A stretch of 64,000 nucleotides of DNA from Flavobacterium aquaticum. GTDB taxonomy: Bacteria > Bacteroidota > Bacteroidia > Flavobacteriales > Flavobacteriaceae. The stretch's first letter is position 1; each line of letters starts with the position of its first letter. Shown here one piece after another: positions 1 through 64,000 of the stretch. The translations under genes were made by a program, and so were the position numbers. The stretch covers positions 62,001 through 126,000 of the forward strand of contig NZ_QLMI01000007.1 in NCBI RefSeq assembly GCF_003259835.1, in the 5' to 3' direction. Under the pieces are notes generated by a model. The model did no database searches and was not told the origin of the DNA. It worked only from the letters and a program-made list of their open reading frames with translations.

Positions 1-787
1 TACGTTTTAAAGCATCGAAAAAGGCTGCAAAATGGTCGTAATGTTCAATTTGTGTCGTTGGGAACGAATGGTGTAATCCTAAACTATTTTCTACGAAATC
101 TGTCCCGAATTTTTTCCAATCCGTGTTTGGATAAGCTACTTTGTGAGCGTTGTAATTTCCAGTTGCGCCACCAAATTTAGCTGCAAATGGTACGTTGAAT
201 AATAAACGCATTTGCTCTTCTAAACGTTCTACGAACACTAAAATCTCTTTCCCTAAACGAGTAGGAGAGGCTGGTTGACCGTGAGTTCTAGCTAACATTG
301 GAACGTTTTGCCATTCCATTGCTAATTCTTTTAATTTTGCAATTACACTTACTAAACCTGGTAAATAAACGTTTTCAAATGCTTCTTTAGTTGAAAGTGG
401 AATCGCTGTATTGTTGATATCTTGAGAAGTCAATCCGAAATGAATAAACTCTTTAAATTCTTGTAATCCTAAACTATCGAATTTAGATTTGATGTAATAT
501 TCCACCGCTTTAACATCGTGATTCGTTGTTTTTTCGGTTTCTTTAATCCAAAGTGCATCTTCGGTTGAAAAGTTCTTATAAATAGCTCTTAAAGAATCGT
601 AAATCGATTTGTCAATTTTAGCTAATTGAGGTAAATCAGCTTCGCGCAAAGCAATAAAATATTCAACCTCTACCAAAACGCGGTATTTAATTAAGGCTTC
701 TTCAGAAAAATAAGGAGATAATGAAATAGTTTTGCTTCTATAACGACCATCAATTGGCGAAATAGCGTTTAATTCTGTTAATTGCAT
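1..787 (-). CDS. purB: Adenylosuccinate lyase, N-terminal 262 residues (runs off left edge)
   Basis: This enzyme removes fumarate from SAICAR and from adenylosuccinate, two steps of purine synthesis in the cytoplasm. The N-terminus reads MQLTELNAISPIDGRY, a strong match to the long (E. coli-like) PurB branch. NHDVKAVEYY, LTSQDINNTA and ARTHGQPASPT are recognisable fumarase/aspartase-superfamily motifs. The frame stays open to base 1, so the C-terminal part with the flexible signature loop lies outside the window. The start at 785-787 is the only sensible ATG. A -7 element (TAAATTTG on the minus strand, 814-821) lies 26 bases upstream of it. I see nothing unusual in the visible part. Confidence 0.95.
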   Translation of the reverse strand, partial: MQLTELNAISPIDGRYRSKTISLSPYFSEEALIKYRVLVEVEYFIALREADLPQLAKIDKSIYDSLRAIYKNFSTEDALWIKETEKTTNHDVKAVEYYIKSKFDSLGLQEFKEFIHFGLTSQDINNTAIPLSTKEAFENVYLPGLVSVIAKLKELAMEWQNVPMLARTHGQPASPTRLGKEILVFVERLEEQMRLLFNVPFAAKFGGATGNYNAHKVAYPNTDWKKFGTDFVENSLGLHHSFPTTQIEHYDHFAAFFDALKR

Positions 788-821
788 TTTGTTGTGTGTT
801 GTTTAAAGAAGTGCAAATTTA

Positions 822-853
822 GTAATTAGTGATTAGTTATGAGTAATTAGTTT
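822..853. repeat. AATTAGTGATTAGT-type heptamer repeat
   Basis: A short run of degenerate heptamers (AGTAATTAGTGATTAGTTA and similar) lies between the purB promoter and the 3' end of the sirtuin gene. Related runs occur at 17471, 35232 and 54345, each beside the end of a gene. No function is evident. Confidence 0.6.
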
Positions 854-864
854 CGAGTTTTTTA

Positions 865-1551
865 CTATAAATTTAAAAGTTCTTCTTTCACAATTTTCAT
901 TCCTTCAACTGCGGTTAGTGGTAAAACTTTCAACTCATTTGGTAAATCATAAATCGTGGCTGGATTTGGATCGATATAATACACGGGAACATTTTGATTC
1001 ACATAATTCATCAATCCTGCTGCAGGATATACTTGTAAAGAAGTTCCGATAATGATTAAAATATCAGCGGTTTCTACGATATCAATAGCATGTTCAATCA
1101 TAGGAACATCTTCGCCAAACCAAACAATGTGAGGACGTAATTGATTGCCTTCTAAATCGAAATCGCCTAAATTTAAATCGTGTTTCCAGTCGATTACGAA
1201 GTTTTCGTTTGAAATGCTTCTCACTTTTAATAATTCACCATGTAGATGAATCACTTTATTGCTTCCAGCTCTTTCGTGTAAATCGTCAACGTTTTGGGTT
1301 ATGATGTGAATGTCGAAATGTGCTTCTAATTCGGCTAGAATTTCGTGGGCTTTGTTGGGTATAACTGTTAAAAGTTGGGCTCTTCTTTTGTTGTAAAAGT
1401 CCAATACTAATTCGGCATTTTTCTTCCAACCAATTGGCGAAGCTACTTCCATTATGTCATGACCTTCCCACAAGCCATCAGCATCTCGGAATGTTTTAAT
1501 TCCGCTTTCGGCACTAATTCCAGCACCTGTTAGTACTACAATTTTTTTCAT
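865..1551 (-). CDS. Sir2-family NAD-dependent protein deacylase without zinc cysteines
   Basis: This is a sirtuin of 228 residues, the length of bacterial CobB. It should remove acyl groups from lysines using NAD. The Rossmann motif GAGISAESGI is at about 9-18, FRD at 21-23, TQNVDDLH at 85-92, and the catalytic His is H104 in LHGE. Tyr53 and Arg56 in YNKRR match the Tyr-x-x-Arg pair that gives SIRT5/CobB-type enzymes their preference for succinyl or malonyl lysine. The protein contains no cysteine at all, so the usual Cys4 zinc site after HGE is absent. The NAD and catalytic residues remain, so it is probably active, but the structural zinc must be replaced by something else. It stands alone between purB and an ECF operon. 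Confidence 0.88.
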   Translation of the reverse strand: MKKIVVLTGAGISAESGIKTFRDADGLWEGHDIMEVASPIGWKKNAELVLDFYNKRRAQLLTVIPNKAHEILAELEAHFDIHIITQNVDDLHERAGSNKVIHLHGELLKVRSISNENFVIDWKHDLNLGDFDLEGNQLRPHIVWFGEDVPMIEHAIDIVETADILIIIGTSLQVYPAAGLMNYVNQNVPVYYIDPNPATIYDLPNELKVLPLTAVEGMKIVKEELLNL

Positions 1552-1603
1552 TTTTCTTTTGCAATTTTAAAAAACAAATGCGCCATAAAGACGCATTTGA
1601 ATA

Positions 1604-2389
1604 TTATACTTTTCCTAAGGTATAGAGTTGTTCCATTGTTGGTCCGGCACTTCCGCCAGCTGGTTCTAATGTAATTCCGAAGGCTTGTGCTTCGTTTGCG
1701 TTTTCTACTTTAATTACTTTCGTTGTACTTGTAGCATACGAATCAAGCAATCCAATACTTGTAGGGGTTAAAACAGGTTCTAATTTTAATGCCCATACTT
1801 GGTACACCATTCCTTCAGGAGGAGTTGGTAATCCAGAAGCATCAATGTATACTTCTTTTGTGTTTTTGTTGTAATATGCTTTTGCATAAGCGTTTGGTGC
1901 TACTTGTTGTCCTGCTAAAGCAACGGCAATGTTACTTGTATCTCTTAAAATGGCTAAAACTTCTTCAGATTCTTTTTTCTTCAATTCTAAATCCACAACC
2001 GATTCTTGTAATAAGTCTTTTTGTGTAGAAACGTTATTCAAGGTTTCGTTAGTTTGATTTAATTTATAAAATTGAAGTCCGAAACCAATAACTAATACTG
2101 CTGCGGCAACCCAACCCGTATATTGTGACCAATTTGAACGTGGTTTCATGGTTACTACTTTGCTTCTTCCTAATAATTCGGCTCTGATTTTTTCAAAATT
2201 CGTTGCTGATAAATGAGGTGCTACACTGTGTGATAAATTAATGACTGCTGATTCAATAGCCTTAATTTCCTCTCTCACTTCAGGATATTGTGCTGCCATT
2301 TGATTGACTTCCGCAATTTCTTCATCGGAAAGTTTTCCAAATACATACAGTTCTAAAATACCTGATTCTATATATTCTCTACTATTCAT
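1604..2389 (-). CDS. Anti-sigma factor, RskA type
   Basis: This 261-residue membrane anti-sigma factor probably binds and inhibits the sigma factor encoded just upstream. An N-terminal cytoplasmic helical region (about 1-85) is followed by one membrane helix at about 91-107, then a charged stretch of likely coiled coil (about 110-147). The periplasmic RskA-like domain fills the rest; PPEGMVYQVWAL and AFGITLEPAGGS are typical of that family. Its start codon overlaps the end of the sigma gene by 8 bases, which argues for translational coupling. The N-terminal region lacks the HxxxCxxC zinc motif of ZAS anti-sigma factors. The signal it senses is unknown. Confidence 0.85.
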   Translation of the reverse strand: MNSREYIESGILELYVFGKLSDEEIAEVNQMAAQYPEVREEIKAIESAVINLSHSVAPHLSATNFEKIRAELLGRSKVVTMKPRSNWSQYTGWVAAAVLVIGFGLQFYKLNQTNETLNNVSTQKDLLQESVVDLELKKKESEEVLAILRDTSNIAVALAGQQVAPNAYAKAYYNKNTKEVYIDASGLPTPPEGMVYQVWALKLEPVLTPTSIGLLDSYATSTTKVIKVENANEAQAFGITLEPAGGSAGPTMEQLYTLGKV

Positions 2390-2912
2390 TGATCATTAGT
2401 CTTAATTCATTCATACAATTTCTGTTCTGCGTTTTCACGGTTCCTAATGGAATCTCTAATTCATCAGACGCTTCTTGTTGGGTATACCCTTTAAAAAACA
2501 ACAAATCAATTAGTTGGATGCACTTTGGTTTCAATTTCTTGATAAACTCTTTAATTCCAATCGCATCTATTTTGTTGATGGTCTTCGAGTTATCGTCAAG
2601 TATATGTACGAAATTATCGGTAGATAAGTTTTTTTGATTGTTGTTAAATCCTTTTGAACGTAATTTATCAATAGAAGTATTACGTGCAATATTTAACATC
2701 CAAGTGTAAAGTCGGCCTTTAGAGGTATTGTAAGTATCAATATTTTTCCAAATTTTAACAAAAACTTCCTGAAGTACATCTTCAGCTTCTTCTTTGTCTT
2801 TAATTAAATTGAAAATAATTCCGTACAAACTCTTCGAATAATTATCATAGAGTAGCGTAAATGACCTATCGTCTTTTTTAAGTAATAGGGGCAAAAGTTC
2901 TTCTTGTGTCAT
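2382..2912 (-). CDS. RNA polymerase sigma factor, ECF family
   Basis: A 176-residue extracytoplasmic-function sigma factor that would direct RNA polymerase to stress or envelope promoters. Region 2 is visible as EEAEDVLQEVFVKIWKN. Region 4, with its helix-turn-helix, is YTQQEASDELEIPLGTVKTQ near the C-terminus. Regions 1.1 and 3 are absent, as expected for the class. It is the first gene of a two-gene operon with the RskA-like anti-sigma factor and diverges from trmH with only 55 bases between the two start codons. Operons of this kind are usually autoregulated; no operator is obvious here. Confidence 0.9.
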   Translation of the reverse strand: MTQEELLPLLLKKDDRSFTLLYDNYSKSLYGIIFNLIKDKEEAEDVLQEVFVKIWKNIDTYNTSKGRLYTWMLNIARNTSIDKLRSKGFNNNQKNLSTDNFVHILDDNSKTINKIDAIGIKEFIKKLKPKCIQLIDLLFFKGYTQQEASDELEIPLGTVKTQNRNCMNELRLMINE

Positions 2913-2955
2913 GCAATTTTCTTTTTTTTGTCTAAAATAATAAAAAAAGTAGTAT

Positions 2956-2963
2956 TATTTTTG
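2956..2963 (+). promoter_or_regulatory. -7 element (TATTTTTG) four bases before trmH ATG
   Basis: TATTTTTG matches the Bacteroidota -7 consensus TAnnTTTG. Only CGAT separates it from the ATG at 2968, so the transcript should begin at or next to the start codon. A TTTG at 2927-2930 is 25 bases upstream, longer than usual. Confidence 0.55.
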
Positions 2964-2967
2964 CGAT

Positions 2968-3639
2968 ATGGAGAAATTTAATCAAGAGTTGTTAACATAT
3001 TTAGAAGGTTTTCTTACCGAGAATAGAAAAGAAGGCTTTTTACGAGTGTTGAAAAACAGAACCAAACATTTCACTATTGCTATGGAAGATGTGTATCAAT
3101 TGCACAATACTAGCGCAGTAATGCGTAGTTGTGAAGTTTTTGGAATACAAGAATTGAATGTAATTGAACAAAAATTTGGTAAGCGAATTGACACAGAAAT
3201 TGCAATGGGCGCTCAAAAATGGGTAGATGTGAATCGTTTTAAAACCGTTCAAAGTTGTATTGATGAGATGAAAGCAAAAGGGTATCAAATTATTGCTACA
3301 ACCCCTCATAATGACTCTTGTATGTTGCACGAATTTGATATTTCTAAACCTTCAGCTTTGTTTTTTGGAACAGAGCGAAACGGATTATCGGAAGAAGTAA
3401 TTCAGCAAGCGGATGGTTTTTTGAAAATTCCGATGGTGGGTTATACCGAAAGTTTGAATATTTCGGTTTCTGCAGCGATTATTATCCAAAATATTACGAA
3501 TCGATTAAGACAATCTAATATTGATTGGCAATTATCGGAAGAAGAAGTTTTAGAAAAACGTTTAGATTGGACTCGAAAATCGATAAAAGATATTGAGTTT
3601 ATTGAAAAGAAGTTTCATGAAATGAATTCAAGTTACTAG
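2968..3639 (+). CDS. trmH: tRNA (guanosine-2'-O-)-methyltransferase, TrmH/SpoU family
   Basis: This SPOUT-fold methyltransferase of 223 residues probably 2'-O-methylates G18 in the D-loop of tRNAs, using S-adenosylmethionine. The three SpoU motifs are present: NTSAVMRS at 47-54 with the catalytic Arg, FFGTERNGLSEE at 132-143, and MVGYTESLNISVSAA at 156-170, which forms part of the knotted SAM site. The C-terminal extension (about 185-223) has the helical character of TrmH rather than TrmL. It is transcribed away from the ECF sigma gene, and its stop codon almost touches the convergent nhaA gene. Confidence 0.87.
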   Translation: MEKFNQELLTYLEGFLTENRKEGFLRVLKNRTKHFTIAMEDVYQLHNTSAVMRSCEVFGIQELNVIEQKFGKRIDTEIAMGAQKWVDVNRFKTVQSCIDEMKAKGYQIIATTPHNDSCMLHEFDISKPSALFFGTERNGLSEEVIQQADGFLKIPMVGYTESLNISVSAAIIIQNITNRLRQSNIDWQLSEEEVLEKRLDWTRKSIKDIEFIEKKFHEMNSSY

Positions 3640-3640
3640 T

Positions 3641-4789
3641 TTATTCTTCGAGATGCATATCTTTCAACGATAGTTTTAAAGTTATGAATCCGATTATTCC
3701 AGCAATTAAGGAAGAAAGCAAGATTATAAATTTTGAATTATTAATGATAGTTTCATCTTCAAAAGCTAAAAGCGTGATGAAAATCGACATTGTAAAACCA
3801 ATTCCTGCTAAGAAACCTACACCAAGTATGGATTTCCAGTTGAGTTCATTCGGAAGTTGACACAATTTTAGTTTAATTGCTAAAAACAAGATGGTAATTA
3901 TTCCTAATGGTTTTCCAATAATAAGTCCTAAAGCAATTCCAATGCTATAATTTTGGGATATAATACTATTAAAATCAGAACCAATTATAATTGCAGTATT
4001 AGCTAATGCAAAAATTGGCATGATGATAAATGCGACAGGTTTGTGTAAAAAGTGTTGTAAAATATAGGATGGTGATTTTTCTTCACCATCTCCAAAAGGA
4101 ATCGCAAAAGCTAATAAAACTCCAGTAATTGTTGCATGCACTCCAGAATGCAACATAAAATACCACATTATAATTCCTCCAATAAGATAAGGAATAAGAG
4201 AGTGTACTTTTAATCGATTTAAGACTAATAAAAAAGCAAAAATCCCTAAAGCAATTAGTAAGTTGGTCCATAATAATGTTTTGGTATAAAAAACGGCAAT
4301 TATAATGATTGCACCAAGGTCGTCAATTACCGCTAAGGCGGTTAAAAATATTTTTAGTGAAGTAGGTACACGATTTCCTAATAATGATAAAATTCCCAAA
4401 GCAAAGGCAATATCAGTTGCCATCGGAATTCCGGCTCCTGATTGTGTACTAGTTCCAAAATTAAATAGCAAAAAGATAGTTGCAGGAACAATCATTCCGC
4501 CTACAGCTCCAAAAACAGGAAGTAAAGCGTCTTTTATATGTGATAACTCGCCTTTGTATATTTCTCTTTCTAATTCTAAACCAATTAGTAAAAAGAAAAT
4601 TGTCATTAATCCATCGTTAATCCAGTGTTCAATACTATGACCTGCAAATTGGGTTTCCCACAAATGAATGTAGGAATTTCCGAAGTTTGAATTGGCTATA
4701 AACAAGGAAGTCATGGTAAAGGCAATTAAGACTAGTCCGCCTGATTTTTCGCTTTCAAAAAAGTCTTTGTATAATTGAGTTGCTTTCAT
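3641..4789 (-). CDS. nhaA: Na+/H+ antiporter NhaA
   Basis: An inner-membrane antiporter that expels Na+ in exchange for protons, important at alkaline pH or high salt. At 382 residues it has the normal length and about a dozen hydrophobic helices. The ion-binding aspartates are in ALAVIDDLGAI (D156 and D157, matching E. coli D163/D164), and D126 in MATDIAFALG matches D133. GVGFLAGIGFTMSIF near the C-terminus is also characteristic. It is convergent with trmH, with one base between the stop codons and no obvious terminator. Single gene, no partner. Confidence 0.95.
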   Translation of the reverse strand: MKATQLYKDFFESEKSGGLVLIAFTMTSLFIANSNFGNSYIHLWETQFAGHSIEHWINDGLMTIFFLLIGLELEREIYKGELSHIKDALLPVFGAVGGMIVPATIFLLFNFGTSTQSGAGIPMATDIAFALGILSLLGNRVPTSLKIFLTALAVIDDLGAIIIIAVFYTKTLLWTNLLIALGIFAFLLVLNRLKVHSLIPYLIGGIIMWYFMLHSGVHATITGVLLAFAIPFGDGEEKSPSYILQHFLHKPVAFIIMPIFALANTAIIIGSDFNSIISQNYSIGIALGLIIGKPLGIITILFLAIKLKLCQLPNELNWKSILGVGFLAGIGFTMSIFITLLAFEDETIINNSKFIILLSSLIAGIIGFITLKLSLKDMHLEE

Positions 4790-4856
4790 TCTATTTTTAT
4801 TAAGCGTTACTGTTTTTAAGTAACTGAATTGTCAAATAGTGAATAGGAATTTGAAA

Positions 4857-5630
4857 TTATTTATTCTTCTTTAAGATTTTATAATCTTCATAGCACGCAC
4901 TAATGGCATCCATGATTTGTAAGTCGTTTGCAGTTTGAATAAAATATTCGGAATAATTACAATTTTGAAGAATTAAAGGAATGTCTTCTTTATTGATTTC
5001 CAATAATGCTGCAAGTGTTTCTCTATCAAATTTAGTGGCTAAAAGATTTCTAACGGTATCATCCTTTTTCATTTCTTTTAGCTTTTTCATTTCTTTTGGA
5101 CGTTTGCCAAAGATATTATACAGGAAATCAGCTGGATTTGAAATAGAACCCAATACTTTTGCAATGGCTCCAGGTCGGTAAGTTCCAGCTTCGTAACCGG
5201 CTTTTAGTCCAGAAATACTGTAGCGATAAGAATCATCGGCAACAGGAATTAATTTGGTATCAACGTCAACATAGCCTGTTAAATTGTATTTAGCAACTAC
5301 AACTTCGTCTAAAACATACGTTTTTTCGCTAAGATAAATTTTAGTTGGGTTTTGTTTAATCCAGTCGTTAGTTACTTTTACTTTTACATTTTCATAACCC
5401 ACATAAGTAAATAATAAGGTGTCATTTACTTTAGCTTCAATTTCAAATGTTCCGCTTGGAGTGGTTACGGTTCCTTTTACGCGTGAAGCGTTAATAACGT
5501 GAACGTTAGCCATTGGAAGCTTAGTATCGTTATGAATTACGGTACCTTTTATATTCTTTACCAGAGAATCTGTTTGTGAAAAACAGATATTAGAAATTAA
5601 TGCAAAAAGAAAAACTACAAAATATCTCAT
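4857..5630 (-). CDS. Secreted protein with carboxypeptidase-like regulatory domain
   Basis: A 257-residue exported protein. A signal peptide (MRYFVVFLFALISNICFSQ) is followed by a CarboxypepD_reg-like beta-sandwich at about residues 25-105: IKGTVIHNDTKLPMANV begins it, and the Tyr-Val-Gly-Tyr and Leu-Asp-Glu-Val-Val motifs are typical. The C-terminal half is helical and charged, with no family I recognise. In Bacteroidota this domain often precedes TonB-dependent receptors, but no receptor follows here, so the protein is probably a free periplasmic or surface protein. The function is unknown. It stands alone, with 66 bases to nhaA and 86 to the helicase gene. Confidence 0.75.
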   Translation of the reverse strand: MRYFVVFLFALISNICFSQTDSLVKNIKGTVIHNDTKLPMANVHVINASRVKGTVTTPSGTFEIEAKVNDTLLFTYVGYENVKVKVTNDWIKQNPTKIYLSEKTYVLDEVVVAKYNLTGYVDVDTKLIPVADDSYRYSISGLKAGYEAGTYRPGAIAKVLGSISNPADFLYNIFGKRPKEMKKLKEMKKDDTVRNLLATKFDRETLAALLEINKEDIPLILQNCNYSEYFIQTANDLQIMDAISACYEDYKILKKNK

Positions 5631-5716
5631 CCTTTAAATTATTGATTCAAAAATACGAATCAAAAGGTGATATTTTGTAGTTTTCTATAAAATTATAAGA
5701 AAATTAACGAAAATCG

Positions 5717-7618
5717 TTAGCTTCTTCTTGGTCTTCTTGGTCTTGATGAATCTCCAGCGCTTTCAGCACGTCTTGGAGCTCTGTCAGAAAATCCGCCTTC
5801 TCTTCTTGGAGCCGAACTGCTTCTTTCTCCTCTAAAACCTCCATCTCTTCCACCTTCTCTTCTTGGAGCCGAACCTCTATCGCTTCTGAAACCTCCGTCT
5901 CTTCCGCCTTCTCTTCTTGGAGCAGAACCGCTTCTTTCACCTCTAAATCCGCCTTCACGTCTTCCGCCACCAGAATTTCTTCCGTTGTGATCGCGTCTTC
6001 CGCCACCGTCGTTTTTAGAAATTTCAACGTTGATTCTACGACCATTCATGTCATATCCGTTAAGAACAGACATTACTTTGTCAGTATGTTCACCATCGGT
6101 ATTAAAGAATGAGAAACCTTCTTTTACATCTACTTTAAATACGTCATCTCTGCCTAAATCTAAAGTTTCTTTGATGAAATCTTTTAATTGCATCCAATCG
6201 AAATCGTCTCTAGCCCCAATGTTGATGAAATAACGAACTGGATCACCCGCTCTAATTTCTCTTGGTTCAGAACTTCTTTCTCTATCACTTCCTCTTTCGC
6301 CTGTTAAATCACGTTTTGATTTGTAATAGTTAATGAATCTATTAAATTCAACAGAAACCATTTTCTTAATTAACTCTTCTTTAGATAAACCATCTAAAAC
6401 TTCATTAATTGCAGGTAAATAGGTGTCAATATCATGATCAACTTCTGTGTCTTTAATTTTATTCGCTAAGTGTAATAACTGAATTTCGCAGATTTCAATT
6501 CCAGAAGGGATTGTTTTTTCTTGGAATTTTTGTTGGATAATACGCTCGATTGAATGAATTTTTCTCAATTCACTTTTCGTAACGATTACAATTGAAGTTC
6601 CTAATTTTCCAGCTCTACCAGTTCTTCCCGAACGGTGATTGTAGGTTTCAATTTCGTCTGGTAATTGATAATTTACTACGTGCGTTACATTATCAACGTC
6701 AATTCCACGAGCTGCAACGTCAGTAGCAACCAACATTTGAATTTGACGACCACGGAATGATTTCATTACGCCATCACGTTGTGCTTGCGATAAATCTCCG
6801 TGTAAAGCCGCTGCGTTGTAGCCATCTTCGATTAATTTTTCAGCAACTGCTTGTGTATCACGTTTTGTTCTACAAAAAACTACTGAGAAAATGTCTGGAT
6901 TAGCATCAGCTAAACGTTTTAAAGCTTCATAACGGTCTCTTGCGTTTACTACGTAATATTCGTGAGAAACGGTAGCCGAACCTGAATTTTTGTGTCCAAC
7001 CGTAATTTCTTCTGGGCTCGACATGAATTGTTTCGCAATACGCGCTACTTCAGCAGGCATTGTTGCAGAGAATAACCAAGTGTTTTTCTCGTCTGGTGTG
7101 TCCGATAAAATGGAACAAATGTCTTCGTAGAATCCCATGTTTAACATCTCATCTGCCTCATCTAAGATACAAAAATCGATGTTTTTAATGTTTACAAGAC
7201 CTCTGTTAATCATGTCTTGCATTCTACCTGGTGTAGCCACAATAATTTGTGCACCACGTTTAACTTCTCTAGCTTGTTCTGTAATGCTTGCACCACCATA
7301 AACAGCCACAGTATGTAACCCCTTTATGTACTTTGAGTATAATTTAATCTCGTTGGTGATTTGTAAGCATAATTCACGTGTTGGCGATAAAATTAAGGCT
7401 TGAGTATTTTTGTTCTCAGCATCAATTTTTTGAATTAGCGGGAAACCAAAAGCTGCGGTTTTCCCTGTACCTGTTTGCGCTAGGGCAACTAAATCTGTGT
7501 TTTGTTCCAATAGTACTGGAATCGCTTTTTCTTGTACTTCTGACGGATTCTCAAATCCTAGATCTTTAATCGCCAGCAGTAGCGACTCATTCAATCCTAA
7601 TTGTTCAAATTTATTCAT
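5717..7618 (-). CDS. DEAD-box RNA helicase with DbpA-like domain and Arg/Gly repeat tail
   Basis: An ATP-dependent RNA helicase of 633 residues, probably acting in ribosome assembly or RNA turnover, including in the cold (CsdA/DeaD type). The Q motif region, TGTGKT at 49-54, DEAD at 153-156, SATMP and HRSGRTGR are all intact. A DbpA-type RNA-binding fold lies at about 470-545 (VRYFINIGARDDFDW starts it). The last 85 or so residues are a low-complexity Arg/Gly/Ser tail with repeated SAPRREGG units, which should bind RNA without sequence preference. A -7 element TACCTTTG (7639-7646, minus) is 20 bases upstream of the ATG. It is a single gene. Confidence 0.92.
   Translation of the reverse strand: MNKFEQLGLNESLLLAIKDLGFENPSEVQEKAIPVLLEQNTDLVALAQTGTGKTAAFGFPLIQKIDAENKNTQALILSPTRELCLQITNEIKLYSKYIKGLHTVAVYGGASITEQAREVKRGAQIIVATPGRMQDMINRGLVNIKNIDFCILDEADEMLNMGFYEDICSILSDTPDEKNTWLFSATMPAEVARIAKQFMSSPEEITVGHKNSGSATVSHEYYVVNARDRYEALKRLADANPDIFSVVFCRTKRDTQAVAEKLIEDGYNAAALHGDLSQAQRDGVMKSFRGRQIQMLVATDVAARGIDVDNVTHVVNYQLPDEIETYNHRSGRTGRAGKLGTSIVIVTKSELRKIHSIERIIQQKFQEKTIPSGIEICEIQLLHLANKIKDTEVDHDIDTYLPAINEVLDGLSKEELIKKMVSVEFNRFINYYKSKRDLTGERGSDRERSSEPREIRAGDPVRYFINIGARDDFDWMQLKDFIKETLDLGRDDVFKVDVKEGFSFFNTDGEHTDKVMSVLNGYDMNGRRINVEISKNDGGGRRDHNGRNSGGGRREGGFRGERSGSAPRREGGRDGGFRSDRGSAPRREGGRDGGFRGERSSSAPRREGGFSDRAPRRAESAGDSSRPRRPRRS
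5768..5944 (-). repeat. In-frame tandem repeats coding the RGG tail of the helicase
   Basis: The coding DNA for residues 559-617 of the helicase is built from about three near-identical units of roughly 18-21 codons (pattern FRGERS-SAPRREGG-RDGG). The similarity is at DNA level too, so the copy number can change by slippage or recombination. A long acidic reading frame on the same strand here is only a frame shadow of this repeat. Confidence 0.75.
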
Positions 7619-7638
7619 AAAATATTTTAAATTGGGTG

Positions 7639-7646
7639 CAAAGGTA
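7639..7646 (-). promoter_or_regulatory. -7 promoter element of the DEAD-box helicase gene
   Basis: TACCTTTG on the minus strand matches TAnnTTTG and ends 20 bases before the helicase ATG. I see no matching TTG at the usual distance. Confidence 0.5.
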
Positions 7647-7777
7647 CGCTTTATAAATCAGATTAACTAATTTGTTACTAATTGATTTTCAATTAATTAC
7701 ATTTTTGTGTTTTTTCACAGATTTTATAAAATATGTTTTATTGCAAGAAAGTGTGCTAAAAAAATTAGAAAGTGAGG

Positions 7778-7785
7778 TATTTTTG
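7778..7785 (+). promoter_or_regulatory. -7 promoter element of the TRIC-like gene
   Basis: TATTTTTG ends 16 bases before the ATG at 7802. It lies inside the extra 10 codons that would be added by a GTG start at 7772, so it favours the downstream ATG. Confidence 0.5.
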
Positions 7786-7801
7786 TATCAAAATAAGAGC
7801 T

Positions 7802-8416
7802 ATGTTTGAACTGCTAGACATTATTGGAACATTAGTATTTGCTATTTCAGGTGCTTTGACTGCTATTTACAAAAAATTAGATTTGTTTGGCGTATATTGT
7901 ATAGCTTTTGTAACGGCTTTAGGTGGAGGAACGGTTCGCGATGTCATGATAGGAAGAACGCCAGTAGGATGGATGTTAGATATCGATTATGTTTACATTA
8001 TTACCCTTGGATTTTTTCTTTCAATTGTTTTTAATCGCTATTTAGAGCGTTTACGTATCTCCATGTTTTTATTTGACACGATTGGATTAGGGGTTTTTAC
8101 CTTAATTGGTTTAGAAAAAGGTTTGGAATTTGGACTAAGCCCAGTTATTTGTGTAATCTTAGGAACTATTACGGCTACTTTTGGAGGTGTTATTCGCGAT
8201 ATTTTGTGTAATGAAATTCCGGTTTTGTTCCGAAAGGAAATTTATGCTACGCTTTGTATTGCTGGGGGAATTTTGTTCTTCTTATTACAAGAGTTACAAA
8301 TACAAAGCAATATTATTTCATTAATAGTCGCGGTTTTTATTATTTCTTTCAGATTAATAGCCTTTAAGTACAATTGGAGTTTACCTATAGGCTCTGTTTT
8401 TGTAAAAAAAGAATAA
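7802..8416 (+). CDS. Trimeric intracellular cation channel (TRIC/UPF0126) family membrane protein
   Basis: A 204-residue inner-membrane protein of the UPF0126 family, whose members form TRIC-like trimeric cation channels. About seven helices make up two homologous halves. Each half carries the glycine-rich signature: [17 protein letters not shown] in the first and [16 protein letters not shown] in the second. I chose the ATG at 7802 because a -7 promoter element overlaps the longer GTG-initiated form and because [17 protein letters not shown] is the usual family N-terminus. The ion and physiological role in bacteria are not settled. Its last 32 bases overlap the end of the convergent rdgB gene. 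Confidence 0.85.
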
Positions 8417-8966
8417 GTTCTTTTACAGCAATTCCTCTATGACTAATGGTTGATTTTTCTTCCATAGTCAATTCAGCAAAGGTTTTTTCATATCCATCAG
8501 CGACAAAAATTGGATCGTAACCAAAACCGTTGGTTCCGATTTTTTCGCCAATTATTTTTCCGTTAATGATTCCTGTAAATAAGTTTTGTTTACCGTTTAG
8601 GTTTAGTGCAATAACGGTTTTAAAATTAGCTTTTCTATTCGATTTGCCTTTTAATTCCGATAAAAGTTTATCCATATTATTGTTGGCATCCTTTTGTTCG
8701 CCTGCATATCTTGCAGAATAAACTCCAGGAGCTCCGTTTAAAACTTCGACTTCTAAACCGGTGTCGTCAGCAAAACAATCGTAACCATAGTTGGAAGTAA
8801 CGTAATTAGCTTTTAAAATCGCATTCCCTTCAATGGTATCAGCTGTTTCTGGGATATCTTCGGTGCAACCAATTTCTTCTAAGCTTAAAATTTGGATAGT
8901 ATTGGGAACTAAAGCCTGAATTTCCTGAATTTTATTTTTGTTGTTAGATGCAAATACGAGTTTCAT
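8385..8966 (-). CDS. rdgB: XTP/dITP diphosphatase (RdgB/HAM1)
   Basis: A house-cleaning pyrophosphatase that hydrolyses dITP, XTP and similar damaged purine nucleotides to monophosphates. The protein has 193 residues, the normal length. [14 protein letters not shown] at the N-terminus is the substrate-binding Ser/Thr-x-Asn-x-x-Lys motif. FADDTGLEV carries the metal-binding and general-base acids, and NGFGYDPIF and SHRGIA complete the site. The frame extends 42 codons further upstream, but that part covers the small RNA and is not conserved in character; the ATG at 8964-8966 gives the family N-terminus. A TATCTTTG element lies 19 bases upstream. Confidence 0.93.
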
Positions 8967-8985
8967 GAAAAATGATTTAAAAAAG

Positions 8986-8993
8986 CAAAGATA
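8986..8993 (-). promoter_or_regulatory. -7 promoter element of rdgB
   Basis: TATCTTTG on the minus strand, 19 bases before the rdgB ATG. A TTG at the end of the small RNA's U-tract (9010-9012) lies 16 bases upstream, so the small-RNA terminator and the rdgB promoter seem to overlap. Confidence 0.55.
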
Positions 8994-9005
8994 CGAAATG
9001 TATAA

Positions 9006-9074
9006 AAAGCAAAAAGTCGAGGTGGAGCCCCCGACTTTTAAGGTGAACGTGTAACCACATTTCTGTGTCGTTCG
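9006..9074 (-). ncRNA. Candidate small structured RNA (two hairpins, own promoter and terminator)
   Basis: On the minus strand the predicted transcript begins near 9073 with GAACGACACAGAAATGTGG. GAACG (9069-9073) pairs with CGTTC (9045-9049). Inside that, CACA-GAAA-TGTG (9056-9067) makes a small hairpin with a GNRA tetraloop. After a short single strand with CACCTT comes AAAAGTCG...CGACTTTT (9012-9039), an 8-base-pair stem extended by G-C pairs, followed by TTTTTGCTTTTT, as in an intrinsic terminator. A strong promoter precedes it. The size and place fit an independent RNA of about 65 nucleotides. It might belong to the Flavo-1 class described in flavobacteria, but I cannot confirm that. The alternative is a 5' leader of rdgB, which has its own promoter. 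Confidence 0.6.
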
Positions 9075-9077
9075 GTG

Positions 9078-9107
9078 CAAAGGTAATTGCATTTATTGAT
9101 TTACCAA
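9078..9107 (-). promoter_or_regulatory. Promoter of the candidate small RNA (TTG-N19-TACCTTTG)
   Basis: On the minus strand TTG (9105-9107), a 19-base spacer and TACCTTTG (9078-9085) form a near-ideal Bacteroidota promoter. No coding start follows within 110 bases, which is why the transcript is called an RNA. Confidence 0.65.
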
Positions 9108-9179
9108 GCTTTTTTGAATTTTTATTTTATCAGTGAATTTTTTTAGGCTTAAAATTTATAATAAAAACTTTTTTCTTTA

Positions 9180-9187
9180 TACTTTTG
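9180..9187 (+). promoter_or_regulatory. -7 promoter element of the oxoamine synthase gene
   Basis: TACTTTTG matches TAnnTTTG, 27 bases before the ATG at 9215. No TTG is seen at 17-23 bases upstream. Confidence 0.45.
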
Positions 9188-9214
9188 CTTCGTTTTTAAC
9201 ACCTATTATATATC

Positions 9215-10474
9215 ATGGTAAAAGATTTATTCGAAAGAATTCAAAACAATAAAGGTCCGTTAGGAAAATGGGCTTCACAAGCAGAAGGATATTTTGTATT
9301 CCCTAAATTAGAAGGCGAATTAGGTCCGAGAATGCAATTTCAAGGAAAAAATATTTTAAACTGGAGTTTGAATGACTATTTAGGATTAGCAAATCATCCA
9401 GAAGTACGTAAAGCAGATACCGAAGCAGCAATGCAATTTGGAGCGGCTTACCCAATGGGAGCTCGTATGATGAGTGGTCACACAAAATATCACGAACAAT
9501 TAGAACAAGAATTAGCTGCTTTCGTAATGAAAGAATCGGCTTATTTATTAAACTTTGGTTACCAAGGAATGGTGTCTATCATTGACGCTTTGGTTACTAA
9601 AAACGATATCATTGTTTATGATGTTGATTCGCATGCTTGTATTATTGATGGTGTACGTTTACACATGGGAAAACGTTTCACATACAAGCACAACGACCTT
9701 GAAAGTATGGAGAAAAACCTTCAAAGAGCTACTAAAATGGCTGAAGAAACTGGTGGAGGAATTTTATTCATTACAGAAGGGGTTTTCGGAATGCGAGGAC
9801 AGCAAGGTAAATTGAAAGAAATTGTTGCCTTGAAAGAAAAATACAATTTCCGTTTGTTAGTTGATGATGCACATGGTTTTGGAACACTTGGTAAAACAGG
9901 TGCTGGAGCAGGAGAAGAGCAAGGTTGTCAAGACGGAATTGATGTTTATTTTTCAACTTTTGCAAAATCAATGGCAAATATTGGTGCATTCGTTGCTGCC
10001 GATAAAGATGTTATCGATTATTTAAAATACAACTTACGTTCGCAAATGTTTGCCAAAGCGTTACCAATGATTCAAACTATTGGTTCATTAAAACGTTTAG
10101 AGTTATTGCGTAATTCATCTGAAATTAAAGATAAATTATGGGTAAACGTAAATGCATTACAAAACGGACTAAAAGAAAAAGGATTTAATATTGGTGATAC
10201 AAATACTTGTATTACACCAGTTTATCTTGAAGGTTCTATTCCAGAAGCAATGATTATGGTAAACGATTTACGTGAAAACTACGGAATTTTCCTTTCAATT
10301 GTAGTGTATCCTGTAATTCCAAAAGGTATTATTTTATTGAGAATGATTCCTACGGCTTCTCACACAATCGAGGATATTAATGAAACATTAACAGCTTTTG
10401 AAGCAATTCGTGAAAAATTAGTAAACGGAACGTATGCTAAAATTGCAGCTTCAACTGTTGAAAATGTAGAATAA
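9215..10474 (+). CDS. Alpha-oxoamine synthase, serine palmitoyltransferase-like
   Basis: A pyridoxal-phosphate enzyme of 419 residues that condenses an amino acid with a fatty acyl thioester and releases CO2. H140 (DVDSHACI) should stack on the cofactor, D217/H220 (VDDAHGFG) bind it, and K251 (STFAKSMANIG) is the Schiff-base lysine. The N-terminal 50 residues resemble Bacteroidota serine palmitoyltransferases rather than BioF or Kbl. In flavobacteria such enzymes start sphingolipid or sulfonolipid (capnine) synthesis, so the amino acid could be serine or cysteate; the sequence alone does not decide. No other lipid gene is adjacent. A hairpin terminator follows and is shared with the convergent gene. 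Confidence 0.82.
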   Translation: MVKDLFERIQNNKGPLGKWASQAEGYFVFPKLEGELGPRMQFQGKNILNWSLNDYLGLANHPEVRKADTEAAMQFGAAYPMGARMMSGHTKYHEQLEQELAAFVMKESAYLLNFGYQGMVSIIDALVTKNDIIVYDVDSHACIIDGVRLHMGKRFTYKHNDLESMEKNLQRATKMAEETGGGILFITEGVFGMRGQQGKLKEIVALKEKYNFRLLVDDAHGFGTLGKTGAGAGEEQGCQDGIDVYFSTFAKSMANIGAFVAADKDVIDYLKYNLRSQMFAKALPMIQTIGSLKRLELLRNSSEIKDKLWVNVNALQNGLKEKGFNIGDTNTCITPVYLEGSIPEAMIMVNDLRENYGIFLSIVVYPVIPKGIILLRMIPTASHTIEDINETLTAFEAIREKLVNGTYAKIAASTVENVE

Positions 10475-10490
10475 CATTTATTAAAACTAT

Positions 10491-10522
10491 AAAAAAAGGG
10501 ATTCAATTTGAATCCCTTTTTT
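10491..10522. terminator. Bidirectional terminator between oxoamine synthase and GNAT-like gene
   Basis: GGGATTCAA and TTGAATCCC form a perfect stem with A-rich and T-rich flanks on both sides, so it can stop transcription from both convergent genes. Confidence 0.8.
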
Positions 10523-10523
10523 G

Positions 10524-11642
10524 TTATAACTCTTTTTTATACGTTCTTCTTCTTTTATTAATTTTCGAATTAAAATGCTTCCATAAATTATGAATCGCAT
10601 GATTTTCTTCTAATTCGGGAGTTCTTATGCAGGTTTCAATTCCTTTTGCTTGACACACCTTATAATATTCGTCAAAAACAATAGCAGTAACTCCTTTACT
10701 TTGATATTCTGGTGTTATTCCAATTAAATAAAAAACAACTTCTTTTGAGTGTTTTCGCGCTTGTAATAAATGATAAAAGCCAAAAGGAAACAGTTTTCCA
10801 TTCGCTTTTTTAAGTGCTTGTGCAAAACCAGGCATCACAATAGCAAAAGCAATCATGTTATTATTTTTATCGACAATAAATTTGATAAATTCTGGATTGA
10901 TAAAACCAATGTATTTCTTTTTAAAATAAGCTTTTTGAATATCATTTATTGGAACAAACGATTGTAGTTTGGCATAGGTTTCATTAAACAAATCAAACAT
11001 TTTGTCCACATAAGGCATAATGTCTTTTGTTTTTGTGAAATTCAGACTACGTAACTCGTAACGTTTTTTTATCAATTCACTTGCTTTTTGAAATGGTTCT
11101 GGATTAATACCGTTAAAAGAGAAATCACTTTCAATGTATTCTTTCTCTTTTACAAAACCAAGCTGTTCAAAGTGAGTAATATAATAAGGAAAACTGTACC
11201 AAGTAATCATGTTGCCCATTTGGTCAAAACCTTCACTTAGAATACCAACTTTGTCTAAATTAGAAAATCCCATAGGACCTTCCATGTGATCCATGTTGTG
11301 TTTACGTCCTAATTTTTCCACTTTATCTAAAAGAGCTTTCGTAACTTCAATATCGTCAATAGCATCAAACCAACCAAAACGAGCTTTTCTTTTTCCTAAA
11401 AGGTTGACTTCTTCCCAATTTATGATTGCGGCAATTTTACCAACAATTTTGTTGTCTTTGTAAGCTAAATAAAAGTGTGCTTCTGCAGTTTGAAGTGCAG
11501 GATTCTTTGTTTTGTCAAAAGTTTCTAATTCCTCAGCTATAATTGGCGGAATCCAATAAGGGTTATTTTTATACAATTCGAAAGAAAACATTACGTAATC
11601 TTTCATTTCTTTTTTAGTAAGAGCTTCTTTAATTGTTATCAT
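10524..11642 (-). CDS. GNAT-fold acyltransferase-like protein (YghO type)
   Basis: A cytoplasmic protein of 372 residues, well over the usual length of a simple acetyltransferase. The C-terminal part has an acetyl-CoA-binding-like loop (ITPEYQSKGVTAIVF, about 300-315), and the N-terminal part (NPYWIPPIIAEELETFDK) is typical of YghO-like proteins often labelled only as hypothetical. The substrate is unknown. It is convergent with the oxoamine synthase gene and probably the second gene of an operon with the outer-membrane protein gene upstream, from which it is separated by one base. Proteins of this type often occur near serine palmitoyltransferase-like genes, so a role in acylating a lipid base is a fair guess, no more. 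Confidence 0.6.
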   Translation of the reverse strand: MITIKEALTKKEMKDYVMFSFELYKNNPYWIPPIIAEELETFDKTKNPALQTAEAHFYLAYKDNKIVGKIAAIINWEEVNLLGKRKARFGWFDAIDDIEVTKALLDKVEKLGRKHNMDHMEGPMGFSNLDKVGILSEGFDQMGNMITWYSFPYYITHFEQLGFVKEKEYIESDFSFNGINPEPFQKASELIKKRYELRSLNFTKTKDIMPYVDKMFDLFNETYAKLQSFVPINDIQKAYFKKKYIGFINPEFIKFIVDKNNNMIAFAIVMPGFAQALKKANGKLFPFGFYHLLQARKHSKEVVFYLIGITPEYQSKGVTAIVFDEYYKVCQAKGIETCIRTPELEENHAIHNLWKHFNSKINKRRRTYKKEL

Positions 11643-11643
11643 T

Positions 11644-12612
11644 TTATTCTACTGCATCTTTTCTTTTCTTCGCTTCTTTTTCGCCTTTTTTCTTCATTTT
11701 TTTATCTGTCTTGCTTTCTGTTCCAGGTTTTGCAATTTGAACTTCTTGATATTGATCAGCAAAACGCCATGAAAATCCTATTCCAGCATTCAATAAGCCA
11801 GGCGTGTCCTTTATGTTTTTTCCTATTGAAGCATCCACTTGCATGTGTTTATCAAACAAAAAGGCAGCTCCAATTCTAAAAACACCATCGCTATAATAAT
11901 CACCCATATAACCTTGGTTTTCTATAAATCCAGACCATTGAGCATTAAAGCCTCTTGTTAGTGTTAAAATATAGTTGATAGAAGCAAAGTCAGTTCCAAT
12001 TTTATCATACGTTAAGTTGGTTACTAAAACCCATCTTCCTCCAAAATGATTTTGAGCAATTGCAGTTACTTTTGGACTAAAACTTGGTTCTTCAATAGTA
12101 GCCGGAGCATAATTAAAAGGTGTTTCTCCTACAGCAAAGTTAGCTCCCGCATACATAGCAAAAGCAGGAATAAATTGTCTCCATTTGAATTTTTTATTGG
12201 CTTTCCAACTGTATAAATTTGGCTTTTCTTCGTAATTTTTAAATGGGTCATAAATCAAATACTTAGCTCCTAAAGTCAGTTGTTTAAAACCACTTCTTTT
12301 TTCTTCGAAAGCACCCGAAGTCAGTTTATCATTTTGATACTGAATTTCAGCGATAACCTCTAATTCTTCTTTCCAAACACCATATCTAAGTGCTAATTCT
12401 CCCATAAAGCCTTTTGCTTCATATCCTAACAAATTATGATCTTCAGAAACATAAGTTACACCTGCTTCGGTTTGAATGATTTTCTTACCAACAGCAAATG
12501 CCATCATCGATTTTCCTGGACGATTAGAGTTGATTTCATCGGTAAATTGCCCAAATGAAATTTGTGATGTAATTCCGAAGATTAAAATAAAAAGTGCTTG
12601 AATTGATTTCAT
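11644..12612 (-). CDS. Outer-membrane beta-barrel protein, phenol MetA-pathway type
   Basis: A secreted protein of 322 residues with a signal peptide ending at SFGQ (about residue 22). FTDEINSNRPGKSMMAFAVG and the alternating beta-strand pattern fit the family named after the MetA pathway of phenol degradation, a set of outer-membrane barrels common in Bacteroidota. The family name comes from a distant homologue and does not imply phenol use. The last 30 residues are almost all Lys, Glu and Arg, an odd soluble tail for a barrel. A -7 element TATTTTTG (12630-12637, minus) lies 17 bases upstream of the ATG. It is followed one base later by the GNAT-like gene. Confidence 0.7.
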   Translation of the reverse strand: MKSIQALFILIFGITSQISFGQFTDEINSNRPGKSMMAFAVGKKIIQTEAGVTYVSEDHNLLGYEAKGFMGELALRYGVWKEELEVIAEIQYQNDKLTSGAFEEKRSGFKQLTLGAKYLIYDPFKNYEEKPNLYSWKANKKFKWRQFIPAFAMYAGANFAVGETPFNYAPATIEEPSFSPKVTAIAQNHFGGRWVLVTNLTYDKIGTDFASINYILTLTRGFNAQWSGFIENQGYMGDYYSDGVFRIGAAFLFDKHMQVDASIGKNIKDTPGLLNAGIGFSWRFADQYQEVQIAKPGTESKTDKKMKKKGEKEAKKRKDAVE

Positions 12613-12666
12613 AGAAAAAGATTTATTTCCAAAAATAGTTATTTTATCATAATTTTAAGAAACAAA

Positions 12667-12700
12667 TTTGAAGTTTTACCAACCAATATCTGTATTTTTG
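12667..12700 (+). promoter_or_regulatory. Promoter of the DUF4834 gene (TTTG-N22-TATTTTTG)
   Basis: TTTG at 12667-12670 and TATTTTTG at 12693-12700, spacer 22, ending 19 bases before the ATG. Confidence 0.5.
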
Positions 12701-12719
12701 AATTTTAAAATTTATTAGC

Positions 12720-12974
12720 ATGGAAATGGCTTCGCTTACAGGAACTATAAAGGTTATTTTTTATATTATTCTGTTTTATTATTTGTTTAAGTTTTTAATG
12801 CGAATTTTTGCTCCTATTTTAATGCAAAAAGCAGTAAATAAGATGCAAGAAAAAATGCAAGAACAGTACAGACAACAACAAGAACAATACAATAACACTA
12901 CTCAATCGACAAATACAGCTCCAAAACCAAAAAAAGAAGTAGGAGAATACATCGATTATGAAGAAGTAAAATAA
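12720..12974 (+). CDS. DUF4834 family small membrane protein
   Basis: A protein of 84 residues: one membrane helix at about 11-30, a Gln-rich amphipathic stretch (MQEKMQEQYRQQQEQ), then a conserved acidic-aromatic end, GEYIDYEEVK. This layout is that of the DUF4834 family of Bacteroidota, whose function is unknown. It may scaffold something at the inner membrane. A good promoter lies upstream and a hairpin terminator follows before the large yfhO-like gene, so it is likely transcribed on its own. Confidence 0.75.
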   Translation: MEMASLTGTIKVIFYIILFYYLFKFLMRIFAPILMQKAVNKMQEKMQEQYRQQQEQYNNTTQSTNTAPKPKKEVGEYIDYEEVK

Positions 12975-12998
12975 ATCTTTGTTTATCAACATTACCTT

Positions 12999-13027
12999 AA
13001 AGGATATTATTACAATATCCTTTTTTT
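12999..13027 (+). terminator. Terminator after the DUF4834 gene
   Basis: AAGGATATT (13001-13009) and AATATCCTT (13015-13023) pair perfectly around a 5-base loop and are followed by TTTTT. Confidence 0.8.
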
Positions 13028-13060
13028 AGTTACTTTAGCACCTTTATTTATAGCAAAAAT

Positions 13061-15499
13061 ATGAAGAACATAAAAGCATTCTATCCGCATTTATTAGTTG
13101 TTGTTGGATTTATCTTAGTATCACTATTTTATTTTTATCCCGTTTTAAAAGGAGAAAAAATTTTCCAATCCGATATCGTACAATATACCGGAATGGCAAA
13201 AGAACAAATTGATTTCAGAAAAGAAACTGGAGAAGAACCTTTTTGGACCAATAGTGCTTTTGGAGGAATGCCAACGTATCAGTTAGGTGCAAAATATCCA
13301 AATGACGTAATCGGAATGTTAGACGATGCTTTACGCTTTTTACCACGTCCTGCAGATTATTTATTTCTTTATTTCTTAGGGTTTTATGTATTATTGATGG
13401 TATTAAAAGTAGATCCATTAAAAGCGTTTTTCGGAGCGTTAGCCTTTGGATTATCAACGTATTTAATCATTATTTTAGGAGTTGGACACAATGCTAAAGC
13501 ACACGCTATTGCTTATATGCCAATGGTTGTTGCGGGAGTTTTATTGGTGTTCCAACGAAAATATATAATAGGAGGTTTGCTTACCATGATAGCAGCTGCA
13601 TTAGAAATTAATGCGAATCACTTCCAAATGACGTATTATTTATTGCTTTTATTGGCAATAATTGCTGTTTATTATGTAGTTATTGCAATTAAAAATAAAG
13701 AATTCAAAGAATTAGGAAAGATATTTGGCGTTTTTGCCATTGCAGGAATTTTAGCTATCGGAACTAATGCAACGAATTTGATGGCAACGTCAGAATATGC
13801 TAAGTTTTCAACACGAAATAATAGTGAATTAACTTTCAATCCTGATGGTTCTCCAAAAACGGATAGCAATGCTATGTCGTATGAATATATCACCGAATAC
13901 AGTTACGGAGTTGCAGAAAGTTTAAACTTAATAGCACCTGGACTTTTTGGAGGTTCTAACAATGAAAATTTAGGAATTGAATCTGAAACCTATCAAAATT
14001 TTGTAGCACAAGGCTATCCAGCTGATCAAGTGCAAGGATTTGTAGAACACGCACCAGCGTATTGGGGAGCACAGCCTATTGTTGCGGCACCAGCATACAT
14101 AGGAGTAGTGGTGTTTTTCTTATTTGTAATGGCCTTTTTTGTTGAAAAACGAAATATTAAATATTTATTTTTAGCGGGAGCTGTATTCTCATTATTGTTA
14201 TCTTGGGGTAAGAATTTCAGTATTTTGACTGATTTCTTTATCAATTATGTTCCGTTATATGACAAATTTAGAGCGGTTTCTTCTATTCAAGTAATTTTAG
14301 AATTGTGTGTGCCTGCTTTAGCCATATTAGGATTATATCAATTCTTTAAACAAGATGATGAAAAAGCTAAATGGAATGCACTTTGGAAATCTGGAGCGAT
14401 TACATTTGGACTTTTAGTGGTTTTATTTTTAATAAAAGAAACTTTTAATTTCTCTTCAGCTAACGATGCTATGTACGCACAAGCGTATGGAGATGAATTC
14501 ATTCGAACTCTAAAATTAGACCGCGAAGCACTTTATACTTCTGATGTATTGCGTTCAATGTTGTTTGTGGGATTAACATTTGTGGTTCTATTCCTTTTCG
14601 TGAAAAACATGATGAAAGAAACTACAGCGATTATTATAGTTGGAGTTTTAATGGTTTTCGACTTGTTTATGGTTGATAAACGCTATGTAAGTAATAATCC
14701 TGACCAATTCAAAAGTGCAAGAGAAGTAGATATGCCATTTGAACCTACGGAAGCCGACCAAAGAATTTTAGCTGATACGACACATTTCCGAGTTTTTGAA
14801 GTAGAAGGCGGAATGAGTAGTGCAAGAACATCGTTTTTCCACAAATCAATCGGTGGTTATCATGCCGCAAAACCAAGAAGAATGCAACAATTATTTGATT
14901 ACCAAATCGCTAAAAATAACGTTCGTGTATTAAATATGTTAAACGTAAAATACGTTATTCAATCCGATGAAAACGGACAAAAATTAGCTTTAGCCAATCC
15001 AGCAGCTAATGGAAATGCTTGGTTTGTTGAGAAAATTAAGCTAGTAAAATCTGCAAACGAAGAAATGAAAGCGTTGGATAGTTTGGATAATAAAAAAGTT
15101 GCAGTAATCAATAATCCTGACTTTGGACCATTTTTTAAACCAGTATTTAAAAAAGATTATGTAGTTGATTCACTTGCTCAAATTAAATTAGTAAGCTATA
15201 AGCCTAATTATTTAAAATATATTTCTAATAATTCTAATGAAGGAATAGCTATTTTCTCTGAAATGTATTACGAAAATGGATGGAATGTATATATTAATGG
15301 AGAGAGAGATTCAATGTTAAGAGCAAACTACGTTTTAAGAGGTTTACAAATCCCAGCAGGAAAACACACTATAGAATTCAAATTTGAACCAGAAGTGGTG
15401 AAAACTGGAAGCACTATTGCGTTAATGAGTTCAATCGGAATGCTTTTATTGATTGGAGCTGGAGTTTATTTTGAGAGAAAGAAAAAGATTCAAGATTAA
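13061..15499 (+). CDS. YfhO-family integral membrane protein
   Basis: A large inner-membrane protein of 812 residues with about 12 predicted helices spread over residues 8-540 and one near the C-terminus, plus a soluble domain at about 560-780. The fold resembles GT-C glycosyltransferases; YfhO of Bacillus takes part in glycosylating lipoteichoic acid. The substrate in Bacteroidota is not known, but a role in adding sugars to surface polymers or proteins fits the glycosyltransferase and flippase genes downstream. VIGMLDDALRFLPRPADY and the Ala-Phe-Gly-Leu-Ser-Thr-Tyr motif follow the flavobacterial family. No strict -7 element is visible; TACTTTAG at about 13030 is a weak candidate. Confidence 0.83.
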   Translation: MKNIKAFYPHLLVVVGFILVSLFYFYPVLKGEKIFQSDIVQYTGMAKEQIDFRKETGEEPFWTNSAFGGMPTYQLGAKYPNDVIGMLDDALRFLPRPADYLFLYFLGFYVLLMVLKVDPLKAFFGALAFGLSTYLIIILGVGHNAKAHAIAYMPMVVAGVLLVFQRKYIIGGLLTMIAAALEINANHFQMTYYLLLLLAIIAVYYVVIAIKNKEFKELGKIFGVFAIAGILAIGTNATNLMATSEYAKFSTRNNSELTFNPDGSPKTDSNAMSYEYITEYSYGVAESLNLIAPGLFGGSNNENLGIESETYQNFVAQGYPADQVQGFVEHAPAYWGAQPIVAAPAYIGVVVFFLFVMAFFVEKRNIKYLFLAGAVFSLLLSWGKNFSILTDFFINYVPLYDKFRAVSSIQVILELCVPALAILGLYQFFKQDDEKAKWNALWKSGAITFGLLVVLFLIKETFNFSSANDAMYAQAYGDEFIRTLKLDREALYTSDVLRSMLFVGLTFVVLFLFVKNMMKETTAIIIVGVLMVFDLFMVDKRYVSNNPDQFKSAREVDMPFEPTEADQRILADTTHFRVFEVEGGMSSARTSFFHKSIGGYHAAKPRRMQQLFDYQIAKNNVRVLNMLNVKYVIQSDENGQKLALANPAANGNAWFVEKIKLVKSANEEMKALDSLDNKKVAVINNPDFGPFFKPVFKKDYVVDSLAQIKLVSYKPNYLKYISNNSNEGIAIFSEMYYENGWNVYINGERDSMLRANYVLRGLQIPAGKHTIEFKFEPEVVKTGSTIALMSSIGMLLLIGAGVYFERKKKIQD

Positions 15500-15530
15500 C
15501 GATTTTTGATTTTTGAACTTGAATATTTTG

Positions 15531-15538
15531 TAAATTTG
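15531..15538 (+). promoter_or_regulatory. -7 element before the nucleotidyltransferase unit
   Basis: TAAATTTG, 21 bases before the ATG at 15560. A TTG at 15506-15508 is 22 bases upstream. It implies that the two small genes have their own promoter inside the run of surface-polysaccharide genes. Confidence 0.45.
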
Positions 15539-15559
15539 AAAGAATATCTATCAAAGAAA

Positions 15560-15724
15560 ATGGAGGCAAAATTGAATCACGATAAACCCGAAAAGTTAGA
15601 AGCTAAGCGAATAGCTGAAATAAAATCGCTCTCTTATGTAGAACGATTAGAGCGATTGATGGCTATTATTGAGCTTTCTTATACTTTAAAAAATGCTACT
15701 AAAATATATTCCCTTAAGAAATGA
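15560..15724 (+). CDS. Small basic protein of unknown function, partner of nucleotidyltransferase
   Basis: A 54-residue charged protein, MEAKLNHDKPEKLEAKRIAE onward, with no membrane segment and an amphipathic helix in the second half. I recognise no family. I chose the ATG at 15560 because a TTG-initiated longer form would begin inside the predicted promoter. Its stop codon overlaps the start of the nucleotidyltransferase gene (ATGA), so the two are translationally coupled. By position it could be an antitoxin or accessory subunit, but nothing in its sequence proves this. Confidence 0.55.
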   Translation: MEAKLNHDKPEKLEAKRIAEIKSLSYVERLERLMAIIELSYTLKNATKIYSLKK

Positions 15725-16188
15725 TTGCACAAATTTTAAATATTTGGAAATCTTTTCAAAAACATAATGTAAAGTACATCACTATTGGTGGTTTTGCTGT
15801 CAATATTTACGGTTATAACAGAAATACGGGAGATTTAGATATTTTAATAGAAGATTCGATTGAAAACAGGAAGAATCTTAGAAAAGCATTTGTAGATATT
15901 GGTATTGGAGATTTTGAATCTATTGAAACGATGCAATTTATTCCAGGTTGGACAGATTTCACATTAGATTTTGGACTTCGTTTAGATGTTATGACTTCTA
16001 TGAAGGGTTTGGAGGATAAATCATTTGATTCTCTTTTGTCTGATGCTACAATTGTAATGATAGGCGATATTCCTGTTAATTTTATTGATTATAAAAACCT
16101 AGTCATTGCAAAAAAAGCAACTAACAGACTCAAGGATCAACTAGATTTAGAAGAACTAGGAAAATTAAATGATAATATTGAACCTTAA
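15721..16188 (+). CDS. Nucleotidyltransferase (Pol beta-like fold, DUF6036/AbiEii-like)
   Basis: A 155-residue minimal nucleotidyltransferase. IGGFAVNIYGYNRNTGDLDI contains the Gly-Gly nucleotide loop (G23-G24) and the two metal-binding aspartates D38 and D40; D89 in LRLDVMT is the likely third carboxylate, so it should be catalytically competent. Such proteins transfer NMP to RNA, proteins or small molecules. Many in this size class belong to type IV or MNT/HEPN-like toxin-antitoxin pairs or are stand-alone genes of unknown role. It overlaps the preceding small gene by 4 bases and sits 7 bases from the glycosyltransferase gene. It is probably an insertion into a polysaccharide gene cluster. 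Confidence 0.72.
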   Translation: MIAQILNIWKSFQKHNVKYITIGGFAVNIYGYNRNTGDLDILIEDSIENRKNLRKAFVDIGIGDFESIETMQFIPGWTDFTLDFGLRLDVMTSMKGLEDKSFDSLLSDATIVMIGDIPVNFIDYKNLVIAKKATNRLKDQLDLEELGKLNDNIEP

Positions 16189-16195
16189 CTGAATT

Positions 16196-17488
16196 TTGAA
16201 AACCAAAAAAATACTCATCATTTCGTATTACTGGCCACCAGCAGGAGGTCCAGGGGTACAGCGTTGGTTGAAATTTGTTAAATATTTACCTGATTTTAAT
16301 ATCGAACCTCACGTTTATATTCCAGAAAATCCAACGTATCCGTTGCTTGATGAGAAATTAATGGGCGAAGTTTCGGAAAAAGCAGTAATCATCAAACAAC
16401 CGATTTTTGAACCTTACGGATTAGCTTCTGTTTTTTCTAAGAATAAGACTAAAAAAATCAGTTCTGGAATTATTCCGAATCAAAAAAAGCAATCATTTGT
16501 AGAAAAAGCAATGCTATGGATTCGTGGTAACGTTTTTATTCCAGATGCGAGAGTTTTTTGGGTAAAACCCTCGGTTAAGTTTTTGAAACAATATCTTCAA
16601 GAAAATCAAATCGATACGATAATTACAACGGGTCCGCCACATAGTTTGCATTTGATTGGTTTACAATTAAAAAAAGAGCTAAACATCACTTGGTTGTCCG
16701 ATTTTCGTGATCCTTGGACAACTATTGGCTATCACAAACAATTAAAATTAAGTTCTTGGGCGGCTAAAAAGCACAAAGATTTAGAAAAGGAAGTCATGAC
16801 GACTTGTGACCAACTTTTAGTAACGTCTCCAACCACAAAAATAGAATTTGAAGCCATTACTTCAAAACCAATCGAAGTGATTACGAATGGTTATGATGTG
16901 GAAAAAGTGAATAAAAAACCATTGGACGAAAAATTCACTTTGGCACACATTGGTTCGTTTTTATCAGCTAGAAATCCAAGAATTTTGTGGAAGGCTTTGA
17001 AAGAATTAACCAAAGAAAATCACGAATTCAAAAAACAATTTCAATTAAAGTTAATAGGTGCGGTGAGTGCTGAGGTGCTTCAAGCGATAAAAGAATTTAA
17101 GTTGGAGAAATATGTGAATCATTTGGGGTATTTGCCTCACGATGAAGCTATAATCGAACAACGAAGTTCACAAATATTGTTACTTATCGAAATCGATTCA
17201 GAAGAAACGAAATGCATCATTCCGGGGAAATTATTTGAATATATGGTTTCAGAGCGACCAATAATCGCCATCGGTCCTGAAAATGCTGATTTTGCTCAAA
17301 TTATAAAGGAAACTAATACTGGAACTTTCTTCAAATATGACGAATTAGAAGCTTTAAAAGCACAAATTCTGACTTGTTTCGAACAGTTTCAGCAAAATAA
17401 TTTAAAAGTATATCCAGTTGGTTTACAACAATACAGCAGAAAATCATTGACAGAAAAATTAGCCAAACTGCTAATCACTAATCACTAA
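16196..17488 (+). CDS. Glycosyltransferase, GT-B fold (family 4 type)
   Basis: A cytoplasmic glycosyltransferase of 430 residues, probably adding a sugar to a lipid-linked surface glycan. The N-terminal SYYWPPAGGPGVQRW glycine loop is typical of flavobacterial family 4-like enzymes, and IIPGKLFEYMVSERPIIAIG near residue 345 is the nucleotide-sugar site. The start is a TTG at 16196: an in-frame stop lies just upstream and no ATG is near. The last codons (Ile-Thr-Asn-His-stop) are encoded by an intergenic heptamer repeat, so the C-terminus was set by that element. It is followed 19 bases later by the flippase gene. Confidence 0.82.
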   Translation: MKTKKILIISYYWPPAGGPGVQRWLKFVKYLPDFNIEPHVYIPENPTYPLLDEKLMGEVSEKAVIIKQPIFEPYGLASVFSKNKTKKISSGIIPNQKKQSFVEKAMLWIRGNVFIPDARVFWVKPSVKFLKQYLQENQIDTIITTGPPHSLHLIGLQLKKELNITWLSDFRDPWTTIGYHKQLKLSSWAAKKHKDLEKEVMTTCDQLLVTSPTTKIEFEAITSKPIEVITNGYDVEKVNKKPLDEKFTLAHIGSFLSARNPRILWKALKELTKENHEFKKQFQLKLIGAVSAEVLQAIKEFKLEKYVNHLGYLPHDEAIIEQRSSQILLLIEIDSEETKCIIPGKLFEYMVSERPIIAIGPENADFAQIIKETNTGTFFKYDELEALKAQILTCFEQFQQNNLKVYPVGLQQYSRKSLTEKLAKLLITNH

Positions 17489-17494
17489 TCACTT
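17471..17494. repeat. TAATCAC heptamer repeat forming the end of the glycosyltransferase gene
   Basis: Three exact copies of CTAATCA in a row. They provide the final codons and stop of the glycosyltransferase gene. Same family as the runs at 822, 35232 and 54345. Confidence 0.7.
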
Positions 17495-17507
17495 TTTCAC
17501 TAAAAAT

Positions 17508-18974
17508 ATGGGAATTGTCATCAAACAATCAATTAAAAACACCATCATTACTTACATAGGTTTTGGAATTGGTGCGATTAATACCTTGTTTATGTACGGA
17601 CAATTTTTGGGCGATACCTTTTATGGTTTGGTTGGGTTTATTTTGTCGGCTGCTAATATTATGATGCCTTTAATGTCATTTGGAGTTCATAATACTTTGG
17701 TAAAATTCTACAACGAATACGAAACCGAAGAGAAAAAATCACAATTTCTTACCTTTGTTTTGGTTTTACCTTTACTGATAATTCTTCCTGTAAGTTTGAT
17801 AGGTTATTTTGGTTATCATCAAATTGCTGAATTATTATCGCAGAAAAACCCAATTGTTTACGATTACGTTTGGCAAATTCCTGTAATCGGGCTTTGCATG
17901 GGTTATTTTGAGATTTTTTATGCTTGGGTAAAAGTACATTTGCAATCGGTTTACGGCAGTTTTGTGAAAGAAGTTTTGCTTCGTATTTTAATTTCAATCT
18001 TCTTATTTGCTGTTTATTTTGATTTTATTTCGCCGCAACAATTTGTTTTTGCCTTGATGGGAATTTACTTTTTATCGCTTTTAACAATGCTTTTTTATGC
18101 AATGAAAGTGAAATTACCTCATTTTAAACTAGTTTTCCCAGATAATTACAAAGCAATTTTAACTTATTGTTTTTTTATCATCTTATCAGGAAGTGTGGCA
18201 AATATGCTGTTAGATGTCGATAAATTCATGTTGAATTTTTATATCAACATCGATAATATTGCTTTTTATTCGGTTGCTATTTTTATTGCGACTGTGATTG
18301 CGGTGCCAAGTCGTGCGATGCATCAAATTACGTATCCTATTACGGCTAAATTAATGAGCGAAAACAAGCACGACGAACTAAATGAATTGTATAAAAAGTC
18401 TTCGATTACGCTACAAGTCATTGGTGGTTTGATTTTAATCGGAATTTTGGTGAACATCAATGAACTATACAGTGTTTTACCAGCTGGCTACAGTGAAGGA
18501 ATTGCTGTGGTTTTCTTAATCGGAATTTCTAAGTATTTTGATTTGGTTTTAGGAAACAATAATGCGATTATTTTCAACTCAAAATACTATCAAGCGGTTT
18601 TGTTTTTAGGATTGTTTCTTGTTTTTCTTACGGTTTCACTAAATATGATATTCATTCCGCTTTATGGCTTGAATGGAGCTGCCATTGCAACGTTAATTTC
18701 GATTACGTTATACAGTTTAGCTAAATTACTTTTCGTAGTGCTTAAAATGAAGTTATTTCCGTTTACAAAGAATACTATTGTGGCTTTGGTCTTAGCAATG
18801 GTGAGTTTTGGGGTGTTTTATTACTGGGATTTCGGTTTTCATCCTTTTATAAATATAATCTTGAAATCCATTTTAGTAACTATTTTCTATTTAGGATTGA
18901 GTTATTATTTGAAGATTTCTTCGGATATTAATTTTGTAATGCACTCTATTTTCAAGAGAATTCTGAAGAAGTAA
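17508..18974 (+). CDS. Polysaccharide flippase (MOP/Wzx-like)
   Basis: An inner-membrane protein of 488 residues with about 14 hydrophobic helices, the normal size and layout of the MOP superfamily that flips lipid-linked sugars to the periplasm. The N-terminus IKNTIITYIGFGIGAINTLF and PSRAMHQITYPITAKLMSEN in the middle are typical of flavobacterial lipopolysaccharide-biosynthesis flippases. It follows the glycosyltransferase gene directly, so both probably serve one glycan pathway. A hairpin terminator lies downstream. The exact substrate cannot be read from the sequence. Confidence 0.85.
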   Translation: MGIVIKQSIKNTIITYIGFGIGAINTLFMYGQFLGDTFYGLVGFILSAANIMMPLMSFGVHNTLVKFYNEYETEEKKSQFLTFVLVLPLLIILPVSLIGYFGYHQIAELLSQKNPIVYDYVWQIPVIGLCMGYFEIFYAWVKVHLQSVYGSFVKEVLLRILISIFLFAVYFDFISPQQFVFALMGIYFLSLLTMLFYAMKVKLPHFKLVFPDNYKAILTYCFFIILSGSVANMLLDVDKFMLNFYINIDNIAFYSVAIFIATVIAVPSRAMHQITYPITAKLMSENKHDELNELYKKSSITLQVIGGLILIGILVNINELYSVLPAGYSEGIAVVFLIGISKYFDLVLGNNNAIIFNSKYYQAVLFLGLFLVFLTVSLNMIFIPLYGLNGAAIATLISITLYSLAKLLFVVLKMKLFPFTKNTIVALVLAMVSFGVFYYWDFGFHPFINIILKSILVTIFYLGLSYYLKISSDINFVMHSIFKRILKK

Positions 18975-19035
18975 TAAAGATTTTTTTAATTTTTTCAATC
19001 TGTGTTCCAAATAAAGATTTTTAAAATTTTAAAAC

Positions 19036-19078
19036 AAAAAATCCTGCTTCATCTTCCCAGAATCCGCAGGATTTAAAA
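19036..19078. terminator. Terminator between flippase and secreted repeat protein
   Basis: AAATCCTGC (19039-19047) pairs with GCAGGATTT (19066-19074) around an 18-base loop. A-rich and T-rich flanks could serve both convergent genes. Confidence 0.65.
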
Positions 19079-19099
19079 ACAAACTTAACCAACCAATTT

Positions 19100-19777
19100 T
19101 TATTTTCTTTTAACTTCTAAAGTTTCTCTTTTGATTTCTTTTACGTCATCATCAGACATTTTTGCTTTAGAACCGTCTTTTCTGTAGTAGTAATAGTCAT
19201 CGTCATTATAGTTGTCTCCATAATCATCTCCGTAACCATAACCACCATTTCCGCCTGAGTAATGAGTTCCTGGGTTGTAGTTATATCCGCCGTTAGCGTG
19301 GTTGATAAAACCATATACATCTACTATTCGTCCTCTTCTGTCGTAAACTATTCGCATGTTACCTACTTTAGTTACAGCAAAACTGTTATAGCTCATATAA
19401 ATAGTTCCAATACGTTTTACTCTTCCAAAAGCGTCGTAGTTGATGTAAACATTTCCTACGCGTCTTACTCTACCAAAGTTATCGTGTTCAACTCGGATTC
19501 CTCTTTCAGAAGTTCCGTAGTACATTCCTCTTGGAGCACCACTTGTTCCGTTGACTCTTGGTCTAACCGCTGGTCTTGTGTTGAAATCAAATTCTCCATT
19601 TGGAAACAACATAAATTCAATACCGCGTTCTTTGAAGATAATTGGTTCTGCATCTCTATAATCGATGTAATAACCTCTTCTGTTTGTGTTGTCAGAAAAA
19701 ACAGGGTTTTCTGACGCTAAAGCCATGTTCCCTACCAGAAGGATACTGGCTACTACTAAAAGTGTAATTTTTTTCAT
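19100..19777 (-). CDS. Secreted protein with YD-like repeats and a Gly/Tyr/Asp-rich segment
   Basis: An exported protein of 225 residues with a signal peptide ending near ALAS (about 22). Residues about 95-160 hold four short repeats of the form F/Y-x-x-F-G-R-V-x-R-V/I-G, for example NFGRVRRVGNVYINYDAFGR, much like YD/RHS-type beta strands. A low-complexity stretch of Gly, Tyr, Asn and Asp (about 163-198) follows, then a charged end, KMSDDDVKEIKRETLEVKRK. I recognise no named family. Expression may be strong, as for other small secreted flavobacterial proteins, but the promoter is not clear. It could bind the cell surface or matrix. No function can be assigned. Confidence 0.65.
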   Translation of the reverse strand: MKKITLLVVASILLVGNMALASENPVFSDNTNRRGYYIDYRDAEPIIFKERGIEFMLFPNGEFDFNTRPAVRPRVNGTSGAPRGMYYGTSERGIRVEHDNFGRVRRVGNVYINYDAFGRVKRIGTIYMSYNSFAVTKVGNMRIVYDRRGRIVDVYGFINHANGGYNYNPGTHYSGGNGGYGYGDDYGDNYNDDDYYYYRKDGSKAKMSDDDVKEIKRETLEVKRK

Positions 19778-19998
19778 GATACAACAATTTAAAGTTGGGC
19801 AACTTTATTTTAAAACTCGTTTCTAAAACTTGTTGCTTGTTTAGGTATTTCCAATTGCTGTGCCAAACTCAAAAAAAGTGTTGTGAACGATTTGTTAATG
19901 AGTTGTTATTAATTTTATTTGGTCACCAATTTTAAACTTTTTGAGAAGTGTTTTTTATTAAAAATAAGATTGGTTTTTTTTGTTGACTTTTAAAAGAC

Positions 19999-20006
19999 TA
20001 CATTTG
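19999..20006 (+). promoter_or_regulatory. -7 element (TACATTTG) before the Smr operon
   Basis: TACATTTG, 25 bases before the ATG at 20032, with a TTG at 19980-19982 16 bases upstream. The preceding 220 bases (19778-19998) hold no other feature that I can identify. Confidence 0.45.
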
Positions 20007-20031
20007 AAAATTGTATTTTAAAGAAAAAATT

Positions 20032-20229
20032 ATGAAGCAATTTTTATACATCTTGATGTTCGCGGCAGTTGGAATTTTTGCTATGATCGAACAATCAAAA
20101 CCGGCTCCAAATCGATTTATTATGATAGGAGCAATGGCTATTTTTATGTTTGGATTATTTAGATTGATGAAGAAAATTCCATCTAAAAATGATGGAGAAA
20201 ACGAAGAAGAAAATGACACAAAAAATTGA
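20032..20229 (+). CDS. Small two-helix membrane protein of unknown function
   Basis: A 65-residue protein with two hydrophobic helices, at about 3-18 and 28-45, and an acidic tail ending in ENEEENDTKN. The ATG at 20032 is preferred over an upstream TTG. Its last 17 bases overlap the start of the Smr gene in another frame, so the two genes are coupled. I do not recognise the family; small proteins like this often accompany the Smr gene in flavobacteria, which suggests co-expression rather than a known function. Confidence 0.6.
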   Translation: MKQFLYILMFAAVGIFAMIEQSKPAPNRFIMIGAMAIFMFGLFRLMKKIPSKNDGENEEENDTKN

Positions 20230-20773
20230 AATAGGAGATAAGGTCGCAGTTTTAGACGACGACATTTCTGGAGTAGTAATTAAGGTTCAAAACAATGAAA
20301 TTTCGGTAGAAACTACCGATAATTTTGTGATGACATTTTTTGTCAACGAGTTAGTTAAAATAAACAATTCCAATGAGTTAAGTGGTTTTTTCTCTACTCA
20401 AAGTTTAGGTTCAGTTTTAAAAGATAAAGAAGAACCAAAAAAGCGTAGTTTTGTCAAAGAAAAGCGTTCTCGTAAGGATGAATTTGTCTTAGAAGTTGAT
20501 CTGCATATTGAAAAATTAGTGCCTTCAAAACGCGGAATGAGCAACTACGATATTCTCACTTTGCAAATGGAAACCGCAAAACGTCAACTCGATTTTGCGA
20601 TCAAAAATCGAATGCCAAAAGTGGTCTTTATTCATGGTGTTGGTGAAGGTGTTTTGAAAGCCGAATTGGATTTTATGTTGGGACGTTATGACACCATTTC
20701 GTTCCAAGATGCGAACTATCAAAAATATGGTTTGGGAGCAACCGAAGTTTATATTAAACAAAATGTGAAGTAA
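20213..20773 (+). CDS. Smr-domain protein (DUF2027-like)
   Basis: A cytoplasmic protein of 186 residues. The N-terminal 50 residues (IEIGDKVAVLDDDISGVVIK) form a small beta domain like those before Smr domains in Bacteroidota. The C-terminal Smr domain (about 100-186) starts at LEVDLHIEKLV and carries VVFIHGVGEGVLKAELDFML. Smr domains bind and nick nucleic acids; recent work on other phyla links some of them to collided ribosomes. The DxH motif of nuclease-active Smr domains is seen as VDLH. The start at 20213 is the first ATG giving the family N-terminus; it overlaps the preceding gene by 17 bases. Confidence 0.82.
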   Translation: MTQKIEIGDKVAVLDDDISGVVIKVQNNEISVETTDNFVMTFFVNELVKINNSNELSGFFSTQSLGSVLKDKEEPKKRSFVKEKRSRKDEFVLEVDLHIEKLVPSKRGMSNYDILTLQMETAKRQLDFAIKNRMPKVVFIHGVGEGVLKAELDFMLGRYDTISFQDANYQKYGLGATEVYIKQNVK

Positions 20774-20814
20774 GATTTTGATTTAAAATATTATTTCAAT
20801 TTCCCTTCTAGAAA

Positions 20815-20855
20815 TAAAAAAAGGACTATTCAAATTTGAATAGTCCTTTTTATTT
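20815..20855. terminator. Bidirectional terminator between Smr gene and lipoprotein gene
   Basis: AAAAAGGACTATTCAA and TTGAATAGTCCTTTTT pair perfectly around a 2-base centre, with poly-A and poly-T on the two sides. Confidence 0.85.
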
Positions 20856-20870
20856 TTATTGAAATTTAAA

Positions 20871-21374
20871 TTAATTCGTTTCGTAATTTCCAAAATTATA
20901 TTCCGTAAAACTAAACGAATTGGAACTTCCAGAAAAGTTTACATTAACGAATTTGATATTATGAGTAAGACCTATTTGTGTTACACCGTCTGAAGCAAAT
21001 AATTTATCCGTAATAATTTCAATTGTTCCACCAGTGGCATTCCATTCGTCTTGAACAGTTGGACTTGCAGGTGGAATTAAATCGCAAATACTATCATCTG
21101 TTACTGTTCCAGAATAAATTCTGTATATAATTTGATTAGTTGAATTTACATCAATTATTTCAGGACTACCATCGGGAGTTTCATCAGTTGGAAAACTCGA
21201 TTCTGGAATATTGAGTAACAACATTTCATTTCCATTGATTTTGAAAATCAAATTATTATCTGTGCATTCTTGAATGTTTACCGTATCAAAATTAAAAGAT
21301 TCTAACGTAATATCCCCGTCATCACAGGCTTGTAGCATAAAAACTGAGGCTACTAAAACTATAAGTTTTTTCAT
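20871..21374 (-). CDS. Putative lipoprotein of unknown function
   Basis: A 167-residue exported lipoprotein: MKKLIVLVASVFMLQACDDG has a type II signal peptide with lipobox LQAC. The mature part is acidic and beta-rich, with two cysteines (in IQECTDNN and SICDLIPP) that could form a disulfide. I recognise no domain. The frame runs 8 codons further upstream, but the ATG at 21372-21374 gives the proper signal peptide. A -7 element TATTTTTG (21396-21403, minus) lies 21 bases upstream. It is a single gene divergent from the cysteine desulfurase gene. Confidence 0.7.
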   Translation of the reverse strand: MKKLIVLVASVFMLQACDDGDITLESFNFDTVNIQECTDNNLIFKINGNEMLLLNIPESSFPTDETPDGSPEIIDVNSTNQIIYRIYSGTVTDDSICDLIPPASPTVQDEWNATGGTIEIITDKLFASDGVTQIGLTHNIKFVNVNFSGSSNSFSFTEYNFGNYETN

Positions 21375-21484
21375 GTATTCATCTAATTTGTGCAACAAAA
21401 ATAAAGGTTTTAATTTATTAATTTGCTAAAGTTTGTTAATTTCAACACGAATTGATTTTAAGATTTCTAAAATAAAATGATTTG

Positions 21485-21492
21485 TATCTTTG
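21485..21492 (+). promoter_or_regulatory. -7 element (TATCTTTG) four bases before the cysteine desulfurase ATG
   Basis: TATCTTTG matches the consensus and only CCGT separates it from the ATG at 21497, which predicts a leaderless transcript. No TTG stands at 17-23 bases upstream. Confidence 0.55.
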
Positions 21493-21496
21493 CCGT

Positions 21497-22618
21497 ATGA
21501 GAAAAGTGTATTTAGATAACGCCGCAACTACGCCTATTCATCCAGAAGTTATAACTGCGATGATGAACGTACTTCAAAACGATTTTGGAAACCCATCTTC
21601 TACTCATAGTTTTGGTCGAAGTGCTAAGACTTTATTGGAATCATCGCGTAAATCCATTGCGAAATTACTAAATGCACAAGCCTCAGAAATTATCTTCACG
21701 TCAAGTGCTACAGAAGCGACGAATTGGATTCTAACTAGCGCTGTTAAGGATTTAGGAATTAAACGCATTATCACGACTAAAATCGAGCATCATGCAACGT
21801 TGCATACAGTCGAACATCTAGCAAAGGAGTTCGGAATTCAAGTTGAATATATCACCATTTTACCAAATGGAAATATTGATTACCATGATTTGGCTGATAA
21901 ATTGCATTTAGAAGTTCCAACTTTAGTATCATTAATACACGTAAATAACGAAATAGGAACGATTTTAGACATCAAACGTGTTTCGGAGCTATGCAAGTAT
22001 GCAAAAGCACTTTTTCATTGCGATACAGTGCAATCTATCGGAAAAACGAATTTAGATGTACAAGAGTTGGGAATTGATTTTTTAGTAGCAAGTGCGCATA
22101 AGTTTCATGGTCCAAAAGGAATCGGATTTGCGTTCATAAAAAAGAATTCCATGCTACAACCGATGATTTTCGGAGGCGAGCAAGAAAAAGGCATGCGTGC
22201 CGGAACCGAAGCTGTACATCAAGTCGTTGGTATGGCAAAGGCCTTTGAATTAGCTTGCGCGAATTTAGAAAACGACACCAATTACATTTCTGATTTAAAA
22301 AACTACTGTTTTTCGGAATTAAGAAAAGTGTTTCCAGAGGTAAAAATCAACGGAGAAAATACGTTTTATAATCTTTTAAACGTTCAATTGCCTTTATCAG
22401 AAGAAAAGACTTCAATGTTGTTATTTACTTTAGATATGAAAGGAATTGCCGTTTCACGTGGAAGCGCTTGCCAAAGCGGAAGCATCAAACCATCACACGT
22501 TTTATCCGAATTTTTATCTCCAGAAGAGACAAAAAAGCCAAGTTTACGAATTTCACTCAGTCATTTCAATACAAAAGAAGATATTGATTTGTTGGTGGAA
22601 GCTTTGAAAACAGTATAA
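21497..22618 (+). CDS. Cysteine desulfurase (NifS/IscS-like)
   Basis: A pyridoxal-phosphate enzyme of 373 residues that takes sulfur from cysteine as a persulfide for Fe-S clusters or thiolated tRNA. VYLDNAATTPIHPEV at the N-terminus is the class signature, SAHKFHGPKG holds the Schiff-base lysine, and RGSACQSGSIKPSH holds the catalytic cysteine on its loop. Length and motifs fit the group I NifS/IscS branch, but there is no iscU or tRNA thiolase gene alongside, so the acceptor is unknown. The ATG at 21497 is preferred over one five codons upstream because the upstream codons fall in the promoter. Confidence 0.9.
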   Translation: MRKVYLDNAATTPIHPEVITAMMNVLQNDFGNPSSTHSFGRSAKTLLESSRKSIAKLLNAQASEIIFTSSATEATNWILTSAVKDLGIKRIITTKIEHHATLHTVEHLAKEFGIQVEYITILPNGNIDYHDLADKLHLEVPTLVSLIHVNNEIGTILDIKRVSELCKYAKALFHCDTVQSIGKTNLDVQELGIDFLVASAHKFHGPKGIGFAFIKKNSMLQPMIFGGEQEKGMRAGTEAVHQVVGMAKAFELACANLENDTNYISDLKNYCFSELRKVFPEVKINGENTFYNLLNVQLPLSEEKTSMLLFTLDMKGIAVSRGSACQSGSIKPSHVLSEFLSPEETKKPSLRISLSHFNTKEDIDLLVEALKTV

Positions 22619-22632
22619 ACTAATAAATAATT

Positions 22633-23052
22633 ATGATTAAAAATTTTCTTATTGTTCTTGTATTTGTTTTATCTGCATGTAATAATTCTGTTCAAGAAGT
22701 AGAAATAAAAGAAGTTGAAAAGAAACGAATAATTAATGAAAACTTATTGTATTTTGATTATGAATTAATTAAAGATATTGATATTAATGATGAAAAAGAA
22801 TCAGAGTTATATGAACTAAATAATCCTCAAGTTAATTATATCGAAGATGTAATTTATATTTCCGCTCTAATGAATAGAAATGCATGCGATCATTTTATAG
22901 CTGATTTCAAAATTAATGATAATCAATTAACACTTTTCTTAAAGAATGATTCTGAGGAACCTTGTATGTCAAACTCAAAATTTAAGATTAGAGTTTTAAT
23001 CAAAAATCCTTTAAAGAAAAAATATAACGTTGTTTACGAAATTATAAAATAA
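22633..23052 (+). CDS. Small lipoprotein of unknown function
   Basis: A protein of 139 residues with a type II signal peptide, MIKNFLIVLVFVLSACNN (lipobox LSAC). The mature region is Lys/Glu/Ile-rich with a small C-terminal beta domain and two cysteines that may pair (NACDHF, EPCMSN). I recognise no family. It starts 14 bases after the cysteine desulfurase stop and is probably co-transcribed, though a functional link is unlikely. A hairpin terminator follows directly. Confidence 0.65.
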   Translation: MIKNFLIVLVFVLSACNNSVQEVEIKEVEKKRIINENLLYFDYELIKDIDINDEKESELYELNNPQVNYIEDVIYISALMNRNACDHFIADFKINDNQLTLFLKNDSEEPCMSNSKFKIRVLIKNPLKKKYNVVYEIIK

Positions 23053-23055
23053 AAA

Positions 23056-23096
23056 AAAACACGAATTACATCAATTAAATCATGCAATTCGTGTTC
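23056..23096. terminator. Terminator between small lipoprotein and SRPBCC gene
   Basis: AACACGAATT (23058-23067) pairs with AATTCGTGTT (23086-23095), 18-base loop, poly-A on the left side. Confidence 0.65.
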
Positions 23097-23114
23097 AATA
23101 AATTATTCAGGAAA

Positions 23115-23507
23115 CTACAATTTCTCCATATTCTGAGCCAATGTCTCAATAAATTTTGTGATAGGTCCTTTGATCATCATGGCCATCATTGGGTTGAAAT
23201 CACCTTCAAAAGCTAATTGTACTTCGGTGTTATTAGCGTCAATTGCATTTAAGTTTCCAGTTAAGGTAAAAGGCAATTTACTTGAAGCCGCTCCTAAAAC
23301 GATTTGTGAATTTGGAGTTCCTCCTTTTTTAACCAATTTAATTTCTGGCATACCTTTTAAACCAAATTCAAAGCAATTTTCATCGATTACTTCAAACTTT
23401 GCAATGTTTTCAGGCATTAATTTCTCGAAATTCTTTACGTCGTTCAAAGCGTTGAATAAATATTCAGCCGATTTTGCTACGTTTACTTTTGGACTTTCTA
23501 AGTTCAT
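23115..23507 (-). CDS. SRPBCC-fold protein (START-like)
   Basis: A 130-residue cytoplasmic protein. Residues 1-45 (KVNVAKSAEYLFNALNDVKNF) and the alternating strand pattern fit the SRPBCC/START superfamily, which binds hydrophobic ligands in a helix-grip cavity. The ligand is unknown. In flavobacteria this gene often follows pyrE, as here (65 bases after its stop), so the two may be one operon. The end of the protein, TKFIETLAQNMEKL, is the long C-terminal helix of the fold. Confidence 0.7.
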   Translation of the reverse strand: MNLESPKVNVAKSAEYLFNALNDVKNFEKLMPENIAKFEVIDENCFEFGLKGMPEIKLVKKGGTPNSQIVLGAASSKLPFTLTGNLNAIDANNTEVQLAFEGDFNPMMAMMIKGPITKFIETLAQNMEKL

Positions 23508-23572
23508 ATGTTTTTTTGTTTGTTATTGTTTCAAGTTTTAGGTTTTTCGCTTAACCGGTATTTTGTTTCAGA

Positions 23573-24220
23573 TTAAACTTCTAAATTCCACTCAGCAGGA
23601 TTTGCGTTCCAAGCGCTTAATGTTTCCAATTCATTTTCTGAAACATATTGTTTGTCAACCGCTTTTTGTAATAAGTTTTCGTAATTACTTAACGTGAAAA
23701 CATCTAAATTTGCTACTTCAAAACGTTCCTTTGAAACTGGAAAACCATACGTAAAAATCGCTGCCATTCCTTTGATGTTAGCACCTTCGTTACGTAAAGC
23801 TTCAACTGCTAATAAACTACTTCCGCCTGTTGAAATTAAATCTTCTACGACTACCACGTTTTGTCCTTTTTGCAAGAAACCTTCCACTTGATTTTGTCTT
23901 CCGTGTTTTTTTGGTTCTGGTCTAACGTATACAAAAGGCAGTCCCATTGCTTCTGCAACAAGTATACCAATTCCAATTGCGCCAGTTGCAACGCCTGCAA
24001 TTACATCGGGTTTGCCAAATTTTTCTTCAATATGTTTGGCAAATTCATCGCGAATATAATTTCTAACCGCTGGAAATGAAAGGATTATGCGGTTATCACA
24101 ATAAATCGGAGACTTCCAGCCTGAAGCCCACGTAAAAGGATTTTTAGAATTTAATTTAATTGCGTTTATTTGTAAAAGCAATTCGGCTGTTTGTTGTGCT
24201 GTGTTGTTGTTAAAAATCAT
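23573..24220 (-). CDS. pyrE: Orotate phosphoribosyltransferase
   Basis: Transfers phosphoribose from PRPP to orotate in UMP synthesis. At 215 residues it has the normal length. The PRPP-binding loop is NVVVVEDLISTGGSSLLAV, and the N-terminal INAIKLNSKNPFTWASGWKS carries the orotate and flexible-loop residues typical of PyrE. The start codon lies only 7 bases from the start of the divergent NUDIX gene, so the promoters of the two must lie within each other's coding regions. The SRPBCC gene follows. Confidence 0.93.
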   Translation of the reverse strand: MIFNNNTAQQTAELLLQINAIKLNSKNPFTWASGWKSPIYCDNRIILSFPAVRNYIRDEFAKHIEEKFGKPDVIAGVATGAIGIGILVAEAMGLPFVYVRPEPKKHGRQNQVEGFLQKGQNVVVVEDLISTGGSSLLAVEALRNEGANIKGMAAIFTYGFPVSKERFEVANLDVFTLSNYENLLQKAVDKQYVSENELETLSAWNANPAEWNLEV

Positions 24221-24227
24221 ATTGCAA

Positions 24228-24827
24228 ATGTATAAAGTTTTTGTGAACGATAAGCCACTTTTTTTGACAAATCAAGTTCAAAAGGAGACCGATTTCAAAC
24301 TTTTTTTATTGGAAAGTGTTGATATCAAGAAGTTGATTGTTAAAATTTTTCAGAATAAAATTCAGAAAGCGTTTCTGTATCATCCCGATGAAAAGTTAAT
24401 CATGAAAACACTTCGTGCGAAATTACCTGTGGAAAAAGCAGGTGGTGGATTGGTTTACAACAAAGACGGCGATGTGCTTTTTATTTTTAGAAACGGCAAA
24501 TGGGATTTACCAAAAGGCGGCACCGAAAAAAATGAAACCATTGAAGAAACCGCCATGCGCGAAGTAGAAGAAGAGACGGGCGTAACTGGTTTAGCCATCA
24601 CCGAAAAACTACAAAGAACTTACCATATTTTCAAAAGAAATGGTCGCTATAAACTAAAAATTACACAATGGTTTGAAATGCGTACCAAATACGAAGGCAC
24701 ACCTCAAGGTCAAGCTGATGAAGGTATTGAACGTGTAGAATGGGTGAATCCAAAGGATATTAAGTTTTTATTGGAGAACTCGTACGAGAATATTAAATTG
24801 TTGTTTGAGGCGGAGAAGGTGGTTTAG
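24228..24827 (+). CDS. NUDIX hydrolase
   Basis: A 199-residue hydrolase. The NUDIX box runs from GGTEKNETIEETAMREVEEE to TGV (about residues 97-119), with the metal-binding Arg-Glu-x-x-Glu-Glu intact, so it should hydrolyse a nucleoside diphosphate linked to another moiety. The N-terminal 60 residues are not part of the NUDIX fold and look like a small beta domain (MYKVFVNDKPLFLT). The substrate is unknown; this family is single-copy in many flavobacteria. The ATG at 24228 is chosen because the alternative start 27 bases upstream falls inside the pyrE coding region. Confidence 0.82.
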   Translation: MYKVFVNDKPLFLTNQVQKETDFKLFLLESVDIKKLIVKIFQNKIQKAFLYHPDEKLIMKTLRAKLPVEKAGGGLVYNKDGDVLFIFRNGKWDLPKGGTEKNETIEETAMREVEEETGVTGLAITEKLQRTYHIFKRNGRYKLKITQWFEMRTKYEGTPQGQADEGIERVEWVNPKDIKFLLENSYENIKLLFEAEKVV

Positions 24828-24836
24828 AAATGATTT

Positions 24837-25124
24837 ATGAAAGAATTAGTTTTAATGATGAAATACAAGCTATTAATTTTAAGTATTTTGAATTTAATTT
24901 TATCAATTTTTTTATTTGATTTAAAAATTTCAAATGCTTTAATTAGTTCATCACTAGGGATACTTTTTTTTGGATTGCTTTTTATTTTACCCTTGGTTAA
25001 TTTATATCATTTTGCAAGAAGTATTTACTATAAAAAACCATTATATCTTTATTACCTAGTTTCATTAGTATTTAACGTTTTTACTTTTATACTTTTCAAT
25101 ATTGAATTTAGTAATAAAAAATGA
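24837..25124 (+). CDS. Small hydrophobic membrane protein of unknown function
   Basis: A 95-residue protein with three or four hydrophobic helices and almost no soluble part. I recognise no family. It lies 9 bases after the NUDIX stop, and an alternative start at MMKYKLL is possible (24855 or 24858). The AT content is higher than in neighbouring genes. Together with the convergent gene at 25126 it forms a poorly conserved patch between pyrE and the peptidase gene. Confidence 0.5.
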   Translation: MKELVLMMKYKLLILSILNLILSIFLFDLKISNALISSSLGILFFGLLFILPLVNLYHFARSIYYKKPLYLYYLVSLVFNVFTFILFNIEFSNKK

Positions 25125-25125
25125 C

Positions 25126-25791
25126 CTAATTTGTAAATAAAATTTCTTTATTTCGTTTGAAATATGACTCTATTTCATCAATAATTTTCAAATCAACAAT
25201 TTTTTCGGTAACAGGATAATTATCAACTAGAAGTAAATCGTATTTAGATCCAATTTGATTTAGTAAATTTACAATTTCAGTATTTAATTTTGTATCTCTA
25301 TTGTTTGAAACAAACCAAATGTTTTTAACAATATCGTCTTTATGCTCTATGAAAATAGTGTCGCCTAAATATCCATAAGCAATTGTGTTTCGGCAATCAT
25401 TTATCACAATATCACCAATTCCTAGATAAGATATTTTTTTATATTTATTAATTCCAATTTTTTCTAAAAACTCTGTAATTTCTTTAATCTCAATTTTTAA
25501 AGTTTCGGTTTTAAATTTTGTGTAACTAGATAATGCTTTGCTTTTATCAATATTTTTATCAACTAAATACTCATAATTTATTGCCGGAATAATTTCAATC
25601 ATTAAATATTCTTCTTCCCATAACAAAGTTTCATCTTCATTATAACTTTTATTTTTTTGTATTTGAGATTTTGTTACGGTTGTATTATTCTCAACTTTAT
25701 TTTCTGCTTTAATCGCCTTCTTGGAATCGTAAATGATATAAATTATTGCCAAAGCAATAACTATAAACAGAGCAATATTTGCTAACATCAT
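25126..25791 (-). CDS. Hypothetical protein with N-terminal membrane helix
   Basis: A 221-residue protein with an uncleaved membrane helix at about 3-20 (LANIALFIVIALAIIYIIYD), a Lys/Asn-rich linker, and a soluble domain from about 55 that mixes helices and strands. The segment NDCRNTIAYGYLGDTIFIEH is the most ordered part. I recognise no family. Its stop is one base from the convergent small membrane protein. The gene is AT-rich and Lys-rich, which suggests fast evolution or recent acquisition, but no mobile gene is near. Confidence 0.6.
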   Translation of the reverse strand: MMLANIALFIVIALAIIYIIYDSKKAIKAENKVENNTTVTKSQIQKNKSYNEDETLLWEEEYLMIEIIPAINYEYLVDKNIDKSKALSSYTKFKTETLKIEIKEITEFLEKIGINKYKKISYLGIGDIVINDCRNTIAYGYLGDTIFIEHKDDIVKNIWFVSNNRDTKLNTEIVNLLNQIGSKYDLLLVDNYPVTEKIVDLKIIDEIESYFKRNKEILFTN

Positions 25792-25803
25792 TTGATTTTT
25801 TGT

Positions 25804-27528
25804 TTAATTCACTCTATAAACCGGATACTGCAAATGCGCTTTCTCATAGTAAGGCGATTGTCTGTACACCCAATCTAATTGCGCTGCACCGTTTTCAGCG
25901 AAAGCTTTGTCGTTTTGTTTCTTTTGCTCTAATTCGCCTTTTATTTTTGGATTTTTATCTAGAAATTCTTTCGCCAAATCTTCAAATACATAACTCGAAA
26001 AATATTCTTTTTGTTGTAAAATAGGGTCGAAGAAGTTCCAATTGAAATAACTGTCCACCGCTTCTGGTTCTAAGGTTTCAACTAAATATTTCACACCGGG
26101 TTGATTCGTGTAAAACACATAATCGCCCATGAAAAATTTCACTTTTTGAGTGGATTTGGAAACTTTTGTATTGTAATGCGCGTAATGTCCTTCGTATGGC
26201 GATTTTGAGGTTTGATAACTTTCAATTTTATATGATTCAACTTCAATAATGGTATCTTTTTGAAGACGATGCGTATTGATATTGTTCAATTTCAAAATAT
26301 CCAACACTTGCCATTGCGATTGCGGAATAATATACGCTTTTGGAATGTTTACGAATTTCGAAGGTTTATAATTCCCATAAAACGGAATTTTCTTGGTAAA
26401 CGGTTTGCTTTTATCGTAAAACAAGCGGTCTTTTCCTGAAATATCGCTTGGTTTGTAACCACCTTGATAGCCTTTGAAATCAATATAAGATACTTTGGTT
26501 GAATCAATTGCCCAATCCAACGGATATTGCATTCCAGCTTGATATTCGTTCAACGCTTCTTTTCGCATTTGCTTGATTTTTTGCCAATTTGTATCTGCAA
26601 AATGTATCGTGCTGACCATAAATTCGTAAGTCACTTTCACACGTTCTTTGTAGACTTTCAACATGTGTGTTTCGGGAACAAATCCTAAAGTGTGGAATAA
26701 AGTTGAATAACCTGTCGCATATCTTGGTGTATCGGTAAATTGCTCAAAACCTTTATCAGGTGTGGTGCTGTGTACATTCACATATGGAACCACATCGATT
26801 TTCTTTTTGTTCATGTCTTTCACAACCGAAGGATACAATTCGTTGATGAAATAATTGCCTAATTTGTTTCCCAAACGTTCGTGTTGGGTTGTAATACAAG
26901 TAAATGTATATTGATAATCCGCACCATTAGAAACGTGATTGTCTAAGAAAATATCAGGATTTAATTCGGTAAACAATTTTTGAAAACTTCTTGAATTTTT
27001 AGTGTCCGATTTAATAAAATCACGATTCAAGTCATAATTGCGCCCATTCCCTCTAAAACCATATTCTTCAGGACCATTTTGATTGGCTCTCGAATGCGAA
27101 TTTCGATTCAACATTCCACCAACACTATATACCGGAATAGCAGCAATTAAAGTGTTTTTAGCTGTTTTTATTTTTCCCATAGCCAAATCACGCATCAACA
27201 TCATCGTAGCGTCAATTCCGTCAGGTTCACCTGCGTGAATGCCGTTGTTGATTAAAATTACGGCTTTATTTTTAGTAAAATATTCGTCAAAATCAAATTT
27301 GCCTTCACTTGAAAAAAGTACCAAATGCAAAGGTTTTCCACTATCGGTGGTGCCTTTGTGAATCATTTGGATGTTCGCAAAACTTTCGTCTAATTTTTCA
27401 TAAAACGCAATACATTCTTCATAAGTAGTGGATTGATTGCCATTGCCACGTTCAAATGGTGTGATAAAATTGTTTTGTGAAAACACAGAAATCGACAAGA
27501 AAAGCAAACTTATTTTTAGGAATCGCAT
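25804..27528 (-). CDS. M14-family zinc carboxypeptidase, secreted
   Basis: An exported metallopeptidase of 574 residues. The signal peptide is MRFLKISLLFLSISVFSQ. The zinc motif His-x-x-Glu is H98/E101 in NNGIHAGEPDGID, the third ligand is H198 in FLDNHVSNGADY, the substrate Arg is in RNYDLNRDF, and FVPETHMLKVYK provides the likely catalytic Glu. The catalytic domain ends near residue 330; the rest (about 240 residues) is an extra C-terminal region common in Bacteroidota relatives. It probably trims peptides in the periplasm or outside the cell. A -7 element TATTTTTG (27550-27557, minus) lies 21 bases upstream of the ATG. Confidence 0.87.
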   Translation of the reverse strand: MRFLKISLLFLSISVFSQNNFITPFERGNGNQSTTYEECIAFYEKLDESFANIQMIHKGTTDSGKPLHLVLFSSEGKFDFDEYFTKNKAVILINNGIHAGEPDGIDATMMLMRDLAMGKIKTAKNTLIAAIPVYSVGGMLNRNSHSRANQNGPEEYGFRGNGRNYDLNRDFIKSDTKNSRSFQKLFTELNPDIFLDNHVSNGADYQYTFTCITTQHERLGNKLGNYFINELYPSVVKDMNKKKIDVVPYVNVHSTTPDKGFEQFTDTPRYATGYSTLFHTLGFVPETHMLKVYKERVKVTYEFMVSTIHFADTNWQKIKQMRKEALNEYQAGMQYPLDWAIDSTKVSYIDFKGYQGGYKPSDISGKDRLFYDKSKPFTKKIPFYGNYKPSKFVNIPKAYIIPQSQWQVLDILKLNNINTHRLQKDTIIEVESYKIESYQTSKSPYEGHYAHYNTKVSKSTQKVKFFMGDYVFYTNQPGVKYLVETLEPEAVDSYFNWNFFDPILQQKEYFSSYVFEDLAKEFLDKNPKIKGELEQKKQNDKAFAENGAAQLDWVYRQSPYYEKAHLQYPVYRVN

Positions 27529-27587
27529 AGTTGAATTGTATTTGATTTTCAAAAATAAAGAATCTTTTTGATGTATAATTATTTTTA

Positions 27588-27663
27588 GCCACAGATTAAA
27601 GGATTAAAAGGATTTTAGATTGTTTTATAGAAATAATCCGTGCTAATCTGTGTAATCCGTGGC
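27588..27663. repeat. Imperfect palindromic intergenic repeat (GCCACAGATTA...TAATCCGTGGC)
   Basis: The left end GCCACAGATTAAAGGATTA mirrors the right end TAATCTGTGTAATCCGTGGC with a few mismatches, and several inner words repeat (AATCCGTG, AATCTGTG). I recall near copies in other Flavobacterium intergenic regions. It sits between the M14 peptidase promoter and the helicase promoter. Confidence 0.6.
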
Positions 27664-27692
27664 AATTAATCACTTATTTAAATAATTGGCTT

Positions 27693-27700
27693 TATCTTTG
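27693..27700 (+). promoter_or_regulatory. -7 element (TATCTTTG) four bases before the DEFD helicase ATG
   Basis: TATCTTTG with only CCGC before the ATG at 27705. The arrangement is almost the same as at the cysteine desulfurase gene and predicts a leaderless transcript. Confidence 0.55.
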
Positions 27701-27704
27701 CCGC

Positions 27705-29051
27705 ATGAGTCAAAATCCATATTCCAACAATTTACTATTGAATCTTGGTATTCAAAGTTTAAACAAAATGCAAGAAGTAGCGCAACAAGCTATTTTGAAT
27801 GAAGATAATATTTTATTGCTTTCTCCAACAGGTTCGGGGAAAACCTTAGCGTTTTTATTGCCTATTTTCCAATTATTAGAAGAAGATGTAAAAGGTGTGC
27901 AATGCTTGATTTTAGTGCCTTCGCGCGAATTAGGTTTGCAAATTGAACAAGTTTGGAAAAAAATGGGCACACATTACAAAGTCAATACATGTTATGGTGG
28001 CCATTCGATTGATATCGAAATCAATAATTTAAGTAATCCACCAGCATTGTTAATTGGAACACCAGGAAGAATTGCAGATCATTTAGACCGTGGAAGTTTT
28101 GCTACGGATAACATAAAAACCTATGTGTTAGACGAATTTGATAAATCGTTGCAATTGGGTTTCCATGAAGAAATGTCTTATATTATTGGGAAAGTTACCA
28201 GAGCTAATAAACGCATCTTAGTTTCTGCGACTTCTGGTGTGGAAATTCCGAAATATATCAAAGTAATTGATCCGAAAGTAATCGATTTTATTCCGAACCA
28301 AAAACAGAACGATAATTTAGATGTTCGCATCGTATTTTCGAAATCCAAAGATAAAATTGATTCGTTGTTTCAGTTGATTTGCTCTTTAAATTCAGAAGCT
28401 GCGATAATTTTTTGTAACCATAGAGAAGCGGTGGAACGCATTCATGATATGTTGACTCAAAAAGGTATTATTTCCACGTTTTATCATGGTGGATTAGACC
28501 AAGACGAACGTGAACGTGCTTTGATTCAGTTCAGAAACGGAAGTGTTTCCTATTTGATTACGACCGATTTAGGCGCGCGTGGTTTGGATATTCCAGAAAT
28601 GAATCACGTAATTCATTACCATTTACCAGCCAAAGAAGACGAATTTACACACAGAAACGGAAGAACGGCTCGTATGCTAGCCACCGGAACAGCTTACGTT
28701 TTGGTAAACGAAACCGAAAAGAAAGCCGATTATTTTGATTATGGCAAACGCAGATTAGATGTTTCTAATGCGAAATCGTTACCCAAAGCGCCTTTATATC
28801 AAACGCTTTACATCAGTGGTGGAAAGAAAAATAAGCTGAATAAAATTGATATCGTAGGTTTCTTTTCTCAAAAAGGAAAACTAGAAAAAGACGATTTAGG
28901 CTTAATTGAAGTCAAAGATTTTATTTCGTTTGTAGCGGTGAAATATCCAAAAGTTAAATCTTTATTGCAAAACATCAAAGACGAAAAAATGAAAGGGAAG
29001 AAATATAAAATTGAAGTAGCAAGAAAGGTGATTAAGAAGGAGGAAGAGTAA
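27705..29051 (+). CDS. DEAD-box-like RNA helicase with DEFD motif and DbpA-type C-terminus
   Basis: An RNA helicase of 448 residues, shorter than the DEAD-box protein at 5717. PTGSGKT is at 41-47, motif III is SATSG, and DLGARGLDIPE is motif V. Two motifs differ from the consensus: the Walker B box is DEFD at 143-146 instead of DEAD, and motif VI is HRNGRTARM instead of HRxGRTGR. The last 80 residues (YQTLYISGGKKNKLNKIDIV) form a DbpA-like RNA-binding fold, which points to a role in 50S ribosome assembly. The substitution of Ala by Phe in DEFD keeps both acids, so ATPase activity is likely. The methyltransferase gene follows without a gap. Confidence 0.83.
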   Translation: MSQNPYSNNLLLNLGIQSLNKMQEVAQQAILNEDNILLLSPTGSGKTLAFLLPIFQLLEEDVKGVQCLILVPSRELGLQIEQVWKKMGTHYKVNTCYGGHSIDIEINNLSNPPALLIGTPGRIADHLDRGSFATDNIKTYVLDEFDKSLQLGFHEEMSYIIGKVTRANKRILVSATSGVEIPKYIKVIDPKVIDFIPNQKQNDNLDVRIVFSKSKDKIDSLFQLICSLNSEAAIIFCNHREAVERIHDMLTQKGIISTFYHGGLDQDERERALIQFRNGSVSYLITTDLGARGLDIPEMNHVIHYHLPAKEDEFTHRNGRTARMLATGTAYVLVNETEKKADYFDYGKRRLDVSNAKSLPKAPLYQTLYISGGKKNKLNKIDIVGFFSQKGKLEKDDLGLIEVKDFISFVAVKYPKVKSLLQNIKDEKMKGKKYKIEVARKVIKKEEE

Positions 29052-29687
29052 ATGATTTCGCATAATTGCCCACTTTGTAATTCAGCAGCAACGCTTTTCT
29101 GCGAAAAGCCAAAACATTTGTTTTACAAATGTGATACTTGCGATGGTATTTTCAGACCAAAACATACTTTTTTAACCGCTGAAGAAGAAAAAGCACATTA
29201 CGAAAAACACAATAATGATATTTATGATGAGCGCTATCAAAACTTTGTTTCGCCTATTGTAAATGCTGTTTTACAAGATTTTTCTCCAGAAGCTAAAGGT
29301 TTGGATTTCGGTTCAGGAACAGGTCCTGTAATTGCTAAAATGTTGACGGATAAAGACTATCAAGTGCAGAATTATGATTTGTTCTTTGCGAATGATGTAG
29401 CACTTTTAAATCAAAAATACGATTACGTTTCGTGTTGCGAAGTAATGGAGCATTTTCATCAGCCTTACAAAGAATTTGAATTGCTGAAAAGTTTACTACT
29501 TCCTAAAGGAAAATTATACTGTAAAACAGAAGTTTTCAATAACCAAAAACCTTTTGAAAATTGGTATTACAAAGATGATTTTACTCATGTTTTCATTTAT
29601 CAACCCAAAACATTGGAATGGATAAAAACCGAATTTCACTTTTCGGATTTAATTGTAAAGGAGAAGTTGATTATGTTTGAATGCTAA
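29052..29687 (+). CDS. Class I SAM-dependent methyltransferase with N-terminal zinc ribbon
   Basis: A 211-residue methyltransferase. The N-terminus carries Cys6-x2-Cys9 and Cys27-x2-Cys30, a compact zinc ribbon. The SAM site is GLDFGSGTGPV at about residues 79-89, and YVSCCEVMEHFHQPYKEF is a typical motif IV region. The start codon directly follows the helicase stop (TAAATG), so they form one operon; an RNA substrate, perhaps rRNA or a ribosomal component, is plausible from that alone. Similar proteins in flavobacteria are annotated only as class I methyltransferases. Confidence 0.78.
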   Translation: MISHNCPLCNSAATLFCEKPKHLFYKCDTCDGIFRPKHTFLTAEEEKAHYEKHNNDIYDERYQNFVSPIVNAVLQDFSPEAKGLDFGSGTGPVIAKMLTDKDYQVQNYDLFFANDVALLNQKYDYVSCCEVMEHFHQPYKEFELLKSLLLPKGKLYCKTEVFNNQKPFENWYYKDDFTHVFIYQPKTLEWIKTEFHFSDLIVKEKLIMFEC

Positions 29688-29707
29688 GTATGAATTATTA
29701 AAAGTAA

Positions 29708-29834
29708 TTAACCACATAGAAACATAGTAAGTGAGTTTTTTATAGATCATAAATGATTACATAGTCTATGTTTACTTCAATTAGTGAAACACCTTTTTAG
29801 TGTTTTTTAAAAATCTATGTTTCTATGTGGTTAA
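29708..29834. repeat. Intergenic palindromic element with 20-bp perfect ends
   Basis: TTAACCACATAGAAACATAG at 29708-29727 is the exact reverse complement of the end at 29815-29834. The 87-base interior has further CATAG/CTATG words and an AGTGAAACACC...GTGTTTT hairpin. It fills the gap between two convergent genes and could act as a terminator, but it is much longer than one and looks like a dispersed repeat. Confidence 0.8.
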
Positions 29835-29838
29835 AAAA

Positions 29839-30297
29839 TTACTTTTTATCCAAAACCGATTCCGGAACCAATTGAGAAATATCGCCACCGTTTCGCAACA
29901 CATCACGCACAATACTTGAAGAAATGAATGAAGTTCTAGCCGCTGTTAATAAGAAAACGGTTTCTATTTTCGACATGACACGATTGGTATGAGCAATAGC
30001 TTTTTCAAACTCAAAATCAGCTGGGTTTCTAAGTCCACGTAAGATGAAATCCGCTTTTTCTTTTTTACATAAATCGATTGTTAAACCAGAGTAGGTGATG
30101 ACTTTAACTTTTGGTTCGTCTTTAAAAGCTTCTTCGATGAATCGTTTTCTATCTTCTAAGGAAAACATGTATTTTTTTTCAGCATTAACACCAATCGCTA
30201 CAATTACTTCATCAAATAAAGAAACGCCTCTTTTGATAATATCGAAATGTCCGTTGGTAATTGGGTCGAACGAACCTGGAAATATTGCTTTTTTCAT
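29839..30297 (-). CDS. coaD: Pantetheine-phosphate adenylyltransferase
   Basis: Catalyses the fourth step of coenzyme A synthesis, adding AMP from ATP to 4'-phosphopantetheine. The 152-residue length is usual. GSFDPITNGHFDII contains the (T/H)xGH nucleotidyltransferase motif, FILRGLRNPADFEFE is the substrate-binding region, and ISSSIVRDV is the C-terminal ATP motif. It follows ddl with only three bases between them, so the two share an operon. Nothing unusual. Confidence 0.95.
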   Translation of the reverse strand: MKKAIFPGSFDPITNGHFDIIKRGVSLFDEVIVAIGVNAEKKYMFSLEDRKRFIEEAFKDEPKVKVITYSGLTIDLCKKEKADFILRGLRNPADFEFEKAIAHTNRVMSKIETVFLLTAARTSFISSSIVRDVLRNGGDISQLVPESVLDKK

Positions 30298-30300
30298 AGT

Positions 30301-31275
30301 TTACTTATTTAAAGCCAATTCAATAGCGTTTTCAAATAATTCCGGTAATGAAATTCCTGCTTCGCGAGCTTGTTGTGGAAGAATACTTTCAGTGGTTAGA
30401 CCTGGAATCGTATTCATTTCTAACATATGCGGTTCATTGTTTACGATAATGAATTCACTTCTCGAAAAACCTTTCATTTTTAATACTTCGTAGGCTCTTT
30501 TGGCAACCGTTTCGATTTTTGTTTTTAATTCGTCCGAAATTCTAGCAGGCGTAATTTCTTTTGATTTGCCTAAATACTTCGCTTCGTAATCAAAAAAGTC
30601 GTTTTCTGATACGATTTCGGTAATAGGTAAAACCGTAATCGTTCCTTTATAATTGATTACTCCAACAGAAACTTCTGTTCCGTCAAGGAAGCTTTCAATA
30701 ATGATTTCGTCGTCTTCTTTATAAGCGTTTTCAATAGCAGGAAGAAATTCTTCTCTAGTTTTTACTTTCGAAATTCCGAAACTCGAACCCGATTTATTTG
30801 GTTTTACGAAGCAAGGTAATCCTACTTTTGCTAAAATTGAATCAACGTTAATTTCATCACCTAAATTCAAATAATACGATTCTGCTGTTTTGATTCCGTA
30901 AGGCTTTAAAACCGATAACATATCGCGTTTGTTGAACGTTAGCGCTGCTTGGTAATAATCACAAGAAGTTTGTGGAATATTTAGTAACTCAAAATACGCT
31001 TGCATCAAACCATCTTCGCCTGGAGTTCCGTGAATCGCATTAAAAACCACATCAAAATTGATTTTTGTTCCATTAATTGTTACTGAAAAATCGTTTTTAT
31101 CAATAGGGAATTCGGCATCATTTTCGTCCACATACACCCATTTTTCTTTAAAAATATGAATGCGATACGGATTAAATTTAGCACGATTAATATTGTTAAA
31201 CACAACATTTCCGCTAGTTAACGAAATTTTGTACTCGCTAGAGTAACCTCCCATGATAATGGCAACGTTTTTCAT
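30301..31275 (-). CDS. ddl: D-alanine--D-alanine ligase
   Basis: An ATP-grasp ligase of 324 residues that makes D-Ala-D-Ala for peptidoglycan. Recognisable parts: IIMGGYSSEYKISLTSG at the N-terminus, NAIHGTPGEDG, PCFVKPNKSGSSFGISKV for ATP binding, and HMLEMNTIPGLTTESI with the metal ligands near the end. A -7 element TAATTTTG (31299-31306, minus) lies 23 bases before the ATG. coaD follows in the same operon. Confidence 0.94.
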   Translation of the reverse strand: MKNVAIIMGGYSSEYKISLTSGNVVFNNINRAKFNPYRIHIFKEKWVYVDENDAEFPIDKNDFSVTINGTKINFDVVFNAIHGTPGEDGLMQAYFELLNIPQTSCDYYQAALTFNKRDMLSVLKPYGIKTAESYYLNLGDEINVDSILAKVGLPCFVKPNKSGSSFGISKVKTREEFLPAIENAYKEDDEIIIESFLDGTEVSVGVINYKGTITVLPITEIVSENDFFDYEAKYLGKSKEITPARISDELKTKIETVAKRAYEVLKMKGFSRSEFIIVNNEPHMLEMNTIPGLTTESILPQQAREAGISLPELFENAIELALNK

Positions 31276-31429
31276 TTTGAAATTCTAAAAGTGATACACA
31301 AAATTACATTATTTATTGAGATTTTACGTTCTTTTATTCGATTACCAAAGAAATATTTTTGTAATTCATTCGTTTTAAATGTGTGAAGAAATGAAAATGA
31401 ATTGCATCGTAATTTCTTTTTGAATTTTA

Positions 31430-31437
31430 TATCTTTG
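31430..31437 (+). promoter_or_regulatory. -7 promoter element of the PASTA-rluD operon
   Basis: TATCTTTG, 17 bases before the ATG at 31455. Confidence 0.5.
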
Positions 31438-31454
31438 TCAAAATATCATTTTGT

Positions 31455-32114
31455 ATGAGTTTATTTAAATATTTAACTAGTAGAACATTTTTTACTCAAG
31501 CTTTTTTAGCCGCTTCAATAGTTGTGGGTTTTACTTTTTTGGTAATCCAATTTTTAGATTTTAGAACCAATCATGGTCAGGAAATCAAAGTGCCTGATTT
31601 ATCTAAAATGAAACTAGAAGTAGCTGAAGAAAAACTTAACGAATTGGATTTAGAAGTATTTTTATTGGATACAGTAGAATTTAATGCCGATTTTCCTCCT
31701 TTTACTATTTTAGAACAAGATCCTAAAGCAGGAAGTTTAGTAAAAGACGGTAGAAAAGTTTATGTAAAATTGAATGCTGGTGAATTTACGGATATTACCA
31801 TTCCAGAATTCAAAGATAAAACGTTCCGACAAATTTCGGCTACGATAAAATCATTAACGTTAAAAGAAGGAAAAATTACTTACAAACCGCATATTGCGAA
31901 AGATGTGGTATTACAAATCTACCAAAATGGAAGACGTTTAAGAGCAGGAGATAAGGTTAAGAAAAGTTCAACATTGGATTTTGTATTAGGTGATGGAAAA
32001 GAAGTGTTTAATGAAGAAACTTTTAGTTCAGAAGAACCAGCAGATACTTTGCCACCTGCAGAAGAAGGAGTAACAGAACCAGTAGAATTTAAAGAAGAAG
32101 ATGGCGGATTATAA
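31455..32114 (+). CDS. PASTA-domain membrane protein
   Basis: A 219-residue protein anchored by one membrane helix (about 13-33, AFLAASIVVGFTFLVIQFL) with two or three PASTA domains facing the periplasm: VPDLSKMKLEVAEEKLNEL starts the first, and IPEFKDKTFRQISATIKSL the second. PASTA domains bind peptidoglycan fragments in kinases and penicillin-binding proteins; here they stand alone. The C-terminus is acidic. The gene overlaps rluD by 14 bases; this pairing with ddl-coaD in the opposite direction is common in flavobacteria. Confidence 0.85.
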   Translation: MSLFKYLTSRTFFTQAFLAASIVVGFTFLVIQFLDFRTNHGQEIKVPDLSKMKLEVAEEKLNELDLEVFLLDTVEFNADFPPFTILEQDPKAGSLVKDGRKVYVKLNAGEFTDITIPEFKDKTFRQISATIKSLTLKEGKITYKPHIAKDVVLQIYQNGRRLRAGDKVKKSSTLDFVLGDGKEVFNEETFSSEEPADTLPPAEEGVTEPVEFKEEDGGL

Positions 32115-33138
32115 TGTAGGAACCGAACTCGAAGACGAGTTATACGAACATCATCGTTTTGAAGCAAGTAAAGGACAATCGACCTTACGAGTGGATAAAT
32201 TTTTGATGAACATGATTGAAAATACAACCCGAAATAAAATACAACAAGCAGCAGAAAATGGTTCGATTTTAGTGAACGATGTTGCGGTAAAATCCAATTA
32301 CAAAGTAAAAGCTGGTGATGTGGTGCGTTTAGTATTGGCACACCCAACTTACGAGCAATTGCTAACACCCGAAAATATTCCATTGGACATTGTGTATGAA
32401 GATGATCAATTGTTGGTTATCAATAAACCAGCAGGAATGGTTGTACATCCGGGTCACGGAAATTATTCGGGAACTTTGGTGAATGCATTAGCATATCATT
32501 TTAAGAATTTACCAATGAATAGTTCGGAAAGACCTGGTTTAGTTCACCGAATTGATAAAGATACCACAGGTTTGCTAGTAGTAGCCAAGACCGAACACGC
32601 AATGGCCTATTTGACCAAACAATTTGCTGAGAAAACTTCGGAAAGAGAATATGTTGCATTAGTTTGGGGAAATATCGAAGAAGATGAAGGAACTGTGGAA
32701 GGAAATATAGGTCGTCATGATACAAATAGAATGCGAATGGCTGTTCATGAAAGTGATGAAAAAGGAAAACACGCAGTAACACACTATAAAGTTTTAGAAC
32801 GATTTGGTTATGTGACTTTAGTTTCGTGCCAATTAGAAACAGGAAGAACACATCAAATTCGTGTGCACATGAAACACATTGGTCACACACTTTTTAATGA
32901 TGAACGTTATGGAGGTGATTCTATCTTAAAAGGAACGACTTTTACTAAATATAAACAGTTTGTCGATAATTGTTTCAAAGTGTTGCCAAGACAGGCGCTT
33001 CACGCAAAAACATTAGGATTTGAACATCCCATCACAAAGGAATTTTTACGATTTGATACGCCAATTCCTCAAGATTTACAGGAATGTATCGAAAAATGGC
33101 GTGTGTATTCAAAAGCACAAACGTTTACAGAGGAATAA
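32101..33138 (+). CDS. rluD: RluD-type 23S rRNA pseudouridine synthase
   Basis: A pseudouridine synthase of 345 residues. An S4 RNA-binding domain (about 25-90, RVDKFLMNMIENTTRNKIQQ) precedes the catalytic domain. The catalytic Asp is in RPGLVHRIDKDTTGLLVVAK, and GRTHQIRVHMKHIGH is the second conserved motif. The length and domain order fit RluD, which modifies helix 69 of 23S rRNA; RluC or another RluA-family member is possible but less likely. The start overlaps the PASTA gene by 14 bases. A terminator follows. Confidence 0.87.
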   Translation: MADYNVGTELEDELYEHHRFEASKGQSTLRVDKFLMNMIENTTRNKIQQAAENGSILVNDVAVKSNYKVKAGDVVRLVLAHPTYEQLLTPENIPLDIVYEDDQLLVINKPAGMVVHPGHGNYSGTLVNALAYHFKNLPMNSSERPGLVHRIDKDTTGLLVVAKTEHAMAYLTKQFAEKTSEREYVALVWGNIEEDEGTVEGNIGRHDTNRMRMAVHESDEKGKHAVTHYKVLERFGYVTLVSCQLETGRTHQIRVHMKHIGHTLFNDERYGGDSILKGTTFTKYKQFVDNCFKVLPRQALHAKTLGFEHPITKEFLRFDTPIPQDLQECIEKWRVYSKAQTFTEE

Positions 33139-33162
33139 AAAAGCCCCAATTTGGGGCTTTTC
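33137..33162. terminator. Bidirectional terminator between rluD and the peroxidase gene
   Basis: AAAAGCCCCAA pairs with TTGGGGCTTTT around a central T, with A- and T-rich flanks. It ends one base before the convergent stop codon. Confidence 0.85.
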
Positions 33163-34347
33163 TTAATTAAATGGATTCGACCATTTTGTATTGGTATAAA
33201 CATCAGTTCCTGAAAGTGTTCTTAAAAATGCGATTACGGCATTTACTTCTGTTGCCGTTAAATTCAATTGTTGTCCAATTCCTCCAGGTGTTAATCTTGG
33301 ATCTAAGTTGTTGTTTCCTGGAGCAATATTTATAGTTCCGTAATGTCCAATAGCTGCTTGCAAAGTTGTGATAACACCTGTATGCATCATGGGGCCATTT
33401 ATAGTTCCATCTGTTCTAACTAAATCACGAAGGGAAGGAGCACGAGTGTTTCCAGTATCAATTCCTGTTCCAGCAATTGTTCCAATAATTCCGTTATTTA
33501 AAGTATTAGGATCTATATCAAATTCTGGTGCTCTATGACAACCAGCACAACCTAAGCCTCCGCTTGTCCTTACTCCATTTGCATCAAAAACAGGTGGCGA
33601 TAGGAATAAGTTTTTACCTTGATTTTCTTGTGCTGTAAAATTAGAGAAAGGTTGTCCGTCATTAGTAGCTAATGCTCTTCCTACATCATATTTAGAATCA
33701 AATGATTGAATGCTTCTGATAAATTGAGCTAAAGCACTTTGAATTTTAGCTTCTGTAATTTCTTCTGTCCCATAAACAAATTTAAAAAGTTCTCTATAAT
33801 AACCAATTGCACTTAATTTTGTAATTAAATCATTAAAAGATAAATCGCCATTTTCACCACTGAAGCCCATTTCGCCATGATCTTTAATAGGCATTGTAGT
33901 TTGAGTTTCTAAATTAATGGCTCTTTCGTTCCAAAAGAATTTAGTTTCTGTTGCAAATCTCGAGTTTATCAAACGCATGGAATGCCTTCCAGTTGTGCCA
34001 TTAACACCTGTGCTAGCTACATTGGTGTCACTAAATGCAAATTCTTGTTTGTGACAACTCGCACAAGATATTGTATTGTTTGAAGAAAGATTTTTATCGT
34101 AAAATAAAACTCTACCTAATGTTGCTCCTCTATCAGTAATTATATTTCCTTGGGAATTATTTTTAATGATATAAGATGGTACAGATTGGTTGGCATAATT
34201 TGATAAATTTTCTAAATCAATTGAAGAACCAAATTCAGCCTCTACAAATGGATAAGACGGAATTTCTTCATAATTACTATCAGAACTATCGCTACAAGAA
34301 GTCAATCCAAAAATTGCTAAAAGACTTAAAATAATTTGGTTTTTCAT
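33163..34347 (-). CDS. Di-haem cytochrome c peroxidase (MauG family) lipoprotein
   Basis: A 394-residue exported di-haem protein that probably reduces hydrogen peroxide in the periplasm. The signal peptide ends in lipobox LTSC (about residue 18). The two haem sites are SCASCHKQEFAFSD and LGCAGCHRAPEFDID. Between them FGTEEITEAKIQSALAQFIR and the RAPSLRDL motif near 310 follow the MauG/CcpA pattern. A second haem with the MauG tyrosine ligand cannot be told from sequence alone. It is a single gene. The haem motifs require the cytochrome c maturation system, which is not in this window. Confidence 0.88.
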   Translation of the reverse strand: MKNQIILSLLAIFGLTSCSDSSDSNYEEIPSYPFVEAEFGSSIDLENLSNYANQSVPSYIIKNNSQGNIITDRGATLGRVLFYDKNLSSNNTISCASCHKQEFAFSDTNVASTGVNGTTGRHSMRLINSRFATETKFFWNERAINLETQTTMPIKDHGEMGFSGENGDLSFNDLITKLSAIGYYRELFKFVYGTEEITEAKIQSALAQFIRSIQSFDSKYDVGRALATNDGQPFSNFTAQENQGKNLFLSPPVFDANGVRTSGGLGCAGCHRAPEFDIDPNTLNNGIIGTIAGTGIDTGNTRAPSLRDLVRTDGTINGPMMHTGVITTLQAAIGHYGTINIAPGNNNLDPRLTPGGIGQQLNLTATEVNAVIAFLRTLSGTDVYTNTKWSNPFN

Positions 34348-34439
34348 AATCGTTAGTTTTAGGATTATATTTGTAAGACAACATTTGATAAAAAAGGTTT
34401 AATTAAAAGCATGACTTTTTTTATAGTTTAAAATATTCC

Positions 34440-34447
34440 TATATTTG
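34440..34447 (+). promoter_or_regulatory. -7 promoter element of fabG
   Basis: TATATTTG, 37 bases before the fabG ATG. No TTG at the usual spacing. Confidence 0.45.
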
Positions 34448-34484
34448 AACTTTATTATTAAACAAACTAACACGAATATTTACC

Positions 34485-35231
34485 ATGAAATTATTAGAAG
34501 GAAAAGTTGCCATTATTACAGGTGCAAGCCGTGGAATTGGTAGCGGTATAGCAAAAGTTTTTGCAGAACAAGGAGCAAATGTTGCCTTTACATACAGTTC
34601 GTCTGTAGAATCAGCGATGGCTTTAGAAAATGAATTAAACGCTTTAGGAATTAAAGCAAAAGGATACAAATCAAACGCGGCGGATTTTAATGAAGCGCAA
34701 AAATTAGTAGATGATGTTATTGCTGAATTTGGGACAATCGATGTTTTAATCAACAATGCTGGAATCACTAAAGACAACTTATTAATGAGAATGTCAGAAG
34801 AAGATTTTGATAAAGTAATCGAAATCAACTTGAAATCGGTTTTCAACATGACTAAAGCGGTACAAAAAATTATGTTGAAAAACCGTAAAGGTTCTATCGT
34901 AAACATGAGTAGTGTAGTAGGAGTAAAAGGAAATGCTGGTCAGGCTAATTATGCTGCTTCAAAAGCAGGTATGAACGGATTTACAAAATCAATCGCCTTA
35001 GAATTAGGTTCAAGAAATATTCGTTGCAACGCAATCGCTCCAGGTTTTATTGAAACTGAGATGACTGCAAAATTAAACGAAGATGTTGTTAAAGGTTGGA
35101 GAGATGCTATTCCATTAAAACGTGGTGGAACTCCTGAAGATGTAGCAAACGTTTGTGTTTTCTTAGCATCTGATATGAGTGCTTATGTAACAGGTCAGGT
35201 TCTTAACGTTGATGGTGGAATGTTAACTTAA
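34485..35231 (+). CDS. fabG: 3-oxoacyl-[ACP] reductase
   Basis: A short-chain dehydrogenase of 248 residues that reduces beta-ketoacyl-ACP with NADPH in fatty acid synthesis. TGASRGIGSG at 12-21 binds the cofactor. NNAGITKDNLLMRM, the catalytic Ser in NMSSVVGVKG, YAASKAGMNG with the Tyr-x-x-x-Lys pair, and IAPGFIETEM are all typical of FabG. It is not beside other fab genes. A 67-base palindromic repeat separates it from the next gene. Confidence 0.92.
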   Translation: MKLLEGKVAIITGASRGIGSGIAKVFAEQGANVAFTYSSSVESAMALENELNALGIKAKGYKSNAADFNEAQKLVDDVIAEFGTIDVLINNAGITKDNLLMRMSEEDFDKVIEINLKSVFNMTKAVQKIMLKNRKGSIVNMSSVVGVKGNAGQANYAASKAGMNGFTKSIALELGSRNIRCNAIAPGFIETEMTAKLNEDVVKGWRDAIPLKRGGTPEDVANVCVFLASDMSAYVTGQVLNVDGGMLT

Positions 35232-35298
35232 TAGTAATTAGTAATTAGTGAATAGTAATTAGTCAGCTATTCACTAATTACTATTCACTAATCACTTA
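35232..35298. repeat. Heptamer repeat forming a 20-bp perfect palindrome
   Basis: ATTAGTGAATAGTAATTAGT (35244-35263) is exactly complementary to the run at 35273-35292, loop 9 bases. The whole element is made of AGTAATTAGTGAATAG-type heptamers, like those at 822, 17471 and 54345. It begins right after the fabG stop codon. Confidence 0.8.
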
Positions 35299-35303
35299 TA
35301 AAA

Positions 35304-37331
35304 ATGACAACAAACACAATCTTACTTCTACTATTATCAGTAATTATTGCTGCTGGATTGTCGTTTTACCAATATTTGTATAAAGTCAAAAATCAATCAA
35401 AATTGTATTGGTTTTTGGCTTTTTTGCGTTTTATAAGTTTGTTTTCGATCTTTTTATTGCTGATTAATCCAATTTTCAGTCGAAAAATAACAGACATTAA
35501 GAAAACTCCACTACCAATAGTCGTAGATAATTCCAAATCTATTTCCGAATTAAAAGCTACTAAAGAAGCATTAGAGTTATATCAAAAAATAGCTGATAAT
35601 AAAGCTATTGCTGAAAAATATGATGTCCAACTATTTTCGTTTGCAGAGGAATTTCAATCTTTAGAAAAGCTCGATTTTAAAGGAAATCAATCACATATTG
35701 ATGGTGTTGCTAAGAATGTGAAGCAATTATACCGAAATACCAATTATCCTGTAGTTTTATTTACCGATGGAAATCAAACCATGGGAAATGATTACGTATT
35801 TAGTTTTCAAGAAAATACAAGTGTATTTCCAATAGTTTTAGGTGATACTACTACGGTTTTGGATTTAAAAATTAACCAAATCAACGTTAATAAATACGCT
35901 TTTTTAAAGAATAAATTTCCAGTTGAAGTATTTTTACAATACAATGGAAATCAGTCTATTTCAACCACTTTTTCGATACAGAACGGTAATCAAACCATTC
36001 ATAAACAAACCGTTAGTTTTTCGAAAGATAAAAGAGCACAGTCTATTTCTGTTTTATTAAATGCTGACAAGGTTGGAATTGCAAAATACAAAGCCTTAAT
36101 TTCTTCCAATATAAAAGAAAAAAACACGGTTAATAATACTAAGAATTTTGCTGTAGAAGTTATTGATCAACGTAGTGAAATTGCTTTAGTTTCAGCAATT
36201 AATCATCCTGATTTAGGGGCTTTGAAGCGAAGTATCGAAACTAATCAGCAACGAAAAGTTTCAATTATAAAACCAAATGAAATTAAATCGTTACAAGATT
36301 TCAATGTTTTAATTTTGTATCAACCTTCAGCTGCTTTTAAATCGATATTCGATCAAAATAGGGTAGCCCAAATCAATACGTTTGTGATTACAGGAACAGC
36401 AACTGATTTTAACTTTTTAAATCAAGTTCAGGACGATTTGAATTTTAAAATGTCAACATCAAAAGAGGATTATTTGCCAACGTTTGAGTCGAATTTTAAT
36501 TTGTTTGCCCAAACGAACATTGGTTTTGAAAATTTCCCACCATTGGAACATAATTTTGGAGTAATAACAGCGAAAAATAATGTAAATACGTTACTTACAG
36601 CTAGAGTTAGAAATGTTCCGGTTCAGAATCCAATTTTAACTTTTACGGAAAATGGAAGTAAAAGAGAAGCTTATTTATTGGGTGAAAACATCTGGAAATG
36701 GCGTTTGGAAAATCATTTAAACAAAAAATCATTTGAAGATTTTGATTTGTTTGCTGATAAAATCATTCAGTTTTTAGTTTCCAACGCGTCCAAAAAGAAT
36801 TTGAATGTTACTTACGAAAGTTTCTATAATTCAGGTGAAAGTATTGAAATTACAGCCGAATATTTCAATAAAAACTACGAATTTGACGAAAAAGCGCAAT
36901 TAACCATTCAAGTTACTAATTCCAAAACAAAAGCTACAAAGAAATACGATTTGCTGAAAGCTACCAATTCCTACAAAGTAAATTTAGACGGTTTAGAAGC
37001 TGGAAATTACACATTTAAAGTAACTGAAAAACAATCGAATACTAGTTTTTCAGCATCTTTTGAAGTGTTAGATTTTGAAATCGAGAAACAATTCGTAAAT
37101 CCGGATAAAAATCGATTAGAGCAATTGGCAACAAATACGAATGGTAAAGCGTATTATCCAAATCAAATCGAAAATTTAATTCAGAGTTTGATAGATGATG
37201 AAAATTATATTCCTACCCAAAAAGAAATCATCAAGAAATCACCTCTTATTGATTGGATTTGGTTGTTAGTTTTTGCAATTACAGCTTTAGCAACTGAATG
37301 GTTTATTCGAAAATATAACGGTTTGTTATAA
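35304..37331 (+). CDS. Membrane-anchored von Willebrand factor A-like protein
   Basis: A 675-residue inner-membrane protein. Two helices at the N-terminus (about 4-23 and 33-55) are followed by a domain beginning TPLPIVVDNSKSISELK, in which DNSKS fits the DxSxS metal site of VWA domains; VVLFTDGNQTMGND is a later strand of that fold. A beta-rich middle region follows, and a last helix at about 648-666 (DWIWLLVFAITALATEWFIR) anchors the end. The layout recalls BatA/BatB-related proteins, yet no bat or moxR gene is nearby. Function unknown; a role in the envelope is likely. Confidence 0.65.
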   Translation: MTTNTILLLLLSVIIAAGLSFYQYLYKVKNQSKLYWFLAFLRFISLFSIFLLLINPIFSRKITDIKKTPLPIVVDNSKSISELKATKEALELYQKIADNKAIAEKYDVQLFSFAEEFQSLEKLDFKGNQSHIDGVAKNVKQLYRNTNYPVVLFTDGNQTMGNDYVFSFQENTSVFPIVLGDTTTVLDLKINQINVNKYAFLKNKFPVEVFLQYNGNQSISTTFSIQNGNQTIHKQTVSFSKDKRAQSISVLLNADKVGIAKYKALISSNIKEKNTVNNTKNFAVEVIDQRSEIALVSAINHPDLGALKRSIETNQQRKVSIIKPNEIKSLQDFNVLILYQPSAAFKSIFDQNRVAQINTFVITGTATDFNFLNQVQDDLNFKMSTSKEDYLPTFESNFNLFAQTNIGFENFPPLEHNFGVITAKNNVNTLLTARVRNVPVQNPILTFTENGSKREAYLLGENIWKWRLENHLNKKSFEDFDLFADKIIQFLVSNASKKNLNVTYESFYNSGESIEITAEYFNKNYEFDEKAQLTIQVTNSKTKATKKYDLLKATNSYKVNLDGLEAGNYTFKVTEKQSNTSFSASFEVLDFEIEKQFVNPDKNRLEQLATNTNGKAYYPNQIENLIQSLIDDENYIPTQKEIIKKSPLIDWIWLLVFAITALATEWFIRKYNGLL

Positions 37332-38174
37332 AATAGAAATATTAATTTCTTTTTGAAATTCAGCATTATTATCTAGAAGTTGAATTCCTTCTTTCTCATA
37401 AATGTTTCCATTGTGATTTACATTATCAGCCAAACCACACCAAGGTTCGATGCATAAAAAAGGCGCGTTTGGTTTAGTCCAAATTCCCAAATAAGGAAAG
37501 TCTTTGAATTCCACCGAAAGATAAGGTTGGTTCTTTTTTGAAAGCGTAAGTTTATTCGATTTTAATTGTTTAAAAACCAAAGCATCTTTTTCAAATAAAG
37601 CATAATCTAAGTTGATTTTTCCATTTTCTGAAGGTATTTTTCTGAACGAATTATTAAACTGTTCATTTTCTAGTTCATAGGATACAAATTTCTCTGCTTC
37701 ATTAAATTGTAAGGAATAGTCTGAAAAAGAATCTTCAATAGCAAATGCTGGATGCGCTCCAATTGAAAACGGCATGATTTCTTGCGATTTATTTAGAACG
37801 GAGTAACTAATCTTTAAGCTATTTTCTATCAATTCATATTTTAACCGCAATTCAAATTGAAAAGGATAATTCTTCAGAGTTTCAGTGTTATCTCTTAAAA
37901 TAAATACAGCAGAACTTTCCGTTTGATTTGCTACTTCAAATTCAAAATTTCGTGCAAATCCGTGACGTGGTAGTTCGTAAGTTTTGCCATTAATTGAATA
38001 CGAATCATTTTTTAATCTTCCTACAATGGGAAATAAAATAGGAGAAGTTTTGTTCCAAAAAGCTTCATCAATTGTCCAAATGTAGTTTTGGTTATCTTTT
38101 TCTAATTTCATTAATTCGGCACCAACTGTATTAATTGATGCCGAAATTTTTGTATTTGAAAGTGTAATAATCAT
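37326..38174 (-). CDS. Aldose 1-epimerase family protein (LacX-like)
   Basis: A cytoplasmic galactose-mutarotase-fold protein of 282 residues that probably interconverts anomers of a hexose or hexose phosphate. The catalytic His is in PFSIGAHPAFAI and the catalytic Glu in PFLCIEPWCGLADN. Trp-rich and shorter than GalM (about 350 residues), it belongs to the LacX branch. It overlaps the end of the convergent VWA-like gene by 6 bases. The substrate is not evident. Confidence 0.82.
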   Translation of the reverse strand: MIITLSNTKISASINTVGAELMKLEKDNQNYIWTIDEAFWNKTSPILFPIVGRLKNDSYSINGKTYELPRHGFARNFEFEVANQTESSAVFILRDNTETLKNYPFQFELRLKYELIENSLKISYSVLNKSQEIMPFSIGAHPAFAIEDSFSDYSLQFNEAEKFVSYELENEQFNNSFRKIPSENGKINLDYALFEKDALVFKQLKSNKLTLSKKNQPYLSVEFKDFPYLGIWTKPNAPFLCIEPWCGLADNVNHNGNIYEKEGIQLLDNNAEFQKEINISIL

Positions 38175-38175
38175 A

Positions 38176-39708
38176 TTAATCTTCTGAAATTCCTTTCCAG
38201 TTTCTAATAATTTTTGATAAAAAGAAAAGTGTTAGTACGGCTAAAATAAAATTGAATGAAAACATATGAAGTATATGATCTCTAAACCATAAATATTCAG
38301 GAGAATTATAACTATAACCCATTCTATAATCATATTTTAAAGCATAATGTTCTTGTATTATGAAATAAATCAAAGGAATAATTCCTATGAACGACCATAA
38401 AAACAAATTCAAAGCAATTCTACTGAGTTGTAAATTCTTCTTATTGAAATAAATTAAAAAGAAATAAAATATAATTCCTAAAATGGTAAATAAAATTAAA
38501 TAAGCATACATGTTTCCTACACCAGTAATTGCTGTGAAAATACCGTAAACAATGTTAATAACACCTGTTGAAACTAATGCAATTAACCAACTTTTTCCAG
38601 ATGTAACTCGGAAAGAAAAAATCAAAATAGATAATCCAAAAGCGCCATATAAAAACCCTAAAATTATTTCAATTTTGAAAAAAGAATCCGTGTGTGCTTC
38701 GGAAACGGTATCATATTTATCTTTTAATACATCTTGTTGCACAAAATATTTGGAGTATTTTCGTTCGCCATTGCCAACTTTAGCTACATAGTCATAACTA
38801 TTATAGGAATTATCAGTTTCGTACTCTCTCATATAAGGTTGAATGTATAAAAACTCATCAAATTCGGGCGCTTTGTAAACAATATCAAACCATTTGTCTA
38901 AAGTTAAATTGGTTGCTAAATTGTGCTCTCTAATTAAACTCAAATAACTATCCATTAGCTTTTTAACTTCAGCTTGATTGTCTTGATGTAGCCAATTTTG
39001 AATTTGTATTCTATTTAAAGAATCTTGTTCTCTTGAAATAACCGTAAATTCAAACGTATTACGATTTACTAAAGAAAATTGATTGTATTTTTTTCCGTTA
39101 AAGATGATATGGTTTTTGTAAGTATATGCCGCAGCTACAGATTCAGGATAATAATCTGGATTATTGTTATTTATACTATCTATCTTTTCCTGATTGATAA
39201 CATTTCCTAAACTGTCAATTAGTCCAGATGCTAATGAGTCAATTTCTGTTTCTGCAAAACTTCCATCAATAAACATATCTGCAGTAGCAATAGTTTTGCA
39301 ACGATTGGTGGTTTCTTCAAGCGAATAATAACTTTTTTGATGTAATTGTTTTCCAACTGAAAAAGGTAAATAGAATGTAATCAATAAGGTACTGACTACA
39401 AATATTTGTAACCATTCGTAAAACAAGCTGTATTTTGATTTGCTATAAAATGATTTTAGCGAGTTGTTTTTAAAGTAGTTAACTAACCATAAAATAATAA
39501 CAATTACAACAAGTAAAACTCCAAATAGGATGCAAGTTACTTCAATATCTAAGTTGTTTCTGTTCGAAAAATCGATGGTTCCATCTAAATAACCTAAGCC
39601 AAAAAAGATGAGGTGTAGTAGTAATCCAATGGCAACCATAGGAACAAACTTGGTGTTCCAAAGTAGTGGATATTTGAGTAATAGTTTTTTCTGTATATCT
39701 TTAAACAT
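38176..39708 (-). CDS. Polytopic membrane protein, probable partner of the ABC ATPase
   Basis: A 510-residue inner-membrane protein. Three helices occupy about 20-105, then a soluble acidic domain of roughly 200 residues (about 130-330) with many Tyr and Asp, then about five helices to the end. I recognise no family. It starts 12 bases after the stop of the ABC ATPase gene, so it is the best candidate for the membrane part of an ABC-2-like exporter, although the extracytoplasmic domain is large for that class and the usual permease signature is not visible. The assignment rests on gene order only. Confidence 0.6.
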   Translation of the reverse strand: MFKDIQKKLLLKYPLLWNTKFVPMVAIGLLLHLIFFGLGYLDGTIDFSNRNNLDIEVTCILFGVLLVVIVIILWLVNYFKNNSLKSFYSKSKYSLFYEWLQIFVVSTLLITFYLPFSVGKQLHQKSYYSLEETTNRCKTIATADMFIDGSFAETEIDSLASGLIDSLGNVINQEKIDSINNNNPDYYPESVAAAYTYKNHIIFNGKKYNQFSLVNRNTFEFTVISREQDSLNRIQIQNWLHQDNQAEVKKLMDSYLSLIREHNLATNLTLDKWFDIVYKAPEFDEFLYIQPYMREYETDNSYNSYDYVAKVGNGERKYSKYFVQQDVLKDKYDTVSEAHTDSFFKIEIILGFLYGAFGLSILIFSFRVTSGKSWLIALVSTGVINIVYGIFTAITGVGNMYAYLILFTILGIIFYFFLIYFNKKNLQLSRIALNLFLWSFIGIIPLIYFIIQEHYALKYDYRMGYSYNSPEYLWFRDHILHMFSFNFILAVLTLFFLSKIIRNWKGISED

Positions 39709-39720
39709 GATTTTATTTTT

Positions 39721-40863
39721 TTAGTTCACAAAAAAGCGACGTGTTGAATTTGAGATGTTTCGCATATAAGTTATGGGAATCGATTGGTTTATGACCACTT
39801 TCAAGAAATCATTCATTTCAATTTTTTCTGGAAAAGTTGCGATAAAAGTTCCGCCATTTTGTTCCAAAGAAATTACTTCTAAAGCAGTAAAAGCTTGTTT
39901 TAAATCGCTTAAATTCAATGAACTTTCGAATTCGATAATGCAATTTTTAGCTGTGTCATTTTCAGCATTCAAATTCTTTTGTGAACCACGTTTTAAGAAA
40001 ACCACCTGATTTGATGTTTTTTCCACTTCGTACAATTGTTGCGAACTCAACACAATAGCAATCGGTCTAAAAGCCGAATTAGCGATGTTTCTAAAATCAT
40101 CTAAAATGGTTTGCTGTGCCAAAATATCTAAGTTTGCTAAAGGTTCGTCAATTAATAAAATCTTTGGTTTACGGAGTAACATTCGAGCCAATTCGAAACG
40201 CATTTTGTAACCAGATGATAAATTATTCCAGTAATGTCTTCTAAATTTTCGCAATCCTAAACGCGTGATGACTAAATCAACTACCAAATTATTTTCTTCT
40301 GGAGAATAACCGTAGCAGCTTGCAGTGAATTCTAAATTTTCATACATCGAACCGCGCCAAGTGTCAGTTCGTTGTGGAATGTAAACTAATTTTGTTCGTA
40401 AATCATACAAATCATCATACTGGAATTGATAATTTATGGTTCCAGATGTTGGATGTAATTCACCACATAAACTACGAAGTAAAGTTGTTTTTCCATTTCC
40501 GTTTTCGCCAACCAAACCAATGATTTCACCTGTTTTGATGTCTAAATTTATTGGTCCTAATCCAAAAGAAGCATTGTAAACTTTTTGAAGATTTTTAACC
40601 GAGATAATGGTTTGATGATTGTGACATTCTTTTTTGCTTAAAAACGAGTGAAGCTCATCTAGTAAGGTTTTTAAACGAGTTTTTTTATCATCGTCTTCTT
40701 TTTCATTATTATCTAACCAATTTAAAAATTCATTGGTTTTGGTGTAAAAATCAATGTTTTCGGTATCTAAAGTAAAATCGATTACTCGTTTTATGGTTTG
40801 ATTGAAGTCGTTAAATTCGAGAAGTTCTTGTACTTCGCGGAATTGTTTTTCAAATTCGGTCAT
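39721..40863 (-). CDS. ABC transporter ATP-binding protein with N-terminal helical extension
   Basis: An ATPase of 380 residues. Walker A is GENGNGKT at 119-126, the signature is NLSSGYKMRFELARM, and Walker B is ILLIDEPLANLD. Two parts are unusual: an N-terminal helical, acidic region of about 85 residues not found in simple ABC ATPases, and a C-terminal region of about 90 residues (IEFESSLNLSDLKQAFTALE) like the regulatory tails of some exporters. The gene precedes a polytopic membrane protein and so probably energises export of an unknown substrate. The GNAT gene lies just upstream, 3 bases away. Confidence 0.82.
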   Translation of the reverse strand: MTEFEKQFREVQELLEFNDFNQTIKRVIDFTLDTENIDFYTKTNEFLNWLDNNEKEDDDKKTRLKTLLDELHSFLSKKECHNHQTIISVKNLQKVYNASFGLGPINLDIKTGEIIGLVGENGNGKTTLLRSLCGELHPTSGTINYQFQYDDLYDLRTKLVYIPQRTDTWRGSMYENLEFTASCYGYSPEENNLVVDLVITRLGLRKFRRHYWNNLSSGYKMRFELARMLLRKPKILLIDEPLANLDILAQQTILDDFRNIANSAFRPIAIVLSSQQLYEVEKTSNQVVFLKRGSQKNLNAENDTAKNCIIEFESSLNLSDLKQAFTALEVISLEQNGGTFIATFPEKIEMNDFLKVVINQSIPITYMRNISNSTRRFFVN

Positions 40864-40866
40864 ATA

Positions 40867-41427
40867 TTATTTTATAAAATTTCGTTTTAGTAAACCATAC
40901 ATTACGGTATCGGTAAATTCATTATTGTAATAAAAATCTTCTTTAAAATGCGCTTCTTTTACAAAGCCAACTTTTTGTAAAACACGTTCCGAAGCACTAT
41001 GTCGTGAATCGATAACAGCAACAATAGAATGAAAATTTAAGGTATTGAAAGCAAAATCTAACAACGTTTTCACGGCTTCTGTTACATAACCTTTTCCGTT
41101 ATGTTCAGGTGTAATCATATAACCTAATTCGGTTCTAAAATGTTCGGGTTGGGTTCTGTAAAACCCCATAATTCCAATGCATTTATCACTTCCTTTTTCG
41201 GTTACTGCCCAATTGATATCAATATTTTCATCAATTTTATCGTTAATCATTTTTATGTGTGACAAAGCGCCTTCGATATCAGTTACTAAAGGTCTTGGTA
41301 TGAATTTCATAGTTTCAGGATTACCTCGAAGTACTATAATTTCTGGAGCATCAGCATCAGTTAATTTTCTAAAACGTAAACGTTCGGATTCTAGTATCGG
41401 AAAAGGAGAGAAGTTGAGTTGTAACAT
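40867..41427 (-). CDS. GNAT-family N-acetyltransferase (RimJ/RimL type)
   Basis: A 186-residue acetyltransferase. ESERLRFRKLTDADAPEI at the N-terminus and LGYMITPEHNGKGYVTEAV with its acetyl-CoA loop are typical of the RimJ/RimL subgroup, which acetylates ribosomal proteins or amino sugars. I took the ATG at 41425-41427 (MLQLNFSPFP), since the 19 codons further upstream are Lys-rich and lack family character. It is followed within 3 bases by the ABC ATPase gene. The actual substrate is unknown. Confidence 0.8.
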   Translation of the reverse strand: MLQLNFSPFPILESERLRFRKLTDADAPEIIVLRGNPETMKFIPRPLVTDIEGALSHIKMINDKIDENIDINWAVTEKGSDKCIGIMGFYRTQPEHFRTELGYMITPEHNGKGYVTEAVKTLLDFAFNTLNFHSIVAVIDSRHSASERVLQKVGFVKEAHFKEDFYYNNEFTDTVMYGLLKRNFIK

Positions 41428-41446
41428 TTTTATAGTTTGTATTTTT

Positions 41447-42055
41447 TTATTGAGTTTGAAATTGCTCTTGAATTGCTTTGTCATGTTTTTTACTGAAGAA
41501 AATCAGCATACAAATGGCACCAATTGTTGCATATAACATGTCTGATTGTGTGTCCCAAACATAACCTTGTGTTCCTAAAAAGGCATCGCCACCTTCACCC
41601 GTACAAAGTGAAACACCCCACTCTAACCATTCGTAAGCGGCACTTATTGCTAAACAGACCGCTACAATGATGAAATTGAAGAAACTTTTATTTGAAATGA
41701 CATTTTTGCGAATGAATAATTCTCGCACAATCATAGCAGGAACAAAACCCTGAGCAAAATGCCCAACTTTATCGTAGTTGTTTCGAGTTTGATTAAAAGT
41801 TTCTTTTATCCATTCAAAAGGTGGAACTTCAGCGTAGGTATAGTGTCCGCCAAGAAATAAGATGTAGCAATGAATGAGAATGAAGAAATACGTAAAATTA
41901 GTAAATTGAAATTTTTTATAGGTAAAAACCAAAATCAATAAACCAATAATTGCTGGAGAAACTTCTAAAAACCAAGTGAAATATTCCTTTGGATTGATTC
42001 CTGAAAGAATTAATCCGATGAAAAATAACGGAATAAAGATTTGTGGTTGTTTCAT
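41447..42055 (-). CDS. DUF2238 (YjdF-like) membrane protein
   Basis: An inner-membrane protein of 202 residues with about six helices. NNYDKVGHFAQGFVPAMIVR and AAYEWLEWGVSLCTGEGGD are the conserved segments of DUF2238; their His, Glu and Asp residues sit at helix ends and suggest a metal or catalytic site, not yet described. The C-terminal tail is Lys/Gln-rich and soluble. It lies between the DUF4199 and GNAT genes in the same direction. Function unknown. Confidence 0.82.
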   Translation of the reverse strand: MKQPQIFIPLFFIGLILSGINPKEYFTWFLEVSPAIIGLLILVFTYKKFQFTNFTYFFILIHCYILFLGGHYTYAEVPPFEWIKETFNQTRNNYDKVGHFAQGFVPAMIVRELFIRKNVISNKSFFNFIIVAVCLAISAAYEWLEWGVSLCTGEGGDAFLGTQGYVWDTQSDMLYATIGAICMLIFFSKKHDKAIQEQFQTQ

Positions 42056-42062
42056 TGTAAAT

Positions 42063-42557
42063 TTACTTTTTCTTTAAAATTAAAGCACTTACTAATGAAA
42101 AAACAATTCCCAATGGCAAAATTTCCATGTATGTAAATAAGATTACCCAAATTGGATTTTTGTACATTTTTTTAAAGGAATTCATTTCTTCAGTTACTTT
42201 TACTATTTCCTCTGGACTTGCTTTTGCAATAGCCATATCTGTATAATGTTCTGCAAAATTTGGGAAGAAATTATACAATATCACCAACCAAACTAAAACA
42301 TAAATTGTCGAAATAATTAAAGTAATCCAGAAGCCTGTTAAAAAAGCTTTACCAAATGAAATGAATCCGTTATTTACATCTCTTTGTTGTTTAATTCCTT
42401 TAACTACAAAGAAAAAAGCCAAAAGCATTCCAGCAAATCCAACCATCATGCTTACTTCTTTTTCAGGATTTGATTTCATGTACATAGTTATTGATATTAG
42501 CAATGCCGAAACAATACTACTTCCAAGTAATCCATTTTTTAAAATAATGTTGTTCAT
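42063..42557 (-). CDS. DUF4199 family membrane protein
   Basis: A 164-residue protein with four helices (about 8-24, 37-55, 72-95 and 138-158). NNGFISFGKAFLTGFWITLI in the second and third helix region is characteristic of the DUF4199 family common in Bacteroidota. Its function is unknown. It lies 7 bases upstream of the DUF2238 gene in the same direction, so a shared transcript is likely. Confidence 0.8.
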   Translation of the reverse strand: MNNIILKNGLLGSSIVSALLISITMYMKSNPEKEVSMMVGFAGMLLAFFFVVKGIKQQRDVNNGFISFGKAFLTGFWITLIISTIYVLVWLVILYNFFPNFAEHYTDMAIAKASPEEIVKVTEEMNSFKKMYKNPIWVILFTYMEILPLGIVFSLVSALILKKK

Positions 42558-42596
42558 GATGAATAGTTTTTGGTTAGTTAATCAAATATAATGAAA

Positions 42597-43841
42597 TTAT
42601 TCGATGAAATCTAAATCCTTATTGTGGGTTTCAGATATGGTTAAAGTAGAATAGATTCCTAATGCAAAAGCAAAAACACCTACAATAGCCGCAGCAGTTA
42701 TAACGCCATTATTCACTTTTAAACAGTCAAAAGCTAATAACATAACAGGAACTAATCCTCGAACCATATTAGGAATGGTGGTGGTTGCGGTACTTCTGAT
42801 GTTAGTTCCAAATTGTTCTGCTCCAACTGTAACAAACATAGCCCAATAGCCAGTTCCTAAACCTAACCAAGCACAATAGAAGTAATACATGTTTTCGGTT
42901 TTAGTACCTCCATAAAGCATTAAAACCACACCAATAATGGTAAATAACATCATGTAAACAATGGCTTTTTTTCGAGAATGTAACCAATGCGAAATAAATC
43001 CACTTGCAAAATCTCCAATAGAAATCCCAACATACGCCCACATAATAGCTTTTCCAGGTTGAATATTTTCAATTCCCATAACTACAGCAAATTGATTCGC
43101 CATCACCGCTAAAATTCCGATACAAAACCATGTTGGTAATCCAATGGCAATACATTTCATGTATTTTACAAAACGATTCCAATTGGTAAAAAACGAAAAG
43201 AAATTCCCTTTTTTGACACTACTATCGTGTTTGATATCGTTGTAAATACCTGATTCCGCTACACTAATTCGCAACACTAAAAGCATTAATCCTAAAGCAC
43301 CACCAATATAATAGGCAATAGTCCAATCGCCTGCTAATTCTACTGTTAACTGAGCTACTACAGCTCCAAGAAGTCCAAAACCTGCAACAATTGAAGTTCC
43401 GATAGCGCGCAATTGCTTAGGTAACGATTCAGAAACTAACGTAATTCCAGCTCCTAATTCTCCAGCTAAACCAATTCCGGCAATGAATCGCAACCAAGCA
43501 TATAACATAGTTTTATCTTCTACAGGAAAATGTGGTAAAAATCCGCAAGCAATATTAGCTAAAGAATACACTAATATAGAACCGAACAAAACCGAAAGTC
43601 TTCCTTTTTTATCTCCTAAAACACCCCAAAGAATTCCGCCAAGAAGCAATCCTACCATTTGATAATTTAGAATAAGAGTTCCAGCGGTATCTACGTCTAA
43701 ATTCAAATCTTTTAAACTAGGAACACGAACAATTCCAAAAAGAAGTAAATCATAAATATCTACAAAGTAACCTAGAGCGGCTACAATCACAGGAAATGAG
43801 AGAAGGTGTTTTAGTTTTTCTTTCAGCGTAAAATCAGACAT
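42597..43841 (-). CDS. Major facilitator superfamily transporter
   Basis: An inner-membrane transporter of 414 residues with 12 predicted helices. The loop between helices 2 and 3, GDKKGRLSVLFGS, is the MFS motif A. AGIGLAGELGAGITLVSESL is like the second signature of the sugar/organic-acid:H+ symporters (AAHS and SP families). The substrate is probably an organic acid or sugar, taken up with protons, but cannot be fixed. It appears to be a single gene, although the DUF4199 gene lies 39 bases downstream. Confidence 0.82.
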   Translation of the reverse strand: MSDFTLKEKLKHLLSFPVIVAALGYFVDIYDLLLFGIVRVPSLKDLNLDVDTAGTLILNYQMVGLLLGGILWGVLGDKKGRLSVLFGSILVYSLANIACGFLPHFPVEDKTMLYAWLRFIAGIGLAGELGAGITLVSESLPKQLRAIGTSIVAGFGLLGAVVAQLTVELAGDWTIAYYIGGALGLMLLVLRISVAESGIYNDIKHDSSVKKGNFFSFFTNWNRFVKYMKCIAIGLPTWFCIGILAVMANQFAVVMGIENIQPGKAIMWAYVGISIGDFASGFISHWLHSRKKAIVYMMLFTIIGVVLMLYGGTKTENMYYFYCAWLGLGTGYWAMFVTVGAEQFGTNIRSTATTTIPNMVRGLVPVMLLAFDCLKVNNGVITAAAIVGVFAFALGIYSTLTISETHNKDLDFIE

Positions 43842-43989
43842 GGTTAGTTTTATTGGTTGGTTAATTCTGTAAAAATATAAATAAAAGCACTAAAACAATT
43901 TTGCATGAATACTATTTTTTAACAAAAATCTTTAACAAAATTTGTTGGTTTTGTGTTGGTTTTCAGGGATTCAATTCACTTCAAATCAT

Positions 43990-43997
43990 TAAATTTG
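43990..43997 (+). promoter_or_regulatory. -7 promoter element of the M28 peptidase gene
   Basis: TAAATTTG, 14 bases before the ATG at 44012. The upstream reading frame extension would cover it, so the shorter start is favoured. Confidence 0.45.
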
Positions 43998-44011
43998 AAA
44001 TAAAAAAAGTT

Positions 44012-45367
44012 ATGAAAAAATTGTACATTTTTGTTCTGGTGATTTTTAGTCAGTGTATCTTTTCACAAACAGATGCAAGGATTTACGAAATCATCGAATC
44101 CGTTTCCACTAAGCGAATTGAAAGTGATATTCGAAAGTTGGCTAGTTTTGGTACCCGAAATACTTTCAGTGATACGATTTCAAATAAAAGAGGAATTGGA
44201 GCCGCTCGTCGTTGGATAAAATCTGAATTTGAGAAAGTATCTAAAGATTGTTCTAATTGTTTAGAAGTGTTTTATCAAAAAGATTTTGTGACAACTAATG
44301 ACGGCGAACGTGTTCCAAAAGATACATGGATTGTAAATGTAGTAGCCGTTCAAAAAGGCACCAAAAACAGCAATCGTTATGTAATTATGACGGGCGATAT
44401 TGATAGTAGAAATTCAGATCCTATTGATTTTATTAAAGATGCTCCAGGAGCTAATGACAATGCAACAGGAATGGCAGGAACCATTGAAGCAGCCAGAGTT
44501 TTATCTAAATATAAATTTGATTACAATATCGTTTATTTAGGATTGTCAGGCGAGGAGCAAGGCTTGTTTGGAGGAAAAGGTTTTGCTGAATATGCTAAAA
44601 AACAGGGTTGGGACATCATTGGAGTTTTAAATAACGACATGATAGGAAATATTGAAGGTGTTGACGGCGTAATTGATAATCGCACTTTCCGAATTTTCTC
44701 TGAACCAACCCCAATTACAGAAACAGAAAGAGATCGAAATAATCGCCGTTTTTATGGAGGTGAAGTAGATGGAAATTCAAGACAATTGGCGAGATATATT
44801 CACAAACTAACCACAACGTATATGCCTGAGATGAATCCAATGTTAGTTTATCGTTTGGATAGATTTGGACGTGGTGGTCATCACCGACCTTTCAACGATT
44901 TAGGTTTTGCAGGTGTTCGAATTATGGAAGCTCATGAAAATTACAATCGCCAACATCAAGATTTAAGAGTAGAAAATGGAATTAAGTATGGAGATGTTAT
45001 TGAAGATGTAAATTTTGAATATGCAAATAAGTTAACGGCTGTAAATGCAATTACCCTAGCAAGTTTAGCTTGGGCAACTCCTGAACCTAAAAATGTGAGA
45101 ATTGGTGGAATTGTTGAGCCTAATACCAAATTACGTTGGGAAAAATCAAGTGATGAAAATATTGTTGGATATAAAATTTATTGGCGATTAACTACTTCAC
45201 CTCAGTGGGAATTCAGTCGTTTTGTAGGCGATGTTGATAATTTTGAATTGAAAGGAATTGTGATTGATAATTATTATTTTGGAGTGGCTTCTGTTTCAAA
45301 ATCGGGGCATGAAAGTGTGGTTGTTTTTCCAAATGATATTATCCGAACTACTTTTAAGAGAAAATAA
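44012..45367 (+). CDS. Secreted M28-family metallopeptidase with C-terminal FN3-like domain
   Basis: An exported aminopeptidase-like protein of 451 residues; the signal peptide is MKKLYIFVLVIFSQCIFSQ. Catalytic residues: GANDNATGMAG (metal-bridging Asp), LGLSGEEQGLFGG (general-base Glu), NNDMIGN (Asp) and GRGGHHRPFND (His). The first metal-binding His of M28 enzymes (usual Gly-His-x-Asp-Ser) is replaced by Asp in MTGDIDSRNSD. The last 85 residues (LRWEKSSDENIVGYKIYWR) are a fibronectin type III-like module. It probably degrades peptides outside the cell. The start at 44012 is chosen for its signal peptide; 37 extra codons upstream contain the promoter. Confidence 0.85.
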   Translation: MKKLYIFVLVIFSQCIFSQTDARIYEIIESVSTKRIESDIRKLASFGTRNTFSDTISNKRGIGAARRWIKSEFEKVSKDCSNCLEVFYQKDFVTTNDGERVPKDTWIVNVVAVQKGTKNSNRYVIMTGDIDSRNSDPIDFIKDAPGANDNATGMAGTIEAARVLSKYKFDYNIVYLGLSGEEQGLFGGKGFAEYAKKQGWDIIGVLNNDMIGNIEGVDGVIDNRTFRIFSEPTPITETERDRNNRRFYGGEVDGNSRQLARYIHKLTTTYMPEMNPMLVYRLDRFGRGGHHRPFNDLGFAGVRIMEAHENYNRQHQDLRVENGIKYGDVIEDVNFEYANKLTAVNAITLASLAWATPEPKNVRIGGIVEPNTKLRWEKSSDENIVGYKIYWRLTTSPQWEFSRFVGDVDNFELKGIVIDNYYFGVASVSKSGHESVVVFPNDIIRTTFKRK

Positions 45368-45375
45368 TTAGTAAA

Positions 45376-45411
45376 AAGAAACACCGATTCAAAATTGAAC
45401 CGATGTTTCCC
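45376..45411 (-). terminator. Probable terminator of clpB
   Basis: The minus strand reads GAAACATCGGTTCAA, a 2-base loop, and TTGAATCGGTGTTTC with two G-U pairs, followed by TTTTTAC. It is 65 bases past the clpB stop codon. Confidence 0.6.
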
Positions 45412-45474
45412 AAACTAAAACAAACTTAACCCATTATGAACCCATGGATTGTGGGTATATTTTATGAATTGGAT

Positions 45475-48078
45475 TTAGTTTACCAACTCACTTTGATTTC
45501 TAAATACTAATTGACCATCAAAACTATCTAACAGAATGATACTATCAGTAGTCACTTTTCCAGCTAATATTTCTTTCGAAAGTTGGTTTAATACTTCGCG
45601 TTGGATTACTCGTTTTACTGGTCGCGCTCCAAATTGAGGATCGTAACCTTTTTCTGCCAAATATGCTACCGCTTCTGGAGTTGCATCCATTGTAATGTGT
45701 TGCTGTGCTAACATTTTAATCACACTCTTCAATTGTAATCCTACAATCTCTTTAATGTTTTTATCGGTTAACGGTGTAAACATTACGATTTCATCGATAC
45801 GGTTTATGAACTCAGGTCTAACGGTTTGTTTTAATAAGCCTAGAACTTCTGTTTTTGCTGCTTCAGTTGCTGCTTCAATTCCACCTTTTAAATTTTCGAA
45901 TTTCTCTTGAATGATATGGCTTCCCATATTCGAAGTCATGATGATAATGGTGTTTTTAAAATCTGCCACACGACCTTTGTTATCCGTCAATCTTCCTTCG
46001 TCTAAAACTTGTAATAAAATATTAAACGTATCTGGATGTGCTTTTTCAATTTCGTCTAGCAATACTACAGAATACGGTTTTCTTCTTACAGCTTCAGTCA
46101 ATTGTCCGCCTTCGTCATACCCTACATATCCTGGAGGCGCACCAACTAATCGGCTCACCGCATGACGTTCTTGATATTCACTCATATCAATTCTGGTCAT
46201 TGCATTTTCATCATCGAATAGATACTCGGCTAATGCTTTTGCTAATTCGGTTTTACCAACACCGGTTGTTCCTAAGAATAAGAACGAACCAATTGGTTTT
46301 TTAGCATCTTGTAAACCAGCGCGACTTCTTCTAACGGCATCACTTATCGCTTCAATCGCTTCTTCTTGCCCAACTACTCTGCGATGTAATTCATCTTCTA
46401 ATTTAAGTAGTTTTTCTCTTTCACTTTGAAGCATTTTGGTAACTGGAATTCCAGTCCATTTGGCTACCACTTCTGCGATATCGTCGTGGGTTACTTCTTC
46501 TTTGATTAAAGAAGTCCCAGCTTGATTTTCTGCTAATTGTGTTTGTAAAGCATCTAATCGTTCTTGTGCTTCTTTTATTTTTCCGTAACGGATTTCAGCT
46601 ACTTTTCCGTAATCGCCATTTCTTTCGGCTTGTTCGGCTTCTAATTTGAAATCTTCAATTTCTAATTTTACCGCTTGAATGTTATCTACAACGTCTTTTT
46701 CAGATTTCCATTTGGTGAAAATTTCGTTGCGCTCTTCTTTTAAATTCGCTAAATCTAAACCAAGAACTTTTAACTTAGTTTCATCATTCTCACGTTTAAT
46801 CGCTTCAATTTCGATTTCCAATTGCATGATTTTTCTATCCAAAACATCTAATTCTTCTGGTTTTGAATTGATTTCCATTCGCAATTTTGAAGCCGCTTCA
46901 TCCATTAAGTCTATCGCTTTATCTGGTAGAAAACGATTCGTAATGTAACGTTGCGAAAGTTCAACCGCAGCTATAATGGCGTCGTCTTTGATACGCACTT
47001 TGTGATGTGTTTCATATTTTTCTTTGATACCACGTAAAATCGAAATCGCACTTTCAGTATCAGGTTCGTCGATATTTACTTTTTGAAAACGTCTTTCTAA
47101 CGCTTTGTCTTTTTCGAAATATTTTTGATATTCATCCAAAGTCGTTGCTCCAATCGCACGTAATTCACCACGAGCTAAAGCGGGTTTTAAGATATTGGCC
47201 GCATCCATAGCACCTTCGCCACCGCCAGCTCCAACCAAGGTATGAATTTCGTCAATGAAAAGTACGATATCACCTTCGGCAGAAGTCACTTCTTTAACTA
47301 CGGCTTTTAATCGTTCTTCAAATTCTCCTTTGTATTTCGCACCAGCAATTAGCGCTCCCATATCAAGCGAATAAACAATTTTATCTTTCAGATTTTCTGG
47401 AACGTCTCCATCTACAATTCGGTGAGCCAAACCTTCGGCAATAGCTGTTTTACCAACACCTGGTTCTCCAATTAACATCGGATTGTTTTTGGTTCTACGA
47501 GTTAGGATTTGTAACACTCTACGAATTTCTTCATCGCGACCGATTACTGGATCTAATTTGCCATTTCTTGCTAAATCATTTAAGTTTTTAGCGTATTTGT
47601 TTAGCGAATTATAAGTTTCTTCAGCCGATGCTGAGGTTACTCGTTCCCCTTTTCTAATTTCGGCAATTGCTGCTTCTAAACCTTTTTCGGTAACGCTTTG
47701 GTCTTTTAGAATTTGGGAAACTTTACTTTTCGATTTGAAAATAGCCAATATCAAATGCTCGATAGAAACGTATTCATCGTTCATTTTTTTTGCAATGATT
47801 TCGGCTTCGGTAAGTGTTGAAGAAGCACTTCTTGAAAACATTAAATCGCTACCTGAAACTTTTGGAAAACTCTGAATCGTACTGTCTAATACTTTTTTGA
47901 AAAGCTCTACGTTAACATTCAATTTTTTCAAAATGAAAGGTGTAACGTTTTCGTCTACTTCTAAAATTCCTTTGAATATATGTTCGTTTTCAAGCTGTTG
48001 ATGCCCAAAACTTTGTGCAATTTGCTGTGCTTGTTGCAAAGCTTCTTGCGATTTGATTGTAAATTTGTTGATATTCAT
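45475..48078 (-). CDS. clpB: ATP-dependent chaperone ClpB
   Basis: A hexameric disaggregase of 867 residues that rescues aggregated proteins together with DnaK. The N-terminal repeat domain (about 1-145, [20 protein letters not shown]) precedes the first AAA+ module with [13 protein letters not shown], the long coiled coil (about 405-525), the second AAA+ module with [18 protein letters not shown], and the C-terminal domain. The pore motif [11 protein letters not shown] is seen in the first module. The length and motifs are normal. The upstream 255 bases carry direct repeats of ATGCCAAAATG and a 22-base tandem repeat, which may regulate the gene. Confidence 0.95.
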
Positions 48079-48148
48079 ATTCTTAATTAATCCTTTTTAG
48101 TGAGTTGTTTGATAGGGATTATTCAATATATGTTCCAATCTTAAATAG

Positions 48149-48200
48149 ATGCCAAAATGTCTTTATTTTAGCATTTTTGTTAAATTTTAATGCCAAAATG
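48149..48200. promoter_or_regulatory. Direct repeats ATGCCAAAATG upstream of clpB
   Basis: ATGCCAAAATG occurs at 48149-48159 and 48190-48200, 41 bases apart (about four helical turns), 71 and 112 bases before the clpB start. A related inverted half (GCATTTTTG) lies between them. It may be an operator for heat-shock control; no known regulator motif is recognised. Confidence 0.4.
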
Positions 48201-48218
48201 ACGTTTTTTTTGGGTTTA

Positions 48219-48296
48219 AAAAGACATATAAAGGTGCAAAAAAAGACATATAAAGGTACAAAAAAAGACATATAAAGGTACAAAAAAAGACAGTAT
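48219..48296. repeat. 22-base tandem repeat upstream of clpB
   Basis: AAAAAGACATATAAAGGTAC-type units begin every 22 bases: GACATATA is at 48223, 48245 and 48267, and a partial unit at 48289. On the minus strand each unit contains TACCTTTA (one base from the -7 consensus) and TTTTTTTG. The last partial unit merges into the terminator of the next gene. Confidence 0.8.
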
Positions 48297-48312
48297 CGTT
48301 ACATACTGTCTT
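48285..48312 (-). terminator. Terminator of the lipoprotein gene at 48334
   Basis: On the minus strand AAGACAGTAT and ATACTGTCTT pair perfectly around a 6-base loop, followed by TTTTTG. Confidence 0.8.
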
Positions 48313-48333
48313 CTGTTAATTAAGTTATAAAAT

Positions 48334-49515
48334 TTACCTTCTAAACTTATTATTGGTAATAATTCCTTTTAGTTTGACTTTTAAATCTTCGCCTGTATCA
48401 TAAACCATTTGTTCATTGCTTGGGAAAGGTACGGCTCTTCGGTCAAAATATTGATAATAGGTTTCTTCACAAGCGCGTTTGTCTCCATTGTAGTTTGCGT
48501 AGATGTAATCAAAAATAAATTCGCTCGTTACTGGGAAAGCATCAATTAATTGATTAGTTCTAAAATCAATATAATCTACTTTAGCCGTTACTTGACACGA
48601 TTTGAATTGCGTAAATTCGTAAATACTAACCGTGATAGTTTTCATGTTATCCACTTTAATTGGATTGCCCAAACTATCTTTTACTACATTTCCGTTGGCA
48701 TCTAAAAGTGTTTTAACACCATCTTTGATTTGTTTTTCTTTAACAAATTGCTTTTCACGAACTTGTTCTGGAGAAATATTAATCTGTCTGAAATTTACAA
48801 TCATCCCAAAGTCATAATTAATACCCTTTTGTTTGTTGTTATGATATACCGTCCATTTATCATTGATTCCATACGTGCTAAAATCCAATAAATCGTCTTG
48901 TAAACGAGCTGGAATCACCATATTGGTTTCGTTTTTTGTATACACATGAACAAAATCGGTTCCTTTAAATTGCGCTTCATCCATTAAAGCACGAACGTCT
49001 TTATAACCTGGATTCAATTTATCTAAATACGCTAAATCATCAAAAGCTTGTCTAAAATCCATCTTGTTTTTAGAAGCCAATAGTTTTTTAGCATTACCAT
49101 ATAAAAATCCCGAAAGATTATTTTTACTACTAATTAATTCATCAGAATAATCATCCATTGGGAAAATTGCATTTCTGCCTTCTTTCAACAATTGCAGCGG
49201 TAAAAGAGGTTTAATACGTTCTTGACGATTGTGTAATTGATTATAAAGATTAAATATTCTTTCGTAGTTAGCCGGATTATTTTCTTTGATTAACAAATTC
49301 AACGATTCTAAATCACGTTGCTTAGCTTTTGCAAAAGCTTCCTCTAATAAATATACATAATCTTGTTTACCTTTTGAGTTTTTGTTGGTTCTTAAAGCAT
49401 CAACTGCATTAATGATAGCGCCATCATAGTCACCATTACTTAACATAGATTGGGTTTGCTTTACACCGCATGAAAAGATAACTAGCGATAAAAATAATAG
49501 GGTAATTTTTTTCAT
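48334..49515 (-). CDS. Lipoprotein of unknown function
   Basis: A 393-residue exported lipoprotein: signal MKKITLLFLSLVIFSCG with lipobox IFSC. The first 180 residues are helical and repeat-like, probably a tetratricopeptide-like region (KQTQSMLSNGDYDGAIINAV, then LLKEGRNAIFP). The rest is beta-rich with YEFTQFKSCQVTAKVDYIDF and FPVTSEFIFDYIYANYNGDK. I recognise no named family. A -7 element TATCTTTG (49534-49541, minus) lies 18 bases before the ATG, and a terminator follows. It is probably transcribed alone and located at the outer or inner membrane. Confidence 0.72.
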   Translation of the reverse strand: MKKITLLFLSLVIFSCGVKQTQSMLSNGDYDGAIINAVDALRTNKNSKGKQDYVYLLEEAFAKAKQRDLESLNLLIKENNPANYERIFNLYNQLHNRQERIKPLLPLQLLKEGRNAIFPMDDYSDELISSKNNLSGFLYGNAKKLLASKNKMDFRQAFDDLAYLDKLNPGYKDVRALMDEAQFKGTDFVHVYTKNETNMVIPARLQDDLLDFSTYGINDKWTVYHNNKQKGINYDFGMIVNFRQINISPEQVREKQFVKEKQIKDGVKTLLDANGNVVKDSLGNPIKVDNMKTITVSIYEFTQFKSCQVTAKVDYIDFRTNQLIDAFPVTSEFIFDYIYANYNGDKRACEETYYQYFDRRAVPFPSNEQMVYDTGEDLKVKLKGIITNNKFRR

Positions 49516-49552
49516 AAAAATCAAATATTTTGTCAAAGATAAAATTTTTTTG

Positions 49553-49628
49553 GAGCTATTTCCTGCTGTACGTTCTATCTTTTTGTTTTTAAAGGAAAAA
49601 CAAAAAGGATGCCACTTCCATCAGGGCT
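49553..49628. repeat. Palindromic intergenic repeat (GAGCTATTTCCTGC...TCAGGGCT)
   Basis: The core CTTTTTGTTTTT (49579-49590) and AAAAACAAAAAG (49596-49607) make a perfect 12-bp hairpin with a 5-base loop. The flanks GAGCTATTTCCTGCTGTACG and GGATGCCACTTCCATCAGGG match what I remember of a repeat found between genes in many Flavobacterium genomes. Confidence 0.65.
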
Positions 49629-49635
49629 AAAAAAT

Positions 49636-49664
49636 AAAACTCCGAAAGACGATTTCGGAGTTTT
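49636..49664. terminator. Terminator after fumarylacetoacetase
   Basis: AAAACTCCGAAA and TTTCGGAGTTTT pair perfectly (12 bp, 5-base loop). It lies on the far side of the AT microsatellite. Confidence 0.8.
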
Positions 49665-49669
49665 AAATA

Positions 49670-50999
<1,330 letters not shown>

Positions 51000-51036
51000 A
51001 ATTGTATTGTTAGTTTGTTGTTGAAAAATTATGAAT

Positions 51037-51067
51037 CAAATATAAAATTATCTATCAATGTAACAAA
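51037..51067 (-). promoter_or_regulatory. Promoter of fumarylacetoacetase (TTTG-N19-TATATTTG)
   Basis: On the minus strand TTTG (51064-51067), a 19-base spacer and TATATTTG (51037-51044). It lies back to back with the glyA -7 element. Confidence 0.65.
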
Positions 51068-51076
51068 CCTTTTTCG

Positions 51077-51084
51077 TAATTTTG
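51077..51084 (+). promoter_or_regulatory. -7 promoter element of glyA
   Basis: TAATTTTG, 27 bases before the ATG at 51112. Its -33 region would overlap the fumarylacetoacetase promoter. Confidence 0.45.
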
Positions 51085-51111
51085 ACCTAATTTTAACGAA
51101 TATTTATTGCA

Positions 51112-52386
51112 ATGCAACGCGACGAACAAATTTTTGACCTAATTCTTGATGAACAAGACAGACAAATTCACGGAATTGAATTAATTGCTTCTGAAAACTT
51201 TGTTAGCGACCAAGTAATGGAAGCTGCAGGTTCATGTTTAACCAACAAATACGCTGAAGGATATCCTGGTAAAAGATATTACGGAGGATGTGAAGTAGTA
51301 GATATTGTAGAACAAATTGCAATTGACAGAGCAAAAGCTTTGTTTGGCGCTGAATACGTAAACGTACAACCACACTCGGGTTCTCAGGCGAATACAGCTG
51401 TTTTTGCAGCTTGTTTAAAACCAGGTGATACTATTTTAGGATTTGATTTATCTCATGGAGGTCACTTAACACATGGTTCTCCAGTTAACTTTTCAGGAAA
51501 ATTATACAATCCAGTGTTTTATGGAGTAGAAGAGGAAACAGGTGTTTTAAACTATGATAAAATCCAAGAAATTGCTTTAGCAAACAAACCAAAAATGATT
51601 ATTGCAGGAGCTTCGGCTTATTCTCGTGATATGGATTTTAAACGTTTCAGAGAGATTGCTGACAGCGTTGGTGCTTTGTTGTTAGCAGATATTTCACACC
51701 CAGCTGGGTTAATTGCTAAAGGTTTATTGAATGATCCAATTCCACATTGTCATATTGTAACTACAACTACTCACAAGACTTTACGTGGTCCAAGAGGTGG
51801 AATGATTATGATGGGGAAAGATTTCGAAAATCCTTGGGGATTAACTACTCCAAAAGGAGAAATCAGAATGATGTCTCATGTTTTAGATATGTCGGTTTTC
51901 CCAGGAAATCAAGGTGGACCTTTGATGCATATTATTGCAGCTAAAGCGGTGGCGTTTGGAGAATGTTTAACCGATGAGTTTTTCCGTTATGCGATGCAAG
52001 TGAAGAAAAATGCACAAGCAATGGCAGAAGCGTTTAATAAAAGAGGTTACAAATTAATTTCAGGTGGTACAGATAACCACATGATGTTAATCGATTTAAG
52101 AAACAAAGGAATTTCAGGTAAAGATGCTGAAAATGCATTAGTAAAAGCTGAAATTACAGTAAATAAAAACATGGTACCTTTTGATGATAAATCACCATTT
52201 GTTACTTCTGGTATTCGTGTGGGAACTCCAGCTATTACAACTCGTGGTTTAGTGGAAGAAGATATGGAAACGGTTGTTGCTTTAATAGATAAAGTATTAA
52301 TGAATCATACTGATGAAGCTGTTTTAGAACAAGTAGCGGAAGAAGTAAATGATTTAATGAGCGAAAGAGCAATGTTTGTTTTTTAA
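51112..52386 (+). CDS. glyA: Serine hydroxymethyltransferase
   Basis: A pyridoxal-phosphate enzyme of 424 residues that interconverts serine and glycine and supplies one-carbon units as methylene-tetrahydrofolate. [49 protein letters not shown] and [14 protein letters not shown] (Schiff-base Lys) are the standard motifs. Length and start are normal. A hairpin terminator follows. No regulatory leader is obvious. Confidence 0.97.
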
Positions 52387-52405
52387 TTTCAAGCATTATC
52401 CAAAT

Positions 52406-52440
52406 AAAAAACTCCTGAGATAATCAGGAGTTTTTTATTT
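52406..52440. terminator. Terminator between glyA and the M28 peptidase gene
   Basis: AAAAAACTCCTGA and TCAGGAGTTTTTT pair perfectly around GATAA; works in both directions. Confidence 0.85.
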
Positions 52441-52455
52441 TTATGAAGTTCGGAT

Positions 52456-53475
52456 TTATTTTCCGTCTCTATCTACTTTTATTCTTTCAGGACGATTTGC
52501 TAATTCCCAAGCCAAACCAAAAGCTAATTGAGCACGTTTAGCTAACGCATCATATTCAATTTTGTCGGGAGTATCACTTGGTAAATGGTAATCTGCATGA
52601 ACTCCGTTAAAGAAGAAAATTGAAGGAATTCCTTTTTTAGCAAAGTTATAATGGTCAGAACGATAGTAAATTCTTTCAGGATCGTTTCTGTCGTTGTATT
52701 TATAATCAAAATCTAATTTGGTATATTTCGCATTTACTTCTTCATTGATCGTATGTAATTCACTACTTAATCTATCAGAACCAATTACGTAAACATAATT
52801 ATTGGTGTTTGGATGTAAAGTATCACGTCTTCCAATCATATCAATATTAATGTCAGCAACAGTATTTGCTAATGGATATAACGGATTTTCTGAATAATAT
52901 CTTGAACCATGTAATCCATGTTCTTCTCCAGTTACGTGTAAGAATAAGATAGAACGTTTTGGTCCATGCCCTTTTTTCTGAGCTTCTTTGAAGGCTTGAG
53001 CAATTTCTAATAAAGCAACAGTTCCAGAACCGTCATCGTCTGCACCGTTGTAAATTTCACCATTTTTCATTCCAACGTGATCGTAATGTGCCGAAATCAC
53101 AATAATTTCTTCAGGTTTTTCCGAACCTTTTATGAAAGCCCAAATGTTTTCAGAATCATTTAATTTTGGAGCAAATCCTCTTTTCATAAATTCAGAAGGT
53201 ACTTTTTGATACCAATCGGAAGCGGCTTCTGGGTAAGAAATCCCCATTTTTTTATACTCTTCAATTAAGTATTTTCCAGCTTTCTTTTGTCCTTCTTCTC
53301 CGGTGTTTCTACCTTGCATTTCATCACCAGCAACAATATACAAGTGTTTACTTAACTCGGGAGCCGTAATTGTGTTAATGTAAGTGCCAAGATCTGCTTT
53401 TGTAGCGACCTTTGTTGACGAACAACTCATCAAAATCAAAGATAAAACAGCACCTGAAAACAATATTTTCTTCAT
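52456..53475 (-). CDS. M28-family metallopeptidase, lipoprotein
   Basis: A 339-residue exported zinc aminopeptidase. Lipobox LMSC at about residues 15-18 (MKKILFSGAVLSLILMSCSS). Zinc ligands: ISAHYDHVGM (His, with the canonical motif), YNGADDDGSGTVALL (Asp), VTGEEHGLHGS (Glu), INIDMIGR (Asp) and YRSDHYNFAKKGIPS (His), so all are present, unlike in the M28 protein at 44012. It probably trims peptides in the periplasm or at the surface. It has a strong promoter (TTG-N19-TATATTTG) and is a single gene. Confidence 0.88.
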   Translation of the reverse strand: MKKILFSGAVLSLILMSCSSTKVATKADLGTYINTITAPELSKHLYIVAGDEMQGRNTGEEGQKKAGKYLIEEYKKMGISYPEAASDWYQKVPSEFMKRGFAPKLNDSENIWAFIKGSEKPEEIIVISAHYDHVGMKNGEIYNGADDDGSGTVALLEIAQAFKEAQKKGHGPKRSILFLHVTGEEHGLHGSRYYSENPLYPLANTVADINIDMIGRRDTLHPNTNNYVYVIGSDRLSSELHTINEEVNAKYTKLDFDYKYNDRNDPERIYYRSDHYNFAKKGIPSIFFFNGVHADYHLPSDTPDKIEYDALAKRAQLAFGLAWELANRPERIKVDRDGK

Positions 53476-53505
53476 AGTTTTTGTTTGGTTTTTTAAGTAT
53501 TAAAA

Positions 53506-53535
53506 CAAATATAAAGAGTTAGTAGCTAAAGTCAA
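53506..53535 (-). promoter_or_regulatory. Promoter of the M28 lipoprotein gene (TTG-N19-TATATTTG)
   Basis: On the minus strand TTG (53533-53535), a 19-base spacer and TATATTTG (53506-53513), ending 30 bases before the ATG. Confidence 0.65.
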
Positions 53536-53561
53536 TTTTTTATTACGGTCATTTCAATATT

Positions 53562-54332
53562 TTAACATTTTTTAATGAAAGTATTAATAAATGAATATGT
53601 GTTTTTAATCGGATTTTCCTTCAAAAAGTTTATAAAAGCACTCCCGATAATCGCTCCTTTTTGATATTGTGTAGCTTGTTGAAACGTTTCTTCATCTTTA
53701 ATTCCAAAACCAACAATTTGCGGATTTTTTAAGTTTAAATTTGAAATTCGTTTGAAATAATCCATTTGCTCTGAACCAAATCCTGATTGACTTCCCGTAA
53801 CCGCAGCCGAACTCACCATATAAATAAAACTATCGGAAATTGCATCAATTTGTTGGATTCTTTCTTCGGAAGTTTGTGGCGAAATTAAAAAGATGTTTTT
53901 CAAGTTATATTCCTCGAAAATCGATTTGTATTCGGTTTCGTAAACGAATAGCGGTAAATCAGGAATAATTAAGCCATCAATCCCAACTTCTGCACATTTT
54001 TGACAAAATTTCTCTATTCCGAATTGCATCATCGGATTGAAATAACCCATTATGATTAAAGGAATTTGAACGGTTTTTCGAATATCTTTCAATTGCTCAA
54101 ATAGAAGCGAAGTTGTCATTCCGTTTTCAATTGCTTGAGTTGAGCTTTCTTGTATAGTTGGTCCATCGGCTAACGGATCCGAAAAAGGTAACCCAATTTC
54201 AATCATATCTACTCCGTTTTTTTCCAATTCTTGAATGATGGAAACAGTGTCGTTTAGCTTTGGGAATCCTGCTGTGAAATAAATGGAAAGCAGTTTTCTA
54301 TCTTCTTGTAATTTTTGGTTGATTCTGTTCAT
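53562..54332 (-). CDS. trpA: Tryptophan synthase alpha subunit
   Basis: Cleaves indole-3-glycerol phosphate to indole and glyceraldehyde 3-phosphate in the alpha-beta complex. It has 256 residues. The catalytic Glu and Asp are in DMIEIGLPFSDPLADGP. GIDGLIIPDLPLFVYE and MVSSAAVTGSQSGFG are the loop regions that close over the substrate. It is the last gene of the trp operon, 36 bases after trpB with a heptamer repeat in the gap. Downstream lies only the M28 peptidase promoter; no terminator hairpin is evident within 80 bases. Confidence 0.95.
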   Translation of the reverse strand: MNRINQKLQEDRKLLSIYFTAGFPKLNDTVSIIQELEKNGVDMIEIGLPFSDPLADGPTIQESSTQAIENGMTTSLLFEQLKDIRKTVQIPLIIMGYFNPMMQFGIEKFCQKCAEVGIDGLIIPDLPLFVYETEYKSIFEEYNLKNIFLISPQTSEERIQQIDAISDSFIYMVSSAAVTGSQSGFGSEQMDYFKRISNLNLKNPQIVGFGIKDEETFQQATQYQKGAIIGSAFINFLKENPIKNTYSFINTFIKKC

Positions 54333-54344
54333 GTTATTTGTTTT

Positions 54345-54380
54345 TGACTAATCACTTTTCACTTTTTACTATTCACTAAA
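54345..54380. repeat. Heptamer repeat at the end of trpB
   Basis: ACTAATCACTTTTCAC and ACTATTCACTAAAC are degenerate members of the ATTAGTG/AGTGAAT family. The minus strand reads AGTGAATAG across the trpB stop, giving the last two residues Ser-Glu and the stop codon. Confidence 0.6.
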
Positions 54381-55562
54381 CTTAAAATAATCAATATAAG
54401 TATTCAAATCTTTGTCACCTCTTCCTGATAAGTTGATAATCACAATATCGTTTCGTTGGAATTGTTTTTTATCCAAAACTGAAAAAGCATGTGCTGTTTC
54501 AATTGCAGGAATAATGCCTTCTGTTTTTGATACTTCTAATCCAGATTGCATGGCTTCGGAATCTGTTATTGCTATGAATTCTGCTCTTTTGGTATCGTGT
54601 AAATGCGCATGAAGTGGGCCAACTCCGGGATAATCCAATCCTGCCGAAATAGAGTAGGGTTCAGTGATTTGTCCGTCTTCGGTTTGCATTAATAAGGTTT
54701 TACTTCCGTGAATAATTCCAATTTTCCCTAAAACAGAAGTCGCAGCACTTTCACCTGAATCAACGCCATGTCCAGCCGCTTCTACAGCGATTAATTTCAC
54801 CGATTCTTCGTCTAAAAATTCGTAAAAAGCCCCAGCAGCATTGCTTCCGCCACCCACACAAGCAATCACATAATCTGGATTTTCTTTGCCTTCTTGTGAT
54901 AATAGTTGGGATTTAATTTCTTTGGAAATCACACTTTGAAAACGTGCCACCATATCAGGATAAGGATGAGGTCCAACCACCGAACCAATAATATAAAACG
55001 TATCAATCGGATTGTTAATCCAATCGCGAATAGCTTCATTGGTAGCATCTTTCAAAGTTTTCGAACCTGAAGTTGCGGGACGAACTTCCGCACCTAACAT
55101 TTTCATTCGAGCTACATTTGGTGCTTGTCTTTTAATATCGACTTCGCCCATATACACAATGCATTCTAATCCCATTAGAGCACAAACGGTTGCCGTTGCC
55201 ACGCCGTGTTGACCTGCACCAGTTTCAGCAATGATTCGGGTTTTACCTAAACGTTTGGCGACTAAAATTTGACCGATGGTGTTGTTGATTTTGTGTGCTC
55301 CGGTGTGACATAAATCTTCTCGTTTTAGATAGATTTTTGTGTTGTATTTTTTGGATAAACGTTTGGCAAAATACAATGGCGTTGGGCGACCTACAAATTG
55401 TTGTAATAAGTCGTTAAACTCTTCTTGAAAAGAAGGTTCGTCCATGATTTTTAAATAGTTTTCTTTTAATTCCTCAACATTCGGATATAACATTTCGGGA
55501 ATAAAAGCGCCTCCAAATTGGCCATAAAATCCATTTTCGTCAACATTATACTTAGTTTTCAT
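54369..55562 (-). CDS. trpB: Tryptophan synthase beta subunit
   Basis: Joins indole with serine to give tryptophan, using pyridoxal phosphate. 397 residues. The Schiff-base lysine is in DLCHTGAHKINNTIGQ, CVGGGSNAAGAFYEF is the phosphate-binding loop, and ETGAGQHGVATATV is the catalytic loop with its Glu. It is the TrpB1 type that works with TrpA. It overlaps trpF by 11 bases. The final Ser-Glu-stop codons come from an intergenic heptamer repeat. Confidence 0.96.
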   Translation of the reverse strand: MKTKYNVDENGFYGQFGGAFIPEMLYPNVEELKENYLKIMDEPSFQEEFNDLLQQFVGRPTPLYFAKRLSKKYNTKIYLKREDLCHTGAHKINNTIGQILVAKRLGKTRIIAETGAGQHGVATATVCALMGLECIVYMGEVDIKRQAPNVARMKMLGAEVRPATSGSKTLKDATNEAIRDWINNPIDTFYIIGSVVGPHPYPDMVARFQSVISKEIKSQLLSQEGKENPDYVIACVGGGSNAAGAFYEFLDEESVKLIAVEAAGHGVDSGESAATSVLGKIGIIHGSKTLLMQTEDGQITEPYSISAGLDYPGVGPLHAHLHDTKRAEFIAITDSEAMQSGLEVSKTEGIIPAIETAHAFSVLDKKQFQRNDIVIINLSGRGDKDLNTYIDYFKFSE

Positions 55563-56187
55563 ATAGCAATTTTTTAAATTTTTGTAATTTCATTTTATTT
55601 TTTATGCCTGGTTTTTTCTCAAAACGACTATTAACATCAATTCCATAGCACTTATTTGCAGCGGATGATTTTAAAAATTCTTTTAATCCGTCAATTTCTG
55701 TAGTTCCAATACCACCGCTTAAAAAGTAAGGAATATCGTAGTGGTAGTTTTCTAATATATTCCAATCGAAGGTAATACCATTTCCACCGGGAAGTTTTCC
55801 TTTGGTATCAAAAAGAAAATAATCGACAGCTAATACATATTCTTTAACCACAGAAAAATTGAAAGTCGAATCTATGGAAAAAACTTTTATGACTTCAACA
55901 CCGAGTTTTTTCACATTTTTACAAAAAATAACCGACTCATTTCCATGTAATTGAATGATGTCTAATTGGTATTGATTAATTTTTGCAGCAATTTCTTGTA
56001 TGGACGCATCTACAAAAACTCCTACTTTTTTGGTAGTTTCATGAAGTTCAGGAATCGAATCCAAAGTCATATTTCGTTTTGATTTTTCCCAAAAGATAAA
56101 ACCCAAATAATCAGGATTTAAAGCCGATATTTCCTTAATATTTTCGATTTCTTTCATCCCACAAATTTTTAGTTTTACGTTTTTCAT
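55552..56187 (-). CDS. trpF: Phosphoribosylanthranilate isomerase
   Basis: Converts phosphoribosylanthranilate to its ribulose form. A 211-residue TIM barrel. KLKICGMKEIENIKEI at the N-terminus holds the catalytic Cys, QLHGNESVIFC is a conserved strand, and the catalytic Asp is in AVDYFLFDTKGKLPGG. GGIG and the following loop bind the phosphate. It overlaps both neighbours (4 bases with trpC, 11 with trpB), so translation is coupled. Confidence 0.93.
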   Translation of the reverse strand: MKNVKLKICGMKEIENIKEISALNPDYLGFIFWEKSKRNMTLDSIPELHETTKKVGVFVDASIQEIAAKINQYQLDIIQLHGNESVIFCKNVKKLGVEVIKVFSIDSTFNFSVVKEYVLAVDYFLFDTKGKLPGGNGITFDWNILENYHYDIPYFLSGGIGTTEIDGLKEFLKSSAANKCYGIDVNSRFEKKPGIKNKMKLQKFKKLLYEN

Positions 56188-56969
56188 ATCACTAATTTTT
56201 GAATGAATCGTTTAGCTTCCAAACCCGGATTTTCGGTTTTCATGAAATGTTCTCCCATTAAAAAACCTTGATAACCATATTGTTGTAATTCTTTAACTGC
56301 TTCAATTGAGCTAATCCCACTTTCAGATACTTTTACAAATTCGGTTGGAATTTTAGATGCTAATTCTTTGCTGTAATCTAAACTCACTTCAAAAGTTTTT
56401 AAATTGCGATTGTTCACACCAATCATATCTAAACTTGGCATAATCGATTTTTTCAATTCTTCTAAATTGTGAACTTCCAATAAAACTTCCAGTCCTAAAC
56501 TTTGAGCAAATTCAGAAAGTTGCTTGATTTCTTCTCGAGTCAAAACCGCTGCGATTAGTAAGATTACATCGGCACCATGCGCTTTGGCTTCCAAAATTTG
56601 GTATTCATTAACAATGAATTCTTTTCGTAATAAAGGAATATTCACCGAAGCTTTTGCTAATAACAAATCATCCAAGCTTCCACCAAAATATTTAGCATCC
56701 GTCAAAACAGAAATTCCGCAAACACCAGCATTTTGGTACCCTAAAACCACATCTTCTACTGAATGATTGTTATTAATTATTGTTTTAGAAGGTGAACGAC
56801 GTTTGTGCTCTGCAATAATTCCTGAAACACTATTTTTCAAAAGTTTACTTAATGAATAGGTTCGCGAATTAAATAGAACGGAAGCTTCTAATTGCGAAAC
56901 CGGAATAATGCTTTTCTTTAACTCGACTTCACGTTTTTTGTCGGTGATGATTTTATCTAAAATACTCAT
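56184..56969 (-). CDS. trpC: Indole-3-glycerol phosphate synthase
   Basis: Closes the indole ring, giving indole-3-glycerol phosphate and CO2. 261 residues. The catalytic region is IIAEHKRRSPSKTII (Glu, Lys), followed by GISVLTDAKYFGGSLDDL, LLRKEFIVNEYQI (Lys) and VNNRNLKTFEV. VSESGI near the end is the phosphate loop. It is not fused to trpF, unlike in enterobacteria. It lies 2 bases after trpD. Confidence 0.95.
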   Translation of the reverse strand: MSILDKIITDKKREVELKKSIIPVSQLEASVLFNSRTYSLSKLLKNSVSGIIAEHKRRSPSKTIINNNHSVEDVVLGYQNAGVCGISVLTDAKYFGGSLDDLLLAKASVNIPLLRKEFIVNEYQILEAKAHGADVILLIAAVLTREEIKQLSEFAQSLGLEVLLEVHNLEELKKSIMPSLDMIGVNNRNLKTFEVSLDYSKELASKIPTEFVKVSESGISSIEAVKELQQYGYQGFLMGEHFMKTENPGLEAKRFIQKLVI

Positions 56970-56971
56970 GG

Positions 56972-57964
56972 TTAATTACTTATTGCGATTAATTTTTTCA
57001 ATTTTTCCAATGCTTTTCCGCTTGATAAACTTTCTTGTGCTTTGGATAAAGCTTCCCCATAATTCGATTTTTCAACGGTTTGAATCGCGATGGCAGCATT
57101 AGCACAAACTACATTGTTTTGAGCAGTAGTTCCTTTTCCAGAAATAACATCAAAGAATATTTTTGCAGATTCGTCTACGGTTATTCCTCCTTTGATGGTT
57201 TCAAGTTTACATTCAGGTAATTTGAAATCGGATGGTTTTAAAATTTGTTCGGATGCATTCGAAATGATTTTCACTTCATCAGTCAAGGAAACTTCATCAA
57301 AACCACTTAATCCGTGTAAAATGGAGTAGTTGGTAGTAGTGTTTTGGTACAAATACGCATACATTCGAGCTAATTCCAAACTAAAAACGCCCACCATTTG
57401 GTTTTTGGGAAACGATGGATTTACAATAGGTCCCAACATATTAAAGAAAGTTTTTACACCAAGTTCTTTTCGAATCGGACCCACATTTTTCATAGCAGGA
57501 TGGAAGAGTGGCGCATGTAAAATGGCAATATTGGTTTCTTCAATTGATTTGGTGAGAAAATCGGAATCATTCGTAAATTTCACCCCCATTTTTTCCATTA
57601 CATTACTCGATCCCGAAATAGAGGAAACGCCATAATTTCCGTGTTTTGCAACTTTAATTCCAGTTCCAGCAACTATGAATGAAGCTAAAGTCGAAATATT
57701 GAAAGTGTCTTTACCATCGCCACCCGTTCCACACAAATCGATGGTATTGTAAGCGGAAAAATCAACAGGAATACACAATTCCAACAAAGCTTCACGGAAA
57801 CCAACTAGTTCTTCAATGGTAATGCTTCGCATCATGTAAACGGTCATGAATGCTGCAATTTGACTTGGATTATAACTTCCAGAAGAAATATTTACCAATA
57901 CGTCTTTGGCTTCTTCTTTAGTTAAGATTTCATGTTGAATTAATCGATTTAATATATTTTTCAT
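56972..57964 (-). CDS. trpD: Anthranilate phosphoribosyltransferase
   Basis: Adds phosphoribose to anthranilate. 330 residues from the ATG at 57962-57964 (MKNILNRLIQHEIL), the usual start; a longer form of 8 codons is possible. DLCGTGGDGKDTFNISTLAS binds PRPP and magnesium, KHGNYGVSSISGS is the second signature, and the Asp-Glu pair is in GFDEVSL. It is not fused to trpG. The 92-base gap to trpG contains a small hairpin (CTTCACT/AGTGAAG, 58002-58026). Confidence 0.95.
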   Translation of the reverse strand: MKNILNRLIQHEILTKEEAKDVLVNISSGSYNPSQIAAFMTVYMMRSITIEELVGFREALLELCIPVDFSAYNTIDLCGTGGDGKDTFNISTLASFIVAGTGIKVAKHGNYGVSSISGSSNVMEKMGVKFTNDSDFLTKSIEETNIAILHAPLFHPAMKNVGPIRKELGVKTFFNMLGPIVNPSFPKNQMVGVFSLELARMYAYLYQNTTTNYSILHGLSGFDEVSLTDEVKIISNASEQILKPSDFKLPECKLETIKGGITVDESAKIFFDVISGKGTTAQNNVVCANAAIAIQTVEKSNYGEALSKAQESLSSGKALEKLKKLIAISN

Positions 57965-58056
57965 TTCATTTATTTTAAAATTGGACATAAGTTGGGCTGT
58001 ACTTCACTGATTTTGTTTTAGTGAAGCAAGAAATTAAGCGTGTATGTTGTTGTTAA

Positions 58057-58620
58057 TTAATGGCTAAGCCAATTTTCTAGAATTTTTTTCCCGAAAGGAG
58101 TTAAAACGCTTTCTGGATGATATTGAACACCTCGAATATCGAATTGCGCATGTTTCATCGACATAATTTGACCGTTTTCATCAGTAGAAGTTACGATTAA
58201 ATCGGCTGGAAGGTTTTCATTGGAAACCACCCAAGAATGGTAGCGACCCACTTCGAATTCGTTTGGTAAATCATTGAAAATAAAGTCATCTTCGATTTTT
58301 GTGACTTTGGTTGCCACACCGTGATACACTTTTTCTAAGTTGGTTAAAGTGCCACCAAAAACTTCTCCGATAGCTTGTAAACCTAGACAAACTCCAAATA
58401 TACTTTTAGTAGCAGCATATTTTTTGATAACTTCTTTCAACAAACCCGCTTCATCAGGAATTCCAGGTCCGGGAGAAAGTAGAATTTTATCGAATTTTTC
58501 TAATTCATTCAACTCAAATTCGTCGTTTCTAAAAACGGTTACATTCGCATTCAAATCCTCTAAATAGTGGACTAAATTGTATGTAAAACTATCGTAATTA
58601 TCTATAACTGCTATTTTCAT
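58057..58620 (-). CDS. trpG: Anthranilate synthase glutamine amidotransferase subunit
   Basis: Releases ammonia from glutamine for TrpE. 187 residues from MKIAVIDNYDSFTYNLVHYL. The catalytic Cys is in GVCLGLQAIGEVFGG, and the His-Glu pair in VQYHPESVLTP. It may also serve p-aminobenzoate synthase, since many bacteria share this subunit. It is separated from trpE by a 74-base gap with a palindrome. Ten extra upstream codons are open but start inside that palindrome region. Confidence 0.93.
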   Translation of the reverse strand: MKIAVIDNYDSFTYNLVHYLEDLNANVTVFRNDEFELNELEKFDKILLSPGPGIPDEAGLLKEVIKKYAATKSIFGVCLGLQAIGEVFGGTLTNLEKVYHGVATKVTKIEDDFIFNDLPNEFEVGRYHSWVVSNENLPADLIVTSTDENGQIMSMKHAQFDIRGVQYHPESVLTPFGKKILENWLSH

Positions 58621-58644
58621 AATTTTTGTTTCATGTTTTTTTTG

Positions 58645-58689
58645 TTTCAAGTTTCAAGTTCCAATTAACCTGAAACCTGAAACTTGAAA
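58645..58689. repeat. Palindromic repeat between trpE and trpG (TTTCAAGTTTCA)
   Basis: TTTCAAGTTTCA (58645-58656) is the reverse complement of TGAAACTTGAAA (58678-58689), with a further TGAAACC copy in the 21-base loop. This kind of repeated TTTCAAG word looks like a dispersed intergenic element rather than a specific trp signal. Confidence 0.65.
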
Positions 58690-58694
58690 ACTTT

Positions 58695-60095
58695 TTATAT
58701 GTTTTCTGCTAAATCTAAAGCTTTTTGTAAAGCACCTAACTTATTGTACACTTCTTGCATTTCGTTTTCTTCGGTTGAACTTTCAACAATTCCGGCTCCA
58801 GCTTGAAAATGTAGTGTATGGTTTTTACTCAAAAAGGAACGAATCATAATCGCGTGATTGAAATTACCTTCAAAATCTAATACACCTATGGCGCCGCCGT
58901 AGAAACTTCGGTTGGTTTTTTCGATGTTTTCAATCAATTGCATGGCTTTTACTTTTGGTGCTCCGGTTAATGTTCCCGCTGGGAAAGTCTTCGCAACTAA
59001 CTCCATAAAAGTATGATTTTCTTTTAATTTTCCTGATACTTTTGAAACCAAATGAATTACATGAGAGAAAAACTGCACTTCTTTGTATTTTTCTACTTTC
59101 ACATCATGGCAACTTCGACTTAAATCATTTCTTGCTAAATCGACTAGCATGACGTGTTCGCTATTTTCTTTTGAATCTTCCCCTAATTTTTTAGCTAATT
59201 CGGCATCTTGTTCATCGTTTCCGGTACGTTTGAATGTACCTGCGATAGGATGAATTTCGGCAAAATTGTTTTTGATTACCAATTGTGCTTCTGGTGATGA
59301 ACCGAATATTTTGAAATTTCCGTAATCGAAAAAGAACAAATACGGAGAAGGATTGATGCTTCGTAAAGCACGATACACATTGAATTCATCGCCTTTAAAA
59401 CCTTGTGAAAATCTTCTAGATAAGACCAATTGGAATACATTGCCACGTAAACAATGTTTTTTGGCTAACGAAACGTAGTTTTTGAATTCCTCATCAGTTA
59501 AGTTAGAAGTTCCATTTCCTGATTTTTGAAACGAAAAGGAAGCAAAGTTTTTCGATTGTAATAATTGTTCAATTTCAGCGATATTATTGCTTCCATCAAA
59601 ACTATGACAAAATAAATACGCTTCATTTTTGAAATGATTAATTGCGATAATGTTTTGATAAACAGCGTAAAAGATTTCTGGAATTTCGTTTTCCTTTGAT
59701 TTTTTTGCAATCGAAACTTTCTCAAAATATTGAATCGCATCATAAGCTAAATAGCCAAATAATCCATGTGTAATGAATTTAAAATCTGACTTTTCGGTTT
59801 GGAATTGATTAGAGAAATTCTCGATTTCTTTAGCCACGTTTACATCAGTATCAATTGGAATAATTTCTGAAAACCCATCTGGAAAATTCGTTTCAATTTT
59901 TTGATTTTCTACTTTTATAGAAGCAATCGGATTGAAACAGATGTATGAAAAACTGTTGTCATTCGCATGATAATCAGAACTTTCTAGCAAAATGCTATTC
60001 GGAAATTTATCACGAATTTTCAAGTAAACACTCACTGGCGTAATGGTGTCGGCAAGAATTTGTTTGTAGTTGGTATGTAATTTATATTTTTTCAT
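58695..60095 (-). CDS. trpE: Anthranilate synthase component I
   Basis: Makes anthranilate from chorismate and ammonia. 466 residues from MKKYKLHTNYKQIL; a longer form of 16 codons would run into the attenuator. The N-terminal ILLESSDYHANDNSFSYI holds the Leu-Leu-Glu-Ser motif that binds tryptophan, so the enzyme should be feedback-inhibited. IAGTFKRTGNDEQDAELAKK, SEHVMLVDLARNDLSR, and FPAGTLTGAPKVKAM are the chorismate and magnesium sites. It is the first gene of the trp operon and lies 19 bases after the leader terminator. Confidence 0.96.
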   Translation of the reverse strand: MKKYKLHTNYKQILADTITPVSVYLKIRDKFPNSILLESSDYHANDNSFSYICFNPIASIKVENQKIETNFPDGFSEIIPIDTDVNVAKEIENFSNQFQTEKSDFKFITHGLFGYLAYDAIQYFEKVSIAKKSKENEIPEIFYAVYQNIIAINHFKNEAYLFCHSFDGSNNIAEIEQLLQSKNFASFSFQKSGNGTSNLTDEEFKNYVSLAKKHCLRGNVFQLVLSRRFSQGFKGDEFNVYRALRSINPSPYLFFFDYGNFKIFGSSPEAQLVIKNNFAEIHPIAGTFKRTGNDEQDAELAKKLGEDSKENSEHVMLVDLARNDLSRSCHDVKVEKYKEVQFFSHVIHLVSKVSGKLKENHTFMELVAKTFPAGTLTGAPKVKAMQLIENIEKTNRSFYGGAIGVLDFEGNFNHAIMIRSFLSKNHTLHFQAGAGIVESSTEENEMQEVYNKLGALQKALDLAENI

Positions 60096-60113
60096 TTGAT
60101 TTTGAATTTTTGG

Positions 60114-60150
60114 CAATAAAAAAAGGCTTGTCGTGATTGACAAGCCTTTT
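60114..60150 (-). terminator. Attenuator terminator of the trp operon
   Basis: On the minus strand AAAAGGCTTGTC, loop AATCAC and GACAAGCCTTTT form a 12-bp perfect stem followed by TTTATT. It lies between the leader peptide stop and trpE, so it should end transcription when tryptophan is plentiful. No strong antiterminator is obvious by eye; GTGAGC near the leader stop can pair weakly with GCTTGT. Confidence 0.85.
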
Positions 60151-60190
60151 CTATGTATTTGGTTTTAAATGATACTATAGCAGGTTTCGC

Positions 60191-60247
60191 TCACGAAGTT
60201 CGACGTAAGTTAGACCACCACCAAGTATTGTTTAAAATTAAAATCAT
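60191..60247 (-). CDS. trpL: trp leader peptide with three consecutive Trp codons
   Basis: An 18-codon reading frame on the minus strand, MILILNNTWWWSNLRRTS followed by TGA. Three adjacent TGG codons in so short a peptide, followed 40 bases later by a strong terminator hairpin and then trpE, are the pattern of classical ribosome-stalling attenuation. When charged tRNA-Trp is scarce, ribosomes should pause at TGG-TGG-TGG and favour an antiterminator. It would begin about 15 bases after the predicted transcription start. This is too small for standard gene callers. Confidence 0.85.
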   Translation of the reverse strand: MILILNNTWWWSNLRRTS

Positions 60248-60265
60248 TTTCTTAATTGTATGTTG

Positions 60266-60298
60266 CAAATATTTCTAATTAATTTTCGAATAAACAAA
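60266..60298 (-). promoter_or_regulatory. Probable trp operon promoter
   Basis: On the minus strand TTTG (60295-60298), a 21-base spacer and AATATTTG (60266-60273), one base from TAnnTTTG. Transcription would begin near 60262 and give a leader of about 165 bases before trpE. Confidence 0.5.
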
Positions 60299-60302
60299 TT
60301 TT

Positions 60303-62705
60303 TTAATATAAACTTGGATATTTTGTTGGATTTGCCTCATTCATAATCGCATATACTTTCTCAAAAATGTCTTCTGTTGAAGGTTTTGAGAAGTAATCAC
60401 CATCGGTTCCATAAGCAGGTCTGTGCGCTTTTGAAGCTAATGTTTGAGGTGCGCTATCTAAATGTTTGTAAGCATTTTGATTCTCCACAATTTCTTGTAA
60501 AATGTATGCACTTGCTCCACCAGGAACGTCTTCGTCAATTACTAATAAACGATTGGTTTTCGCTACCGATTTCACAATATCGTGATTGATATCGAAAGGT
60601 AATAACGATTGAATATCAATGATTTCTGCACTAATTCCAACCGATTCTAACTCATTTGCTGCTTGTTCAACCAAACGTAAAGTTGAGCCATAAGAAACTA
60701 AAGTAATGTCAGTTCCAGTTTTAATCGTTTCAACTACTCCGATTGGTGTTTTGAATTCGCCTAAATTCGTTGGCATTTTTTCTTTTAAACGGTAACCATT
60801 CAAACATTCAACTACTAATGCAGGTTCGTCAGTTTCTAACAAAGTGTTATAAAAACCTGCGGCTTTGGTCATGTTTCTTGGAACTAAAACGTGAATTCCT
60901 CTGATGGCATTGATAATCATTCCCATTGGCGAACCTGAATGCCAAACGCCTTCTAAACGGTGACCACGAGTTCTAATAATTAACGGTGCTTTTTGGCGAC
61001 CCGCTGTTCTGTATTGTAACGTTGCTAAATCATCACTCATGATTTGAATAGCGTACAACAAATAATCTAAATATTGAATTTCGGCAATTGGACGTAATCC
61101 TCGCATTGCCATTCCGATTCCTTGACCTAAAATTGTAGCTTCACGAATTCCTACATCGGCAACACGTAATTCTCCGTATTTCTCTTGCATGCCTTCCAAA
61201 CCTTGGTTTACGTCACCAATGTTTCCTGAATCTTCACCAAAAATTAACGTTTCTGGATATTTTGAGAAGATAGCATCGAAGTTGTCTCTTAATACTAAAC
61301 GTGCATCCACATCTTCTGCAGTTGCATCGTAAGTTGGAGCTACTTCTTTGGTTTTTAAAACCGTTTTATCCGATTGCGAAAATAAGTGTGAACTGAATTT
61401 TGGTTGGATTTTCTCCGTATAATTTTCAATCCAAGTAGCTAAAGTAGCACGAGAATTTTCTTTGATAATCATGCGCAACACTTTACGAGCTGCAACTAAA
61501 ATATCTTTACGAATTGGTTCTTTTATTGACGCAACATCATTAGCAATTTTCTCTATAAATACTTTGTTTTCACTTTGTGAAGCGATATTATTCAACAAAC
61601 CAACTAATTCTTGTTGTTCTGCTTTTGTTGGTGCTGTAAAGTTTGACCAAGCTACTTTTTTACCTTCTAAAACGTCTTTTTTAGCTTGATTATCAATTTC
61701 TTCTAATTCTTCTGAAGTAGCGATATTGTTTTCGATTAACCAAGTTTTCATTTTAGCTAAACAGTCAAATTCTGCTTCCCAAGCCAAACGTTCTGCATTT
61801 TTGTAACGTTCGTGACTTCCAGAAGTAGAGTGACCTTGCGGTTGTGTTAATTCTTGTACGTGAACTAAAACAGGAACGTGTTCTATGCGTGCAATTTGCG
61901 ATGCTTTTTGGTACGTTTCTACTAAAGCTGGGTAATCCCAACCTTTAACACGTAAGATTTCGTAACCGTTGTTTTCTTCATCACGTTGGAAACCTTTAAG
62001 AATTTCAGAGATGTTTTCTTTAGTTGTTTGATGACGAGCATGAACCGAAATTCCGTATTCGTCGTCCCAAACGCTCATTACCATTGGTACTTGTAAAACA
62101 CCAGCAGCATTGATAGTTTCAAAGAATAATCCTTCAGAAGTGGAAGCATTTCCGATAGTTCCCCAAGCTACTTCGTTTCCGTTTTCAGAAAAATTAGTTT
62201 GGTTGATACCAGAAACATTTCTGTATATTTTTGAAGCCTGAGCCAATCCTAATAAACGAGGCATTTGCCCAGCAGTGGGAGAGATGTCAGAACTCGAGTT
62301 TTTTTGTTGGGTTAAGTTTTTCCAATTTCCGTTTTCGTCTAATGAATGCGTTGCAAAGTGTCCGCCCATTTGACGTCCAGCACTCATTGGATCAAAATTA
62401 ATATCGGTGTGGCCATACAATCCAGCGAAGAATTGCTCGATATTCATAGCACCAATTGCCATCATAAACGTTTGGTCACGATAGTATCCAGAACGGAAAT
62501 CTCCATTTTGAAACGCCTTTGCCATGGCTAACTGTGGTACTTCTTTACCATCGCCAAAAATTCCGAATTTCGCTTTACCTGTAAGCACTTCTTTTCTTCC
62601 AAGAAGACTGCATTCTCTACTGATTCGGGCGATTTTATAATCGTTGATGACCTCTTTTTTGAAATCTTCAAAAGAAACTACTTCCGATGTTGTTGCTGTT
62701 TTCAT
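60303..62705 (-). CDS. 2-oxoacid dehydrogenase E1, alpha and beta subunits fused
   Basis: A thiamine-diphosphate enzyme of 800 residues joining the E1 alpha part (about 1-390) to the E1 beta part (about 450-800). The alpha part has VAWGTIGNASTSEGLFFETI, where the thiamine-binding Gly-Asp-Gly of the family reads Gly-Asn-Ala, and SVWDDEYGISVHARHQTT. The beta part has LIFGEDSGNIGDVNQGLEGM, VADVGIREATILGQGIGMAM and VLVIDEDVPGG-like sequence (LLVIDEDVPGGASAY). It most resembles branched-chain (2-oxoisovalerate) E1, which makes acyl-CoA starters for iso-branched fatty acids. E2 and E3 are not nearby. The promoter is TTG-N19-TAAATTTG. Confidence 0.88.
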   Translation of the reverse strand: MKTATTSEVVSFEDFKKEVINDYKIARISRECSLLGRKEVLTGKAKFGIFGDGKEVPQLAMAKAFQNGDFRSGYYRDQTFMMAIGAMNIEQFFAGLYGHTDINFDPMSAGRQMGGHFATHSLDENGNWKNLTQQKNSSSDISPTAGQMPRLLGLAQASKIYRNVSGINQTNFSENGNEVAWGTIGNASTSEGLFFETINAAGVLQVPMVMSVWDDEYGISVHARHQTTKENISEILKGFQRDEENNGYEILRVKGWDYPALVETYQKASQIARIEHVPVLVHVQELTQPQGHSTSGSHERYKNAERLAWEAEFDCLAKMKTWLIENNIATSEELEEIDNQAKKDVLEGKKVAWSNFTAPTKAEQQELVGLLNNIASQSENKVFIEKIANDVASIKEPIRKDILVAARKVLRMIIKENSRATLATWIENYTEKIQPKFSSHLFSQSDKTVLKTKEVAPTYDATAEDVDARLVLRDNFDAIFSKYPETLIFGEDSGNIGDVNQGLEGMQEKYGELRVADVGIREATILGQGIGMAMRGLRPIAEIQYLDYLLYAIQIMSDDLATLQYRTAGRQKAPLIIRTRGHRLEGVWHSGSPMGMIINAIRGIHVLVPRNMTKAAGFYNTLLETDEPALVVECLNGYRLKEKMPTNLGEFKTPIGVVETIKTGTDITLVSYGSTLRLVEQAANELESVGISAEIIDIQSLLPFDINHDIVKSVAKTNRLLVIDEDVPGGASAYILQEIVENQNAYKHLDSAPQTLASKAHRPAYGTDGDYFSKPSTEDIFEKVYAIMNEANPTKYPSLY

Positions 62706-62734
62706 AAGCCGTTTAAACGAAATTGATAATTAAA

Positions 62735-62764
62735 CAAATTTAATTAAAACCGGTTATAAAACAA
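62735..62764 (-). promoter_or_regulatory. Promoter of the E1 fusion gene (TTG-N19-TAAATTTG)
   Basis: On the minus strand TTG (62762-62764), a 19-base spacer and TAAATTTG (62735-62742), ending 29 bases before the ATG. The rest of 62765-62888 is AT-rich and shows nothing else. Confidence 0.65.
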
Positions 62765-62888
62765 TAGGGAGTATGATATTTTTTTAATTATTATTAAATT
62801 ATCAATAGATTTGATTTGAAAAACGCAATGAATTCATTAAAAAACGATTTTTAATTGTTGAATTGTCAAATAAATTAATAAAAACCTA

Positions 62889-64000
62889 TTAAAACCATTT
62901 TCTAGTAAAGAGTGAAACTAATGTTTTTGGGCTTAATGTTACTACAAAACGAATTTGTTGTCCATAATTAACATCATCTAATGCAAAACCATTTGAAGAA
63001 TAAACAGGTAAGAACAATTCAAAATAATCAGGAACAAGATTAAGATGTAAGCCAGAATCATAAACAAATTTTGCGCTAGTGTATTGATTTTTAAACATTC
63101 CGGCATCGCCATAAATTTGAATCCAATTCCAAATATTGAAAGTCCCGTTTATAGTGGTCATCCATTGATTGGCAAATCTTGTATCTAATTTAGACTTGAA
63201 TCCACCTTCAGCATAAACGTATTGTTGGCTGTAAATTCCGGTGGTTTCACTTCGTCCTAACAAATTATAATCAAACATATAATCGTTTGGTCTGTCTAAC
63301 CCAAAACTGAAAAATTCGGAATTAGTACTTTTAAACATGAAGGCACCAGCATAAAGGCGTAAGCTAATTTGTCTGTTGTTATTAAATAGTTTGCGATAAT
63401 GTACTTCGGTTGCGACTTTTCCGAAGGAATTCGAAATTTGTAAATCGTTTAAAATAGAAAAATGTTTGGTTCCTTCTGATTGGTAATTTCCGTATTTAAA
63501 ATTAAAAATATTGTAATTTTCCGTATTTGAATCGGTTACTGACTCTAATTTATCTCGATTTACATATACTTGTCTTAATTGGATGAACTCGTTTTTGTTT
63601 GTTCTTAAATTTTCATCTCTAAATTTAAATTGTACTACAGGAATAAAGTAAGTATAGAAAGCGTCTTTTGTATAATGAAATCTGCTTCCAGTTACTAAAT
63701 ATCGAATGTTGTATAATTTACCTTTTTCGCGAATATTGTCATCAACAAAAGCAGAAAATTTACCTACAAGAGTTCCTGTATTACTTGAATACATTGGTGT
63801 AACGCTAAAACTAAATGGTTTGTTTAGGATTGATTTATTGTTGATTCGCATTCCTAAGGCAATACCATCATAAATATTAAATTCTACTTCTGGTACAAAA
63901 AATATTTGATTATAATAAGGCTCTTCTAAATCTTTGAAGAAAATAAATTTAAAAGGACGATTATTAAAGAAAAAACCTTTTAATGATTTCCAGTTGTTTC
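62889..64000 (-). CDS. C-terminal part of a large surface protein or metallopeptidase (5' end outside window)
   Basis: The frame is open from its stop at 62889 to the right edge, at least 370 residues, so the ATG at 63849-63851 is internal and not the start. The visible part is rich in Phe, Tyr and Asn with alternating strands (VTPMYSSNTGTLVGKFSAF, LRLYAGAFMFKSTNSEFFSF) and ends in LSPKTLVSLFTRKWF, typical of a membrane beta-barrel. The upstream stretch FNIYDGIALGMRINNKSI resembles the C-terminal region of large flavobacterial M1-like (gluzincin) metallopeptidases; DUF5686-type barrels are an alternative. The catalytic part, if any, lies outside. Confidence 0.6.
   Translation of the reverse strand, partial: NNWKSLKGFFFNNRPFKFIFFKDLEEPYYNQIFFVPEVEFNIYDGIALGMRINNKSILNKPFSFSVTPMYSSNTGTLVGKFSAFVDDNIREKGKLYNIRYLVTGSRFHYTKDAFYTYFIPVVQFKFRDENLRTNKNEFIQLRQVYVNRDKLESVTDSNTENYNIFNFKYGNYQSEGTKHFSILNDLQISNSFGKVATEVHYRKLFNNNRQISLRLYAGAFMFKSTNSEFFSFGLDRPNDYMFDYNLLGRSETTGIYSQQYVYAEGGFKSKLDTRFANQWMTTINGTFNIWNWIQIYGDAGMFKNQYTSAKFVYDSGLHLNLVPDYFELFLPVYSSNGFALDDVNYGQQIRFVVTLSPKTLVSLFTRKWF

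Follow-up and report, generated by a model that had tools for sequence, protein, structure and literature searches.

Upstream of rdgB in Flavobacterium aquaticum, on the minus strand of the stretch of DNA analysed here (64,000 nucleotides, hereafter the window), a hairpin-forming sequence lies between promoter-like and terminator-like signals, which raises the question of whether it serves rdgB or is a small RNA gene in its own right. A preliminary description, made from this sequence alone, had favoured an independent small structured RNA equipped with a promoter and a terminator of its own. We find on the minus strand a promoter TTG-N19-TACCTTTG, a predicted RNA of 67 nt (9073 to ~9007) and an 11-bp terminator (Table 1), with both promoter boxes and their 19-nt spacer exactly as described. 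Within the predicted RNA the segments follow one another as GAACG-A-CACA-GAAA-UGUG-GUUACA-CGUUC, the linker, the 11-bp hairpin with loop GCUCCA and the T-rich tail. The -7 box of F. psychrophilum is reported to span -12 to -5 (PMC9723704), and the same placing here would set +1 at the G of the GAACG stem. From this predicted start (9073-9007) the transcript folds with -22.3 kcal/mol (z -3.39, with none of 200 shuffles as good); the whole interval of the preliminary description gave z -2.68, with 5 of 200 shuffles equally good. In this fold a GAACG/CGUUC stem encloses a GAAA-capped CACA/UGUG helix and is followed by the 11-bp hairpin. A terminator scan over 8900-9300 on both strands returned a single site, 9039-9012, versus 0.2 expected. 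The window contains 8 copies of the motif TTG-N19-TAnnTTTG versus 2.6 expected from shuffles, so it is not rare there and the promoter taken alone is weak evidence; among 77 homologous loci, 19 was the most frequent spacing between the -33 TTG and the -7 box.

Table 1. Positions of the predicted RNA gene, its parts and its neighbours in the window.
Feature	Position	Strand	Basis
rdgB (Ham1 family), next gene downstream, outside the RNA	8385-8966	-	PF01725, 220.2 bits; NF011398, 323.9 bits (cut-off 272)
Separate -7-like box TATCTTTG before rdgB	8986-8993	-	sequence
Predicted sRNA transcript, ~63-67 nt	9007-9073	-	inferred start; fold; models R2 and R3 match 9011-9078
Intrinsic terminator hairpin, 11 bp, then T-rich tail	9012-9039	-	scan; upper pairs covary
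Terminator loop GCUCCA, candidate seed	9023-9028	-	identical in 60/60 distinct sequences
Variable linker ACCUU	9040-9044	-	15 forms among 60 distinct sequences
Helix P1, 3' arm CGUUC	9045-9049	-	covariation
Asymmetric 3' bulge GUUACA	9050-9055	-	bulge forms in 60 distinct sequences
Helix P2, 3' arm UGUG	9056-9059	-	covariation
GNRA tetraloop GAAA	9060-9063	-	loop forms in 60 distinct sequences
Helix P2, 5' arm CACA	9064-9067	-	pairs with 9056-9059; P2 cells 99.6% paired
Helix P1, 5' arm GAACG	9069-9073	-	pairs with 9045-9049; P1 cells 100% paired
-7 element TACCTTTG	9078-9085	-	sequence; TAnnTTTG here in 76/77 homologous loci
-33 element TTG, sRNA promoter	9105-9107	-	sequence; TTG 16-22 nt before the -7 box in 23/77 homologous loci
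Divergent alpha-oxoamine-synthase-like gene (SPT/KBL/BioF type), outside the RNA	9215-10474	+	PF00155

Two covariance models were used to collect homologues. R2 was seeded with a 12-row alignment (A2). Of 18 distinct core sequences, six had been omitted from it because MAFFT had mis-set their P1 stem; all six were recovered as matches and are present in the larger alignment A5. R3 was built from 90 rows. A BLASTN search matched 15 of 150 Flavobacterium genomes, own genome included, at E <1e-9, and 8 of these 15 matches were limited to the -7 box and the RNA. At E 0.001, R2 matched 71 of 398 genus genomes, one of which (G651, 33.8 bits) was later excluded: its locus has neither the GCUCCA loop nor the upstream TAnnTTTG box, and was left out of the structure, context, motif and identity counts. 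R3 at the same threshold also matched 71 of the 398, 70 of them at 64.6-92.6 bits and one (G708) at 30.4. Since only two rows fall beyond the 70 genomes, at 34.1 and 30.4 bits, the scores are sharply bimodal; these two, a second weak match in G124 and the G708 match, were not counted. The RNA is single-copy in its own genome, and each carrier has one strong match except G069, where two identical matches near contig ends were counted as one genome. Conservation, on which the preliminary description had staked its reading, is therefore seen as a strong match in 70 of 398 genus genomes; its absence at E 0.001 under R3 from 327 of the 398 indicates that its function is not core to the genus.

Outside the genus the signal fades. 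At E 0.1, R2 matched 17 genomes besides the own one in a family sample of 397 (24.6-37 bits), and R3 at E 0.001 matched 6 besides the own one in a sample of 253 (27.1-32.6 bits), the two samples overlapping. Ten out-of-genus matches, found in 10 of the 13 loci searched, owe their score mostly to the terminator and none has the loop GCUCCA; among them L146 has the letters GUUACA and L142 the loop GCUCAA. The letter-by-letter comparison covered these ten, L151-L155, L250 and L251 lying outside it. Neither rdgB nor the synthase gene is present in any of the out-of-genus loci L138-L155. We rejected homologues outside the genus as unproven, the matches being weak and terminator-like, although a far-diverged homologue may exist, and the stricter filters of the large searches may have excluded diverged members. 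As to mobile carriage, two core patterns had no exact match in viral contigs, and the window's own RNA had no BLASTN match in plasmids or phages.

The structure was assessed on A5, which holds 90 rows (60 distinct) and, having been fitted to the model, leans towards the structure of that model. In it 96.2% of 1169 cells are standard pairs versus 80.3% in shuffles, 11 of 20 base pairs show two-sided changes versus 7.4, and the covariation score is 0.466 versus 0.169. None of 500 shuffles reached any of five measures, these shuffle figures not being probabilities and related sequences being able to exceed such shuffles; sliding the 3' partners abolished the signal, with a covariation score of 0.09 or less. 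RNAalifold on this model-fitted alignment returned the same three helices with 15 of the 20 pairs, 10 of those compensatory. An earlier, unfitted MAFFT alignment of 12 rows gave 100% pairing and a covariation score above all 500 shuffles, while its two-sided pairs (3 of 20) did not rise above shuffles (159 of 500). In P2, the GNRA-capped helix, all four pairs show two-sided changes, and its alternative sequences CACA/UGUG, UUCC/GGAA and CCUG/CAGG, being three, imply at least two helix-wide changes. At P1 columns 9/32, GC, CG, UA, AU and UG all occur. The terminator hairpin covaries in its upper pairs, and the pair closing its loop is C-G in 43, G-C in 15 and U-A or U-G in 2 of the 60 distinct sequences. 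At 15 named loci the RNA has a mean pairwise identity of 0.86 versus 0.60 and 0.61 for its flanks (shuffled 0.55); at 38 loci of the GAGG sub-type the figures are 0.90 versus 0.55 and 0.49 (shuffled 0.53). Compensatory changes are thus numerous; the preliminary observation was right, and is now far better supported than one sequence could show. The RNA is conserved, structured by the evidence of covariation, provided with promoter and terminator signals, and independent of its neighbours, as the comparison of loci below makes clear.

Rfam 15 returned nothing over the element at the gathering score; the family is not catalogued there. At that score the window contains just two matches, both away from the element: Flavo-1 at 49555-49632 and a trp leader at 60139-60267. 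The suggestion that the RNA may be Flavo-1 was rejected: RF01705, for which at least 42 bits are required, gave no match in 8900-9250 even at E 10, and the real Flavo-1 of the window lies elsewhere. Up to E 10 this interval produced four chance-level Rfam matches of 14-17 bits versus the 44-60 needed. Flavo-1 was not among them and the RNA proper lay outside all four; the closest, RAGATH-30, falls on the promoter. The RNA was equally unmatched by Rfam in 10 homologous loci, where the only match was a Flavo-1 elsewhere in the locus. Flavo-1 resembles the present RNA as a small structured RNA of Flavobacteriaceae, but exists in many copies, versus one. The Flavo-1 of the window is a full one (minus strand, 79.1 bits) lying directly downstream, on its own strand, of a TA-dinucleotide tract, and its genome has 16 above-cut-off Flavo-1 matches, of which three lie at most 600 bases from a contig start. 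The trp leader, also on the minus strand, is the Bacteroidete tryptophan peptide leader RF01692 (78.4 bits).

The unpaired elements are fixed while the stems vary. In the 60 distinct sequences the bulge is GUUACA in 57 and GUUACG in 3, so that GUUAC is common to all 60; the tetraloop is GAAA in 46, GCAA in 12 and a GUAAA pentaloop in 2 (GNAA in 58); and the terminator loop is GCUCCA without exception. Both the linker (CACCTT in the window) and this loop had been put forward as C-rich segments that could pair with G-rich targets. The variability of the linker makes it less likely to be a seed. For the invariant GCUCCA loop the pairing idea is plausible, and it is because the exposed loop stays invariant though its closing pair swaps between C-G and G-C that we propose it as a seed.

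Our preferred reading, with a probability of about 0.7, is that the element is a free-standing gene for a small regulatory RNA that acts in trans, occurs in part of Flavobacterium, and would pair with mRNAs through its GCUCCA loop. That it is a functional free-standing non-coding RNA we hold to be highly probable; action in trans by base pairing is likely; and for GCUCCA as the main seed the odds are about even. Transcription, mode of action, seed and docking are what we infer, as follows. A housekeeping (sigma-A type) promoter would start the RNA at the first base of P1, and the intrinsic terminator would end it ~65 nt later. The 5' module, made of P1, the GUUAC bulge, P2 and the GNRA loop, would most likely provide a stable 5' end protected by P1, and its GUUAC and GNRA elements would most likely dock a protein. 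The terminator hairpin would most likely display the loop GCUCCA as the seed, whose pairing with UGGAGC-containing sites in mRNAs could alter their translation or stability. UGGAGC was present in none of 57 gene starts of the window.

Flavobacterial small RNAs have been little catalogued, and no Hfq match was found in the present host. With its covariation-backed structure, a candidate seed, and known carriers and non-carriers, this compact RNA would offer a direct route to sRNA action in flavobacteria. Its kind, a trans-acting sRNA, is known, and the family itself is possibly unpublished, no description having been found in the part of the open-licence literature that was searched. Candidate non-coding RNAs of F. 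columnare are reported in a supplement to PMC5395568. FopS of Bacteroides thetaiotaomicron, as described in PMC11697453, is similar in its ~65-70 nt, its housekeeping promoters and its intrinsic terminator end, but the description gives 14 paralogues with a single-stranded 5' seed. Unlike the multicopy, 5'-seed FopS/GibS RNAs, the present RNA has one copy and a paired hairpin at its 5' end.

A first alternative concerns identity rather than mechanism, and overlaps with the trans-acting reading: the RNA could be the one published from F. psychrophilum as Rfp18, or a different Rfp RNA, and would then regulate metalloprotease mRNAs. In that species 85 RNAs, the Rfp series, were newly described by Guerin et al. 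2021 (PMC9723704). Rfp18 is described there as 'widely conserved in the genus', with pairing predicted through its third stem-loop, and its deletion lowered two metalloprotease mRNAs in stationary phase. Going by this description, it shares with the present RNA the character of an independent structured sRNA conserved in Flavobacterium with pairing predicted through a stem-loop. What may speak against the identity is that the published account of Rfp18 has a third stem-loop, whereas both RNAalifold and the single-sequence fold give the present RNA two stem-loops, the comparison being with the description of Rfp18 and not with its sequence. No complement of GCUCCA occurs at the metalloprotease genes of the own genome either: nine loci gave seven distinct gene starts (L249 repeats L244, and the start in L245 is too near the end), and neither UGGAGC nor GGAGC was found in any of the seven from -120 to +40. 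Their duplex energies lie within the spread of the 57 window genes, in what is a weak test with simple ORF calls and no accessibility term. No genome of the 398 could be recognised as F. psychrophilum, the marker for that species (PMC4005812) matching none of them with up to one mismatch, and the species is thus probably outside the sample. We consider the identity with Rfp18 or a different Rfp RNA unlikely. The covariance model could place Rfp18, a protease regulator of a fish pathogen, inside or outside the same family.

A second alternative, which we regard as quite unlikely, is that the RNA acts on a protein rather than on mRNAs, as a decoy or scaffold whose bulge and both loops are bound, for example by the single RRM protein of the host. 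The bulge, the tetraloop and the terminator loop are indeed invariant on freely covarying stems, the own genome encodes one RRM_1 protein beside the missing Hfq match, and no target was found among the 57 window gene starts and the seven metalloprotease starts. RbpB, an sRNA binder of Bacteroides, belongs to the RRM class. Its sRNA binding is reported in PMC11697453. The invariant GUUAC and GNRA elements suit protein binding as well as they suit base pairing. However, the present RNA has one presumed site and one gene per genome, unlike CsrB-type decoys, which have repeated binding sites, and its terminator loop, exposed and conserved letter by letter, has the typical appearance of a seed. A narrower version of our preferred reading, held only tentatively and as something rather less than probable, would combine the two activities in an as yet undescribed sRNA family distinct from Rfp18: a 5' hairpin with the invariant GUUAC bulge and GNRA loop would dock a protein and the terminator loop GCUCCA would be the only seed, in a host without an Hfq match, the gene lying at differing loci from one lineage to another with its loops, fold and promoter kept.

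That the RNA is the 5' leader or an attenuator of rdgB, acting in cis, is suggested by the window itself, where it lies directly upstream of that gene, and by 19 of 80 named rdgB loci, which carry it upstream and include those of F. sasangense, F. proteolyticum, F. odoriferum, F. cheniae, F. tibetense, F. terrae and F. amnicola. The other 61 of these 80 loci have no match to the RNA (flanks up to 1.5 kb), and in the window rdgB has its own -7-like box, TATCTTTG, as the preliminary description had noted. The 70 carrier genomes fall into three sub-types, GAACG-like (29), GAGG-like (38) and GAGAG (3), whose neighbours were compared within fetched flanks of 1.5-2 kb, shorter at contig ends, with one representative per neighbour family tested by Pfam. 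Within these flanks rdgB is missing from 15 of 29 GAACG-type genomes, and all 38 GAGG-type genomes have neither rdgB nor the synthase gene, their neighbours being LpxD-, PrfB-, DLH-type or other genes. In the three GAGAG-type genomes the RNA adjoins a lactamase-fold gene, and in two of them rdgB lies ~1.7 kb downstream, beyond an oppositely oriented gene. While the neighbouring genes change, a -7 box stays with the RNA at 76 of 77 loci, which argues that the RNA is neither a leader of rdgB nor a coding region; its presence at changing loci speaks strongly against a leader as its general function, makes that alternative very improbable, and is consistent with action in trans. A promoter and a terminator of its own, together with a conservation independent of its neighbours, are what is expected of a trans-acting sRNA. 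The earlier view that it need not be the leader of rdgB is thereby borne out, and the interpretation as a small structured RNA that has promoter and terminator to itself, does not depend on rdgB and is not in Rfam is supported.

Scarcely credible is the last alternative, that the region is translated, either as an N-terminal extension of RdgB or as a small peptide. In the window (ORF 8385-9092) the rdgB frame does run across the RNA without a stop, as it does in 7 of 19 other named loci, so the earlier statement that the RNA holds no reading frame is not literally correct. In 11 of these 19 (L084 being unscored), however, an in-frame stop lies within the RNA or between it and rdgB, and these stops together with the helix covariation argue against coding. 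Differences in length by one or two bases, changes on both sides of the helices and the occurrence of the RNA at loci away from rdgB count against it too.

Of the 29 GAACG-type genomes, 26 have the synthase-like gene next to the RNA and divergent from it; the other 41 carriers all lack this arrangement. The gene lies at most 1.5 kb upstream of rdgB in 27 named loci, 9 of which are without the RNA, and its frequency as a neighbour may reflect descent only. The protein encoded in the window (9215-10474) matched 11 NCBIfam models without reaching the cut-off of any, the best being serine palmitoyltransferase with 294 of the 640 needed. Over roughly ten bases immediately behind the terminator, following the T run, the GAGG sub-type loci L186-L225 mostly keep a T-rich tail like TATTTTATA, although farther out their flanks do not align. 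The GAGAG sub-type is marked by a CCUG/CAGG helix and the bulge GUUACG (L183 1501-1568, L185 2030-2097 and L198 2033-2100).
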